Source: a virus | Virus record (IMG/VR): IMGVR_UViG_3300038701_001077 | Span: 1-38,308 of that record | Reading direction: 5' to 3' (one strand) | Length of the DNA: 38,308 bases | In this document: piece after piece, positions 1-38,308 of the stretch | How positions within the stretch are numbered: the first letter of the stretch is position 1 | Layout of the letters: each line of letters opens with the position of its first letter | The notes under the pieces: generated by a model | Databases searched by the model: none | What the model saw: only the letters and a program-made list of their open reading frames with translations | Told to the model about the DNA's origin: nothing | Program-made: the position numbers and the translations under genes

Positions 1-2280
1 GACCTCGTAGACCTGTATCCTGACCCCGTTGCCTTGCTGACCCGGCGTGTGGGTTAGCGTCACCGGAGACGTGCCGGGGCTGGCGATGAAATAGGCTTCG
101 ACGCAATGACGATTGGCGTATTCCCAAACCGTCGCGGTGACCGCACCTGCGCCAATATTGATCGTTGGGTCCGTGCCGCCTGTCTCGACCGCATCCGACC
201 GACGATGCACAAAGACGACGAGAGAATCGCCTGATGGCGTGAAGCTGGATGTGGCGTAGCTTGCCGCCTTGCCCGTAATGACCTGCGAATGAAGCAGGCT
301 CGGGTTCCCCGGTCCTGTGGCTGCACCCCAAGTTGAGGACGCACGAGGTCCGATGCTCTCCCCTTCGATCTGACCATAGTTGTAGGGATCGTTTGACGAG
401 ACATAAGCGACAGACCCATGGTTTTCAGTCACGCCCCCTCCTGACTTTGGACGGGCAAGCGCAACAGCTTCAAGGACAGTTGTCGGGTATGCCTGCTCTA
501 CCCCCACATCATCAACCGTGAAGGCTGCGGAGAACTCCGACCAGACCCGTTGATCCACGTTTGCCTTAACGATGTTCCCATCGTCCGTGACGCCGGTGAT
601 GACAGGTGATATGTTGAACGTTGCGACAGCGTTTGTGCCTTCGCTGACAATTCTGGCATCGCTATTTGTTGAGCCTTGCGGTCGAGTATTCGGGCGACCA
701 AGGCCATTGATGTCACCGGGCCACACGGCCATGAGGCTGCAATTTTTGGCAAGGGCAACATCTGAGGCCGCACCAGAAAACGTAATGCCATTGGTTGATG
801 GTTGCCAGATGATCGCATTTTCAACCGTGATGTCATCCATACCGTTAGTCACAGCGTTGGCAAACACACCCTGATAGTCCGGACCAGCCCGCTCGATAAC
901 CCATCGACTATTCGACTGTTGCAGCCGTAGACGAACCGTTTCCCAAGGCTGGATCAGCGTCGGATCGGTTGTCGAATTAGCCCCTTCGTCTATGTCGTAG
1001 AGCGTGAACCCGTTTCGGTCGATTGTGATTGTTTGAGGTGTGACTTGTGATGTCCCGTTTGTAGACCACGATTGAATGAGCATTTCTTCATCACCCACCG
1101 CCGCCGTTGGGTCTGACAGGGTGATCGTCCGAGGTGTGGACCTTGCATCTACAAAAATGAAACGATCTGCATCAGATTCCGTAAGTGTGAAGTTGCTTGC
1201 CGTTAGGGCTGCATCGCGTGTGTATGCTGACCCACCTGTTGCCTTGACCGGCCATGCGGGAGCAACCATCCCCTCAGCGCCGGGAAAGAACACCATGCCA
1301 CGAATAGTGAAGCCAGAGAACCCCCCGCCCGTGCCAAAGAAATGACGCCCGTCTGGGTGGGGCCCGTGATCCCCGATGAAGTCATATGCTACGTTGTCGT
1401 TGTCGGTGACAGTAGTCGGACTATAGGTTGCGCTGGATACATAGCGGATTTGATCGTCCCAACAATAGCGGTGTGTGTTACGTTCAATCGTTAGGTTGTC
1501 ACCAGTCGCAACGATACCAGAGCAGAGATACTGAGTGTCATTATCTTGGATCGTAATGCCATCTGCATTGCCCTTGATCCAGACACCCTCGCACCTTCCA
1601 GCAGGGCGCAGGCCCGTCTGGCGAGCGATGGGAGCGTCAGACCGCATCAGGCATCGACGGATGATAATATCGCTGGCAACAACTGTGTTGGCCTCAACCT
1701 GAATACATCCCTGAACACCCTCAGTCGTCAAGTTGCCGGTGAACTTGTCCTCTGTGCCGAGGGGCAGGTAAAACTCGGTATCTTCAATAATTACGTCACC
1801 GATAGACGTGGAAGGTGATCCTGTTGTGAAGAACGCCATGCGCTTCCACTGTGGACGGTCATCTGCATCCATAGCGCCAAAGGTGATTGTCCCTACTGGA
1901 TCATCAAAAGCACCGTTGAATATGGTATTTTCTGTGGCATAGGAGCCGGGGCGGCCCTTGACCGTCAGACCGGATTTGTTCGCGGCGGACAGACCTAGAA
2001 TGGACGTGATGTCGGCCAGCTTGCCATAGGTGCGATAGCCTGCCTCGACCGTAACAGTCGTGCTGCCGACCGTGGCATCCCCAACTGTGAGCGGAGAAGT
2101 ATTGGGCGTCATCACACCGCCCGAGACGGTGAACTCCCCATAGGTGCCGTCTGCCTCGGATGTGGCGGCATCGCCTTCGCCAACTGGCGTGAGTGCGCCG
2201 AAGGTGATGGCCGCAGGCGCACCACCCCCGCCCGGACGCCGCACCGCAAACGCGAACGGCGAAACGCTAGACCCTAGCAT
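1..2280 (-). CDS. Beta-helix spike/fibre protein, C-terminus cut by window edge
   Basis: The frame stays open from ATG 2280 to the left edge, giving 760 codons without a stop. Residues about 1-100 are Gly/Ala/Thr-rich. The part after residue ~120 has short rungs of the type 'NLTIERN', 'GITIQDND' and 'DITVENAI', typical of right-handed parallel beta-helix proteins that bind or cut surface polysaccharide. The ATG begins one base after the TGA of the spike-base gene, and no Shine-Dalgarno is visible, so translation is probably coupled. The pairing resembles GTA head-spike genes (base plus spike) and suggests a receptor-binding spike for host capsule. No catalytic site can be assigned. A tail fibre rather than a head spike is also possible. 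Confidence 0.75.
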   Translation of the reverse strand, partial: MLGSSVSPFAFAVRRPGGGGAPAAITFGALTPVGEGDAATSEADGTYGEFTVSGGVMTPNTSPLTVGDATVGSTTVTVEAGYRTYGKLADITSILGLSAANKSGLTVKGRPGSYATENTIFNGAFDDPVGTITFGAMDADDRPQWKRMAFFTTGSPSTSIGDVIIEDTEFYLPLGTEDKFTGNLTTEGVQGCIQVEANTVVASDIIIRRCLMRSDAPIARQTGLRPAGRCEGVWIKGNADGITIQDNDTQYLCSGIVATGDNLTIERNTHRYCWDDQIRYVSSATYSPTTVTDNDNVAYDFIGDHGPHPDGRHFFGTGGGFSGFTIRGMVFFPGAEGMVAPAWPVKATGGSAYTRDAALTASNFTLTESDADRFIFVDARSTPRTITLSDPTAAVGDEEMLIQSWSTNGTSQVTPQTITIDRNGFTLYDIDEGANSTTDPTLIQPWETVRLRLQQSNSRWVIERAGPDYQGVFANAVTNGMDDITVENAIIWQPSTNGITFSGAASDVALAKNCSLMAVWPGDINGLGRPNTRPQGSTNSDARIVSEGTNAVATFNISPVITGVTDDGNIVKANVDQRVWSEFSAAFTVDDVGVEQAYPTTVLEAVALARPKSGGGVTENHGSVAYVSSNDPYNYGQIEGESIGPRASSTWGAATGPGNPSLLHSQVITGKAASYATSSFTPSGDSLVVFVHRRSDAVETGGTDPTINIGAGAVTATVWEYANRHCVEAYFIASPGTSPVTLTHTPGQQGNGVRIQVYEV

Positions 2281-2281
2281 A

Positions 2282-2542
2282 TCAGGACCACGCGACGATA
2301 TCGGATGCAGTCGTGCCGGTCGATCGCACCCGCGCCACGCGGATCGGATGCCAGCCAACCGTCACATTTGCCATCGCAATCGTCGCGCCGTTCGGCAGGA
2401 CAACGCTCAGGTTGCCCTCGGTGCCGACCCAGAGAGCGCGCGTGACATAGGTCAGATCCTCGCTGTCGCTTGGCGTGACAGCTTCGGCCCAACTCACTGG
2501 ATCAGTTGTTGTGCGGGTCGGGACTGAATCGATTGCAGCCAT
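2282..2542 (-). CDS. Spike base protein, GTA Rcc01079-like
   Basis: 86 aa. The core 'AVTPSDSEDL..VTRALWVG..GNLSVVLPNGAT' followed by 'HPIRVARVRSTGTTAS' matches, from memory, the small beta-rich spike-base family typified by Rcc01079 of the Rhodobacter capsulatus gene transfer agent. That protein anchors capsule-binding head spikes. The start has a good Shine-Dalgarno (AAAAGG, 6-7 bases upstream). The gene sits between the lysis cassette and the large beta-helix protein, to which it is translationally coupled. I infer that it attaches that spike to the virion. Family assignment is by pattern only. Confidence 0.72.
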   Translation of the reverse strand: MAAIDSVPTRTTTDPVSWAEAVTPSDSEDLTYVTRALWVGTEGNLSVVLPNGATIAMANVTVGWHPIRVARVRSTGTTASDIVAWS

Positions 2543-2576
2543 GTTTTTTCCTTTTCAGGTTGTTGAGGTCGGGAGG

Positions 2577-2900
2577 TCAGCCCGTGTTTCGCACTCGCAA
2601 AAGGTGTTCGGAAATCGACGCCAGAACCTCGCGCGTTTCCTTCGCCGTGGCTTTCTGATCTTCGCGCATTTCCAGCATGGTCTGCCGAAGGATGGCAAAC
2701 TCCCGCTCCACGTCCGTCTTTTTCACGGTGTCATCGCGCAAAGTGTTGACGCGCTGGTGCAGCTCTTTCGTGTTCCTGTCCATTTCATCTTCCAGCCGAC
2801 GGATCATGCCAAGGATGCGCCAGAAGAACCCGCCCACGACGCCCGCGCAGAAGATCAGCGCAGTTAGCCCGGTTCCAATCAACCATTGAAAATCATCCAT
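2577..2900 (-). CDS. Small membrane protein with coiled coil
   Basis: 107 aa. Residues ~7-28 are one hydrophobic segment (LIGTGLTALIFCAGVVGGFF); the rest, ~30-100, is highly charged and heptad-like (RRLEDEMDRNTKELHQRVN, then EREFAILRQTMLEMREDQ), a predicted coiled coil. It starts 3 bases after the stop of the lipoprotein gene, with GGGGGT before the ATG. The topology is that of an i-spanin or an accessory holin-type protein, but a better spanin pair lies just upstream. I therefore call it an accessory lysis or membrane protein of unknown function. Confidence 0.65.
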   Translation of the reverse strand: MDDFQWLIGTGLTALIFCAGVVGGFFWRILGMIRRLEDEMDRNTKELHQRVNTLRDDTVKKTDVEREFAILRQTMLEMREDQKATAKETREVLASISEHLLRVRNTG

Positions 2901-2902
2901 CG

Positions 2903-3139
2903 TTACCCCCTACACGTCCCGGTCATCCGGTCGTCAAGGTCAGCCACCCATTCCGGCCAAGGCCCGGTCCCGAGCGGCGCGTCGGGCATGGCAAGCCGGG
3001 CCTCGCGATATGAGGCGCACCCGGCATCACCAGCGGGGATCGTTGCCCCGCACCCGGACATCAGGATCAGCGCCCCGACCATCGCGCATCTGCTCACGGC
3101 CCTTGACCACGCGGCGCGCGGCGTCCTGTTGTGCTTCAT
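2903..3139 (-). CDS. Candidate o-spanin (Rz1-like outer-membrane lipoprotein)
   Basis: 78 aa. After a basic N-terminus comes a hydrophobic stretch ending in the lipobox-like 'LMSGC' (Cys ~30), so the mature protein would be a ~49-aa lipoprotein. The mature part holds several Pro and Trp ('MPDAPLGTGPWPEW'). The gene overlaps the upstream i-spanin candidate by 113 bases in another frame. That nested or overlapping arrangement is typical of Rz/Rz1 pairs, which fuse inner and outer membrane at the end of lysis. Function is inferred from lipobox, size and position. Confidence 0.62.
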   Translation of the reverse strand: MKHNRTPRAAWSRAVSRCAMVGALILMSGCGATIPAGDAGCASYREARLAMPDAPLGTGPWPEWVADLDDRMTGTCRG

Positions 3140-3242
3140 CTTTCACCCTTTCGCGTTCCTTGGATTCGATCCGGCCCTTGGCAATCCAGCCGAAAAGGCC
3201 GAGAACCAGAAGGCCAATTGCGCCGCCGATGATTTCGGTCAT
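3027..3242 (-). CDS. Candidate i-spanin (Rz-like)
   Basis: 71 aa from ATG 3242. The N-terminal segment 'EIIGGAIGLLVLGLFGWIA' is one transmembrane helix, followed by a charged helical domain ('KGRIESKERERVKDEAQQD'). The ATG overlaps the stop of the holin candidate as ATGA, which fixes this start over an in-frame one further upstream. The 3' half overlaps the lipoprotein gene. One N-terminal anchor, a periplasmic coiled-coil segment and an overlapping lipoprotein gene are the hallmarks of a two-component spanin. The protein is short for the class. Confidence 0.6.
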   Translation of the reverse strand: MTEIIGGAIGLLVLGLFGWIAKGRIESKERERVKDEAQQDAARRVVKGREQMRDGRGADPDVRVRGNDPRW

Positions 3243-3496
3243 TTCAGCGCCTTCGGATCGACCGTGTAGGGGCGCGCTGCCCCGCTGCGCTGTTGCAAAG
3301 CGAAGGCCCATAGAGCGGCAGGTGCCGCTTTCACGAGGAAGTCACCGGCCCCGGAACCGATCATGGCAGGCCAGACCGTATGCAGCGTGTCACCGATGGA
3401 TCGCAGCACTTCGGGCGGCGCGTCGAACAACACGAGGCCAAGCCCCGCGACGGTGGCCCAAAATGAGCGCGTCCATGCAAAGAAAATCGGGGTCAT
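3239..3496 (-). CDS. Candidate holin
   Basis: 85 aa from ATG 3496, chosen because it starts one base after the stop of the 62-aa gene upstream. Two hydrophobic segments are visible: ~8-24 (around 'FWATVAGLGLVLF') and ~43-67 ('GAGDFLVKAAPAALWAFAL'). A short polar tail follows. Size, two membrane segments and position between endolysin and spanins suit a small holin that times lysis. I do not recognise a specific holin family. Confidence 0.6.
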   Translation of the reverse strand: MTPIFFAWTRSFWATVAGLGLVLFDAPPEVLRSIGDTLHTVWPAMIGSGAGDFLVKAAPAALWAFALQQRSGAARPYTVDPKALK

Positions 3497-3497
3497 G

Positions 3498-3686
3498 TCA
3501 TTCCTCATAAAGAAGGTCGAGATTGTCTTCGAGCACGCGCTCAAAATCAGGCCCTAGCGGCTGTTGCCGGGACAACAAATCGGAATAGAACGCCTGCATT
3601 TGGCTTCTGAAACACGCGCACTGGTCACCCGGTAATCCGCAGTCGACGAAACAGACGCCCGGCTCTTGAGGGTTGCCGAGGGTCAT
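3498..3686 (-). CDS. Small Cys-rich protein in lysis cassette
   Basis: 62 aa, acidic at the C-terminus (FERVLEDNLDLLYEE). Four cysteines (12, 16, 23, 25) sit in 'VCFVDCGLPGDQCACF', which looks like a small metal- or disulphide-binding knot. Its ATG overlaps the endolysin stop (ATGA) and its stop abuts the holin start, so it is part of the lysis operon. It has no signal peptide and no membrane segment. Family not recognised. It could be an anti-holin or another lysis regulator, but nothing in the sequence shows this. Confidence 0.55.
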   Translation of the reverse strand: MTLGNPQEPGVCFVDCGLPGDQCACFRSQMQAFYSDLLSRQQPLGPDFERVLEDNLDLLYEE

Positions 3687-4339
3687 GCCTTACCCCCCGT
3701 CAGAAGCGCCCAGAGACGCGCCCAGAAGCCCGGTATGGGCCTTTCCTCGACCCAAGGGGCCGGTGATGCCTGTGGGGCCTCTACGGGCGCCCTGTTGCCC
3801 AAGAGGCTATCCACCTGTTCACGGATATCCACGCGCACCGCGCTCGACCAATCCGGCGTGTAGGTGCGATGCAGGCGGGTGTATTCCGTCACCTTTCCGC
3901 TGCCCGACCATTTGCCGTAGAAAAACAGATCGCGCTCTGCCTTCCGGCGCGGGATGATTTCGGCAGGCTTGCGCCAATTCATGATCGAGGCGCGGGCTGC
4001 AACCGTGTCGCCCGCTTTCCATTGCTTCACCCACGTTGCCTTGTGGATCGACCCCGTGTTCCAGTGGAACGACAGCGCGGCCGCAAACTGCGCTTCCGTC
4101 AGATCGTGACCGCGAAAGGCGTCCCGAACGTCCTTGGCGTATTTCTCCAAGACCCAGAGCCAGATCTCGACGCACTTCTCCATCGGGACCGGGTTGTCCT
4201 TGTAACGCCCGACCGAATGCCCCGAGGCGTCCGTCAGCCCGAAGCCCCATGTCCAGACGCCCACGCTGTCGCGGTAGGCTTGGCGGACCACGCCCTCATG
4301 ATGGGCGACTTCGAGGGCGGTGCGTGTCGTGATCTGCAT
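3683..4339 (-). CDS. Endolysin, T4-type lysozyme (GH24)
   Basis: 218 aa from ATG 4339, which has AAGGAG eight bases upstream. The motif 'HHEGVVRQAYRDSVGVWTWG' carries Glu15, Asp24 and Thr30, the same 9- and 6-residue spacing as the T4 lysozyme catalytic triad (E11/D20/T26). It should cleave the MurNAc-GlcNAc bond of peptidoglycan. The lysozyme domain covers about residues 8-150. The C-terminus ends in a hydrophobic, aromatic helix ('IPGFWARLWALLTGG') that may touch the membrane. With no N-terminal signal or SAR segment, export should depend on the holin. It heads the lysis cassette directly after the tail spike. Confidence 0.88.
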   Translation of the reverse strand: MQITTRTALEVAHHEGVVRQAYRDSVGVWTWGFGLTDASGHSVGRYKDNPVPMEKCVEIWLWVLEKYAKDVRDAFRGHDLTEAQFAAALSFHWNTGSIHKATWVKQWKAGDTVAARASIMNWRKPAEIIPRRKAERDLFFYGKWSGSGKVTEYTRLHRTYTPDWSSAVRVDIREQVDSLLGNRAPVEAPQASPAPWVEERPIPGFWARLWALLTGGKA

Positions 4340-4351
4340 CAAAGAAACTCC

Positions 4352-7300
4352 TTACGAAAGGGTCAGGGACGCTTCCCGAACAACGCCGTCTGAGCCTTTG
4401 ACCTTGATCTTGATTTCGGTGTTGCTGGTCAGTTCGAACGTGGCCTCTCCATTGGTTGACGGGCTTGCCGATGCCGGGGGCGAAAATGTGATAGGAGAAA
4501 AGAACCGCGCTTGCCCCGTTCCTTTCGGAAGGAATCGCAAGTCGATATCGGCGCTTGTGCCGTCAGCTCTTATAGATGGAGCGATACCGACGCCATTAGC
4601 CCCGCCCCTTAATTCTAGCCAATTTACAGCTCCCGCTTGGTCAACAACACGCACGTTATCCTCGACCAAGAACAGGCTACCAGAAGTCGAGTAGGAAAGT
4701 ATTTCGTTTAAATTAAAGTAAATCCCATGGGTATCATTCGCCCCAGAGTTACCCATAACTAGCGAATTTGTCGTTGCGTTTGTAACCCCGTCGCCCCCGA
4801 GATTATCAAAAGCATTCCCGACAACTAGATGGCTCTGGCCGCCAACTAGCTTTACCCCTTCTTGTGTGGTGTTATAAATCCGATTGCCAACAATCGCGCA
4901 ACGATCTGCATCAACAGACACTCCCACCTTGCAATCGCGCAACGTATTGCCCGAAACAGTTACATTTGTTCCGCCACCTTGGGCGATTACACCACCGTTA
5001 CATCGTTCAATATTGTTTCCAACAACCACGCAATCGGCAGATGAAAAAACCCAAACGCCAGCATTGGCGACGGCAATATCTTCTCCGTCGATCACGTTCC
5101 CCATGATTACAGAATAATCACATCCTGTATCACGCTTGATCCCTGACGATGTGGTGGCTCCGATCCTATTGTCCAAGATTTTTGAATTGACCGCGTTTCC
5201 GCCGCCAATATTTGCCGCGAAATTGTCGTGAACGTAGGTTTCTTTCACCAAAGCGTTTTTTGTTCCGAAGTATTCCCCTACTGCAAAAAGAGGACCAGAC
5301 CCCAAAACTACACCGCCATAAACGCAATCAACAACCTCTGTTCCGACGACTTCGCAGTTTTCCATCGCCTCAACAGTTCCATTCATATAAATGCCGTGAA
5401 GATATCGAAAACTCTGATCTTTTTCGTAGTCGTTGAAATAGCCGGTTTGGGTTTCGTAATCATACAGTCCTGTTCCGGACGATTTATCGCGAACCAAGAC
5501 CACATAACCGGCAGCAACGTCATTGCTGATATTGGTGGCGTCAGATGTTTGCCCGGCGCCGGTTGCCGTCACTTCGTAAGTGTCGTCTGTTTCGTCTCTC
5601 GTTCCGCCGGTCCCATCCTCAGCCACGCTGATCAATGTGCCTTCCGAACCGAAAGTCCCGCCAAGAACATGTTGGCCAACATTGATGGGCGGGACGCCGC
5701 CCCGCGACCAATTCCCCTCAACTTTCCCGCCGATGACCTTGTGACCGTGACCGTGTGTGGCCTCGATGACGTTGTTCTCCCATCCGCTGGTAAGGTCAGC
5801 ATGGGCGATCTTCTTGATCGTTGCGCCTGCCGACATACGCCAGACGACGTTCGACTTGTCATTAGACGTGCCCGAAAGCGTGATCCCCGAAGTCATATAG
5901 GTGCCGTCGGGAACGTCGATCTCTCCGCCAGTCGTGGGCAGATAGTCAATCGCTGCCTGCAACGCCGCCGTGTCGTCCGTTGATCCATCGCCGGTCGCGC
6001 CGAAATGCTTGACGGAGATATCCCCCGCCGGGATGACGTTCGACATGTCCGAGATAGCCGAGGATGATGCGATCTTCTGGAACTCCAGATCGCCAATCTT
6101 GAAGTGCTGACCCACATACATCTTGGACAGCGCGGCAATCGCGGCGGCGCGGGTCGAGAACTCCAAGACAGAAAAACCGCCATGTCGAACCCGACCATCT
6201 GTCGAAAAGACCGCCGCCCTTCGATCGGTCAGGTTGTGATCGTTCGCATCATCAAGAGACGCATCAAGCTCAATCTCGAAAACACCAACGTCGGAAGTCG
6301 TCGCGTTGCCGCTTGCCGAAAACAGCTTGCCGTCACTTGGGAGCGTGATCTTCACCCGGCCGCGGTTGACGATCTGGCAGTCCGTGGTTGGCATGTTCAC
6401 GCCAAAGGTGCCTGTGCTGGTCGCATCGCCGCATTCGCAGACAATATCGCTCCCACGGCGAACCGTGATCCGCGACGTAGGCCAAACCAGATCAGACGGG
6501 TGGTTCCCCGGATCGATCAAGTTGATGACGCCCTCCGCGTTCTGCGCGTTGGCCGTCCAAGCTCCATCCTTGAGCGTGTGTTCATGTTGCGCGATGCCGT
6601 CGAAAACGATCACGCCTTGAATGTCGAACAGCTTGTGACCTGCCGTCCGCGTCCTCGTGTATCCGCTGATATAGGCCCGCGCCCACTTTACATGAATTGG
6701 AACGCCGATGCTTTCGATATCCGCATCAATGACCGTGACGGACGTATTGTCGTCCTGCGTCTTGCCTGCCAGTGAACGGTCATCCGCCCCGCCCGTGTTG
6801 TTGTCGTCGGTGAATAGGAACATGCCGCGACCGCTGGAATTGCGCACAACCGGAGAAATCAGGCGAATGTTGATCCCGCGAATGGCGAAGCCTGCTTCCT
6901 CGGTCCTGTCGGACTTGCAGTTGATGAACGTGATGTTCTCGCATCCGTGATGCGTGTCGAATGCGGCCTGCGCCCCGGTGTTCGTGCCGACGCAATCGCG
7001 GATGGTGCAGCCGTAGGGGCCAGCCGCAGCAATGACCGAATTGCCTTCCTCGCCAGCCGTGAGCGATGCCGATCCGGTCGTGTAACCGTGACGGCAGAAA
7101 TCCCACCGGCAATTGTCGATAACCGTGCCATAGCCCTTGTCTTCGACGCCGTAGCCAAACTGGTTGTCGCCCGTGTTGTTTTCCAGATGGCGGGCGGTGC
7201 AGTTCGTCACCTTCATATTGACGGTGCCGTTCAACTGGATGCAGCCATCATAGCCGCGTTGCTGGTCGATGTTGGCGAACTCGCCCGTATAGCCAAACAC

Positions 7301-8488
7301 GCTGAACGCCGTGCCCTGCCAGATCGACCCCGACCCCTGCCCGTGCCCCTCAGCATACATGATCCGGGCGTTCCGAACGTTGAGCAGTTTGATATCGGGA
7401 ACGGCGATCCGCGCATTCTGCGCCGTGGTGAAGGCATCAATCCGCGCTTCGTCCGAAGTGGCTGTGCCTGTCCCTGTGCCTGCGCCCGTCGCAGTGAATG
7501 TCACGCCGACCGTATTGGAAGCCGCGCCGATGGCTGTAAAATCCGTCGATCCAACAGTCAGGATCGTATAGCTGCGCCCGGTCGTAAAAGCACCCGCCGT
7601 TACGACCCCTTCATCGTTGTTCGTCTCGCTGATACCTTTGACCCGCGAAAGAGGCGCCTTGAGGGCAATGCTTGTGGCCGTTGTGCCCGTCGCGGCAAAC
7701 GCCCATTCGGCAACGCGGAACTGGCTTGCGTTGTCTTCGCTGTCCCGGTTGTAGGGCGCCACGGCATCGGACAGAACGACAAGTGGCTGGCCCACATCAA
7801 GAGCGGTCGTCGTCGTATTGACCGGGATTGTCAGCGCGCCCTTGGTATAGTTTGCGCTCAGATCGTAATAGTTGATCGTTGCGGGCGGGAAAGAAAACAG
7901 TGTCCCGCTGCTGTTCTTGAAGATCGTCGCGCCTCGGAAATCGACGTTGATGTCTTCGCCGCTGGTCGTGATCGTGCCGGTGACTAGATAGACCGCGCCC
8001 GCTTTGCCAAGAAGTTTCCGGCCGCGCTTGGCTTGCTGCCATGTGAACGCCGCCTGAATTGCCGCCGTGTCGTCGGTGCCGGTGGCCGTGGTGCGATCTG
8101 CGGAAATGACCGCGTTACCCAAGGCGCCAAAAGTGCGGAACGACGTGATATCGCCACTCGGGGAAACGTCCGCGATATCGGGAATGAATGTGGAGCCTGT
8201 CGCCTTCACATAATCGTCACCATCAATTCGATAAACGGTGCCTTCCGGATCTTGGCCCCACTTCGACCCGCCGCGAAACGTAATAAAGTCCGCCCGACTG
8301 TCGAACGTTCGAGCGGGCTTGATCTGGCTGGACATTTCCGCGCCCAGATCATCCGCCATGTATGCCGTAAGAACAGACGAGCTTGCCCGCTTGGCATTTG
8401 CGCCTTGCCCGATGATAACGCGATCGGTAGCCGCAAGGGAGGAAGCCTCGCCAAGTTCATTGACGGGCTTAGTCGTGAATTCGGCCAT
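4352..8488 (-). CDS. Giant tail spike with two pectate-lyase-like modules
   Basis: 1378 aa; GGGGG-type Shine-Dalgarno before ATG 8488. Residues 1-60 look like a virion-attachment part. A first module follows: a linker ending '[16 protein letters not shown]' (~109-124), then '[13 protein letters not shown]' (~136-148), the classic start of a phage pectate-lyase-type beta-helix. A second complete copy starts at ~768: '[20 protein letters not shown]' (819-838), then '[13 protein letters not shown]'. Residues ~298-343 ('[20 protein letters not shown]', then 'TATGAGTGTG') are a small module I recognise as recurrent in phage fibre proteins. The C-terminus has '[11 protein letters not shown]' and a short beta domain. 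Role: host polysaccharide recognition or degradation. DNA for residues ~1015-1300 is visibly AT-richer than the rest. Confidence 0.85.
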
Positions 8489-8497
8489 GCGAACCCC

Positions 8498-9493
8498 CTA
8501 GAATGTCATTGCGTGGATAACGAGTTCCCACTTGGCGAAGTCGATTGTCAGCCGTGTCGGCGCGCCTGCCCCCCCAGGGGCAATAATTTGGATTGCAGCG
8601 CCGCAATAAACGTCGATTGTTCCGTCTGAATTATTCAGCGCGACAATTCCGTTCGTCGCCGCCGTTGCATCTGTGTGATTTGACGCCGGGTTAATAGGAA
8701 CACGATCGGCAGGAGAGAAAATTCCGTCAGCGGTTATGCAGACAAGTTCAAACGAAAGAACCTTGACAGGAGCGGTTATCCCGTGCGTCCAAGTGAGAGA
8801 CGCATCGGCGGCAATGCTCAACTGCCCCGAAGACGCCGTTTCAATTGCAGACGTGTAGTCAGCCAATTTGGCTTCCATCTTCGCAGGCGAAATCAGGCCC
8901 TCGGTCGTGCTTGTGCCAGTGTTCCAAACCGATTGACTCAATGTCCTGTCGGCTTCGTCCAGAACGGCAAACGTTCCAAGCTCCAAAACCGTTCTTGCCG
9001 CTGTTGGCGTTGTGGCGCGAAGAACCTCAAATTCCATAAATGCGGAAAACGGGGTGATCCTTCCCGCCAGTGCTTCAAGGCCAGTTTGCACATCTGCGGC
9101 CGGTGTTCCCAACTGCGGGTCGCCGCCTGTCCATGCCGCCGAGGGCCAGGTCGCCGGGTCATTGACGCCAATAATCGGGTCGATCGAAACACTCGCCGCC
9201 GAGCTTGCGGACTGCCCGACGCGGGGCAGTGTTGGATTCGTCCGCACCAGAGCGCCGTTTTTGTCGCGGATGACGGCATCCAGCGTTGTGGACGTGGTAA
9301 CGAAAACCTTCGGCGCCCGCCCCGATCCGTCCAACTCGATCGGGTTGGTTGTCGGCGTTGTCCCCGCCGCGTCCGAATAGAGCGTAACAAGCGTGGTCGT
9401 GCCGGTCTCGTAGATCGTCACCGATCCATCGGCGAGCGCCGCGTTGTCGTTGTCAAAGATGACATCGTTATCCAGCAAAATGCCGTCAGCCAT
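8498..9493 (-). CDS. Tail fibre / spike adaptor protein
   Basis: 331 aa. Residues ~20-70 ('GSVTIYETGTTTLVTLYSDA', then 'TNPIELDGSGRAP' and 'VFV') form the small beta domain common at the N-terminus of podovirus fibres, where it ties them to the tail. The middle ('TLSQSVWNTGTSTTEGLISP') resembles fibre shaft repeats. The C-terminus is a beta-rich domain that could be a receptor tip or an anchor for the spike encoded next. It stands 9 bases upstream of the giant spike and 68 bases after the ejection protein. Confidence 0.7.
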   Translation of the reverse strand: MADGILLDNDVIFDNDNAALADGSVTIYETGTTTLVTLYSDAAGTTPTTNPIELDGSGRAPKVFVTTSTTLDAVIRDKNGALVRTNPTLPRVGQSASSAASVSIDPIIGVNDPATWPSAAWTGGDPQLGTPAADVQTGLEALAGRITPFSAFMEFEVLRATTPTAARTVLELGTFAVLDEADRTLSQSVWNTGTSTTEGLISPAKMEAKLADYTSAIETASSGQLSIAADASLTWTHGITAPVKVLSFELVCITADGIFSPADRVPINPASNHTDATAATNGIVALNNSDGTIDVYCGAAIQIIAPGGAGAPTRLTIDFAKWELVIHAMTF

Positions 9494-9561
9494 TGGCCCC
9501 GCCTTTCAGTTGGGTCATCATTCATTCGGTGTTTTTGGGGTCCGCTCTTGCGGGGTTGAGC

Positions 9562-12186
9562 TTATTCTTGATCGTCGTTTGCAAAATCCGACGCAGACAG
9601 CCCCGCATTCGCGATAAGCCACTCGCGCAAACGATTTTCACGTCGAGAAACTGCCGCGGGGGCCGCAGAACGGTTGATCAAAGAAAGGAAAAGCTCGCGA
9701 TCCTGAACAGCGTCCATGATCATCTTTTCGGCTTGATCGTTGGTCAGCCGATACAGGATTTCCTGCATTCTCCGTGATGCGAAATTAGCGGTCAGGAGAG
9801 ATGCGCCGGAAGTGCCTTGCCCGGCTTTGGCGCCTTGCCGGGCCGCGATGGTGCGGGCCAAAAGGCTGATGACTGAATTGGGCGTGTCCTCCATCACGGC
9901 GGGGAACGCTTCCGAACGCCGCGCGCCTTCGATGCCTTGGAACTCACGAGCAATGGAGTCGAGCCGCCGCATTTCTTCCGGCTCAAAGATGCGCGACATC
10001 GCAGACCTGACCCGTGAATCTTGCAGGTTGCCAAAGAGTGTGTTGCCTGCAACCTGCCGTTGGCCCGTAGTGTCGAACGACGAACGGGCCTGCGCCATCA
10101 AGTGATCAAGAAAAGCGCTTTTAAGGCCGTTAAGAGCTTGCCCCGACCGATCGCGCGCAGCTTGGCGCCGTAGGGCTTCCGCCGCCGCAGCGGGGTTGCG
10201 CGTCCTAAATATCGCCTGCGCAATCTCGTCTCCCGAGTTGGCCGCCAGAAACGCAGCGGTAACATTTTCACGCGGGTTGTCCAAGGCTGTCACGAGGCGC
10301 GAAACACGTTCATCAACGCGGGAAAGTTCACGTGACGCCTGCTGCGCGCCGCCGATATCCCCCATCAATTCGGGAAAATCCATCAAGGTTTCGCGGTTGG
10401 CGCGAACAAATGCATCAGCGGATTCTGGACGAAACCCGTTGCGGTCGGCGCGATCCATCAAGCGATTGCGCAAAAAATCCTCAATCGGGTCTTGTGCCGC
10501 CGGTCCCGCTGCTTGCTGGATTTGCCGGGAAGCGACCGATGCCGCTGCCCCGCCAGGGCCGACCGTCCGCGCAAGGGAAGCCTCCGGGGGAACTGCATCG
10601 CTGCCCGATCTGCGCTGCGACCGAATGAACCCGACAGCGCCCTGATCGAAGATCTCTTTCATTTCGCGGGTGTAGGACCGCGCGTCATTGATTGCGCGAC
10701 CCGCTGCTGTCAAGCCATCGACGGCGCCGAGATCCTGCAAAATCGCGTCTGCGATCTGGTTGGCGATGCGTTCACGGTTGCGGTTCGGGGCCGTGCCGCT
10801 TGACGCTTCACGGGCCACTTGCCGCATTCGGCTGTATAGCGAATACATTTCGCGAACTGTCTCGACCTCACCGAATTGACCATCGCCAAGCAATGCAGAT
10901 GCTTCGCGCGGGATGTCAGAACGTTGCGCCGCGCCCGTTTCTCGCGAAATATTCTGGAATGCATCTCTTGCGGTGCGGGTTTCAACCCTCGCATCCTGCG
11001 GGACACGCGCCCACAACGCTTGTTCTTGCGCTTTGGCCGCCTCGAATGCGCTTTCGATTTCCGCCCGCACAATAAGGGAGTTTTCGCTTTCACGCCGGGC
11101 CGGATCGAGGCGCTGAATTCGCTCCTGCGCCCTTTCTCGGGCTTGATCGACACGGGCCGCAAGGCTCTGGCGGAACGTCTCGCGCCGACGTTCTGCGAAA
11201 GCCCTGAACTCGTCGCTGGTCGCGCCTTGTGCCGGTGCCGCAAATTCGCCCTCAAGGTCCGTCGAGGCCGCGTTCGCGCGTTCGGCCAGATCATCGCGAA
11301 GCCTCGGGTCTGCGTTCGCCGCAGATCGCTCCAAGGCCAATGCGTTCGGGTCGTTTAGCTGTTGAGCCGGTGTCACGTCAGAAATCGGTCGCTCCGAAAG
11401 GATCCTTGCCGCCTCTTCGGGGTCTGCCAAAAGATTGCGAACCCGATCCTGTGCCCTTGCGGCTGCACCCGCCTGAGTAAAGGGGGCAACGGCTGCGTTG
11501 ACGCCGCGGATCGCCGCGCCGGTCACAGGAAGCGCCCGCGCCGTTGCGCCCGCTGCACGGGTCAATGCGGCGGGGCCTGCGCCCGCGACAAGGCCACCCG
11601 CCAATGCCCCAAGCGCCCCAAAACGCTCGTCACCGGCGGCATCGTTGACAATCCGCTCGCCCGCTCTTGCGCCCGCGCCCGCGGCGGCCTCTGCGGCCAT
11701 GGCTCGCGCCGGGGTGTTGACAAAGGGAGACATCACGTCAGTTGCAACGGCGCCAGTTACGCCGCCGGCGCCCTGCGCAGCCCGTGCGGTAAGCCCAACA
11801 GGAAGAAGCGCGCCTGCTGCCTCGCCCGCGCCCATCAGCAACGATTCCCGCATGTTTTCTGGTTCACGGTCGATCGGCTGCGCACCGACAACGCGCATAG
11901 CGGACCGGATACTTTCAGCCCCGCCAACCGGGGCATCGCCGGTATCAAATCCAAGTCGACGCAATCCACCGGAAACAAGGTCAACAGGGGCGCCAAGGCC
12001 CCGCGCGATGCCCTCGTTCACTGTGTTCATTGCACCCGTCAGTCCGCCTTGGCTGTCAGCCTGTTGCAGCCTGCGGATTTCCCGCGCGAACAACGCAGCA
12101 TCAGCGCGCGCCTGTTCGTCCCCTTGCTGCGCCTTTTGATCAGCCGCACGAAATGCAGCCGTTAGACGGTCAAGTTCTTCGGTCAT
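9562..12186 (-). CDS. Large internal virion / DNA-ejection protein
   Basis: 874 aa, rich in Ala, Arg, Glu and Gln and almost without Cys. The N-terminus is a coiled coil (1-48). Residues ~105-240 are long Ala/Gly-rich hydrophobic stretches ('AAAGAGARAGERI', 'LGALAGGLVAGAGPAALT'). The remainder is helical and charged. This pattern of amphipathic channel-forming helices is typical of the large ejection proteins of P22-like (gp16) and T7-like (gp16) phages, which leave the capsid first and form a conduit through the envelope. Its ATG overlaps the stop of the 413-aa gene (ATGA). No lytic domain is visible here; that role falls to the 200-aa protein two genes upstream. Confidence 0.7.
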   Translation of the reverse strand: MTEELDRLTAAFRAADQKAQQGDEQARADAALFAREIRRLQQADSQGGLTGAMNTVNEGIARGLGAPVDLVSGGLRRLGFDTGDAPVGGAESIRSAMRVVGAQPIDREPENMRESLLMGAGEAAGALLPVGLTARAAQGAGGVTGAVATDVMSPFVNTPARAMAAEAAAGAGARAGERIVNDAAGDERFGALGALAGGLVAGAGPAALTRAAGATARALPVTGAAIRGVNAAVAPFTQAGAAARAQDRVRNLLADPEEAARILSERPISDVTPAQQLNDPNALALERSAANADPRLRDDLAERANAASTDLEGEFAAPAQGATSDEFRAFAERRRETFRQSLAARVDQARERAQERIQRLDPARRESENSLIVRAEIESAFEAAKAQEQALWARVPQDARVETRTARDAFQNISRETGAAQRSDIPREASALLGDGQFGEVETVREMYSLYSRMRQVAREASSGTAPNRNRERIANQIADAILQDLGAVDGLTAAGRAINDARSYTREMKEIFDQGAVGFIRSQRRSGSDAVPPEASLARTVGPGGAAASVASRQIQQAAGPAAQDPIEDFLRNRLMDRADRNGFRPESADAFVRANRETLMDFPELMGDIGGAQQASRELSRVDERVSRLVTALDNPRENVTAAFLAANSGDEIAQAIFRTRNPAAAAEALRRQAARDRSGQALNGLKSAFLDHLMAQARSSFDTTGQRQVAGNTLFGNLQDSRVRSAMSRIFEPEEMRRLDSIAREFQGIEGARRSEAFPAVMEDTPNSVISLLARTIAARQGAKAGQGTSGASLLTANFASRRMQEILYRLTNDQAEKMIMDAVQDRELFLSLINRSAAPAAVSRRENRLREWLIANAGLSASDFANDDQE

Positions 12187-13424
12187 TCGTAGGCTCGCAG
12201 ACGTTCTTCAAGATCGACATCCTGTGACCCTTCATTTTCCCGCCGCCCGAAACTTTCGATCACGACATCATAATCGGCCTGCAGAGAGGCAAGCCGGTTT
12301 ATGTTCTGCCGGGCCTGTGCGCGCATTGAATCGCTTGATGCCGTGCGCAAGGCGTCCTCGTTCATGCGGATTGCGCTTGTGATCAGGTCGCGCGTTTGGT
12401 TGAGCCGTTCGCGCGTCCTGCCCTCGCCCGCCCAAATACTGTTCGGCTGAACCGTCAGCCTTTGGAACTGTTCGAGAAGGAAGTTAGACGGCCGGCCCGC
12501 AACACCGTCAGCCAAGACGATCATCGTATTTGTGGAGAGGTTTTGCAGCGCTTGGGTCGCGCGCTCATTGTTCGGGTCTACCAAACCAAGGCCGACAGCA
12601 TCACTGATCGTATTGGCGAACTGCGCCATGAAGCCTTGTCCGCCCGTGGCGCCCGCAAAATCCGTGTCAGTCGGCATCGTGCTCAAAGGCTGCGACATAC
12701 CGCCGTCCACGCCTTCGCCTGGAACTCCGATGTTAATCGTCTGACCGTTGCCGCCGATGACTTCCGCCCTTGTAACACCATTGTCTTGGGTCAAGTTGTA
12801 GGCTTGGTTCGGGTCAAGGCCGTAGCGCTCTGCATCTTCGCCGGAGACGATTGCACCATATGGCGCCGGCGCATTTGCCTCCGCCCGCTGCTGCTGCACA
12901 TCCAGCCCGGTCGAGATCAGCCCAAGCCCCTCGGTCGTTCCCATCAGTTCAATGATAAGCTGATCGCGCGCCTCGATCGGATATGCCGCCGGGTCGATCC
13001 CGTTCTGTTGCAGGATTGCCGGGTATTGCTCAGGCGATGCCATCATGATTTGACCGGCTACTCGCTCGGCATCTGCCGCCATTTGCTGCCGCTCCGCCGC
13101 GCTCATTTGGGCGGCGAACTCACGCGCCCGCATGGCTGCTTCCTGCCGCGCGATCTGCAACCGCTGTTCGCTTTGCTCTAGCTGCTGATCGCCTTGCCGG
13201 ATCGCCGCGCCATGCTGTGGCCCGAACTGCTCGAATCGCGCCAACTGCCCGATGGCGTTCTGATCCCCCTGAGCCGCGCCCGCGCCGAACTGAGCAAGCG
13301 CGTTACGATATTCGCCATCCCGCATCCGCTGCTGTTGCGCCGCGCCTGCCAACTGCCCTTGAGCAAGCGCATTCACGCCATTGACCGTCTGACCGCCTAG
13401 AATGACGCTTGTGTCAAGTCGCAT
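12183..13424 (-). CDS. Probable DNA-ejection protein, Gln-rich
   Basis: 413 aa; AAGGA precedes ATG 13424. Residues ~20-130 are very rich in Gln and Ala and predicted helical ('LEQSEQRLQIARQEAAMRAR'). A mixed domain follows (~150-260, 'APYGAIVSGEDAERYGLDPN'), then a C-terminal helical domain. It lies between the tail-lysozyme and the large 874-aa ejection protein, in the place of P22 gp20. Role inferred: virion-internal protein ejected with the DNA. No enzyme motif seen. Confidence 0.62.
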   Translation of the reverse strand: MRLDTSVILGGQTVNGVNALAQGQLAGAAQQQRMRDGEYRNALAQFGAGAAQGDQNAIGQLARFEQFGPQHGAAIRQGDQQLEQSEQRLQIARQEAAMRAREFAAQMSAAERQQMAADAERVAGQIMMASPEQYPAILQQNGIDPAAYPIEARDQLIIELMGTTEGLGLISTGLDVQQQRAEANAPAPYGAIVSGEDAERYGLDPNQAYNLTQDNGVTRAEVIGGNGQTINIGVPGEGVDGGMSQPLSTMPTDTDFAGATGGQGFMAQFANTISDAVGLGLVDPNNERATQALQNLSTNTMIVLADGVAGRPSNFLLEQFQRLTVQPNSIWAGEGRTRERLNQTRDLITSAIRMNEDALRTASSDSMRAQARQNINRLASLQADYDVVIESFGRRENEGSQDVDLEERLRAYE

Positions 13425-13433
13425 GGCTTTTCC

Positions 13434-14036
13434 TTATCCGAACGTAAACGGCGCAAGCATACGCAGTTGCTGGAATTGCGGGGGCGCAATGGCGTTTCGC
13501 TGCTGCTGCGGGGGTAGAGCCAGCGCGTTGACCGGCATGGGCGCCTGCGCGGCCTGTGCGGGCCGCTGTGGGCCTCTCGCGCTGCCCTGCGATTGTTCAA
13601 GCCCGCCGTCGCCAACCATCGCAAGCACGTTGCGCGTTTCTTCGAGGCGACGGTCTAGATGTGGAATGCCGGGGCGCAAGAACCTTTGGCTAACAAGGCG
13701 GGCAGCTTCCTCTGCTGTCTGCGCCCCATAGATGGCGTCTCGCGCCCTGCTTTCCGTGGTGCCCAATTCGTGGACAAGAAAGTCTAGCTGCGTGTCTAGA
13801 TCATCAAGCCCCGACCCGCGCTGTTGTGCGTATGCCTCAAACTGGCGACGGCGCGGCCCTGTCCATTGCATCAGGCCAAACCCACCACGCGAACCGGGAA
13901 CAAGCGGCGCGATTTCGTTGATGCCGGGATCTAGTCGGGATTCAACGATCCCGTTCCCTGCAAAGCCAATAGCGGCAGTCATCGGAACGCCCCGATCGAC
14001 AAGGCCGCGCACAACTTGAAGAGGCGAAACACTCAT
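13434..14036 (-). CDS. Virion-associated phage tail lysozyme
   Basis: 200 aa. The N-terminal 130 residues match the phage tail-type lysozyme family (Phage_lysozyme2-like): 'AIGFAGNGIVESRLDPGINE', with the catalytic-type Glu32, then 'LVPGSRGGFGLMQWTGPRRR'. The C-terminal ~60 residues are a low-complexity Pro/Gln/Ala tail ('RPAQAAQAPMPVNALALPPQ'), probably a tether inside the virion. It should open peptidoglycan locally during DNA entry, unlike the endolysin at 3683-4339, which acts at lysis. The gene starts on the stop of the gp7-like gene. Confidence 0.8.
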   Translation of the reverse strand: MSVSPLQVVRGLVDRGVPMTAAIGFAGNGIVESRLDPGINEIAPLVPGSRGGFGLMQWTGPRRRQFEAYAQQRGSGLDDLDTQLDFLVHELGTTESRARDAIYGAQTAEEAARLVSQRFLRPGIPHLDRRLEETRNVLAMVGDGGLEQSQGSARGPQRPAQAAQAPMPVNALALPPQQQRNAIAPPQFQQLRMLAPFTFG

Positions 14037-14800
14037 CAGACTGGACTTTGCGTCAAATAACCATAGCCCGCCAAGGCATTGGAAATCCCAGAGTTGACTG
14101 CGTTGCCCTGAGCGATCGCCCCGGACATTTGCGCCATGCCTTGGTTGCCCAGAGCCTGCCCGCCCATCTGCCCGAACTGCGCCGCCGCCGCGCCGGTCCC
14201 GGTCGCCGCGTTCTGCCCCATTGCGGCCAGTCCTTGCAGCCGGTTCAGGTAATTGCCCTGTGCGCCCATCAGCGTGTTCTGGCCATAGGCTCCTTGCCCG
14301 AGAAGCGTCCCCATCAGCCCCATCTGGCGGTTCTGATAGTTGTTATAGTCCTGCGCGGCCAAGCCCTGCCCGAGCTCCTGTTGCGCTCTCAGAGTGGCGC
14401 CGCTGAACGTCATCCCCCGACCCGCTGCCGAGTTGTCGATCGCGCGTTGCCCCTGTTCAAGCTGGAACTGATACCCCGGCGATTCCTCATAAGGCGTTCC
14501 AAGCTGGTTCATCGCCTGAGAAAGAGCCTGCTGTCCGCCTTGCATCTGCTGGTAATTGAACCCAGCGCCGGGATTGTAGGGGCCGAAGGCCAGCGCGTTC
14601 TGATATTGCCCTAGGCCCTGTTCGCCTGCCTGCCGATATGGCGACAGGAACTCACTCTGCTGCCCGTATATGTCCCGATACAGGTCCATCTGCTGTTGCG
14701 ATGCGTCAACACCCGCCCGCGTGGCTCTGTTGGCCGCATTCGATGAAAACAGACTGCCGAGAAGCCCAAGGCCCCCTGCGATGATTGCTGGTGCTACCAT
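14036..14800 (-). CDS. P22 gp7-like DNA-ejection protein
   Basis: 254 aa. The N-terminus is a hydrophobic Gly/Leu/Ser stretch ('APAIIAGGLGLLGSLFSSNA'). The centre holds the family's typical blocks 'ESPGYQFQLEQGQRAIDNSA', 'AGRGMTFSGATLRAQQELGQ' and 'DYNNYQNR', followed by Gly/Gln/Ala-rich repeats around 'GLAAMGQNAATGTGAAAA'. These blocks are common in proteins annotated as DNA transfer or ejection protein in podoviruses. It overlaps the 48-aa gene upstream by one base (TAATG) and is followed directly by the tail lysozyme, so the ejection set is 254, 200, 413 and 874 aa. Confidence 0.75.
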   Translation of the reverse strand: MVAPAIIAGGLGLLGSLFSSNAANRATRAGVDASQQQMDLYRDIYGQQSEFLSPYRQAGEQGLGQYQNALAFGPYNPGAGFNYQQMQGGQQALSQAMNQLGTPYEESPGYQFQLEQGQRAIDNSAAGRGMTFSGATLRAQQELGQGLAAQDYNNYQNRQMGLMGTLLGQGAYGQNTLMGAQGNYLNRLQGLAAMGQNAATGTGAAAAQFGQMGGQALGNQGMAQMSGAIAQGNAVNSGISNALAGYGYLTQSPV

Positions 14801-14946
14801 TACGGCGCCTCCAATGCTTCAATGCGCGCTTCAAGAGCGCGGATGTATGCGATCAACTCGGCGAAGTAAGCCAAGCCTTCCGGTGTCGGCTGCCCGTTTA
14901 CGGTGAAATACTGAACCGCCGCTTGAACGTCTCGCGCTTGGCTCAT
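14800..14946 (-). CDS. Small 48-aa protein between tail hub and ejection genes
   Basis: ATG 14946 overlaps the stop of the gp10-like gene (ATGA) and its TAA overlaps the ATG of the gp7-like gene, so it is flush with both neighbours. Residues ~9-25 ('AAVQYFTVNGQPTPEG') precede a short coiled coil ('ELIAYIRALEARIEALEAP'). It occupies the place where P22 has gp26 (tail needle) and gp14, but is far too short to be a needle. Function unknown; a small trimerising plug or assembly factor is conceivable. Confidence 0.6.
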   Translation of the reverse strand: MSQARDVQAAVQYFTVNGQPTPEGLAYFAELIAYIRALEARIEALEAP

Positions 14947-16385
14947 GCGACCCTGACCTCGACTGCGCTATCAACCGAAAATTCGACTTCCCGGCTCATG
15001 GTTAATTCCAGCGTCATTTGCCGGAATTGGCCAAGGCCACGCCACCGAACGACGCGATCATATTCGCCGTTGAATCCGACTGAACGATATCGGTAATTTG
15101 ACCATGTGTGCCCGTTGTCCTTCGACACTCGCAGCCCGATTAACTCGACATCCTGTTGACCCTGATCTCCTGCCAACTCAATTGCCGCGCCATCGCCATC
15201 AACGATCGGTTCGCCACCTTCGGACAAGACCGGCGTCCCTGATTGATCCGGGTCGATACCGGCCCAACCGACCCGACCTGTAAGCGTAACCTCCGGCACC
15301 CGATAGCGCCGACCACCATTGACGAGCGTTGTCGAAATCGCGCGGCGGATGATTTCCTCGGTCCCGTCCCTGTTCGTGCGCGTCAGCTTCTTGACGCCGC
15401 CCGTGTCCGTGCCGATGAAAAACGACCCGTAAGCCTTGGCCGCTGCCCGCGCCTCCCACGGGCCCAAGTCGTTACCGCTGGCCCGTTCGTGCCATTCCTG
15501 CGTTGCAAAATCATAAACCCAAGCCGGGCGCCCTGAGAACACAATGCAGCAAAACTTGTGCCCATCGTCTTCATAATACAGGCACCGGATCGGGCTTTCA
15601 TTTGCCAAAGAATAGTTCACGCCTGCGCTACTGACTGGCTGCAATGTGCCGCCAGACGCAACATATGCCACGTTATCAGTCCCGACAAAAAACACGCCAT
15701 CGGGGATGGATGCCGCCAACTTGAACGCCCGCAACCCGATTTGACGGCGGGCGCCGGGGATCGGGGCAATGCCGCCAAGAGAACTTGCGCCCCAACGCTC
15801 GATCGATCGTTCCCCAAAAATCCAGTATTCACCACCGACGGCCATGCCGCGAATGATGTTGTCATCATCGCCCTCGGCGGTTGCGAAGTCCAAACCGCCA
15901 AGCGTCAACGGGTCCGCAACGCCAGACCATTGAACCCGTCGGCCGTCTTTTTCCGTCAGAATCGTGTATTGGTTGAAGAATCCGACCGATCCGAAATTGC
16001 TGAACGCGCCCGCGCTGGGGGTTTGCAAAACCGACCCGTCCCAAACGTAATAGTCGCCCCGGCTAACGATAGCAATTTTCCCGTTGTTGCCTGAAATTGT
16101 GCAGGTTTCATCGCCGCCGATATTGCCTAGAAGCGTTGCGCTCCCATCACCTGCAACGGAATAAAGGCCGGTTTGCTGGGCAAGATATAGCCTCCCCTCG
16201 ACCTCAGAAATTTCCCGGCAGAAGATTGCGTCAGGGTCAGCAAAGTCTTCTGTCCCGAGAACCGTCCGCAGGATGCGCCGATTGCCCAACGGCTGCGAAT
16301 ACAAGTTGATCAGGCGCGATGTCTCGCCCCATCGGTTAGCGCCCGACTCAGCCGATTGACCAAAAAAGCGGACAATCTCAGGCAT
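14943..16385 (-). CDS. P22 gp10-like tail hub / packaged-DNA stabilisation protein
   Basis: 480 aa, usual length for the family. It starts 'MPEIVRFFGQSAESGANRWG', then 'SRLINLYSQPLG', a typical N-terminus of podovirus gp10-type proteins. Repeated WD-like beta strands follow ('GRLYLAQQTGLYSVAGDGSA', 'YYVWDGSVLQTP', 'VFFVGTDNVAYVASGGTLQP'), as expected of a beta-propeller. In P22 gp10 closes the neck under gp4 and holds the DNA in the head. It overlaps the gp4-like gene by 8 bases, keeping the P22 order coat-gp4-gp10. Confidence 0.85.
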   Translation of the reverse strand: MPEIVRFFGQSAESGANRWGETSRLINLYSQPLGNRRILRTVLGTEDFADPDAIFCREISEVEGRLYLAQQTGLYSVAGDGSATLLGNIGGDETCTISGNNGKIAIVSRGDYYVWDGSVLQTPSAGAFSNFGSVGFFNQYTILTEKDGRRVQWSGVADPLTLGGLDFATAEGDDDNIIRGMAVGGEYWIFGERSIERWGASSLGGIAPIPGARRQIGLRAFKLAASIPDGVFFVGTDNVAYVASGGTLQPVSSAGVNYSLANESPIRCLYYEDDGHKFCCIVFSGRPAWVYDFATQEWHERASGNDLGPWEARAAAKAYGSFFIGTDTGGVKKLTRTNRDGTEEIIRRAISTTLVNGGRRYRVPEVTLTGRVGWAGIDPDQSGTPVLSEGGEPIVDGDGAAIELAGDQGQQDVELIGLRVSKDNGHTWSNYRYRSVGFNGEYDRVVRWRGLGQFRQMTLELTMSREVEFSVDSAVEVRVA

Positions 16386-16767
16386 CGTCAGACAGCCCGT
16401 ATTGATTCTGCGATGGCATGATCTGCAACGCCTTTGGCATCGTCACGGTTGGAATGACCACGTTTGCGGCTTGAATCGACCGGAACCACCGATCGGCATC
16501 GAAGCTGCGCGGGATCTCGTAATCGGGCGAAAGGCGGTCCGCCAAGAGGTAGACAACGCCTTCGTGATATTTCGCTGCAAGAGGAAAATCCTCGTTGCCG
16601 GTGAGGTCTGTCCAGTCCAGATCAACGCCCTCAAGTTCCCAAGCGTGGATCATGGAATTCAGCGTCTCGATCGCGTGTGTGAACTGATCGCCGGTCATCA
16701 CTTCGGTTTCCGACACAACGCCGATCTTGCGCAATGCCCGCTCCATGATGTTGCTTGTCTTGGTCAT
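16378..16767 (-). CDS. P22 gp4-like tail accessory factor (head completion)
   Basis: 129 aa, helical. 'ALRKIGVVSETEVMTGDQFT', 'AIETLNSMIHAWELEGVDLD' and 'YLLADRLSPDYEIP' are typical of the gp4 family, which adds to the portal after packaging and recruits gp10. GGGGGCTGACGC lies before the ATG. It follows the coat gene after a 52-base gap holding a hairpin, and overlaps gp10. Confidence 0.82.
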   Translation of the reverse strand: MTKTSNIMERALRKIGVVSETEVMTGDQFTHAIETLNSMIHAWELEGVDLDWTDLTGNEDFPLAAKYHEGVVYLLADRLSPDYEIPRSFDADRWFRSIQAANVVIPTVTMPKALQIMPSQNQYGLSDDA

Positions 16768-16788
16768 GCGTCAGCCCCCGAAAGAAGC

Positions 16789-16811
16789 GCCGGGGCCATG
16801 ACAGCCCCGGC
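16789..16811 (-). terminator. Hairpin after coat gene, likely partial terminator
   Basis: Read on the minus strand, GCCGGGGC and GCCCCGGC form an 8-bp GC stem with a 7-base loop, 8 bases after the coat-protein stop. The following bases are GCTTCTTTC, a weak U-tract. It probably reduces transcription from the coat gene into the tail genes, or protects the 3' end of the coat message. Many phages have a terminator here. Confidence 0.55.
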
Positions 16812-16819
16812 AATTGTCA

Positions 16820-18061
16820 TTAGCCCCAGAGACGGCAGGCGAGATCGGGATAGATCGCCTTCCACCCATAGAGCACATCCATACGGATGATATCGAGGTC
16901 GTCCCCGATGTCGTAATCCTTGACCACCCGGATCGACAGGCCGTTGTGCGATTCCCGCGCCTTGAACGCCGCACCGTCGGGCATTTCAAGCGGGCAGGTC
17001 ACAAGCGCAAAGGCGTTGCGATGGAAGCCCAGGTTCTGCGGGTAGGCAGTCCCGCCCGTGCCGAGAACCGTGATCGCCGCGTTGTCCGCAGGGGCCGCCG
17101 AAACGGTCTGATACGGACCAGACGTGATGATCGCCGGGGAAATCGTCAGCGTTGCCGGGCCAGTCGAAGCGCCCGAATTCGCGTCTTCGAGAACCGTGAA
17201 CTGTTGCAGATACGGCATCACCGTCTTGCCCGTGGTGCCTTCGCCCGGAACCGGGTTGACGGCATACACGCCCGCGATGGTGATCACGTCGCCAGCCTTG
17301 AGAATGCCGGTCGTGGAGTTCGTCCAGCCGTCAGTGACAAGGGTCTGCGAGTTGGCGCCGGTCGCGTTGGCATAGGTCACGTTCTGCGACCCGCCGTTGA
17401 CGAGCGGAGTGCCCGTCGCAACGCCAACAGTATGGCTCTTGACGTTCTGCGCCGAGAACGTGTCGAACTTGGCGATGTTGCCGACCTTGGCCTGCTCGTA
17501 AGCCGCCTTGCCCATCGTGCCGATGGAATCCAGCGTAAGCTGATTGCCCGCAACGGCATAGTGCGCCGCAGGAGACAACATCATCGAACGCCGATCAGAC
17601 ATGACCGCCATTTCATCAAGACGCTGCGCTGCCGAACCAAGGGCCGCGAAGTCCGCCGGGGTCGTGCCAGGAGTGCCGACCGAGTTCCAAACGTTTGCGT
17701 AGAGCCCATATCCGGCTGCGTCCATCGTCTGCGCCAGCGTGATTGCTGCCGGCTTGATGTAGCGTTCGGAATATTCCTCGATCGACAGCGTGAGATCTTG
17801 CGTGGAGAAGTTCCACGACACGTGCTTGCGCTGGTCGATGGTAATCGAGGTGCTTTTCTCTTCAACGTCTTGGTTGACGCGCGTCGCGCCGTCTGCGGTG
17901 TAGAACTTCACCGGCTTGCGGATCGAAACGCTCGAACCTTGCCCGCCCGTGAATTCCTTCTTGTATTCGCGGTGGACTTGGTTCGACATGACCAAGTTGT
18001 TTTCGAGTTGCATGAGCGCTTCTTTCGCGATCATGCTCGGGGTGATGATGGTGTTTGCCAT
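16820..18061 (-). CDS. Major capsid protein, P22 coat type
   Basis: 413 aa, within family range. N-terminus 'ITPSMIAKEALMQLENNLVM', then 'SVSIRKPVKFYTADGATRVN' and 'LTLSIEEYSERYIKPAAITL' are characteristic of P22-type coat proteins (HK97 fold with an inserted domain). Residues ~210-330 are Gly/Thr/Ser-rich beta sequence that may be the insertion domain. It forms the icosahedral shell around the scaffold encoded just upstream. It is preceded by scaffold and portal and followed by gp4, the P22 order. Confidence 0.9.
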   Translation of the reverse strand: MANTIITPSMIAKEALMQLENNLVMSNQVHREYKKEFTGGQGSSVSIRKPVKFYTADGATRVNQDVEEKSTSITIDQRKHVSWNFSTQDLTLSIEEYSERYIKPAAITLAQTMDAAGYGLYANVWNSVGTPGTTPADFAALGSAAQRLDEMAVMSDRRSMMLSPAAHYAVAGNQLTLDSIGTMGKAAYEQAKVGNIAKFDTFSAQNVKSHTVGVATGTPLVNGGSQNVTYANATGANSQTLVTDGWTNSTTGILKAGDVITIAGVYAVNPVPGEGTTGKTVMPYLQQFTVLEDANSGASTGPATLTISPAIITSGPYQTVSAAPADNAAITVLGTGGTAYPQNLGFHRNAFALVTCPLEMPDGAAFKARESHNGLSIRVVKDYDIGDDLDIIRMDVLYGWKAIYPDLACRLWG

Positions 18062-18072
18062 TGCTCAATGCC

Positions 18073-18936
18073 TCATGAGAGCTTGCCTGTCTCCCGATAG
18101 CGTCGGTATTCCTCGTTGGTCATCTTCGACACGTCGGGAACAGCCGTTGCCTTCGATTTGACAGGCTTGATCGGGGCCGGAGCCTCCGACACTGTTTTGG
18201 GTTTCGGTGCGGTGAGATTTGCTTCAAGACGCCCGATCGCTCGGGCCATGTCCATCGGCTCCATCCCTGCGATTTGCTCCGCAATTCTGGGATTCTTGCC
18301 AAGATGGTAAGTTACGTCAGCGGCGACATCCGATTGGAGAATGACGCGCCCCATTTCCTGAGAAATAGGCAAATTCGGGTTCAAGGCGATGGCCTCGAAG
18401 TCCTCGTATTTGCTGCGCCCGTCTTCAATCTGGGCCTCCCAATGCTGGGCGGCCTCGCGGTCCCGCATCTGTCGCGCTTCATCGGCCCGCCTCGCGTCTG
18501 ACTCTGCCTCTTGCAAGAGCCGTTGGCGTTCGCGCTCGTCCACCGCTTTGATGCTGTGATAGGCCATTAAAGCGGCCTGATACTCGTCATAGTCTTTGAA
18601 GTTTTCCAGCTTCGGTTGGGGCAGCTTTTCCGCTTCCGCCTGTAGCCTCTCGACTTCCTTTCGAGCCGCATCCGCCTTGCGCTGCGCTTCGGCCTCGGCC
18701 TCCCGCAATCGGGCCAGCTCTGCCTTGCGACGTTCCCGCCGGGCTTTGGATTTCGACTCTGCCGATTCATCATCGGCGCCTTCTTCGGCCTCGCCTTCCG
18801 CCTGTTCTTCGGTTTCATCCGCCTGATCGCCCTCGGGGGCATCAGCTTCTGTCGCCTCGGTCTTGGCTTCGGTTTCGGCTTCTTCGGTCACGACTTCATC
18901 ACCCGCCTCGTCGGGCAGGACTTGATCTTCGCTCAT
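18073..18936 (-). CDS. Scaffolding protein
   Basis: 287 aa, no cysteines. Residues 1-60 are extremely acidic (Glu/Asp/Ala). Residues ~60-105 are an alternately charged helix or coiled coil ('LREAEAEAQRKADAARKEVE'). A helical middle follows, then a C-terminal part with 'PDVSKMTNEEYRRYRETGKL', a basic tail of the type that binds coat protein. Length, composition and place between portal and coat identify a scaffold that guides procapsid assembly and then leaves. The basic C-terminal helix resembles the coat-binding helix-turn-helix of P22 gp8. Confidence 0.82.
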   Translation of the reverse strand: MSEDQVLPDEAGDEVVTEEAETEAKTEATEADAPEGDQADETEEQAEGEAEEGADDESAESKSKARRERRKAELARLREAEAEAQRKADAARKEVERLQAEAEKLPQPKLENFKDYDEYQAALMAYHSIKAVDERERQRLLQEAESDARRADEARQMRDREAAQHWEAQIEDGRSKYEDFEAIALNPNLPISQEMGRVILQSDVAADVTYHLGKNPRIAEQIAGMEPMDMARAIGRLEANLTAPKPKTVSEAPAPIKPVKSKATAVPDVSKMTNEEYRRYRETGKLS

Positions 18937-18951
18937 TGTGGGTTCCTGTGG

Positions 18952-20901
18952 TTAGCGGCCCAAGACTTGCAAAAGGGCCTGTTGAACAGCCTGTTGAACT
19001 GCCTGCTGGAAAGCCGCGTCGATCTGGCCCGATTGCATGGCCATTTCCATCTGCGTCTTTGCCGCCTCTGCCTGCGCCTTGACGGCATCGGCTTCGTCCT
19101 CTGTGGCCCCTGCAAGCGTCTTGCGGATTTCCGCTTGCTGCTTGGCCTGCTCCATCTGCATGGCCTGCGCCTGCATGGCCTGCTGCTGCTGCATCGCCTG
19201 TTGCTCTTCTGGCGTCATATCCTCGGGGTCGATCATCCCCGGCGGGAGCATCTTCTTTAGCCGATCGGCCAGCTTGTCGGCGTCTGGCCAGTCCATCGAC
19301 TTGGCAATCAGGTCGCCCGCAACGGTCGCGGCCGCCGGGAATGCCTGAATAAACTGCATCATGCCTTCCTGAGTTTCCTGGCGGCGCGTCGAATAATTCG
19401 GGCCAACCGAAACCCGCACATCATACCGCCCGATATTGAGAGGATTCACCGGAACCGCGCCCGTCTGCGGATCGAATGTCATTCCGTTGACTTCGACCAT
19501 CTTCTCTTGGTCATCGTCACCGATCGTGCGGACAAAGCGGTTTGTGTCGTAAACCTTCGGAATCATATCCACGAGGATGCGCCCGCAATGGGCGATCGAC
19601 TTGGCAAGATTGTCGGAATAAATCGACGTGCTGATATCGCTTTCCATCTGGCGCTGCCTGATCGCAACGCCGGATGTTTCGTTGCTTCTACCGCCAAGCG
19701 CCGCGTCGTAAATGCCGGTCGTGGCGCGCATGTCGTCAGCCGCCTTGGCAATCTCCTGAAAGATCGCGGAAGAGGCGACAGGCGGCGGCATGCGCTGCGG
19801 TGGCGGGGCCTTTTCGTCCGGAACATAAGGCAGATAGGCGCGGTTCGTGTCGTTTGCCGTGGCCCAGATGCTTTCAAGCCCGCGCACTTGATTGACCGTC
19901 ACCATGTAAGGCGCTTTCGGCTGCAAAGCGCCAACCTCGGCGCCTGCCGATGTCCAAAAGTTGTAGAGCCGCGCCGGGTCTTTCGCGAACCGGATCACGG
20001 ACGTTCTCACAACCCGGTCACCGACATTCATTTCCTCGCCAATGACAGCGACAACCGGAATGTGGCGCCATGGCATTTCAACCGGGCCTTCAAGCACTTC
20101 CGCGCCGTTGATCTTGGCCCAGCAAATCACATCGTCGTCAACTTCGCGAACGGCAACAAGGTCATTTGCTGCAACGGGGTTTTCAATCACCACGCCAGAC
20201 GCCAACATGCCGATCTTCTTTTTCCGGGTCTTTTTCCAGAAATATTCGGCAATGACGACTTCGCCCTCTTCGGTCCAATGATGCAGGATGTCGTTCGACT
20301 CGTCGTGGTCAGCATCAGCGCGGGCTTTGCCGGGATATTGCGCCTCGAAATCCTCGATCGTCATCCGATCCGTGATAAAGCAATATCGCGCATCTTCGCG
20401 GGTTGGCGTTCGGGCCGATGGGTCCCAATAGACCGCAAACGGGTTGTTGATGCGCTCGATCCTGATTTCCTGATTGAAACTGACCGGGCTTTCATACTCC
20501 GTCAGAACGCGAAACGCGCCCATGCCGCACTGCGCCGCGCTTTCCGCCGCGCCCTCGTAGACCGTCGAGGCATCCGACCTGTATTCGATATGACGAACGA
20601 TGCCAGACAGGACTTCGGCCCCGTCCTTGGTCGCCTCGTTGTCTGCCGGTGTGATCTTGATGGCTGGGTTTAGCCGCCGAATGTCGCCCGTGACTTGCCG
20701 CGCGAACTGCGGAAGCTGGTTGATCGTGATGACCGGACGGTTTGCGGTCTCACGCTCCCGCTTGATTTCATCCGGCCAATGCTTGCCCGCAAGGTGTTCG
20801 AGGTCGTCCAGCGCCTCTTCGCGGTTGTGCTCGTCTGCGTCTACTGCTTCGCCCATGCGCTTTCGGGCTTGGCGCAGAATGTCGTCCGGCGTCATCTTCA
20901 T
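18952..20901 (-). CDS. Portal protein, P22 type
   Basis: 649 aa from ATG 20901, which overlaps the TerL stop (ATGA); an in-frame GTG at 20913 is the alternative. The N-terminus ('HLAGKHWPDEIKRERE', 'RPVITINQLPQFARQVTGDI', 'NPAIKITPADNEA') is typical of P22-like portals. The C-terminal 100 residues are Gln/Met/Ala-rich ('EEQQAMQQQQAMQAQAMQME') and helical to the end, consistent with the long barrel helix of P22 gp1. It forms the dodecameric portal through which DNA is packaged and ejected. Confidence 0.9.
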   Translation of the reverse strand: MKMTPDDILRQARKRMGEAVDADEHNREEALDDLEHLAGKHWPDEIKRERETANRPVITINQLPQFARQVTGDIRRLNPAIKITPADNEATKDGAEVLSGIVRHIEYRSDASTVYEGAAESAAQCGMGAFRVLTEYESPVSFNQEIRIERINNPFAVYWDPSARTPTREDARYCFITDRMTIEDFEAQYPGKARADADHDESNDILHHWTEEGEVVIAEYFWKKTRKKKIGMLASGVVIENPVAANDLVAVREVDDDVICWAKINGAEVLEGPVEMPWRHIPVVAVIGEEMNVGDRVVRTSVIRFAKDPARLYNFWTSAGAEVGALQPKAPYMVTVNQVRGLESIWATANDTNRAYLPYVPDEKAPPPQRMPPPVASSAIFQEIAKAADDMRATTGIYDAALGGRSNETSGVAIRQRQMESDISTSIYSDNLAKSIAHCGRILVDMIPKVYDTNRFVRTIGDDDQEKMVEVNGMTFDPQTGAVPVNPLNIGRYDVRVSVGPNYSTRRQETQEGMMQFIQAFPAAATVAGDLIAKSMDWPDADKLADRLKKMLPPGMIDPEDMTPEEQQAMQQQQAMQAQAMQMEQAKQQAEIRKTLAGATEDEADAVKAQAEAAKTQMEMAMQSGQIDAAFQQAVQQAVQQALLQVLGR

Positions 20902-22274
20902 GAACCAAGCCACCCGCCTGCGCGGCCACGCGGGATGGCAAAGCGCGACACGTCCGCAATGGGCTGGGTCATATCCGGGAATAGGTCAGTCAGCGCCCAG
21001 ACGGCAGCGTCAAGCCGGTCAGGCGATCCTGTCCCCTGATACCCATCATTGGTCATCTGTGTCATTTGCGATTCCAATTCCGGAAAGCTGCCCACGTGGT
21101 GAACCCGGCCTTGCTCATAAAGCGCGGCGATCGGCTCTGCCCTGACGTGCTTGCCTCGTGTGGCGCGAACCTCTTTGACCTTCGCGTTCGGATCGAGGCT
21201 GCGGATGGTATGGGCGATCATGTCGCCGCCGTTGTTCACTTCGACCACCAAGGCGTCAGCCTGATGCATTCGGTATTTGACAAGCGCTTGCTTGGCCCAA
21301 TCCAGCGGCGTTCCTCTTAGCGATGCGTCCTCGACAACATAGGCTTCCGCGTCGTCCGCAATGCCTGCCACGATGATGCCGTGTTCGTCGCTGTCCTCTT
21401 CGCTCGTGACGGCCGGATCGATCGCCACAACAACGCGGGCTAGATCAGGCGCCCTGACAGCCCGGAACGTGTCCAGCGTGGCCTGCGTCCAAAGTGCGCC
21501 GGGAATGTCGCCAAGAATTTCGGCGTTGAGTTCCTGACGCCCTAGCCGTGTTCCTTCATATCGCTGTGTGATTTTCTCGACAAAGCCCGGCGCGAGGTTC
21601 GCCCGGTTGTCCGATGTTCTGCCCCGCGTGACGTGAACCTTGCCTTCCATGTTCGAGGCAATGGCCTTGATCAGATCGATCGGCCTTGGCGTAGTCGTAA
21701 CCAAGACGCGCGGATGTGTTCCAGCCCTCATACAAAATTGCAGCATGTCCCAGGTTTCGCGGGCGTAACGGTATTTCGCGAGTTCATCGACCCAAGCTAT
21801 TTCGAATTCCGGGCCGCGAAGCTGGTTTGGCTCTGTCCCGTTGTAGCCTAAAGCTGTGGCCCCGTTCGGCCACTCGACCCTAACGGGCTTGTATCTCACC
21901 TTTGGCGGATTATCCGGATAGATGCTGACGAGCCGCCGCACCATGACTTCTTCTAGGTCTTTCTGGGTTTCGGCCACGAGCGCGATTGACTTGACGCCTG
22001 CTTCGACCTGCTCCCTGATCCATTGCGCGCCGGTTTCTGTTTTGCCCCATCCACGTCCTGCGAGTGCAAGCCAGATGTCCCAGTCGCCATCGGGGGCGAT
22101 TTGATCGGGCCGGGCGAGGAAGCCGCGCCAGTCGTGAAGTAGGGCCTCGGCCTCCGCATCGGAGAGGCGCGATATGACGGCCTTACGCTCACTCAGCGTC
22201 AGCTTGGCCAGCCGTTCCGCTACGCTCTGCAATGGCTTCGAGGGCTGCAAGAACCTTTGCTGATCCGCTGCCAA
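20898..22274 (-). CDS. terL: Terminase large subunit
   Basis: Up to 458 aa. Walker A 'AGRGWGKT' (~72-79), Walker B with catalytic Glu 'FEIAWVDE' (~157-164), coupling motif 'TTTPR' (~193-197), and RNase-H-like nuclease acids Asp286 ('AIDPAVT'), Glu345 ('VVEVNNGG') and Asp422 ('RLDAAVWAL'). The early block 'LSDAEAEALLHDWRGFLARP' is like TerL of Rhodobacter GTAs and related phages. No ATG exists near the N-terminus: the frame offers TTG at 22274, 22250 and 22232, all inside the TerS gene, none with a well-spaced Shine-Dalgarno. Translation is probably coupled to terS and the exact start is uncertain. ATP-driven motor and headful or site-specific nuclease. Confidence 0.9.
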   Translation of the reverse strand: MAADQQRFLQPSKPLQSVAERLAKLTLSERKAVISRLSDAEAEALLHDWRGFLARPDQIAPDGDWDIWLALAGRGWGKTETGAQWIREQVEAGVKSIALVAETQKDLEEVMVRRLVSIYPDNPPKVRYKPVRVEWPNGATALGYNGTEPNQLRGPEFEIAWVDELAKYRYARETWDMLQFCMRAGTHPRVLVTTTPRPIDLIKAIASNMEGKVHVTRGRTSDNRANLAPGFVEKITQRYEGTRLGRQELNAEILGDIPGALWTQATLDTFRAVRAPDLARVVVAIDPAVTSEEDSDEHGIIVAGIADDAEAYVVEDASLRGTPLDWAKQALVKYRMHQADALVVEVNNGGDMIAHTIRSLDPNAKVKEVRATRGKHVRAEPIAALYEQGRVHHVGSFPELESQMTQMTNDGYQGTGSPDRLDAAVWALTDLFPDMTQPIADVSRFAIPRGRAGGWLGS

Positions 22275-22512
22275 CCTCTTCTGTCTTTATGGGATTGTCG
22301 GGGTCGCCGGAAATTGTCGTGGCGGACAAATCGGGCAACGTTTTCTTTAAGAGCGTCTCGATCGCTCGAATTCGGCTGGGGTCCAGTTCTACAACGTTTC
22401 CCGCGTCATCCAACTCATCAAGAGCAAAGCATTGCAACCGCTTAACGAGCTGTGTGGTCTTGATAGCCTCCCGGCTTCTTGCGTCCTGCTTGGGGTTGAG
22501 ACGTGCCGCCAT
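22189..22512 (-). CDS. terS: Putative terminase small subunit
   Basis: 107 aa from ATG 22512. 'AARLNPKQDARSREAIKTTQ' and 'LDPSRIRAIETLLKKTLPDL' are typical of short proteins found directly before phage TerL. The protein is basic at the N-terminus and acidic at the C-terminus. It should bind the packaging site and load TerL. The pac or cos site may lie within or near the gene, as in P22, but I cannot locate it. The gene is the first after the tandem terminators, and overlaps terL. Confidence 0.7.
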   Translation of the reverse strand: MAARLNPKQDARSREAIKTTQLVKRLQCFALDELDDAGNVVELDPSRIRAIETLLKKTLPDLSATTISGDPDNPIKTEEVGSGSAKVLAALEAIAERSGTAGQADAE

Positions 22513-22567
22513 ATCACAATTCCGCGCCTCGCATTCGGGCGCGCTCCTTGCTGGTGTTTGGGAAAGC

Positions 22568-22597
22568 AAAACCCCGCGCCGGTTTTTTCCGGGCGGG
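22568..22597 (-). terminator. Rho-independent terminator, distal of a tandem pair
   Basis: On the minus strand CCCGC-CCGG pairs with CCGG-GCGGG across an A6 loop: nine base pairs with one bulged base, followed by GTTTTGC. It lies seven bases beyond the first terminator and 55 bases before terS. Together they would stop leftward early transcription before the late genes unless it is antiterminated. Confidence 0.65.
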
Positions 22598-22603
22598 AAT
22601 GCG

Positions 22604-22632
22604 AAAAGGCCCGGCGGTTTCCCGTCAGGCCT
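22604..22632 (-). terminator. Rho-independent terminator between early and late genes
   Basis: On the minus strand AGGCCTGACGG pairs with CCGCCGGGCCT: 11 positions with one mismatch and one G-U pair, closed by a GAAA tetraloop and followed by TTTTCGC. It lies 57 bases after the stop of the 171-aa gene, the place of tR' behind lambda Q. Confidence 0.7.
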
Positions 22633-22688
22633 CTTGCGATAAGATACAGGAACCATGTTTTCGAGATCGGGTCAAGTGTTTTTGCCCC

Positions 22689-23204
22689 TCAATAACCAAG
22701 ACGATCGGCTACCTTGTCCATTGCCTCGCGGAACTTTGGCAAAGCCATCGGCACCCGGCAGAACACCGATTCCAGGTTCCTGTAGCAGATGCAGTCAACG
22801 ATCTCGGCTTCCTCTGCCGTGAGCGGCTTTCGGGCGCGGATGTGCCGCGATGTTGCCGCGACTTGAATATCGACCGCTGCATCGGGCTTCGGGCTGGACT
22901 GGACGCGCTCTTGCAGGGGCGATCCGCTTGATAGGCGCTCGACACTGAGCCACGCGACTTGCAGCTCTGTGGCGGCTTGCCATTGCCGCATTGTGAGCGT
23001 TCCCCGTTTGAGCATGGTGTCAATGACCATGACGCGGCGGCGGCGGGCGAAGTTGTTGGGGTTGCTGCCCTCGACAGGCTCCAGCACCGTTCCAGCTGTT
23101 GCGGCGGCGGTGCGGGGGCCATGGTCGCCGTTGGGGGGCAGATCAGCCGGAAGGGTGATTTTGCCGCCCTTGGTCTGGCGGATCTTGCGGCGCCGTTTTG
23201 CCAT
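22689..23204 (-). CDS. 171-aa protein in the lambda-Q position, DUF6456-like tail
   Basis: ATG 23204 has GGGAG seven bases upstream; an in-frame GTG at 23210 is less likely. The N-terminus is very basic ('MAKRRRKIRQTKGGKITLPA'), suitable for RNA or DNA binding. Residues ~55-165 ('MLKRGTLTMRQWQAATELQV', then 'LTAEEAEIVDCICYRN', ending 'PKFREAMDKVADRLGY') resemble the layout of the alphaproteobacterial DUF6456 domain, by pattern only. It is the last gene before the tandem terminators and the late operon. Position and basic N-terminus suggest a late regulator, perhaps an antiterminator. Function not shown. Confidence 0.6.
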   Translation of the reverse strand: MAKRRRKIRQTKGGKITLPADLPPNGDHGPRTAAATAGTVLEPVEGSNPNNFARRRRVMVIDTMLKRGTLTMRQWQAATELQVAWLSVERLSSGSPLQERVQSSPKPDAAVDIQVAATSRHIRARKPLTAEEAEIVDCICYRNLESVFCRVPMALPKFREAMDKVADRLGY

Positions 23205-23206
23205 GG

Positions 23207-23359
23207 TCACTCCCTCGCCAAGTCTTTGGTTGCAATGACGCGCGCCTGATCGTGAGCCGCCATGGCCCGTTCGCAGGCGGCTTTCACGTCAGCGGCGCGG
23301 ATGACGTGCTTGACCTTGCCCATGCTCGGGACGGCAAGGATCACTTCATAGCGGTTCAT
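23207..23359 (-). CDS. 50-aa hypothetical protein
   Basis: ATG 23359 overlaps the stop of the DnaA-domain-IV gene (ATGA), and the stop lies two bases before the next start with its Shine-Dalgarno inside the end of this gene. The sequence starts 'MNRYEVILAVPSMGKVKHVI' and continues 'RAADVKAACERAMAAH', a small alpha/beta protein resembling short phage proteins with a beta strand and one helix. Function unknown. Confidence 0.6.
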   Translation of the reverse strand: MNRYEVILAVPSMGKVKHVIRAADVKAACERAMAAHDQARVIATKDLARE

Positions 23360-24129
23360 TGCGCGGCCTCCGCTGCCCACGGCTCTATCGGGAGCGTGAT
23401 GGGTATCTGCCGGGTTGTCGCGCTGCTGTAGACCGCATGTGTCGCGTCTGCGTAGACAGTGCGGGTTGCGGGGCGCTCTGAGGGGGGCTGTGGGGCTTTT
23501 GGCAACCGCCAACGCATCATCTGCTTGGACATGTCCCCCTCGACCAAACCAGCATCGCGCAGCTTGCGCATCCGCATCCCAACGTGTCCGGGACTTCCAC
23601 CCGGCATCTGGTCTGCGATTTCGCGCGCGAACTTCGGGCCATCGCTTAGAATAGCCAAGACGCGGTCTTCGAAATCGGAAGCGTAGTCCGTTTTATCGAA
23701 TGCGCCCGGCAAACCCCAAAGCGTTGACTTCGCCTGCAACTGGCTGTCGATGATGTTGTCATTCCGAAGCCAGCGAAGGCGACAAGCAACGTGATGCACA
23801 GACATATGCGGGGCGACGATATCCCGAACCTGCGACGCAAACAGCGGCCCGGATTTCAGAGCTTTGATAACGTCTTTCGCAAATGTATCGTCTGTCTTTG
23901 TCATTTCGGATGCCTCCGATTGTATTGCATGGTGAACGCTGGTCTGGTCTCGGTTCATGACCTTGGCGATTGCCATCTTGTCACCGAGGCGCATGCGATA
24001 GGCTTTGGCCATTGCTGCGTGACGGGCCTGGACAATTTCCGCCTTGCGGCAATGGCCGAGGATATCTTCGACGGTGACGCCAGCGTCCTTTGCCGTTTGC
24101 GCGACGACTTGGTGGATTGCCCGGCTCAT
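23356..24129 (-). CDS. DnaA domain IV fused to two winged-helix domains
   Basis: 257 aa. Residues ~13-70 match the C-terminal DnaA-box-binding domain of DnaA: 'DILGHCRKAEIVQARHAAMA' and the signature-like 'NRDQTSVHHAI'. No AAA+ domain is present. Two winged-helix-like segments follow: ~84-145 ('DDTFAKDVIKALKSGPLFAS', 'CRLRWLRNDNII') and ~153-212 ('FEDRVLAILSDGPKFAREIA', 'MRMRKLRDAGLV'). It could bind DnaA boxes to steer or block host initiation, or serve as phage replication or regulatory protein. It lies just downstream of the O-like and P-position genes, overlapping the latter (ATGA). Confidence 0.72.
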   Translation of the reverse strand: MSRAIHQVVAQTAKDAGVTVEDILGHCRKAEIVQARHAAMAKAYRMRLGDKMAIAKVMNRDQTSVHHAIQSEASEMTKTDDTFAKDVIKALKSGPLFASQVRDIVAPHMSVHHVACRLRWLRNDNIIDSQLQAKSTLWGLPGAFDKTDYASDFEDRVLAILSDGPKFAREIADQMPGGSPGHVGMRMRKLRDAGLVEGDMSKQMMRWRLPKAPQPPSERPATRTVYADATHAVYSSATTRQIPITLPIEPWAAEAAQ

Positions 24130-24569
24130 GCCTGACGCCCTTCCGGCATCTTGCGCGGATCAAACCCAGCTGCGCGCAGAATCTCTGCGGCGGTCTCGCG
24201 GTCCACCGGCTTGCGCTCCGGTTCCGGTTCGGCCTTCGGCATCTGCGCCGCGACCTTCCGGCCTCTGGCTTGCTTGAGAAGCCCGGTGATATCACCAGGC
24301 GTCGGGCGGCGTCGCGGGTCATCGCGGTTCCATTTACGCAGCGCCCAGACAACTTGCTCGCGGGTCCACTCCTGCAATTCGTCGCACCACCATGCGAGTT
24401 GAGCGGCGCGGATTTCCTCGGCCTCGTGCGGCTGAAAATAGGCGCTCAGAACCACCTTCACCTCAGAAGCAATCGCTTGACGGTGATCGGCCAGCTCTTG
24501 CGGCGAAAGCGATTTGTCGTGCTGTGGAGTCGGCGTCGGGATGTCGCGGCGAACCAATGCGGTTGTCAT
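24126..24569 (-). CDS. 147-aa replication-associated protein (lambda P position)
   Basis: ATG 24569 has GGAGG five bases upstream. The central part ('VVLSAYFQPHEAEEIRAAQL', 'WWCDELQEWTREQVVWALRK', 'NRDDPRRRPTPGDITGLLKQ') is helical and recalls helicase-loader or primosome-type phage proteins in which a short 'RRRPTPGDI' segment follows a helical bundle. The gene overlaps the 3' end of the O-like gene by 107 bases, as expected of an O-P pair. I infer a helicase loader or adaptor. No ATPase motif is present. Confidence 0.6.
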   Translation of the reverse strand: MTTALVRRDIPTPTPQHDKSLSPQELADHRQAIASEVKVVLSAYFQPHEAEEIRAAQLAWWCDELQEWTREQVVWALRKWNRDDPRRRPTPGDITGLLKQARGRKVAAQMPKAEPEPERKPVDRETAAEILRAAGFDPRKMPEGRQA

Positions 24570-25170
24570 TCGGGCCTCCAATCTTTTCGGGGAATACGCC
24601 CTGCCATCCGTTCTCGATGCTGAGATCAAAAACGGCGTCCGGGTCAGGATGATTTGCCAGCTTGGAAACGAGGCGCTTGGCGGCCTCATGGGTCAGCGGT
24701 TTTTTCATCGCCTTGCGATGGGCTGCGAAGTCTCGCGCCGTGTCTGGCCTAACGACTTGGCAGAGAACGTCCGCAGGCGTTTCCCTACTCTTTGACGGTT
24801 CTATGGGGGTTCTTAACGGTTCGGGTGCATCTGCTGCGGGGTTTTCTGCATCCATCTGCGGGGTTTCTGCATCCATCTGCGGGGGTGCATTTCCTGCGGG
24901 GTGCATCTGCTGCGGGGTTTTTATCACGTATAGGTTGCAGTTTTTGCGCCCGCCTCCGGTCTCGATTTGCAGCCATCCGTCAGCTTCAAGTCGGCGAAGA
25001 ACCGCTTGGGCGCCTCGCTCCGATAGACACGTTCTGCGGCAAATTCCGGCGATGCTTGGCCAGCACTCGCCGCCCTCGTTGGCGTAGTCCGCAAGCGCGA
25101 GTAGGACAAACCTGTCGGACTGACGCAAAGGCCCATTTTCCCAAATCTGCGCCATCAGTTTGATGCTCAT
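24463..25170 (-). CDS. O-like replication initiator with HTH domain
   Basis: 235 aa; GGAGTAGGGA precedes the ATG and holds the methyltransferase stop. Residues ~6-70 are a winged helix typical of phage replication proteins: 'LRQSDRFVLLALADYANEGG', 'CWPSIAGICRRTCLSERGAQ', 'VLRRLEADGWLQIETGGGRK'. A Pro/Ala/Asp-rich linker (~84-125) follows, encoded by five iterons, then a C-terminal domain (~140-235). Layout, with an N-terminal DNA-binding domain and origin repeats inside the gene, matches lambda O. It should bind its own iterons to start phage replication. Confidence 0.78.
   Translation of the reverse strand: MSIKLMAQIWENGPLRQSDRFVLLALADYANEGGECWPSIAGICRRTCLSERGAQAVLRRLEADGWLQIETGGGRKNCNLYVIKTPQQMHPAGNAPPQMDAETPQMDAENPAADAPEPLRTPIEPSKSRETPADVLCQVVRPDTARDFAAHRKAMKKPLTHEAAKRLVSKLANHPDPDAVFDLSIENGWQGVFPEKIGGPNDNRIGSPRHPDADSTARQIAFAARAGRSPSSDCF
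24826..24917. repeat. Five iterons, probable phage replication origin
   Basis: Five direct repeats with consensus TGCAT-N3/4-CTGCGGGG start at 24826, 24847, 24868, 24886 and 24902 (periods 21, 21, 18, 16). Copies 1 and 5 are identical (TGCATCTGCTGCGGGG), copies 2 and 3 are identical (TGCATCCATCTGCGGGG), copy 4 is TGCATTTCCTGCGGGG. They lie in the middle of the O-like gene and encode its linker, as the lambda ori iterons do in O. A T-rich stretch (24917-24922 and beyond) flanks them. Confidence 0.8.
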
Positions 25171-25173
25171 TCC

Positions 25174-26301
25174 CTACTCCGCCGCAAACAGGTCAGAGCC
25201 GTGCTGTTCTGCCTCTTGCAGGTTAAGGTTGGCCTGCGCGGCATACTCGGGTTTCAACTCGAAACCGATATACTTCCGACGCGCCTTCACCGCCTCATAG
25301 CCCGTCGACCCGATGCCGTTGAACGGGTCCATGACCACATCACCGGGTCGCGTATAGAGGCGCAGGCACTTGCGAATAACGTCAAGCTGCAGCGGGCAAA
25401 CGTGCTTTTCGTCGTTCGCACCTTTGGCATTGCGGAAGTTGCGCAGGACGTTGCCTTGCTGGATATCCATCCAGACCGGCGATGCCAGCTTTTGCCATTC
25501 CATCACGTCAAACTCTGCGTCCTTGATGAGTTCGGTCAATACTTCGTCTGGTGGAGATCCGGCGCAAAGCCCTTGGCGCGTCAGGTCGTCAAGCCATTCC
25601 CTTGCGATGCGCAGAGCTTCTTTTGAAACAACAGGAACGCGCTCATAAATCGGATCCCAACCAAATCCGCAGCAGTCGTTTTCATCGGGTATATTTTCGC
25701 CATTGACGACGCCATCACAATCTCCGCACGACCATCCAGTAATTTTTGATGTGGTTCCAGTTTCCGGTGCCGCGTGTTGGATCGGACGCTCGTTTGGTGC
25801 GTCCTTGCGAAAGAACAGCATATAGTCCGGCATCCCGACGCGGTTCATGGCGCTGTCTTTGCGGATCTGCTTGTAGAGCAAGCCGATTGCCTTGGTGCGC
25901 TGCATTTCGACTACCGGGTCTTTCCAGATCGTCGCGCGGCCATGATAGACCAGCCCCGCCGCCGTATGCGCCCGGATAAGGTCGCCTGAAAAGTCTTGCA
26001 GCCCGATGGCCCCGTGCTTGCCCTTGCGCATGGGAAGGTCTGTGCAGTGAACACATGCGATGCGGCCAGGACGAAGAACCCGCGTCAGCGCGTCGGCAAA
26101 GAACGCATACTGCTCCATGAATGCGCCGCCTTCGCCAGCGTTGCCAAGGTCGCGCTCGCTGTCGCTGTAGACAAACAGATCCCCGAACGGTGGAGAAAAA
26201 ATGGCACAATCTACGCTGCTTTCAGGCATGGCATACATACCCTCGATGCAGTCGCTGTTGTGTAGCGCCCAAGAGATTCCTTGATATTCTGGTTCCTTCA
26301 T
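25174..26301 (-). CDS. DNA methyltransferase (N4/N6, beta-class order) with Cys insert
   Basis: 375 aa. ATG 26301 is preceded by GAGGAATAAAGGC, where the helicase stop lies, so this start beats an upstream one. Motif IV is 'SPPF' (36-39) and motif I 'DPFNGIGSTG' (325-334): catalytic motif before SAM-binding motif, the beta order. Ser in motif IV favours N4-cytosine, but N6-adenine is possible. Residues ~189-216 carry Cys192, 195, 210 and 211 ('GWSCGDCDG', 'ENDCCGFGWDP') in a locally AT-richer stretch. No restriction nuclease gene is nearby, so it is an orphan enzyme, coupled to the SNF2 helicase. Likely roles are protection from host restriction or marking of phage DNA. Confidence 0.88.
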   Translation of the reverse strand: MKEPEYQGISWALHNSDCIEGMYAMPESSVDCAIFSPPFGDLFVYSDSERDLGNAGEGGAFMEQYAFFADALTRVLRPGRIACVHCTDLPMRKGKHGAIGLQDFSGDLIRAHTAAGLVYHGRATIWKDPVVEMQRTKAIGLLYKQIRKDSAMNRVGMPDYMLFFRKDAPNERPIQHAAPETGTTSKITGWSCGDCDGVVNGENIPDENDCCGFGWDPIYERVPVVSKEALRIAREWLDDLTRQGLCAGSPPDEVLTELIKDAEFDVMEWQKLASPVWMDIQQGNVLRNFRNAKGANDEKHVCPLQLDVIRKCLRLYTRPGDVVMDPFNGIGSTGYEAVKARRKYIGFELKPEYAAQANLNLQEAEQHGSDLFAAE

Positions 26302-26305
26302 GCCT

Positions 26306-27688
26306 TTATTCCTCTGTCCTAATCCACTTGGGAAACGCCAGATCAAGCGGTCGGTCATATCTCACCCTGACCGCCGCTTGAGACTGAGCACGGCGCATTG
26401 CCTCACTCATTCGACGCTTCATTTCTTCGTGCTTTTCGGCCTTGCCGTGAATTGCTCGCCAGATAGCGGCCTCAGTGTCTGCAATCACAATGTCATTGCG
26501 GACGCGCTCAGTTTGCCCAAAGCGATGCGACCGGCGGACGGCTTGGTAATGCTGCTCATATGAAAAGCTGATGCTGGCAAAAACCGCATGGGCGCAGTGC
26601 TGCCAATTAACGCCGAAACCTGCCAGCTTTGGCTTAGTCACGATGGCCCTATACTCGCCATCCGCAAACCCCAGGAGCCGGGCCTCTTTTTCCTCTGGCT
26701 TCTGGTCGCCGCGAACCTCAACCGCTCCGTCGATCATCGAAGTGAGCAACGCACTTTCGTCGTTGGTTTCGCACCAGACCGTGACGGGCTTGCCGTGGTT
26801 CGCCAGTTCCGCCGCGCGCTCGCAACGGTCCTGCATGGTCAGCCGCTTTTCCTTGTGAAAGCTGGTCGCGCTCAGTTCAGGAATGCGAAACAGCATGTCC
26901 TGTTCAGCATCGGCTTGGCGATCGGCCTCGACCTGATGCACGCGCCGATCAATCTCGGGCAGGATGTAACCCGCATCATCGCCGCCAAGGTCGCTTGGAA
27001 GCGTGGCGCAGCGAGACCATGACGCAACCCAAGACCAGAAGTCCTCTTGCGCGTGACCTTTCAGTCGCCAGTCCTGCGATGCTGTTGACGTGTCGTTGAT
27101 GAACCACTTGGAAAGCATTTCCTGTTGACGCATCACGCCAAGAAATTCGGCATGGTTGCCAAGTTCCATATGGTCATTCGGGCTTGGCGTGGCGGTCGCG
27201 GCCAACTTGAAATGCACGTCCTTGAATGCGTCCATCAAGAGATTTCGTGTGCGGCCGGCAAACGATTTCAAGATGCTGCTTTCATCCAGCACAACGCCGC
27301 CGAACGCTTGCGGGTCGATCTTGGGCAGCCGCTCATAGTTCGCCACCATGACACCATCGCCCACTTCGGACTGTTCGCGAATCTGCCTCGCGTCGATGCC
27401 AAACTTGCGACCCTCGCGGATCATCTGGCCCGCGACTGCAAGAGGTGTTAGTATGAGCACGGGTTTGCCGGTTTCCTCCGACACTTGCCGCGCCCATTCC
27501 AATTCGATGAAAGACTTGCCAAGCCCAGTGTCGAGAAATGCCGCGCTCTTTCCGACTTCCAACGCGTATGTCAGCGCTGCAAGCTGGTGGCCCTTCGCCA
27601 TGTCATTGATTGGCTTGGGGCGCATTCCGTTCTTGCACACGGTCAATGCTTTTTGGGCGATGAAATCTCTGTATTTCTGAATGCTCAT
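26306..27688 (-). CDS. SNF2-family DEAD-like helicase/translocase
   Basis: 460 aa, the compact phage form. Motif I 'DTGLGKS' (53-59), motif II 'DESS' (135-138), motif III-like 'ATATPSPND' (~164-172), and the SNF2-type motif VI 'QAVRRSHRFGQ' (382-392). There are no accessory domains beyond the two RecA lobes. It should translocate on duplex DNA and remodel protein-DNA or branched structures. The ATG overlaps the RusA stop (ATGA) and the methyltransferase follows after four bases; this helicase-methyltransferase pairing recurs in phages. Role in replication, recombination or counter-defence is not settled by the sequence. Confidence 0.88.
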   Translation of the reverse strand: MSIQKYRDFIAQKALTVCKNGMRPKPINDMAKGHQLAALTYALEVGKSAAFLDTGLGKSFIELEWARQVSEETGKPVLILTPLAVAGQMIREGRKFGIDARQIREQSEVGDGVMVANYERLPKIDPQAFGGVVLDESSILKSFAGRTRNLLMDAFKDVHFKLAATATPSPNDHMELGNHAEFLGVMRQQEMLSKWFINDTSTASQDWRLKGHAQEDFWSWVASWSRCATLPSDLGGDDAGYILPEIDRRVHQVEADRQADAEQDMLFRIPELSATSFHKEKRLTMQDRCERAAELANHGKPVTVWCETNDESALLTSMIDGAVEVRGDQKPEEKEARLLGFADGEYRAIVTKPKLAGFGVNWQHCAHAVFASISFSYEQHYQAVRRSHRFGQTERVRNDIVIADTEAAIWRAIHGKAEKHEEMKRRMSEAMRRAQSQAAVRVRYDRPLDLAFPKWIRTEE

Positions 27689-28074
27689 TCTGCTGCCTCC
27701 TTCGCTTCCCGCGTCGGCAGGCGAACGTGCACAAGCACCGCCCCGCCCTTAACGCGGTCGGAAAACTGGTCAGGCCAGCGCGGCTGAAACCCTCGGTCAT
27801 CGCAGCCCATCGCATCGGCAATCCCGTCGATGTAGGCTTTGACCGTGTCAGGCATGTTCTGCAAATCAGGGCGAGACTGCGGCGGCGGCGAAAAATGGAA
27901 CTCAAGCACGGCTTCCGGGATTGGCGATCGAAGGCCAGAATTTTGAGCCATTAGCCTTGCCTCTGCGCGGGCCTTCTTCACGGCTTTGGCCCGATCGCCC
28001 CAATGCACCCGCCGGTTTCGCCATAGCGCCGGCGCAGGCCAAGGAAGCCGGATCAGGTATTCGGTCGCGCTCAT
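27685..28074 (-). CDS. rusA: RusA-like Holliday-junction resolvase
   Basis: 129 aa, normal for RusA. Starts with a strand-rich 'IRLPWPAPALWRNRR'. The catalytic core has 'SRPDLQNMPDTVKAYIDGIA' and 'GCDDRGF', giving the acidic residues Asp70, Asp83 and Asp92/93 that bind metal in RusA. It would cut four-way junctions made during recombination or replication so that linear DNA can be packaged. The ATG overlaps the stop of the GcrA-like gene and its stop overlaps the helicase start. Confidence 0.85.
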   Translation of the reverse strand: MSATEYLIRLPWPAPALWRNRRVHWGDRAKAVKKARAEARLMAQNSGLRSPIPEAVLEFHFSPPPQSRPDLQNMPDTVKAYIDGIADAMGCDDRGFQPRWPDQFSDRVKGGAVLVHVRLPTREAKEAAE

Positions 28075-28265
28075 GAAAGGCGCGCTGCTGCTGGTTTGTC
28101 TGCGTGGCGGTAGATGACGCCTGCAACGGCTTCCCGGCTGACGCCGACCGCCTGCGCGATCTTGGCGTAAGTCAGGCCGCTATTGCGCAGCCGTATGATT
28201 TTCTCATTGCGGGTTTCGTCCTCGCCAAGGCGATGCTTCCAGCGGCTTGTTCCGTCTCCGGCCAT
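28071..28265 (-). CDS. Small HTH protein, GcrA-like
   Basis: 64 aa from ATG 28265, with AGGAG seven bases upstream. The HTH 'KIIRLRNSGLTYAKIAQAVG' plus 'VSREAVAGVIYRH' follows the pattern of GcrA (L..G.S...IA..L..VSR.AV...HR). GcrA is an alphaproteobacterial regulator that works with sigma70 at GANTC-methylated promoters; phage copies are common. Only the HTH part is present, without the C-terminal sigma-binding domain of full GcrA, so a plain phage DNA-binding protein is equally possible. Might tune phage or host transcription. Confidence 0.6.
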   Translation of the reverse strand: MAGDGTSRWKHRLGEDETRNEKIIRLRNSGLTYAKIAQAVGVSREAVAGVIYRHADKPAAARLS

Positions 28266-28299
28266 GGTGTCGCTCCTGCTATGTGTGGATTGTGTGAAC

Positions 28300-28328
28300 A
28301 GGGGCGGGCGGTGAGAGCACCCGCCCCT
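28300..28328. repeat. GC-rich inverted repeat upstream of GcrA-like gene
   Basis: AGGGGCGGG and CCCGCCCCT form a 9-bp stem with an 11-base loop, in the 159-base gap between the HNH/AP2 gene and the GcrA-like gene. No U-tract follows on either strand, so it is not a standard terminator. It could be a 5' leader structure or a protein site. Next to it, GTGTGGATT-GTGTGAA (about 28284-28299) resembles half-sites of the repressor operators but is not palindromic. Confidence 0.5.
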
Positions 28329-28424
28329 GACTGACCCCGTTCGCAAATGCCGTGCCTGTTTGGGCATAGGTCCGGGGGTGTTCCGTTCTCAGGGCAACGC
28401 ACAGGCGCTGGCCAAAAAGCGGGC

Positions 28425-28937
28425 TCATTTTGTTTCCCCGACAAGTGCTGGAAAATTCGGCCTTGCAAACGCTCCATGCAACGCAACTGCCATTTTATCA
28501 TATTCTCGGGCTGCTTCTGCATGGCACAAAAACACACCGCTGCGATGCGATTTGCCATCTTTTCTGCAAGCAGCTCTCCACTTGTCGTGGTGCTTTTCAA
28601 CGCCAAGAAAAGGTGATTGCGCGCCGTTTTTCTTTTTCCTGTTTGCCATGTTTTGCGCATGGCTAGCTTCGCGCAGATTTTGTATCCTATTGTCTAAAGG
28701 ATCGCCATTAATGTGGTCTATAAGCTCGACAGGCCATCGCCCATAAAAAATTGCAAACGCAATCCGATGCGCCATGTAGTGCCGCCCATAAACTCTTACG
28801 CGAACTCCATGCTTTCCTTTGTTCCCCGCTTCACCAAAGCTTCTTTTCCCGGTGGCAACCTTCCAAAACAACTTCCCTGATACAGGGTCGTAATTAAAAA
28901 GTCTGGCGGCCTCTTTTGGGCTAATTGAATGTTTCAC
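28425..28937 (-). CDS. HNH endonuclease with AP2 DNA-binding domain
   Basis: 170 aa from GTG 28937. N-terminal 'AARLFNYDPVSGKLFWKVAT' and 'HYMAHRIAFAIFYGRWPVEL' lead into the HNH core 'IDHINGDPLDNRIQNLREAS'. An AP2-type domain follows ('SPFLGVEKHHDKWRAACRKD', ending 'AAREYDKMAVALHGAFARPN'). These are free-standing homing-type endonucleases of phages. The DNA is clearly AT-richer than its neighbours and sits just behind a strong terminator, both signs of recent insertion by a selfish element. It could favour spread of its own locus during mixed infection. Confidence 0.85.
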   Translation of the reverse strand: MKHSISPKEAARLFNYDPVSGKLFWKVATGKRSFGEAGNKGKHGVRVRVYGRHYMAHRIAFAIFYGRWPVELIDHINGDPLDNRIQNLREASHAQNMANRKKKNGAQSPFLGVEKHHDKWRAACRKDGKSHRSGVFLCHAEAAREYDKMAVALHGAFARPNFPALVGETK

Positions 28938-29119
28938 ATCAGACCCTTTGCAAAAAAGCCCCCGATGCGGAGGAGAGCGCACCGGGGGAGTTTACGACGG
29001 CGAACAGGTGAAACCGTCGAGGCAGGGAGAGTCGCCGGGGTCACATGGGCAACCGCCCCGGCATCGGTTGGGAGGAGGCACATGAAGCCTCGCCCGTGTG
29101 ATTTGGTGGGGGCGGTCAT
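28934..29119 (-). CDS. Doubtful 61-aa frame across the terminator
   Basis: ATG 29119 overlaps the stop of the HTH gene (ATGA) and the TGA overlaps the GTG of the HNH gene (GTGA), a spacing like real genes here. But the frame runs through the terminator hairpin, the residues ('GFMCLLPTDAGAVAHVTPAT', 'RRRKLPRCALLRIGG') match nothing I know, and its end is likely chance. Listed so that the 178-base gap is accounted for. Confidence 0.25.
   Translation of the reverse strand: MTAPTKSHGRGFMCLLPTDAGAVAHVTPATLPASTVSPVRRRKLPRCALLRIGGFFAKGLM
28952..28988 (-). terminator. Strong rho-independent terminator behind cro-like operon
   Basis: On the minus strand CCCCCGGTGCG pairs with CGCATCGGGGG: 11 continuous pairs with one G-U, an 8-base loop, and CTTTTTTGC immediately after. 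It stops leftward transcription after the Cro-like and HTH genes, in the position of lambda tR1. Expression of everything further left must pass it or start beyond it. Confidence 0.82.
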
Positions 29120-29430
29120 GCCGCCTCCGTCAAGTATTCGCAGGCACCGGGGATCGACGCCATTAGATAGGACGCGGCCCAGCCTTGCGGAGCGTTGACC
29201 CCGTTGAGCCATTGGCGGGCAGTCTTCTCGTCCACGTCGAAAAACGCCGCGACCTCGATGCTGTTGCGGAAATGGCCAGCCAGAAACGATGCCCAACGAT
29301 CTGGATAGACCCGGCGGAAGGCGCGGGGATCGCAGGGGCGACCGGACAAAAGCCCGGACAATCCCCCGGACGACAGCGCGCCGTGCGGTGTGCCATGGTC
29401 TGACTGTGAGGTTTGGCGCGGTTTTGTCAT
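29116..29430 (-). CDS. Small HTH-like phage protein after cro
   Basis: 104 aa. The ATG shares its A with the stop of the cro-like gene (TGATG). Residues 1-35 are polar and likely disordered. Residues ~36-90 ('RRVYPDRWASFLAGHFRNSI', 'EVAAFFDVDEKTARQWLNGV', 'NAPQGWAASYLM') look like a HTH domain frequent in small prophage proteins of Rhodobacteraceae. It is the second gene of the leftward early transcript, the place of lambda cII, and is followed by the terminator. A regulator of lysis-lysogeny is a guess from position. Confidence 0.62.
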   Translation of the reverse strand: MTKPRQTSQSDHGTPHGALSSGGLSGLLSGRPCDPRAFRRVYPDRWASFLAGHFRNSIEVAAFFDVDEKTARQWLNGVNAPQGWAASYLMASIPGACEYLTEAA

Positions 29431-29642
29431 CACGCAGCGTCCCCACCTGACAGCGCTTCAATGGCGCGCAACCGTTCGCGCACCTTCTCCGCTGTCTCAG
29501 GCCAGACGCGGCACCCGCTCCGAAGACGAGTATAAAATTTCCCGCCTTGTCCGGCGCGTTCGCCTACCGTGCTTGGCGACATTCCGACGCGGGCCGCTGT
29601 GGCCTCGATGTCGTCAGCGAGTTTTTGTGCTTCGGTGATCAT
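29430..29642 (-). CDS. Cro-like regulator
   Basis: 70 aa from ATG 29642. HTH: 'LADDIEATAARVGMSPSTVG' and 'ERAGQGGKFYTRLRSGCRVW', then a short helix 'ETAEKVRERLRAIEAL'. It is divergent from the XRE repressor gene across an 88-base control region. No Shine-Dalgarno precedes the ATG, and the promoter candidate would start RNA at or next to it, so the message may be leaderless. Upstream in-frame TTG and GTG codons lie inside the operator and are unlikely starts. Predicted role: binding to the same operators to favour lytic growth. Confidence 0.68.
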   Translation of the reverse strand: MITEAQKLADDIEATAARVGMSPSTVGERAGQGGKFYTRLRSGCRVWPETAEKVRERLRAIEALSGGDAA

Positions 29643-29649
29643 GAAGGCA

Positions 29650-29678
29650 ACGCTAGTGTGATAAATCACACATTGCAA
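29650..29678 (-). promoter_or_regulatory. Leftward early promoter candidate (PR-like)
   Basis: On the minus strand: TTGCAA (29678-29673), a 17-base spacer fully occupied by the operator, then TAGCGT (29655-29650). The -35 matches TTGACA at 4 of 6, the -10 matches TATAAT at 3 of 6. The start of RNA would fall near 29643, next to the cro-like ATG. Weak by consensus, but its layout mirrors the rightward promoter. Confidence 0.5.
29656..29671. promoter_or_regulatory. Operator 1 (left), GTGTGATAAATCACAC
   Basis: Perfect 6-bp arms GTGTGA/TCACAC with a TAAA centre. Matches operator 2 at 30172 except for two central bases. Lies in the spacer of the leftward promoter candidate, where a bound repressor would block RNA polymerase. 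Confidence 0.8.
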
Positions 29679-29697
29679 GGGGATATTTCACATTCGC
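29679..29697. promoter_or_regulatory. Secondary operator half-site with shared 10-mer
   Basis: Contains TCACATTCGC (29688-29697), found again in the same orientation at 30154-30163. With GGGGA nine bases upstream of TCACA it forms a degenerate copy of the operator, centred 22 bp from operator 1, about two helix turns. Likely an auxiliary repressor or Cro site. Confidence 0.5.
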
Positions 29698-29699
29698 AA

Positions 29700-29713
29700 C
29701 AGCCTTCGGGCTG
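29700..29713 (+). other. UUCG-tetraloop hairpin before repressor gene
   Basis: CAGCC-TTCG-GGCTG makes a 5-bp stem with a C(UUCG)G tetraloop, an unusually stable RNA hairpin, 17 bases upstream of the repressor ATG. If transcription starts upstream it would sit in the leader and may limit ribosome access or stabilise the mRNA; otherwise it may be a DNA feature of the promoter. Confidence 0.5.
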
Positions 29714-29730
29714 CGATAAATAGGTAAACT

Positions 29731-30054
29731 ATGGATGAAGACGAAAATCTGCGCCGAAATCTTCAGCGAATGATGGCTGAAAACGGCTGGAACGCCGCCG
29801 CGCTTTCTTTGGCTGCTGGGCTAAACCGTCGGGCGATCAAGGACATCCTGGAAGGTCGAGCCGCGAGCCCGAAACTGTCGACCGTGTTTAAGATTGCCGC
29901 CGCCCTGCCATGCGATCCGTGCGAACTAATGGGGCTTGGGGCTCGTGTTTCCTTGGCCCCTGCGCTTCTGCGTCTTCTTGAGCAATACGACGAAGTCGAG
30001 CAAGAACAACTTGCACAGGCACTGGCCGCCCTTCCGCGTCACCCCCGGACATAG
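29731..30054 (+). CDS. XRE-family phage repressor (CI-like)
   Basis: 107 aa. HTH at ~8-62: 'LQRMMAENGWNAAALSLAAG', 'LNRRAIKDILEGRAASPKLS', 'TVFKIAAALPCDPCELM'. The C-terminal 35 residues ('LLRLLEQYDEVEQEQLAQAL') are one helix, probably for dimerisation. There is no S24/LexA-type peptidase domain, so it should not self-cleave when RecA is activated. It lies between the two operators, divergent from the cro-like gene, and is transcribed toward the recombination operon. Shine-Dalgarno is weak (AGG). Probable maintenance repressor of lysogeny. Confidence 0.75.
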   Translation: MDEDENLRRNLQRMMAENGWNAAALSLAAGLNRRAIKDILEGRAASPKLSTVFKIAAALPCDPCELMGLGARVSLAPALLRLLEQYDEVEQEQLAQALAALPRHPRT

Positions 30055-30097
30055 CCAAAATACCAGCCAGAATCTGATAGTCGCTCAATCGGTTAAT

Positions 30098-30119
30098 GCT
30101 ATCCATAACTTAGGATAGC
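30098..30119. repeat. Perfect inverted repeat of unknown role
   Basis: Arms GCTATCC and GGATAGC (7 bp, perfect) with the 8-base centre ATAACTTA, in the gap between repressor stop and the rightward promoter. No U-tract on either side, so it is not a typical terminator. Its arms differ from the GTGTGA operators, so it may bind another regulator. Confidence 0.6.
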
Positions 30120-30142
30120 CAAAATCTACTTTCGTGATAAAG

Positions 30143-30163
30143 TGTGAAGTTTCTCACATTCGC
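30143..30163. promoter_or_regulatory. Upstream auxiliary operator on rightward side
   Basis: TGTGA (30143-30147) faces TCACA (30154-30158) with six bases between, followed by TTCGC; the 10-mer TCACATTCGC repeats the one at 29688. It lies just upstream of the -35 of the rightward promoter, about 29 bp from operator 2. Confidence 0.55.
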
Positions 30164-30165
30164 CC

Positions 30166-30194
30166 TTGACTGTGTGATCTATCACACCCATTCT
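30166..30194 (+). promoter_or_regulatory. Rightward early promoter (PL-like)
   Basis: TTGACT (30166-30171), 5 of 6 to the -35 consensus, a 17-base spacer, then CATTCT (30189-30194), 3 of 6 to the -10. Operator 2 occupies the spacer exactly. It should drive the rightward operon beginning at 30250, giving a ~50-base leader. Confidence 0.62.
30172..30187. promoter_or_regulatory. Operator 2 (right), GTGTGATCTATCACAC
   Basis: Perfect 6-bp arms GTGTGA/TCACAC with a TCTA centre, near-identical to operator 1. Occupancy by the repressor would silence the rightward early operon. Confidence 0.8.
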
Positions 30195-30249
30195 GCTCCC
30201 CATCACCGCCGCATCCGTCACCCGGCGCGGCACAGATGGGAGACTGACA

Positions 30250-30603
30250 TTGACCCACACACCCACACTGGACGAACTCGCGCAGGAATATGCGACCGAC
30301 TTTGCCGACTGCATCGATCGTTACATCAACCGCGCGCATCCCGGAGATGCCACCCGCTGGCCCGGATCGGCACAGCGCGAGACAGCCCACCGCCTGCGCT
30401 GCGCCATCGCGGCAAAGCTGATCGGACCGCACAACGAACAACTGCGCGACCTGATCGACGCCTATCGCAATGCCGACGATGACGTGACCCGCCACATCAG
30501 GGGCATGGGCATCGACCCGACCGACGCGATTGAGGCGTTCGAATCCCAAGCCGAGAACGTTGTCGCATGGCTGCGCGACCAGCTTGAGGAGGCCGCGGCA
30601 TGA
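30250..30603 (+). CDS. First gene of rightward early operon, unknown
   Basis: 117 aa, starting at TTG 30250 with GGGAG seven bases upstream. The sequence is helical and acidic ('LDELAQEYATDFADCIDRYI', 'AHRLRCAIAAKLIGPHNEQL', 'ESQAENVVAWLRDQLEEAAA'). It lies first under the operator-controlled promoter, where lambda has N, but lacks the Arg-rich N-terminus of N-type antiterminators. The non-ATG start may keep expression low. Family not recognised. Confidence 0.68.
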   Translation: MTHTPTLDELAQEYATDFADCIDRYINRAHPGDATRWPGSAQRETAHRLRCAIAAKLIGPHNEQLRDLIDAYRNADDDVTRHIRGMGIDPTDAIEAFESQAENVVAWLRDQLEEAAA

Positions 30604-30776
30604 GCGGCCTTGTTTACCTCCAAGCCAAGCGCGTCGGAACTGACGAACCAATGGGGGACGTCATGGGCCCGATGTCCGAACGCGACGCTGAAAAGGTGAC
30701 GCGCGGGATGCTGATCAACATGCGGGACGATTGCTACGTCGATGAATGGCTCGACGAACTGGAGGACGATCAATGA
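30600..30776 (+). CDS. 58-aa acidic protein
   Basis: ATG overlaps the stop of the preceding gene (ATGA) and its own stop overlaps the next ATG. Sequence 'GLVYLQAKRVGTDEPMGDVM', then 'MRDDCYVDEWLDELEDDQ': a small beta-then-helix protein with a strongly acidic C-terminus. Unknown function; the coupling at both ends supports it as real. Confidence 0.58.
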   Translation: MSGLVYLQAKRVGTDEPMGDVMGPMSERDAEKVTRGMLINMRDDCYVDEWLDELEDDQ

Positions 30777-30907
30777 CCCGCTGGACAGACGAGAACGCCC
30801 ACGAGGGCGACGATGACCGCTCCATGGCCGTGGCTGCGTGGTGCCTTGGTGGCGCGCTGGTGATGTGCATTGCCGTGGCTGCGTGGCTGATCTGGGGGCC
30901 GGTGTGA
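30773..30907 (+). CDS. 44-aa single-pass membrane protein
   Basis: Acidic N-terminus ('TDENAHEGDDDRS') and one transmembrane helix (~19-43: 'AVAAWCLGGALVMCIAVAAW'). A 15-bp direct repeat (30827-30841 and 30872-30886) encodes the peptide AVAAW at both ends of the helix, so part of the segment arose by duplication. ATGA overlaps on both sides. Small early membrane proteins often affect superinfection or host physiology, but nothing here shows the role. Confidence 0.55.
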   Translation: MTRWTDENAHEGDDDRSMAVAAWCLGGALVMCIAVAAWLIWGPV

Positions 30908-31260
30908 TGAACGAAAAAACACATACACCGGGGCCGTGGTTTGCTGCGGGAAGTTCGATCTTGGCCCGTGGGACGACCGACACATTCAGCGGATCTGTCA
31001 GTGGGACAATCGCCTATGCGGAATCTCTGGATCAAAGCGATATCGAAGGCAGAAACTGGCACACGTCAGGAAACCGAGATGCCAATGCTCGATTGATCGC
31101 GGCCGCGCCGGATCTTCTCGAAGCCCTAGAGGAAATCCGGGATTTACTTTGGTCGCGCCCGGATATTTCTGACCGCCTGCGTCCGCTTATGGGGTTTTCC
31201 GAAGAAGCGACAAACCAGAAGGCCGCGATGGCCATTGCCAAAGCACGGGGGCAGATATGA
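30907..31260 (+). CDS. Conserved phage protein, HTPGPW / NARLIAAAPDLLEAL family
   Basis: 117 aa. It starts 'MNEKTHTPGPW' and has 'RDANARLIAAAPDLLEALEE' near residue 70, the signature pair of a very widespread but uncharacterised phage protein family. The region between is a small beta domain ('GSVSGTIAYAE'). ATG overlaps the upstream stop. Function unknown in the family. Confidence 0.75.
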   Translation: MNEKTHTPGPWFAAGSSILARGTTDTFSGSVSGTIAYAESLDQSDIEGRNWHTSGNRDANARLIAAAPDLLEALEEIRDLLWSRPDISDRLRPLMGFSEEATNQKAAMAIAKARGQI

Positions 31261-31448
31261 CCGCCGCCGACAAACTGCGCGCCATTGCCGCCGATCCCCA
31301 CGCCGCCGTCATTCGGCAGCCCACCGCACGGGAAACAATCGAGGCCAGGATTGGCAAGAAACTCCCGCCGACCGCAGACCTTCCGCCCGATCTGAGAGAG
31401 GCAATCAAGCTGCTGGCCATCCAGCGAATAAGGAACCGACAGACATGA
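31257..31448 (+). CDS. 63-aa hypothetical protein
   Basis: ATGA overlap with both the preceding gene and the erf gene. Sequence is basic and Ala-rich ('ADKLRAIAADPHAAVIRQPT', 'EARIGKKLPPTADLPPDLRE'). No recognised domain. Probably a small partner in the recombination operon. Confidence 0.55.
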   Translation: MTAADKLRAIAADPHAAVIRQPTARETIEARIGKKLPPTADLPPDLREAIKLLAIQRIRNRQT

Positions 31449-32263
31449 CAAACGCAGTCGAAATCTCACACGGCAATGTCGTGGACGCGCAACAGACGCG
31501 CGACACGCTTCCAGCCGATCCCATGGTCAACATGATCGAACGGGTCGTTATGAACCCCGACGCCGATCTCGACAAGCTGGAACGCATGTTGGCGATGAAG
31601 GAGCGCATGGACGCGCAGAACGCCCGGATCGCCTTTTCCCGCGCCTTGGCGGAAGCCCGCGCCGAGATCCCGCCGATCATCAAGGACGCGACCGTTGACT
31701 TCACCAGTAGCAAGGGCCGCACTCACTACCGGCACGAGACGCTGGCAGGCATCGCCAAGGCTATCGACCCGATCTTGTCGCGCTATGGCCTGTCCTATCG
31801 GTTTCGCACCGATCAGGGACAAGGAGGCGTTCGCGTGACCTGCATCGTTCAGCACTCTTTGGGCCACTTTGAGGAAACCACCCTTTCCGGTTCGGCTGAC
31901 CAGTCGGGGAACAAGAACGGGTTTCAGGCCGTGGGCAGCGCGGTCACCTACTTGCAGCGCTACACGCTCAAGGCCGCGCTTGGCCTGTCTGCCGAGGTTG
32001 ACGACGACGCGCAGGCCGCTTCCCCGCGATTGGAACCTCAGCGCCAATCCCGCGCCCCGGATGGCCCGCCGCCCGAGGCCATCGCCGCCGCCGCTGACAG
32101 CCTTCTCAGCGCTGAAAGCATCGAACAGCTTCGTGCCATCTGGTCCGAACTGCCCCGCGATGTGCAGGGCGTGGCGAAGGTCACGCAAGCCAAGGACACC
32201 CGCAAGATGCAACTCGACACCGCGCCCGCCGATGACCTTGGCGGGGACGAAATCCCTTACTAG
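31445..32263 (+). CDS. erf: ERF-family single-strand annealing recombinase
   Basis: 272 aa from ATG 31445. The ERF domain is at ~45-190: 'LAMKERMDAQNARIAFSRAL', 'PIIKDATVDFTSSKGRTHYR', 'GIAKAIDPILSRYGLSYRFR' and the hallmark 'GFQAVGSAVTYLQRYTLKAA'. The C-terminal part is Pro/Ala-rich, then helical. ERF proteins anneal complementary strands and circularise or recombine phage genomes (P22 Erf). No partner exonuclease is recognisable in the window. The ATG overlaps the previous stop (ATGA). Confidence 0.88.
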   Translation: MTNAVEISHGNVVDAQQTRDTLPADPMVNMIERVVMNPDADLDKLERMLAMKERMDAQNARIAFSRALAEARAEIPPIIKDATVDFTSSKGRTHYRHETLAGIAKAIDPILSRYGLSYRFRTDQGQGGVRVTCIVQHSLGHFEETTLSGSADQSGNKNGFQAVGSAVTYLQRYTLKAALGLSAEVDDDAQAASPRLEPQRQSRAPDGPPPEAIAAAADSLLSAESIEQLRAIWSELPRDVQGVAKVTQAKDTRKMQLDTAPADDLGGDEIPY

Positions 32264-32273
32264 GAGCAGGAAC

Positions 32274-33251
32274 ATGGAAAACCACGGCGACAAGCACGGC
32301 CTGAAATCTAAGACCATCAAGAGCATTCTGCGCAACAAAGTCAACGCATGGCTGGAAACCATCGAGGACGAAGATTTGCGTAAAGCCTGCGCGAAGGAGG
32401 CCATTGTCACAGGAGGATCAATCGCGTCGATGCTTTTGGGAGAAGAGGTCAACGATTTTGATATCTACTTTCGCACCAAGAGCACGGTTCGTCGGGTCGC
32501 GGATTATTACGTCAAGCAGTTCGAGGCGCAGCGCAAGGCTCAGGGCGGTGTTCCGGTCAAGATCTTCGTTGAAGAGGTGAAGGACACAAAAGGCAAAGAC
32601 CGCGTTCGGATCGTGGTCAAATCGGCCGGCGTGGCCGGAGATGGTCAGGAGAAGGAGTATCAGTATTTTGAGGGAATCCAGAACGATCACGATGCTGGAG
32701 AATACGTGTCCGAGGCATTTGATCCGCTCAGCGACGTGAAAGACATTGATGACGATGCAAAGCTGATCATGGAGGATGATGGGCCAAAATATGCCCCCAC
32801 ATTCCTCAGCACGAACGCCATCAGCCTGCGCGGCAAAATCCAGTTAATCCTTCGGTTCTATGGCGACCCCGACGAAATCCATGAAAGCTATGATTTTGTT
32901 CATTGCATGAATTACTGGGAAAGCGGCGAAAGCAAGCTGACGCTTCGGCCCGATGCTCTTGAAGCACTATTGAGCCGAACACTTGTCTACAACGGCTCAC
33001 AGTATCCTCTTTGCTCGATTATCCGCACCCGGAAATTTGTTAAGCGCGGTTGGAGAATCAACGCAGGGCAATTCCTCAAAATGGCGATGCAAGTTTCCGA
33101 GTTGGACATGAAAGATCATGCCGTTCTTGAAGAACAACTTACCGGCGTGGACGTGGCCTACTTTGCGGAGGTTATCGAAAAGATCAAGGAACGCGACCCC
33201 GAACGGGTCAACTCCGCATATCTCACCGAAATCATCGACCGCATGTTCTGA
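32274..33251 (+). CDS. Nucleotidyltransferase-like protein (Pol-beta fold)
   Basis: 325 aa; GGAGCAGGAAC before ATG 32274. 'AIVTGGSIASMLLGEEVNDF' and 'DIY' give the Gly-Gly-Ser plus Asp61-x-Asp63 signature of polymerase-beta-type nucleotidyltransferases (CCA-adding, MNT, poly(A) polymerases). The middle ('STNAISLRGKIQLILRFYGD', 'DFVHCMNYW') and a basic C-terminal segment ('RTRKFVKRGWRINAGQFLKM') have no assigned function that I recognise. The key acidic pair is intact, so activity is plausible; substrate unknown. It stands between erf and a coiled-coil protein, with slightly lower GC than its neighbours. No HEPN partner is adjacent, so not a standard MNT/HEPN toxin pair. Confidence 0.72.
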   Translation: MENHGDKHGLKSKTIKSILRNKVNAWLETIEDEDLRKACAKEAIVTGGSIASMLLGEEVNDFDIYFRTKSTVRRVADYYVKQFEAQRKAQGGVPVKIFVEEVKDTKGKDRVRIVVKSAGVAGDGQEKEYQYFEGIQNDHDAGEYVSEAFDPLSDVKDIDDDAKLIMEDDGPKYAPTFLSTNAISLRGKIQLILRFYGDPDEIHESYDFVHCMNYWESGESKLTLRPDALEALLSRTLVYNGSQYPLCSIIRTRKFVKRGWRINAGQFLKMAMQVSELDMKDHAVLEEQLTGVDVAYFAEVIEKIKERDPERVNSAYLTEIIDRMF

Positions 33252-33261
33252 GGAGACCACG

Positions 33262-33957
33262 ATGCACGATGGAACGCCCCCCGCAGGCCACAACAACCCG
33301 CCAGACCCGATCGACGAAATCACCGCCGCCTATGATGACCAGCGGTCAGAGGCCGAGAACTGGTTAGACGGTGAACCCGTCGAGAACGAAGGCCAGATGA
33401 AAGCCGTGGACGAACTGCGCAAGGCGATGCGGCAATTCCGGCTGGATCTCGAACGCGGGCAGAAATCCGCGACCGCGCCTCTGCACGACGCATACAAGGC
33501 AGAACTTGCCCGGTGGAAGCCGACCATTGAGGACGCCAAGCGGATCGAGAGCGCGTTGGTCGCCACGGTCGACGCCTTCAAGCGCAAGCTGGCAGAACAG
33601 AAGCGCGCCGCTGAAAAGGCCGCATGGGAAGCCGCGAACAAGGCACGTCCCGAAGCCGAGGAAAAGGCCCGCGCCGCCGCCGCGTCCGATCTGGAAGCGC
33701 AGCGCGAGGCCGAGGCCGCAAAGCAGGCTGCCATCGAGGCCGAGAAAGCCGCCCAGGCTGCGAAGAAGGATCAGGTGAAGGGACTGCGCAAGGTCACCCG
33801 GTATGAGATCGATGATTACCGGGCCTTCCTTCACTGGATCGCGAAGAACGACAAGGACGCAATCACCGCGTTCTTGGATGACTACGCCCGGAAGGAACAC
33901 AAGGCCGTAGCCAACGCCGATGGGCTGCGCGTGTGGATCGAGCAGGAGGCGTATTGA
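33262..33957 (+). CDS. Coiled-coil phage protein of the recombination operon
   Basis: 231 aa; AGGAG precedes ATG 33262. Pro-rich N-terminus ('GTPPAGHNNPPDPI'), long Ala/Lys/Glu coiled coil (~100-175: 'KLAEQKRAAEKAAWEAANKA', 'AKQAAIEAEKAAQAAKK'), and a compact C-terminal domain ending 'VANADGLRVWIEQEAY'. Proteins of this layout are common next to phage recombinases. It may act as a structural or annealing partner. Its stop overlaps the ninB ATG. Confidence 0.65.
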   Translation: MHDGTPPAGHNNPPDPIDEITAAYDDQRSEAENWLDGEPVENEGQMKAVDELRKAMRQFRLDLERGQKSATAPLHDAYKAELARWKPTIEDAKRIESALVATVDAFKRKLAEQKRAAEKAAWEAANKARPEAEEKARAAAASDLEAQREAEAAKQAAIEAEKAAQAAKKDQVKGLRKVTRYEIDDYRAFLHWIAKNDKDAITAFLDDYARKEHKAVANADGLRVWIEQEAY

Positions 33958-34355
33958 TGGCTCAGACCATCATCCTGCACGGCCCTAATCAGCGCGCACT
34001 GGCCCGCCGACTGGTGAACGATGCCCCCGCCGGGTGTGTCGTCACCATCTCCAAGCCCAAGCGGACGCTCGACCAGAACTCCCGCATGTGGGCCATGTTG
34101 TCCGACATATCCCGCGCCTGCCCGGAAGGGCGCCATCACCCGCCGGAAACGTGGAAGTCTCTGTTCATGCACGCCGCCGGGTTCGAGGTCGCGTTCCAGA
34201 TGGGATTGAACGGCGAACCGTTCCCCGTGGGCTGGCGCACATCGAAGCTGACCAAGGGCCAGATGGCCGACCTGATCACGCACATGATGGCCTATGGCGA
34301 CGAACATGGCGTTGCGTGGTCCGAACCTCACCCCGACGAAAGGGCAAGCGCATGA
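33957..34355 (+). CDS. ninB: NinB-family recombination protein
   Basis: 132 aa, usual length. Blocks 'VVTISKPKRTLDQNSRMWAM', 'HHPPETWKSLFMHAAG' and 'RTSKLTKGQMADLITHMMAY' are typical of NinB (Orf of lambda), a DNA-binding recombination mediator that helps load annealing or RecA-type proteins on SSB-coated DNA. It starts on the stop of the coiled-coil gene (TGATG) and its end overlaps the HNH gene. Its nearness to erf fits a recombination module. Confidence 0.85.
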   Translation: MAQTIILHGPNQRALARRLVNDAPAGCVVTISKPKRTLDQNSRMWAMLSDISRACPEGRHHPPETWKSLFMHAAGFEVAFQMGLNGEPFPVGWRTSKLTKGQMADLITHMMAYGDEHGVAWSEPHPDERASA

Positions 34356-34705
34356 GCCGCCGCCGCGAATTTTCCGCCAAGGTCAAGGTCGCCGCATTCG
34401 AGCGGGCTGCCAACCATTGCGAGGAATGCACCGCCGTCTTGTCCGTGGGCCGGTTCCACTATGACCACATAATCCCGGATGCACTTGGCGGGGAACCGAC
34501 GCTCGAAAACTGCGCCGTCCTTTGCCACGCCTGCCACGGCGCGAAAACCGCCAAGAAGGACGTGCCCCAGATCGCCAAGGCCAAGCGCGTAGCCCGGAAG
34601 CACACCGGCGCGCACCGGCCCAAATCCACCATCCCCGGCAGCAAGGGCCATTGGCTCAAACGCAAGCTGGACGGAACGACCGTAAGGAGAAACGACGATG
34701 CCTGA
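34352..34705 (+). CDS. HNH endonuclease-like protein
   Basis: 117 aa from ATG 34352 (ATGA overlap). Zinc-type HNH: Cys23-x2-Cys26, His39 in 'FHYDHIIPDALGG', Asn53 in 'TLENC', Cys58-x2-Cys61. A basic C-terminal tail ('KAKRVARKHTGAHRPKST') would bind DNA. In lambdoid phages small HNH or NinG-type proteins stand next to NinB and process recombination intermediates; this one likely does the same. It is unlike the AT-rich HNH/AP2 gene at 28.4 kb and has normal GC, so it is a resident gene. Confidence 0.82.
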   Translation: MSRRREFSAKVKVAAFERAANHCEECTAVLSVGRFHYDHIIPDALGGEPTLENCAVLCHACHGAKTAKKDVPQIAKAKRVARKHTGAHRPKSTIPGSKGHWLKRKLDGTTVRRNDDA

Positions 34706-34835
34706 CCCCCGCTTTACCGAAATGTGGACCGACCACCACGCCGCCGAGATTGACCGGATGGTGCGCCGCGCCTGCTGGATCGGCATCATCTTCGCCGTGG
34801 CGTTGTTCGTGATCGTGAAGGGGATTTACGGATGA
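34698..34835 (+). CDS. 45-aa single-pass membrane protein
   Basis: ATG 34698 lies inside the end of the HNH gene; its stop overlaps the next ATG. Polar N-terminus ('TEMWTDHHAAEIDRMVRR') then one hydrophobic helix ('ACWIGIIFAVALFVIVKGIY'). Together with the 44-aa protein at 30.8 kb this operon encodes two tiny membrane proteins. Function unknown. Confidence 0.55.
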   Translation: MPDPRFTEMWTDHHAAEIDRMVRRACWIGIIFAVALFVIVKGIYG

Positions 34836-34996
34836 TCGCCAGCCACCAGACCCGCTTGAACGTGCTGCTGAACAACGTCCTGCACGATTACCGCGAAGAG
34901 CACCCCGATCTTGACCAAGACGAGGCCCGCGCCGCGCTGTGGGATGCCCTGACCGATCTGGGCGAGACAGTGCCGGAAAAGGAGGATGACGAATGA
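34832..34996 (+). CDS. 54-aa acidic protein
   Basis: ATGA overlaps at both ends. Helical, acidic ('VLHDYREEHPDLDQDEARAA', 'LTDLGETVPEKEDDE'). No recognised domain. Likely a small early phage protein. Confidence 0.55.
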   Translation: MIASHQTRLNVLLNNVLHDYREEHPDLDQDEARAALWDALTDLGETVPEKEDDE

Positions 34997-35232
34997 CTGA
35001 CCACACCGAATGGCTCAAAGACCAGAATGCAAACCGCTGGGAGATGCCAGCTGCCCCGTGGTGGAAGCGCCTGCCTGTTATCCGTCACATTCGATCTGTC
35101 GCACTGAAATGGAAAGTCGAGCGCCACTATTCCGTTGGCATGGGCGTCTTTGGCCTTCGCACCGGCTATGACGATTGGGTGCTTTACGGAATTTGGCACG
35201 GGCTAGAGCGAAAGGGTTATGAATATGACTGA
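34993..35232 (+). CDS. 79-aa conserved hypothetical phage protein
   Basis: ATG overlaps the previous stop. Aromatic-rich: 'APWWKRLPVIRHIRSVALKW' and 'GYDDWVLYGIWHGLERKGYE'. I recognise this layout (RLPVIRHIR..., then YD.WVLYGIW.GLE) from small proteins of Rhodobacteraceae prophages, function unknown. No membrane segment or signal. Confidence 0.65.
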   Translation: MTDHTEWLKDQNANRWEMPAAPWWKRLPVIRHIRSVALKWKVERHYSVGMGVFGLRTGYDDWVLYGIWHGLERKGYEYD

Positions 35233-35476
35233 CTATCCCGAGCGCATCAGCATTTCACCCGTCTATCGTCAGAAGCGCGACGATGACTTCTACCTTGTCG
35301 ATAGAGACGCATTCCCCGGCAAGGGGGCCGAATACGTCCGCGTTGACCTTATCGCGGATGCCAAGGTGATTGAGGCGGCTGAGGAATTGGCGAATGCAAT
35401 AGATAGTGACGCTCCGCGTCGTATTGCCGCCGCCCTCGCCGCCTTCCGCAAAGCACAGGAGGGACGGGATGACTGA
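35225..35476 (+). CDS. 83-aa hypothetical protein
   Basis: Start ATG 35225 has AAAGGG about eight bases upstream; an in-frame ATG at 35219 is too close to it. Beta-rich N-terminal half ('RISISPVYRQKRDDDFYLVD', 'YVRVDLI') and a helical C-terminal half ('VIEAAEELANAIDSDAPRRI'). Overlaps both neighbours by 8 bases. Unknown function. Confidence 0.6.
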   Translation: MTDYPERISISPVYRQKRDDDFYLVDRDAFPGKGAEYVRVDLIADAKVIEAAEELANAIDSDAPRRIAAALAAFRKAQEGRDD

Positions 35477-35942
35477 CGCACCGGAACAGCTGTGGATTGC
35501 CCACCCCGACACGGCCCAAGAATACGGACGGCTAATTTCGGACGCATCAACGATTGGCCAACTCGGATTGCCCGTGACGCCCTACGTTCCCGAAGTCCTC
35601 CTCGAAGCCGAGCGCGCCCGTGCGGATAGGCTGGAAGCGGCGTTGAATGATTATCGACGCGACCCTTACCTAGCGGGCATCTTCCAGAGGGCAGAGCAGG
35701 CGGCAGATGCTGCCAGAGTGAAATTCCCACAGCCCAACTATGTCACTTTGAAAGTTGCCGAAGAGGCGGGGGAAGTCGTGCGGGCTTCCGTTCACTATGC
35801 AGAGGGGCGATCCACTTGGCAGGCGTTAGAAGGGGAGGCTGTTCAGGCAATCGCAATGATCTTTCGGCTGCTGGTCGAAGGTGATCAAGTCAACGGCGTC
35901 GTATCGCCCCGCGCCGCCCTTGGTGACGAGGCCGACACATGA
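35469..35942 (+). CDS. MazG-like protein with altered metal site
   Basis: 157 aa. C-terminal part (~88-140): 'YVTLKVAEEAGEVVRASVHY', then 'EGEAVQAIAMIFRLL'. This is the all-alpha NTP-pyrophosphohydrolase pattern E-x2-E...E-x2-D, but the last acid is Gln126. The N-terminal ~85 residues ('EQLWIAHPDTAQEYGRLISD') have no known fold to me. Phage MazG proteins lower ppGpp or dNTP pools; the Gln raises doubt about catalysis here. Confidence 0.6.
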   Translation: MTDAPEQLWIAHPDTAQEYGRLISDASTIGQLGLPVTPYVPEVLLEAERARADRLEAALNDYRRDPYLAGIFQRAEQAADAARVKFPQPNYVTLKVAEEAGEVVRASVHYAEGRSTWQALEGEAVQAIAMIFRLLVEGDQVNGVVSPRAALGDEADT

Positions 35943-36325
35943 CGCGCACCAGAATTTCCGACGAATGGCTATCATCTTGCGACTTCAAGTGGCGGCAATC
36001 CGAACGCCAACCGAACAAGCATTGGTCGCTGAAATTAAATGTCGAAGAAGAAGGCGGCCGGACATACAGCCAAGTGACAATTGAGGTGCAGCGCAACGGC
36101 TGGGAAAACCAATGCGGCAAATATATCGGAGATCCGGAAAGTTGGATGCTGTGGGTCAAGGACACCTTCGATCGGTCGGCTTTTCTCGGAAATATTCGTT
36201 GGCAGGATGAAATCACCAGACTTGCCGAAATCATCACGCATCGCCCTTGGAACCCAGAAACGCACATTTACGGGCAGGCATGGCCGGAAAATTCCAGTGT
36301 TCTGAAAGAGAGGAACAGCACATGA
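35939..36325 (+). CDS. 128-aa hypothetical protein
   Basis: ATGA overlap with the MazG-like gene. Trp-rich beta sequence: 'EWLSSCDFKWRQSERQPNKH', 'SQVTIEVQRNGWENQCGKYI', then 'RPWNPETHIYGQAWPENS'. Slightly AT-richer than surrounding DNA. Family not recognised. Confidence 0.58.
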   Translation: MTRTRISDEWLSSCDFKWRQSERQPNKHWSLKLNVEEEGGRTYSQVTIEVQRNGWENQCGKYIGDPESWMLWVKDTFDRSAFLGNIRWQDEITRLAEIITHRPWNPETHIYGQAWPENSSVLKERNST

Positions 36326-36450
36326 CTGCCACCGAAGCAGCCCTTCGCGACATCATGGCCCGATCCCCGGTGCAGACAACCGAGGAAATGAACGCGGCGA
36401 CCAAACAGCCCTCGCGGGCGATCTGTTCGAATGGGGAGCCTAGCCAATGA
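36322..36450 (+). CDS. 42-aa hypothetical protein
   Basis: ATG 36322 follows AGAGAGGAAC and overlaps the preceding stop; the stop overlaps the next ATG. Sequence 'TATEAALRDIMARSPVQTTE' continues without a recognisable domain. Supported mainly by its overlaps. Confidence 0.48.
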   Translation: MTATEAALRDIMARSPVQTTEEMNAATKQPSRAICSNGEPSQ

Positions 36451-36803
36451 CCCGCATCATCGCCCTCGCCCTATTCGCCAGCCCTGCCAGCGCCGAGACA
36501 ATCCGCGAATGGCATGGCGTCGGAGAAACGTCCTACGTCGAAATCCACGAGCCAACCGCGCCGAATGCTGTGGCCACGGTGACTTTCGCCAATCGGCCCG
36601 TCCACAATCAGGACGACGAATTTGTCCTGACCTTCGACGGAATCGAGGTGCGGTTCGGAATGCGTTGGGGCTATCACTCAGGGCGCCGCGAAGAAACCCT
36701 GACGATATATCCGCCGGATGGGTATATCGCCGTTCCGCCCGAACTCGACCTTGACGAATGGGTCACGGACGAAGCGCAAATCTATCTGTGGGAAGGAATG
36801 TGA
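36447..36803 (+). CDS. Secreted (periplasmic) small protein
   Basis: 118 aa. The N-terminus 'MTRIIALALFASPASAETIR' reads as a short Sec signal peptide with a likely cleavage after ASA (~16). The mature ~100 residues are beta-rich and acidic ('VATVTFANRPVHNQ', 'DDEFVLTFDGIEVRFGMRWG', 'LDLDEWVTDEAQIYLWEGM'). A secreted product in the early integration operon is unusual; such proteins sometimes alter the envelope against superinfection. Function not recognised. Confidence 0.62.
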   Translation: MTRIIALALFASPASAETIREWHGVGETSYVEIHEPTAPNAVATVTFANRPVHNQDDEFVLTFDGIEVRFGMRWGYHSGRREETLTIYPPDGYIAVPPELDLDEWVTDEAQIYLWEGM

Positions 36804-36804
36804 A

Positions 36805-37083
36805 ATGACCCGCCGCGCGCCTCTTGAGCCTGACCGCACGTTCGATCCAGCCAGCGCCTTCGGGTCGTCACTGTGGGCCGCAACGCGCCTCGGGATGACG
36901 CGCGACAGTTTCTACAGGAAGAAGCCCCGACTCTTGCGCAGAGGCTTCCCCAAGCCCAACGAAATCACCGGGCACTACATCAAGGCCGATGTTGATCGCT
37001 GGATCGAACAGCAAGAAACCGTGCCGGCCCGTGATACGATCGAGACTTCCGAATCACAGGGAGTGAACTTCGATGCGATTTAA
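36805..37083 (+). CDS. AlpA/Xis-like excisionase
   Basis: 92 aa from ATG 36805, two bases after the previous stop. Winged-helix type DNA-binding region: 'FGSSLWAATRLGMTRDSFYR', 'GFPKPNEITGHYIKADVDRW'. The pattern ('LGM(T)...F.R..P....GFP.P...G..Y...D...WI') is typical of AlpA-type regulators and small excisionases. The last 11 bases overlap the integrase start, as in xis-int pairs. It should bend attachment-site DNA for excision or regulate int. Confidence 0.72.
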   Translation: MTRRAPLEPDRTFDPASAFGSSLWAATRLGMTRDSFYRKKPRLLRRGFPKPNEITGHYIKADVDRWIEQQETVPARDTIETSESQGVNFDAI

Positions 37084-38269
37084 GGATGACCTTTGGACCG
37101 AGGATGACCCGCTCTACGCACCGGGCAAGGTGCCGAGCCGAGACAACTTCTACTGGACCGCGCCGCGCAAATATCAGCGTATGGGCTATGAACCTGCCCG
37201 CATCCGCCTGACCGGCAAGGAAGGCGACGGCAAAGACCTGATCCGCGCCAAGGAATGCCGGGAACACACAAAGCAGATGCTCCATCATTTCGGCGTCGAT
37301 AACCCGTTCGGGCTGGACACGAGCATCGGCACATGGGGCTGGCTGATCCGCAAATGGAAGTCGGATCCCCACGCGCGCTACTGCAAGGTCAAGGCGAACA
37401 CCCGCGCGATGTATGATCACTTTCTCGACCGATGGGATCAGATCATCGGCAAGGCCCAGATCAGCGCAATGACCTACGTTCTCGCGTCCGACATTCTGGC
37501 CGCGATGAAGGACAAGGGCCGATCGCAGGACAACATGGCCCGCATGTTCGCCATGCTGCGCACCCTCGCCCGCTACGGCAAGGCCATCGGCGTAACCGGC
37601 GCGGACAAGGCAGAGGCGGCAATCGGGCAGTTCCGGTTCGACGGATCGCCCGCCCGCACCGCAGCTCCGACACGCGACCAGATCGAGGCCATCATCGCAG
37701 AGGCGCAGAGACGCGATCTGACGGGCTTCGCAACCGGCCTGCTGTTCCAGTGGACATATGCCCTCAGAGCCGTTGACGTGCGCGGACAATGGCTGTCAGA
37801 CCCCCATGGAGCGGGCGGCATCGCTCGGAACGGCAAGCGGTGGCAGGACGGCCTTACGTGGGACATGATTGCACCCGACATGCAGTCCTTCGCCAAGGTG
37901 ATCAGCAAGACGAAGCGGTCCATGCCGGAACCCGCCGTCTATCCGATCACGCCGAAGATCCGCGAGGCGCTGTTGCAGACGCCAGCCGATCGCAGGACTG
38001 GCCCCATCATCCTGAACACCCACGGTGAACCCTATACCCGCGACGGATGGCATATCGCATGGCGCCGGCTGCGTGACGCGCTCGATCTGCCGAAGGAGTT
38101 GCAGGTTCGCGACGTGCGGGCAGGTGCGATCACCGAGGCCAAGCGCCTGGGCGCAGACCCGACCTTGCTACGTGATGCGGCAGGACATGCCAGCATCGAC
38201 ATGACCACCCGCTATGCCCGTGATAGGGCAGACGGAGCGGCGAACGTGATCAAGCTGAGGAACGTGTGA
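37073..38269 (+). CDS. int: Tyrosine-type phage integrase
   Basis: 398 aa, normal length. The arm- and core-binding part spans ~1-200 (SAM-like helices around 'YDHFLDRWDQIIGKAQISAM'). Catalytic domain: Arg232 in 'WTYALRAVDV', Lys279/281 in 'VISKTKRSMP', Arg349 in 'LQVRDVRAGAITEA', His372 in 'AAGHASIDMTTRY', and nucleophile Tyr381. The usual His of the H-x-x-R box is Arg346. Site-specific integration and excision of the prophage. attP is not visible in the window and may lie beyond the right edge. Confidence 0.9.
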   Translation: MRFKDDLWTEDDPLYAPGKVPSRDNFYWTAPRKYQRMGYEPARIRLTGKEGDGKDLIRAKECREHTKQMLHHFGVDNPFGLDTSIGTWGWLIRKWKSDPHARYCKVKANTRAMYDHFLDRWDQIIGKAQISAMTYVLASDILAAMKDKGRSQDNMARMFAMLRTLARYGKAIGVTGADKAEAAIGQFRFDGSPARTAAPTRDQIEAIIAEAQRRDLTGFATGLLFQWTYALRAVDVRGQWLSDPHGAGGIARNGKRWQDGLTWDMIAPDMQSFAKVISKTKRSMPEPAVYPITPKIREALLQTPADRRTGPIILNTHGEPYTRDGWHIAWRRLRDALDLPKELQVRDVRAGAITEAKRLGADPTLLRDAAGHASIDMTTRYARDRADGAANVIKLRNV

Positions 38270-38308
38270 TGAATGATGATCTGGTGAAGCGACCGCGGGA
38301 TTTGGCTG
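38269..38308 (+). CDS. Start of a further gene, cut by window edge
   Basis: ATG 38269 shares its A with the integrase stop (TGATG). The 13 codons visible read MNDDLVKRPRDLA. The coupling suggests that the operon continues past int. Too short to identify. Confidence 0.45.
   Translation, partial: MNDDLVKRPRDLA

Follow-up and report, generated by a model that had tools for sequence, protein, structure and literature searches.

We propose that the O-like replication initiator gene of this phage carries its own origin of replication. The DNA analysed here, referred to as the window, is 38,308 nt long. Five direct repeats (iterons) lie in the stretch of the gene that encodes a linker between two protein domains. 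Judged by its anatomy and by the precedents of lambda, SPP1, pSK41 and pPR9, this array is very probably the replication origin. We consider it highly likely that gene and array form a self-contained initiation module, in which the N-terminal domain of the O-like protein would bind the iterons inside its own gene, open the DNA and recruit a helicase. The features are as follows.

24463–25170, minus strand: O-like replication initiator gene, 235 aa (ORF, PF13730, phrog_391)
24916–25170, minus strand: predicted N-terminal winged-helix DNA-binding domain, about aa 1–85 (AlphaFold2 model)
25003–25023, minus strand: codons 50–56 (SERGAQA), at the beginning of the predicted recognition helix (51–64), co-varying with the iteron arms
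24902–24917, minus strand: iteron 1, 16 nt
24886–24901, minus strand: iteron 2, 16 nt, other reading frame
24868–24884, minus strand: iteron 3, 17 nt, 6-nt centre
24847–24863, minus strand: iteron 4, 17 nt, 6-nt centre
24826–24841, minus strand: iteron 5, 16 nt, other reading frame
24786–24825, minus strand: candidate unwinding region with three AACC elements, GC 0.50
24814–24821, 24804–24811 and 24793–24800, minus strand: AACC elements, 10 and 11 bp apart
24562–24780, minus strand: conserved C-terminal domain, about aa 131–203 (identity to relatives, phrog_6451)
24126–24569, minus strand: gene for a 147-aa protein, probably a helicase loader of the lambda-P/SPP1-G39P type; overlaps the initiator gene

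The gene encodes a winged-helix N-domain, then the repeat-bearing linker, then the C-domain. That it is O-like, as a preliminary description of this DNA had said, is borne out by a match to PF13730 (HTH_36) at residues 15–67 (E 5.9e-13; 48.8 bits against a Pfam cut-off of 25) and to the PHROG family phrog_391, ‘replication initiation O-like’ (E 4.4e-23). The AlphaFold2 model of the N-domain has a mean pLDDT of 91.6, with helices at residues 40–47 and 51–64 and wing strands at 67–70 and 80–83. Its Foldseek and VIA neighbours are general winged-helix proteins, including the ‘initiator’ 4pt7 (Z 8.6), and Foldseek also lists 5kbj, a ‘Rep-DNA complex’; we take both to be staphylococcal RepA proteins. 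A sequence search of the PDB with the N-domain returned no initiator at a meaningful E-value, the top rows being repetitive designed or HEAT-repeat proteins. The C-domain matches the primosomal family phrog_6451 at residues 140–196 (E 1.4e-5) and is probably the partner-recruiting part of the protein.

On the minus strand, 24826–24917 consists of five copies of CCCCGCA-N3/4-(A/G)ATGCA, all inside the gene running from 25170 to 24463. The preliminary description had placed five direct repeats of 16–17 bp in the O-like gene with periods of 21, 21, 18 and 16; the coordinates are exact, and the periods hold on the plus strand from 24826. In the direction of the gene, the start-to-start distances are 16, 17, 21 and 22 bp. 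Tandem Repeats Finder detected the array independently. No exact copy of the repeat occurs elsewhere in the window, and CCCGCANNNRATGCA with at most one mismatch is matched five times there, three of them inside the array, with 0.89 expected.

Are these repeats in the DNA or in the protein? A proline-rich repetitive linker could have grown by slippage, with no function at the level of DNA; the linker is of low complexity, and PQMDAE occurs in it twice. The preliminary description had the repeats encoding the linker, which they do, and had named PQMDAE as the repeated unit, which holds for copies 3 and 4 only, the hexapeptide being a by-product of those copies. Copies 1, 3 and 4 share one reading frame, and copies 2 and 5 use another, where they encode PAGNA and PAADA. 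The use of two frames argues for a repeat in the DNA rather than in the protein, and two or three frames are used in 26 of 62 distinct linkers of the family. We also recoded the linker with synonymous codons, sampled according to the codon usage of the gene so that the protein stayed the same: five copies appeared in 0 of 20,000 trials (mean 0.27, maximum 3). Together with the co-variation described below, these results speak against a protein-level repeat; frames and synonymous null lead us to reject it, and we leave it next to no probability. The five repeats are DNA-level elements. Under the stricter dyad rule of the family (5-nt centre), three of the five copies pass, with a synonymous-null p of 0.010; copies 3 and 4 fail because their centre is 6 nt, not 5 nt.

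The repeat sequence is not, as had been supposed, new to this phage: the same motif is present in many phages, among them the Pseudomonas phages Itty13 and Riah. Viral contigs were scanned with a DNA-only pattern, CCCGCA-N2..4-RATGCA-N0..12-CCCGCA, that uses no protein information. At least 119 loci were found, of which 64 hold an N-domain ORF as called by the N-domain profile (63 with a stricter protein cut). In all 64 the pattern lies inside that ORF on the sense strand, and N-domain ORFs make up 5.4% of the bases in the scanned loci. The remaining 55 of the at least 119 loci may be chance matches. Over the 62 distinct linkers, the window's included, the first copy starts at a median of nine codons past the N-domain match, and in the relative L002 the motif is kept though the encoded protein reads quite differently.

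A second set was chosen by protein: 240 loci with the N-domain, the window and four named phages, 245 genes in all, of which 239 had enough linker and fell into 87 clusters under 85% identity. In 65 of the 87, the linker contains at least three xxx-N5-xxx′ dyads that share an arm triplet around a 5-nt centre. The triplet is GCA in 42 clusters, GAA in 16, GAC in 4 and another in 3; the other 22 clusters show other geometries, fewer copies or none. An earlier set comprised 81 genes with 54 distinct linkers; at least three dyads were found in 63% of these linkers, compared with 1.4% after synonymous recoding and 0% in the N-domain used as control. Two observations concern more distant relatives. 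The replication-type proteins L378, L402, L406 and L408, which presumably resemble RepC-type plasmid initiators, have a dyad around TCCGGAAACCGGA or a close variant past the N-domain match. Arsenophonus nasoniae plasmids (hits H41–H49), several of them 28–48 kb in size and possibly phage-plasmids, also carry a relative of the initiator.

The letters of the iteron arms change with the recognition helix of the protein that they lie in. The code was counted in 71 classed clusters, leaving out those with fewer than two same-arm N5 dyads or with other arm letters. Ranked by mutual information with arm class, the top four alignment columns are residues 56, 51, 50 and 53, which all fall at the beginning of the predicted recognition helix. 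Arg56 accompanies arm base C in 8 of 8 training clusters (0 of 65 without Arg56) and in 11 of 11 held-out ones (0 of 43 without), a rule whose wording was revised after the held-out rows had been looked at. Thr50 or Asp51 is found in 18 of 19 GAA clusters and in none of 46 GCA clusters. Of 106 clusters whose arm starts with G, 103 have Arg52. Within class GCA, the outer base is G in all 14 clusters with Arg55, and all 28 outer-C clusters have Gln or His at 55. Held-out cases of Arg55 are few: two of three have outer G, and three outer-G cases lack Arg55. The window's helix, SERGAQA, agrees with its CGCA arms, and the sister loci L152 and L178 pair SERAVRD with GGCA arms and SERAVQS with CGCA arms, respectively. 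In six loci that combine Arg56 with Thr53 (L501, L498, L570, L571, L574 and L575), the arms are GCC or GGC and not GAC; the inner base C is constant there and the middle base varies.

The code was scored on two held-out sets. The first comprised 61 loci from genomes, and the rows scored, by eye, had less than 85% identity and at least three dyads of known class; the arm class was right in 11 of 13 (9 for a constant guess of GCA) and the outer base in 4 of 8. The second began with 154 loci, 86 of which were dropped as too close; the rest formed 53 clusters, 25 of them testable. Here the arm class was right in 19 of 25 (13 for the constant guess) and the outer base in 7 of 9. Sorted by identity, read by eye, 15 of 16 were right at 60% or above and 4 of 9 below. 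The specificity rule loses strength under about 60% identity and does not carry far. Independent pairs on supported branches were concordant for three traits (3 of 3, 2 of 2 and 2 of 2). For a fourth, Lys56 in GAA versus GCA, a mean of 1.2 of 2 pairs agreed and the rest showed no difference. For none of the four was the outcome contrary or significant, the pairs being too few for significance and the tree poorly resolved.

Because helix residues and arm letters co-vary, there is strong support for the N-domain binding the iterons of its own gene: the N-terminal winged helix would grip the five iterons in the DNA of its own linker. Might the repeats instead be the target of another factor, for instance a repressor, or the protein with DnaA domain IV encoded at 23356–24129? 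The latter gene lies two genes downstream, and the DnaA-type DNA-binding domain of its product (PF08299, E 1e-9) would suit such a role. The arm letters, however, track the initiator's own recognition helix, and the window contains no DnaA box (TTATNCACA); we regard this explanation as extremely improbable. An iteron plasmid origin with DnaA boxes was likewise rejected, the box being absent from the window.

The N-domain and its iterons travel as a unit. Identity of the C-domain to that of the window is 79–80% in L002 and L003 and 73% in L004, while identity of the N-domain is 48%, 31% and 22%, respectively. The C-domain is thus kept in L003 and L004 where the N-domain differs, so N-domain and linker were replaced as one piece. 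With the probable origin inside the gene, N-domain and iterons are, by this comparison, inherited and exchanged as one specificity unit, and the C-domain can stay.

The array is followed by a region of lower GC. In 63 clusters of the family, GC is 0.41–0.44 in the 40 nt past the last iteron; the iterons themselves are at 0.68 and the N-domain at 0.59. The dip in the window is mild, 0.50 in the 40 nt after the array versus 0.59 in the N-domain, and GC skew, as a sign of an origin, shows no clear switch at the array. Iteron spacing in the family is ordered: in 48 arrays it stepped from short (15–18) to long (20–24) 31 times and from long to short never. Past the last arm, typically starting 5 nt beyond it, at least one AACC element is found in 68 of 80 clusters. 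The strict form, AACC[AG][TC][CA]A, occurs 1.89 times per linker versus 0.34 after recoding, mostly 10–11 bp apart. At least two elements are present in 32 of 54 linkers, and 29 of these 32 use two or three frames. By the strict motif, the AACC array is pronounced where the iterons are GCA or GAA, and weak in the six GAC clusters. In the window only the last element (24793–24800) fits the strict form, the other two being degenerate. The bound iteron array may open this adjoining lower-GC stretch with its AACC elements.

Binding by the N-domain, which the co-variation supports, would also suit an operator, with the O-like protein binding the repeats only to regulate its own operon and replication starting elsewhere. 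We find this very unlikely on several counts. The array is deep in the coding region, far from the start of the gene; a search limited to the sigma-70 consensus found no promoter-like site in 24000–30200; the GC dip follows the array at a fixed place across the family; and a loader-like gene comes next. An operator role may exist in addition to the origin role.

A more far-reaching reading of the family is possible, and we offer it tentatively: PF13730 initiators would read their origins by a compact code and, jointly with it, the AACCRTCA array would serve as a second sequence-specific element. In this code residue 56 would specify the inner arm base, residue 55 the outer base and residues 50/51 the middle base, with the near-invariant Arg52 corresponding to the near-invariant G. 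The AACCRTCA array, which persists while iteron classes change, would be an ordered opening or loading strand with a role comparable to that of the DnaA-trio, and a constant component of the initiation complex would recognise it. If the code is true, sequence could reveal what type of origin an uncultured phage has, and also which phages share each other's origins or exclude them.

The next gene, which overlaps that of the initiator, probably encodes a helicase loader of the lambda-P/G39P type. A profile of 21 relatives of the 147-aa protein (A7, built with two rows omitted) matches SPP1 G39P (1no1, E 4.9e-4) and a 233-aa ‘helicase loader’ (8v9t_V, E 0.085). The best VIA match of the protein's model is lambda P (9oa1_Z; Z 7.9, rmsd 2.7 over 88), with the next row at Z 5.9; G39P is not among the VIA rows displayed. 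Foldseek gave nothing below E 0.6 for the model, and a PHROGs search with the protein gave no significant family. Together with the C-domain of the initiator, this putative loader could bring in the host's DnaB-type helicase.

By analogy, the data support a mechanism like that of lambda-type in-gene origins, with sites in the linker of the initiator gene, dyads and an adjacent loader gene. Lambda O, ori-lambda and P, as the sources describe them, have dyad iterons in mid-gene, a lower-GC opening region and a loader gene that comes next (PMC7466680, PMC5043065). The window shares the iterons and, probably, the loader gene; the low-GC region has its counterpart in the window's family and is mild in the window itself. 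The iteron letters and layout of lambda were taken from the lambda record. The N-domain families differ, PF04492 for lambda O and PF13730 for the window, and a profile comparison shows no likeness between them; PF04492 (Phage_rep_O) has no match in the window's protein, whereas lambda O itself matches at 5.7e-36. The opening tract of lambda is plain A-rich, without the AACC array found in the window's family. SPP1, with gp38, oriL and the loader gp39, is described as having direct repeats and an AT-rich opening region in its initiator gene (PMC6316719). It supplies its own DnaB-type helicase, gp40, according to the same account (PMC6316719); in contrast, profile searches of ten replication-region proteins of the window gave no DnaB match. 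In the RepA_N plasmid pSK41, the N-domain is reported to bind boxes central in rep, the origin encoding the linker; in pPR9 the N-domain and origin region of pSK41 are replaced by a pfam13730 N-domain and the origin region belonging to it, an exchange as one piece like that in the window's family, and the mini-replicon replicates (PMC5703833). These are, unlike the window's phage, Firmicutes plasmids, and their CTD is described as contacting primase (PMC5703833). Pseudomonas phage MD8 is described as having an O-like protein (gp56) with repeats in its gene and a P-like neighbour (gp57); the available part of that account gives no iteron sequence, code or second array (PMC8508860). The Pseudomonas phages phi2 and TC7 are matches of the window's protein.

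The preliminary description had likened the array to ori-lambda within O, called it a probable replication origin and suggested that initiator and origin form a self-contained pair. The resemblance is upheld by linker repeats directly before a GC dip, mild in the window, and a probable loader gene next, and the pair is supported by the family co-variation and by replacement of the N-domain while the C-domain is kept; the reading as a probable origin is, on these comparisons, likewise supported. The in-gene arrangement was already known. The helix/iteron code and the AACCRTCA second array look new: we found no report of either in open-licence PMC text, a search outside which most subscription papers lie. 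Lambda-type in-gene origins have been worked out in few phages, and this one family provides dozens of distinct natural initiator/origin pairs, including close sisters of different specificity, in which helix residues and iteron letters change together. Two questions become testable: how specificity can shift jointly in an initiator and an origin located in the same piece of DNA, and what function a conserved array with 10–11 bp spacing has where otherwise a plain AT-rich tract would be expected. The family also offers a sequence-based way to find origins in metagenomic phages.

Elsewhere in the window are a P22-like portal, a large terminase and an integrase gene, from which the phage is probably temperate. 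The integrase gene (PF00589; 37073–38269, plus strand), found at the window's right end, agrees with a temperate lifestyle. Upstream of the initiator, a DNA methylase gene (25174–26280) adjoins a helicase-like gene (26306–27688), both on the minus strand; both products match portions of a single long PHROG family (phrog_16), giving the impression of a single protein divided in two. The gene with DnaA domain IV, on the minus strand, also encodes a second helix-turn-helix (PF12840). In Sulfitobacter phage phiGT1, the initiator C-domain occurs as a stand-alone protein of 118 aa without a DNA-binding domain (L214, 1495–1851), and a DnaA domain IV gene likewise lies downstream of it.

Follow-up and report, generated by a model that had tools for sequence, protein, structure and literature searches.

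A putative lambda-type repressor-Cro immunity region with two operator pairs and an unmodelled Cro-like protein family

The layout and logic of the immunity region described here are known from lambda, and the linear plasmid prophages N15, phiKO2 and PY54 are closer in detail. The immB regions of these three phages have 16-bp palindromic operators and a two-site OL pair (PMC4997575); their operator motif is TA-N10-TA, and they carry three OR sites (one in PY54). The phiKO2 repressor binds five sites and its Cro only OR3 (PMC4997575), and Cro of PY54, like that of phiKO2, binds only one site of the similar region (PMC4997575, PMC4488713). The phiKO2 and N15 repressors are without self-cleavage residues (PMC4997575). 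The Cro protein of lambda is alpha+beta and that of N15 all-alpha, and in PY54 the cI and cro mRNAs are leaderless (PMC4488713).

We analyzed the whole virus record IMGVR_UViG_3300038701_001077 (38,308 bases, hereafter the window). Its gene polarity, int - recombination - OL - repressor - OR - cro - replication - head, is that of lambda; the initial annotation had called the region mirrored, which holds only for the displayed strand. A small HTH gene and a repressor gene diverge from operator-containing promoter candidates, and an identical operator word flanks the repressor gene on both sides, both features of the lambda-type layout. Also as in lambda OL/OR, the divergent early promoters carry operators in their spacers, each side has more than one operator, a repressor site abuts the repressor's own promoter, and an HTH repressor and an HTH Cro-like protein putatively share one operator word. 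In contrast to lambda with its three operators per side, the window has two, no OR3, and a 16-bp GTGTGA-N4-TCACAC word; its repressor has no cleavable peptidase domain, its Cro-like protein is predicted to be all-alpha and has no Pfam match, and the cro ATG lies directly at the predicted start site. The palindromic 16-bp operators and the OL pair resemble those of N15, phiKO2 and PY54, the repressor without a cleavable domain resembles those of phiKO2 and N15, and the predicted all-alpha Cro-like protein resembles N15 Cro in this respect. Judged by sites, conservation, spacing and helix-operator covariation, all read from sequence, the immunity region is very probably a CI/Cro switch of the lambda type that uses two pairs of operators.

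Operators and promoter candidates of the immunity region

Two 16-bp palindromes, OR1 (GTGTGATAAATCACAC, 29656-29671) and OL1 (GTGTGATCTATCACAC, 30172-30187), match the operator pattern exactly and differ in their two central bases; their positions and letters are as initially annotated. A search of all 38,308 bases for GTGTGA-N4-TCACAC, proposed in the same annotation, returned these two exact copies and no other. A dinucleotide model expects 0.0014 copies per window, and the probability of at least two is about 1e-6. One could suppose that the palindromes arose by chance or by duplication of a segment and regulate nothing, as about 14 perfect 6+6 palindromes per window arise randomly in simulation. 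Nevertheless, in 60 simulated windows no same-armed pair within 1 kb was seen, and position and sequence recur in independent prophages, so that this reading is already refuted by the comparative data and retains practically no probability.

Both palindromes fill 17-bp promoter spacers, as had been claimed and as can be read directly on both sides. The leftward early promoter candidate (PR, minus strand) has the order TTGCAA-(T+operator)-TAGCGT, with the -35 box at 29673-29678 and the -10 box at 29650-29655. The rightward one (PL, plus strand) has the order TTGACT-(operator+C)-CATTCT, with the boxes at 30166-30171 and 30189-30194. All four boxes are candidates: neither early promoter reaches the threshold of a consensus promoter scan, and therefore their support comes from conservation in relatives. 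The CTTG of the PR -35 box (CAAG on the plus strand) and the TTGAC of the PL -35 box are kept there, and the TA of the PR -10 box and its short distance to the ATG recur. The PL -10 candidate is a weak match to the consensus, placed by its 17-bp spacer.

Each side carries a second predicted operator, where the initial annotation had counted one main operator per side. OL2 (GTGTGAAGTTTCTCAC, 30142-30157) has one mismatch, and its center lies 30 bp upstream of that of OL1. The half-degenerate OR2 (AGGGGATATTTCACAT, 29678-29693) is centered 22 bp from OR1; with four mismatches it would be dismissed by score alone, yet it is conserved among relatives as ...GAAACTTCACATTCGC. OR2 touches the cro -35 box and abuts TTCGC, the best candidate for a -35 box in front of the repressor gene. 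Because second sites recur at conserved spacing in the aligned relatives, we assign two operators to each side, with conserved spacings of 30 bp (OL) and 22 bp (OR). At the OR3 position of the window no operator match was found with up to four mismatches, so the lambda arrangement, with three operators on either side and OR3 overlying the repressor promoter, is not seen here.

The putative repressor promoter (PRM, 29693-29722, plus strand) consists of a -35 candidate TTCGCA (29693-29698), an 18-bp spacer and a -10 candidate TAAATA (29717-29722); TTCGC and TA.a are kept among relatives. The repressor ATG follows this -10 candidate after 8 nt in the window, and the cro ATG follows its own after 7 nt (7-8 nt in relatives). 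Given these short distances, the cro and repressor mRNAs are probably leaderless. A hairpin, CAGCC-TTCG-GGCTG at 29700-29713, lies between the -35 and -10 candidates of PRM and is not evident in relatives.

Repressor and Cro-like protein

The repressor (29731-30054, plus strand, 107 aa) has an HTH_26/HTH_3 domain followed by C-terminal helices. Its Pfam scores, 35.7 bits for HTH_26 and 31.6 bits for HTH_3 (cut-offs 22 and 23), identify it as a Cro/C1-type HTH protein. The predicted structure (mean pLDDT 85) has an HTH fold with restriction-modification controller proteins, 434 Cro, SinR, DdrO and P22 c2 as nearest neighbors, and a profile of the repressor family gives matches to 434 Cro and to the 434 repressor. 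As a sole query, the repressor retrieved no relatives among viral contigs or named phages. The S24 peptidase domain of LexA/CI-type self-cleaving repressors is absent from the 107-aa protein; it is present in the repressors of three cousins (L048, L040 and L028), whose operator word is the same as that of the window. By Pfam, none of ten further early-operon proteins contains a peptidase or antirepressor domain.

The Cro-like protein (29430-29642, minus strand, 70 aa) is predicted to be an all-alpha HTH protein of four helices and no strands (pLDDT 82), with the turn and recognition helix GQGGKFYTRLR. A fold search gave only weak matches (HipB, C.Esp1396I). Pfam and NCBIfam contain no family for it at the curated cut-off, and the PHROGs matches are weak only. 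None of nine family members tested matched the Pfam Cro family, and the all-alpha prediction differs from the alpha+beta fold of lambda Cro. With the Cro-like protein and one cousin as queries, no relative was found in named phages at the sensitivity used, and plasmids gave two weak matches. The family has no curated library model and is probably spread over many largely alphaproteobacterial prophages.

Related loci and the helix-operator association

The comparison set comprises about 90 related loci. When viral contigs were scanned for nothing but the DNA pattern (14 specified bases), 59 loci were found. In six of these loci, of which two look like near-copies of one prophage, the repressors share 47-55% and the Cro-like proteins 51-74% identity with those of the window, and more loci encode distant forms. 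In the opposite direction, with protein profiles as the only queries, the repressor profile found loci in Rhodovulum, Palleronia and Paracoccus, a remnant in Alexandriicola, and 12 viral loci; in this repressor family both operator pairs recur. The Cro profile found 80 viral loci, some of which repeat one prophage, so that locus counts are not counts of independent events. Within 160 bp upstream of these 80 Cro genes, the best operator match had no mismatch in 16 cases and one in nine (25/80 with 0-1); background windows never had fewer than two mismatches, and exactly two in only 0.3%.

OR1 is found at the same place with 0-2 mismatches in all 12 aligned loci (window included), and also in the out-of-sample genome locus L178. 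Aligned on OR1 and read in the repressor direction, the 12 loci give the consensus TA-gTGTGATnnnTCACAC-nTnGCAA-nnn-GAAACTTCACATTCGC-(about 15)-gcgnTAna-...-ATG. The alignment on OL1 gives an operator-like second site followed by TTGAC-operator, the center of the second site being 29-32 bp upstream. The chance of a site with at most three mismatches at the six chosen offsets is about 0.002 per locus (12 fixed positions, equal base frequencies).

Some loci vary this arrangement. L088 (3971) and L092 (3970) have one further operator that overlies the repressor promoter, 42 bp away from OR1 and in an OR3-like position. In four loci with a DRH-type Cro (L044, L062, L040 and L048), the operators on the cro side are at 0, (23) and 59-60 bp, and the opposite side has a pair spaced 32-33 bp; two of these loci, L040 and L048, have S24 repressors.

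The operator arms vary together with the recognition helix of the Cro-like protein. In the palindromes found upstream of Cro homologues (arms of 6 bp), the arm reads GTGTGN for the helix classes GQGG and DRH (GTGTGA in the window), GTTGG for DKP/DKS, GTAGGG for DPH, GCGGG for DWK, GCACGC for NGRL, TTTGCA for DTA and ATCCGC for NSEL. Among 70 non-redundant loci, operators differ on average in 2.3 of 12 arm positions between pairs with at most two helix differences and in 6.8 between pairs with at least six. The Mantel correlation between Cro helix and operator arms is 0.33, and 0.25 as a partial correlation given the rest of the Cro protein (0 of 5,000 permutations as high), with absolute values that depend on the automatic rule for picking palindromes, which favors repeated sites near cro. 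The rest of the Cro protein also carries some operator signal.

As a test, we then ran the Cro profile on genomes from the order of Paracoccus onubensis to obtain new loci, with the helix classes set before these were retrieved. The new loci were classed by homology search; looking for one fixed motif, WPET, overlooked the majority. The predicted arms were found in six of seven new Cro loci, with 0-1 mismatch to their own class and at least two to every other class: L178/L189 (GQGG), L185, L186 (NSEL), L188, L190, L191 (NGRL). No predicted operator arms were found in the seventh, L192. Exceptions to the rule are the DRH locus L143, which has GTGGGA instead of GTGTGA, and two further DRH loci (L106 and L123), in which the palindrome picked was unexpected.

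The repressor helix tracks the operator as well (partial p 0.003). The arm is GTGTGA with the helices NRRAVTDI or GETAIRDI, GTTGGA with SKTLVKDL, GTAGGG with TTGKPLWDI, GCGGG with GKPDLIRDI and GCACGC with PNYVQQ. Since the helix and the remaining HTH of the repressor predict the operator about equally well, this association does not separate descent from specificity. The covariation supports, at the level of sequence comparison, the reading of shared operators by Cro, and it is compatible with the repressor reading them.

The arms TGTGA...TCACA resemble CRP half-sites, and the palindromes might be sites of a host CRP/FNR-type regulator, the phage exploiting host signalling. In CRP sites 6 bases separate TGTGA from TCACA, whereas there are 4 here; moreover, a host factor would not explain why a change in the Cro helix of the phage goes along with a change in the arms. 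On both counts we reject this explanation as highly improbable.

It is reasonably likely that a simple code applies, in which the first two or three recognition-helix residues of the unmodelled Cro-like family fix the 6-bp arm, in many largely alphaproteobacterial prophages, and in which the operator word is kept while the repressor is either of the cleavable S24 type or of the short peptidase-less type. Hall, LeFevre and Cordes reportedly found in 2005 that Cro recognition helices and OR half-sites correlate (cited in PMC4488713). Their study concerned lambdoid Cro proteins; the present one concerns an unmodelled family from mostly uncultivated phages and includes a test on new loci. A precedent for helix-operator correlation is also reported for the LacI family (PMC2978694). 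What this study adds is the unmodelled Cro-like family, its putative helix-operator code, tested on new loci, and the predicted doubling of the operators on each side. If the code is true, the Cro sequence would by itself reveal the immunity group and the operator sites, and operators, superinfection-immunity groups and the likely induction type could be predicted in uncultivated alphaproteobacterial prophages.

Proposed regulation and neighboring genes

The repressor-Cro switch of the initial annotation agrees with the shared operator at the divergent early promoters, the gene content, the layout of relatives and the covariation of operator and Cro helix; its single operators and its mirroring are not retained. 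The remark on two palindromes thereby becomes a testable immunity region with four sites, for which we infer site occupancy by each protein, cooperativity, autoactivation and leaderless starts. Repressor dimers on OR1 and OL1, inside the -35/-10 spacers, would turn off the leftward cro-replication and the rightward recombination operons. OR2 and OL2, roughly two helical turns (22 bp) and three helical turns (30 bp) away, would present the same DNA face, and cooperative binding is probably added. Lambda CI activates PRM from the site abutting the PRM -35 box; autoactivation by the present repressor is likely because OR2 abuts the weak PRM -35 candidate in the same place.

The Cro-like protein would use its own recognition helix to read this operator word and would repress the early promoters in lytic growth, and perhaps also PRM through OR2. 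Without an OR3 in the window, the route that lambda Cro takes to PRM would be closed, and blocking at OR2 would be the simplest alternative. Since Cro of phiKO2 and PY54 binds only one site, the Cro-like protein may not occupy all four. The roles could also be split more strictly, the repressor acting on all operators and the Cro-like protein on one only, with its own promoter unregulated. Such a division is documented for phiKO2 and PY54, whose operators are likewise 16-bp palindromes (PMC4997575, PMC4488713), and the phiKO2 and N15 repressors share the absence of self-cleavage residues (PMC4997575). In those phages, however, the Cro site adjoins the repressor gene, whereas here perfect palindromes sit inside both early promoters and the operator immediately before cro varies with the Cro helix; we consider split roles unlikely and prefer a switch in which both proteins use the shared operators.

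Between the repressor end and OL2 lies an inverted repeat (30098-30119) with a perfect 7-bp stem, GCTATCC-N8-GGATAGC, and a fold z of -3.8. An 8-bp inverted repeat occupies the equivalent interval of L078, and none is present in the other relatives. The repeat was rejected as a conserved terminator or extra element: a stem of at least 7 bp occurs in 2 of 12 loci, compared with 8% of control windows.

The second gene of the cro operon (29116-29433, minus strand, 105 aa) has weak HTH similarity and the position of cII; assignment as cII is unsupported, as it does not align to the similar-looking gene at this place in L021. The right operon (plus strand) begins with a gene for a 117-aa protein of unknown product (30250-30603) and includes an Erf-type single-strand annealing recombinase (31445-32263) and a NinB homologue (33933-34355); a tyrosine integrase is encoded at 37073-38269 on the same strand. 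The phage carries P22-like head genes; it is probably temperate, with a Rhodobacterales host, and probably belongs to the phages of marine-type alphaproteobacteria.

In Alexandriicola marinus, a 351-bp segment (L076, 3954-4304) is 88.6% identical to the repressor gene region of the window (29715-30064). It has a disturbed start and neither operators nor cro nearby, and as a broken orphan it was excluded from the comparison. This apparent orphan remnant of a close relative points to a host range in the Roseobacter group. Each early operon of the window also contains one HNH endonuclease gene (28425-28982 and 34034-34705), the second following the NinB homologue.
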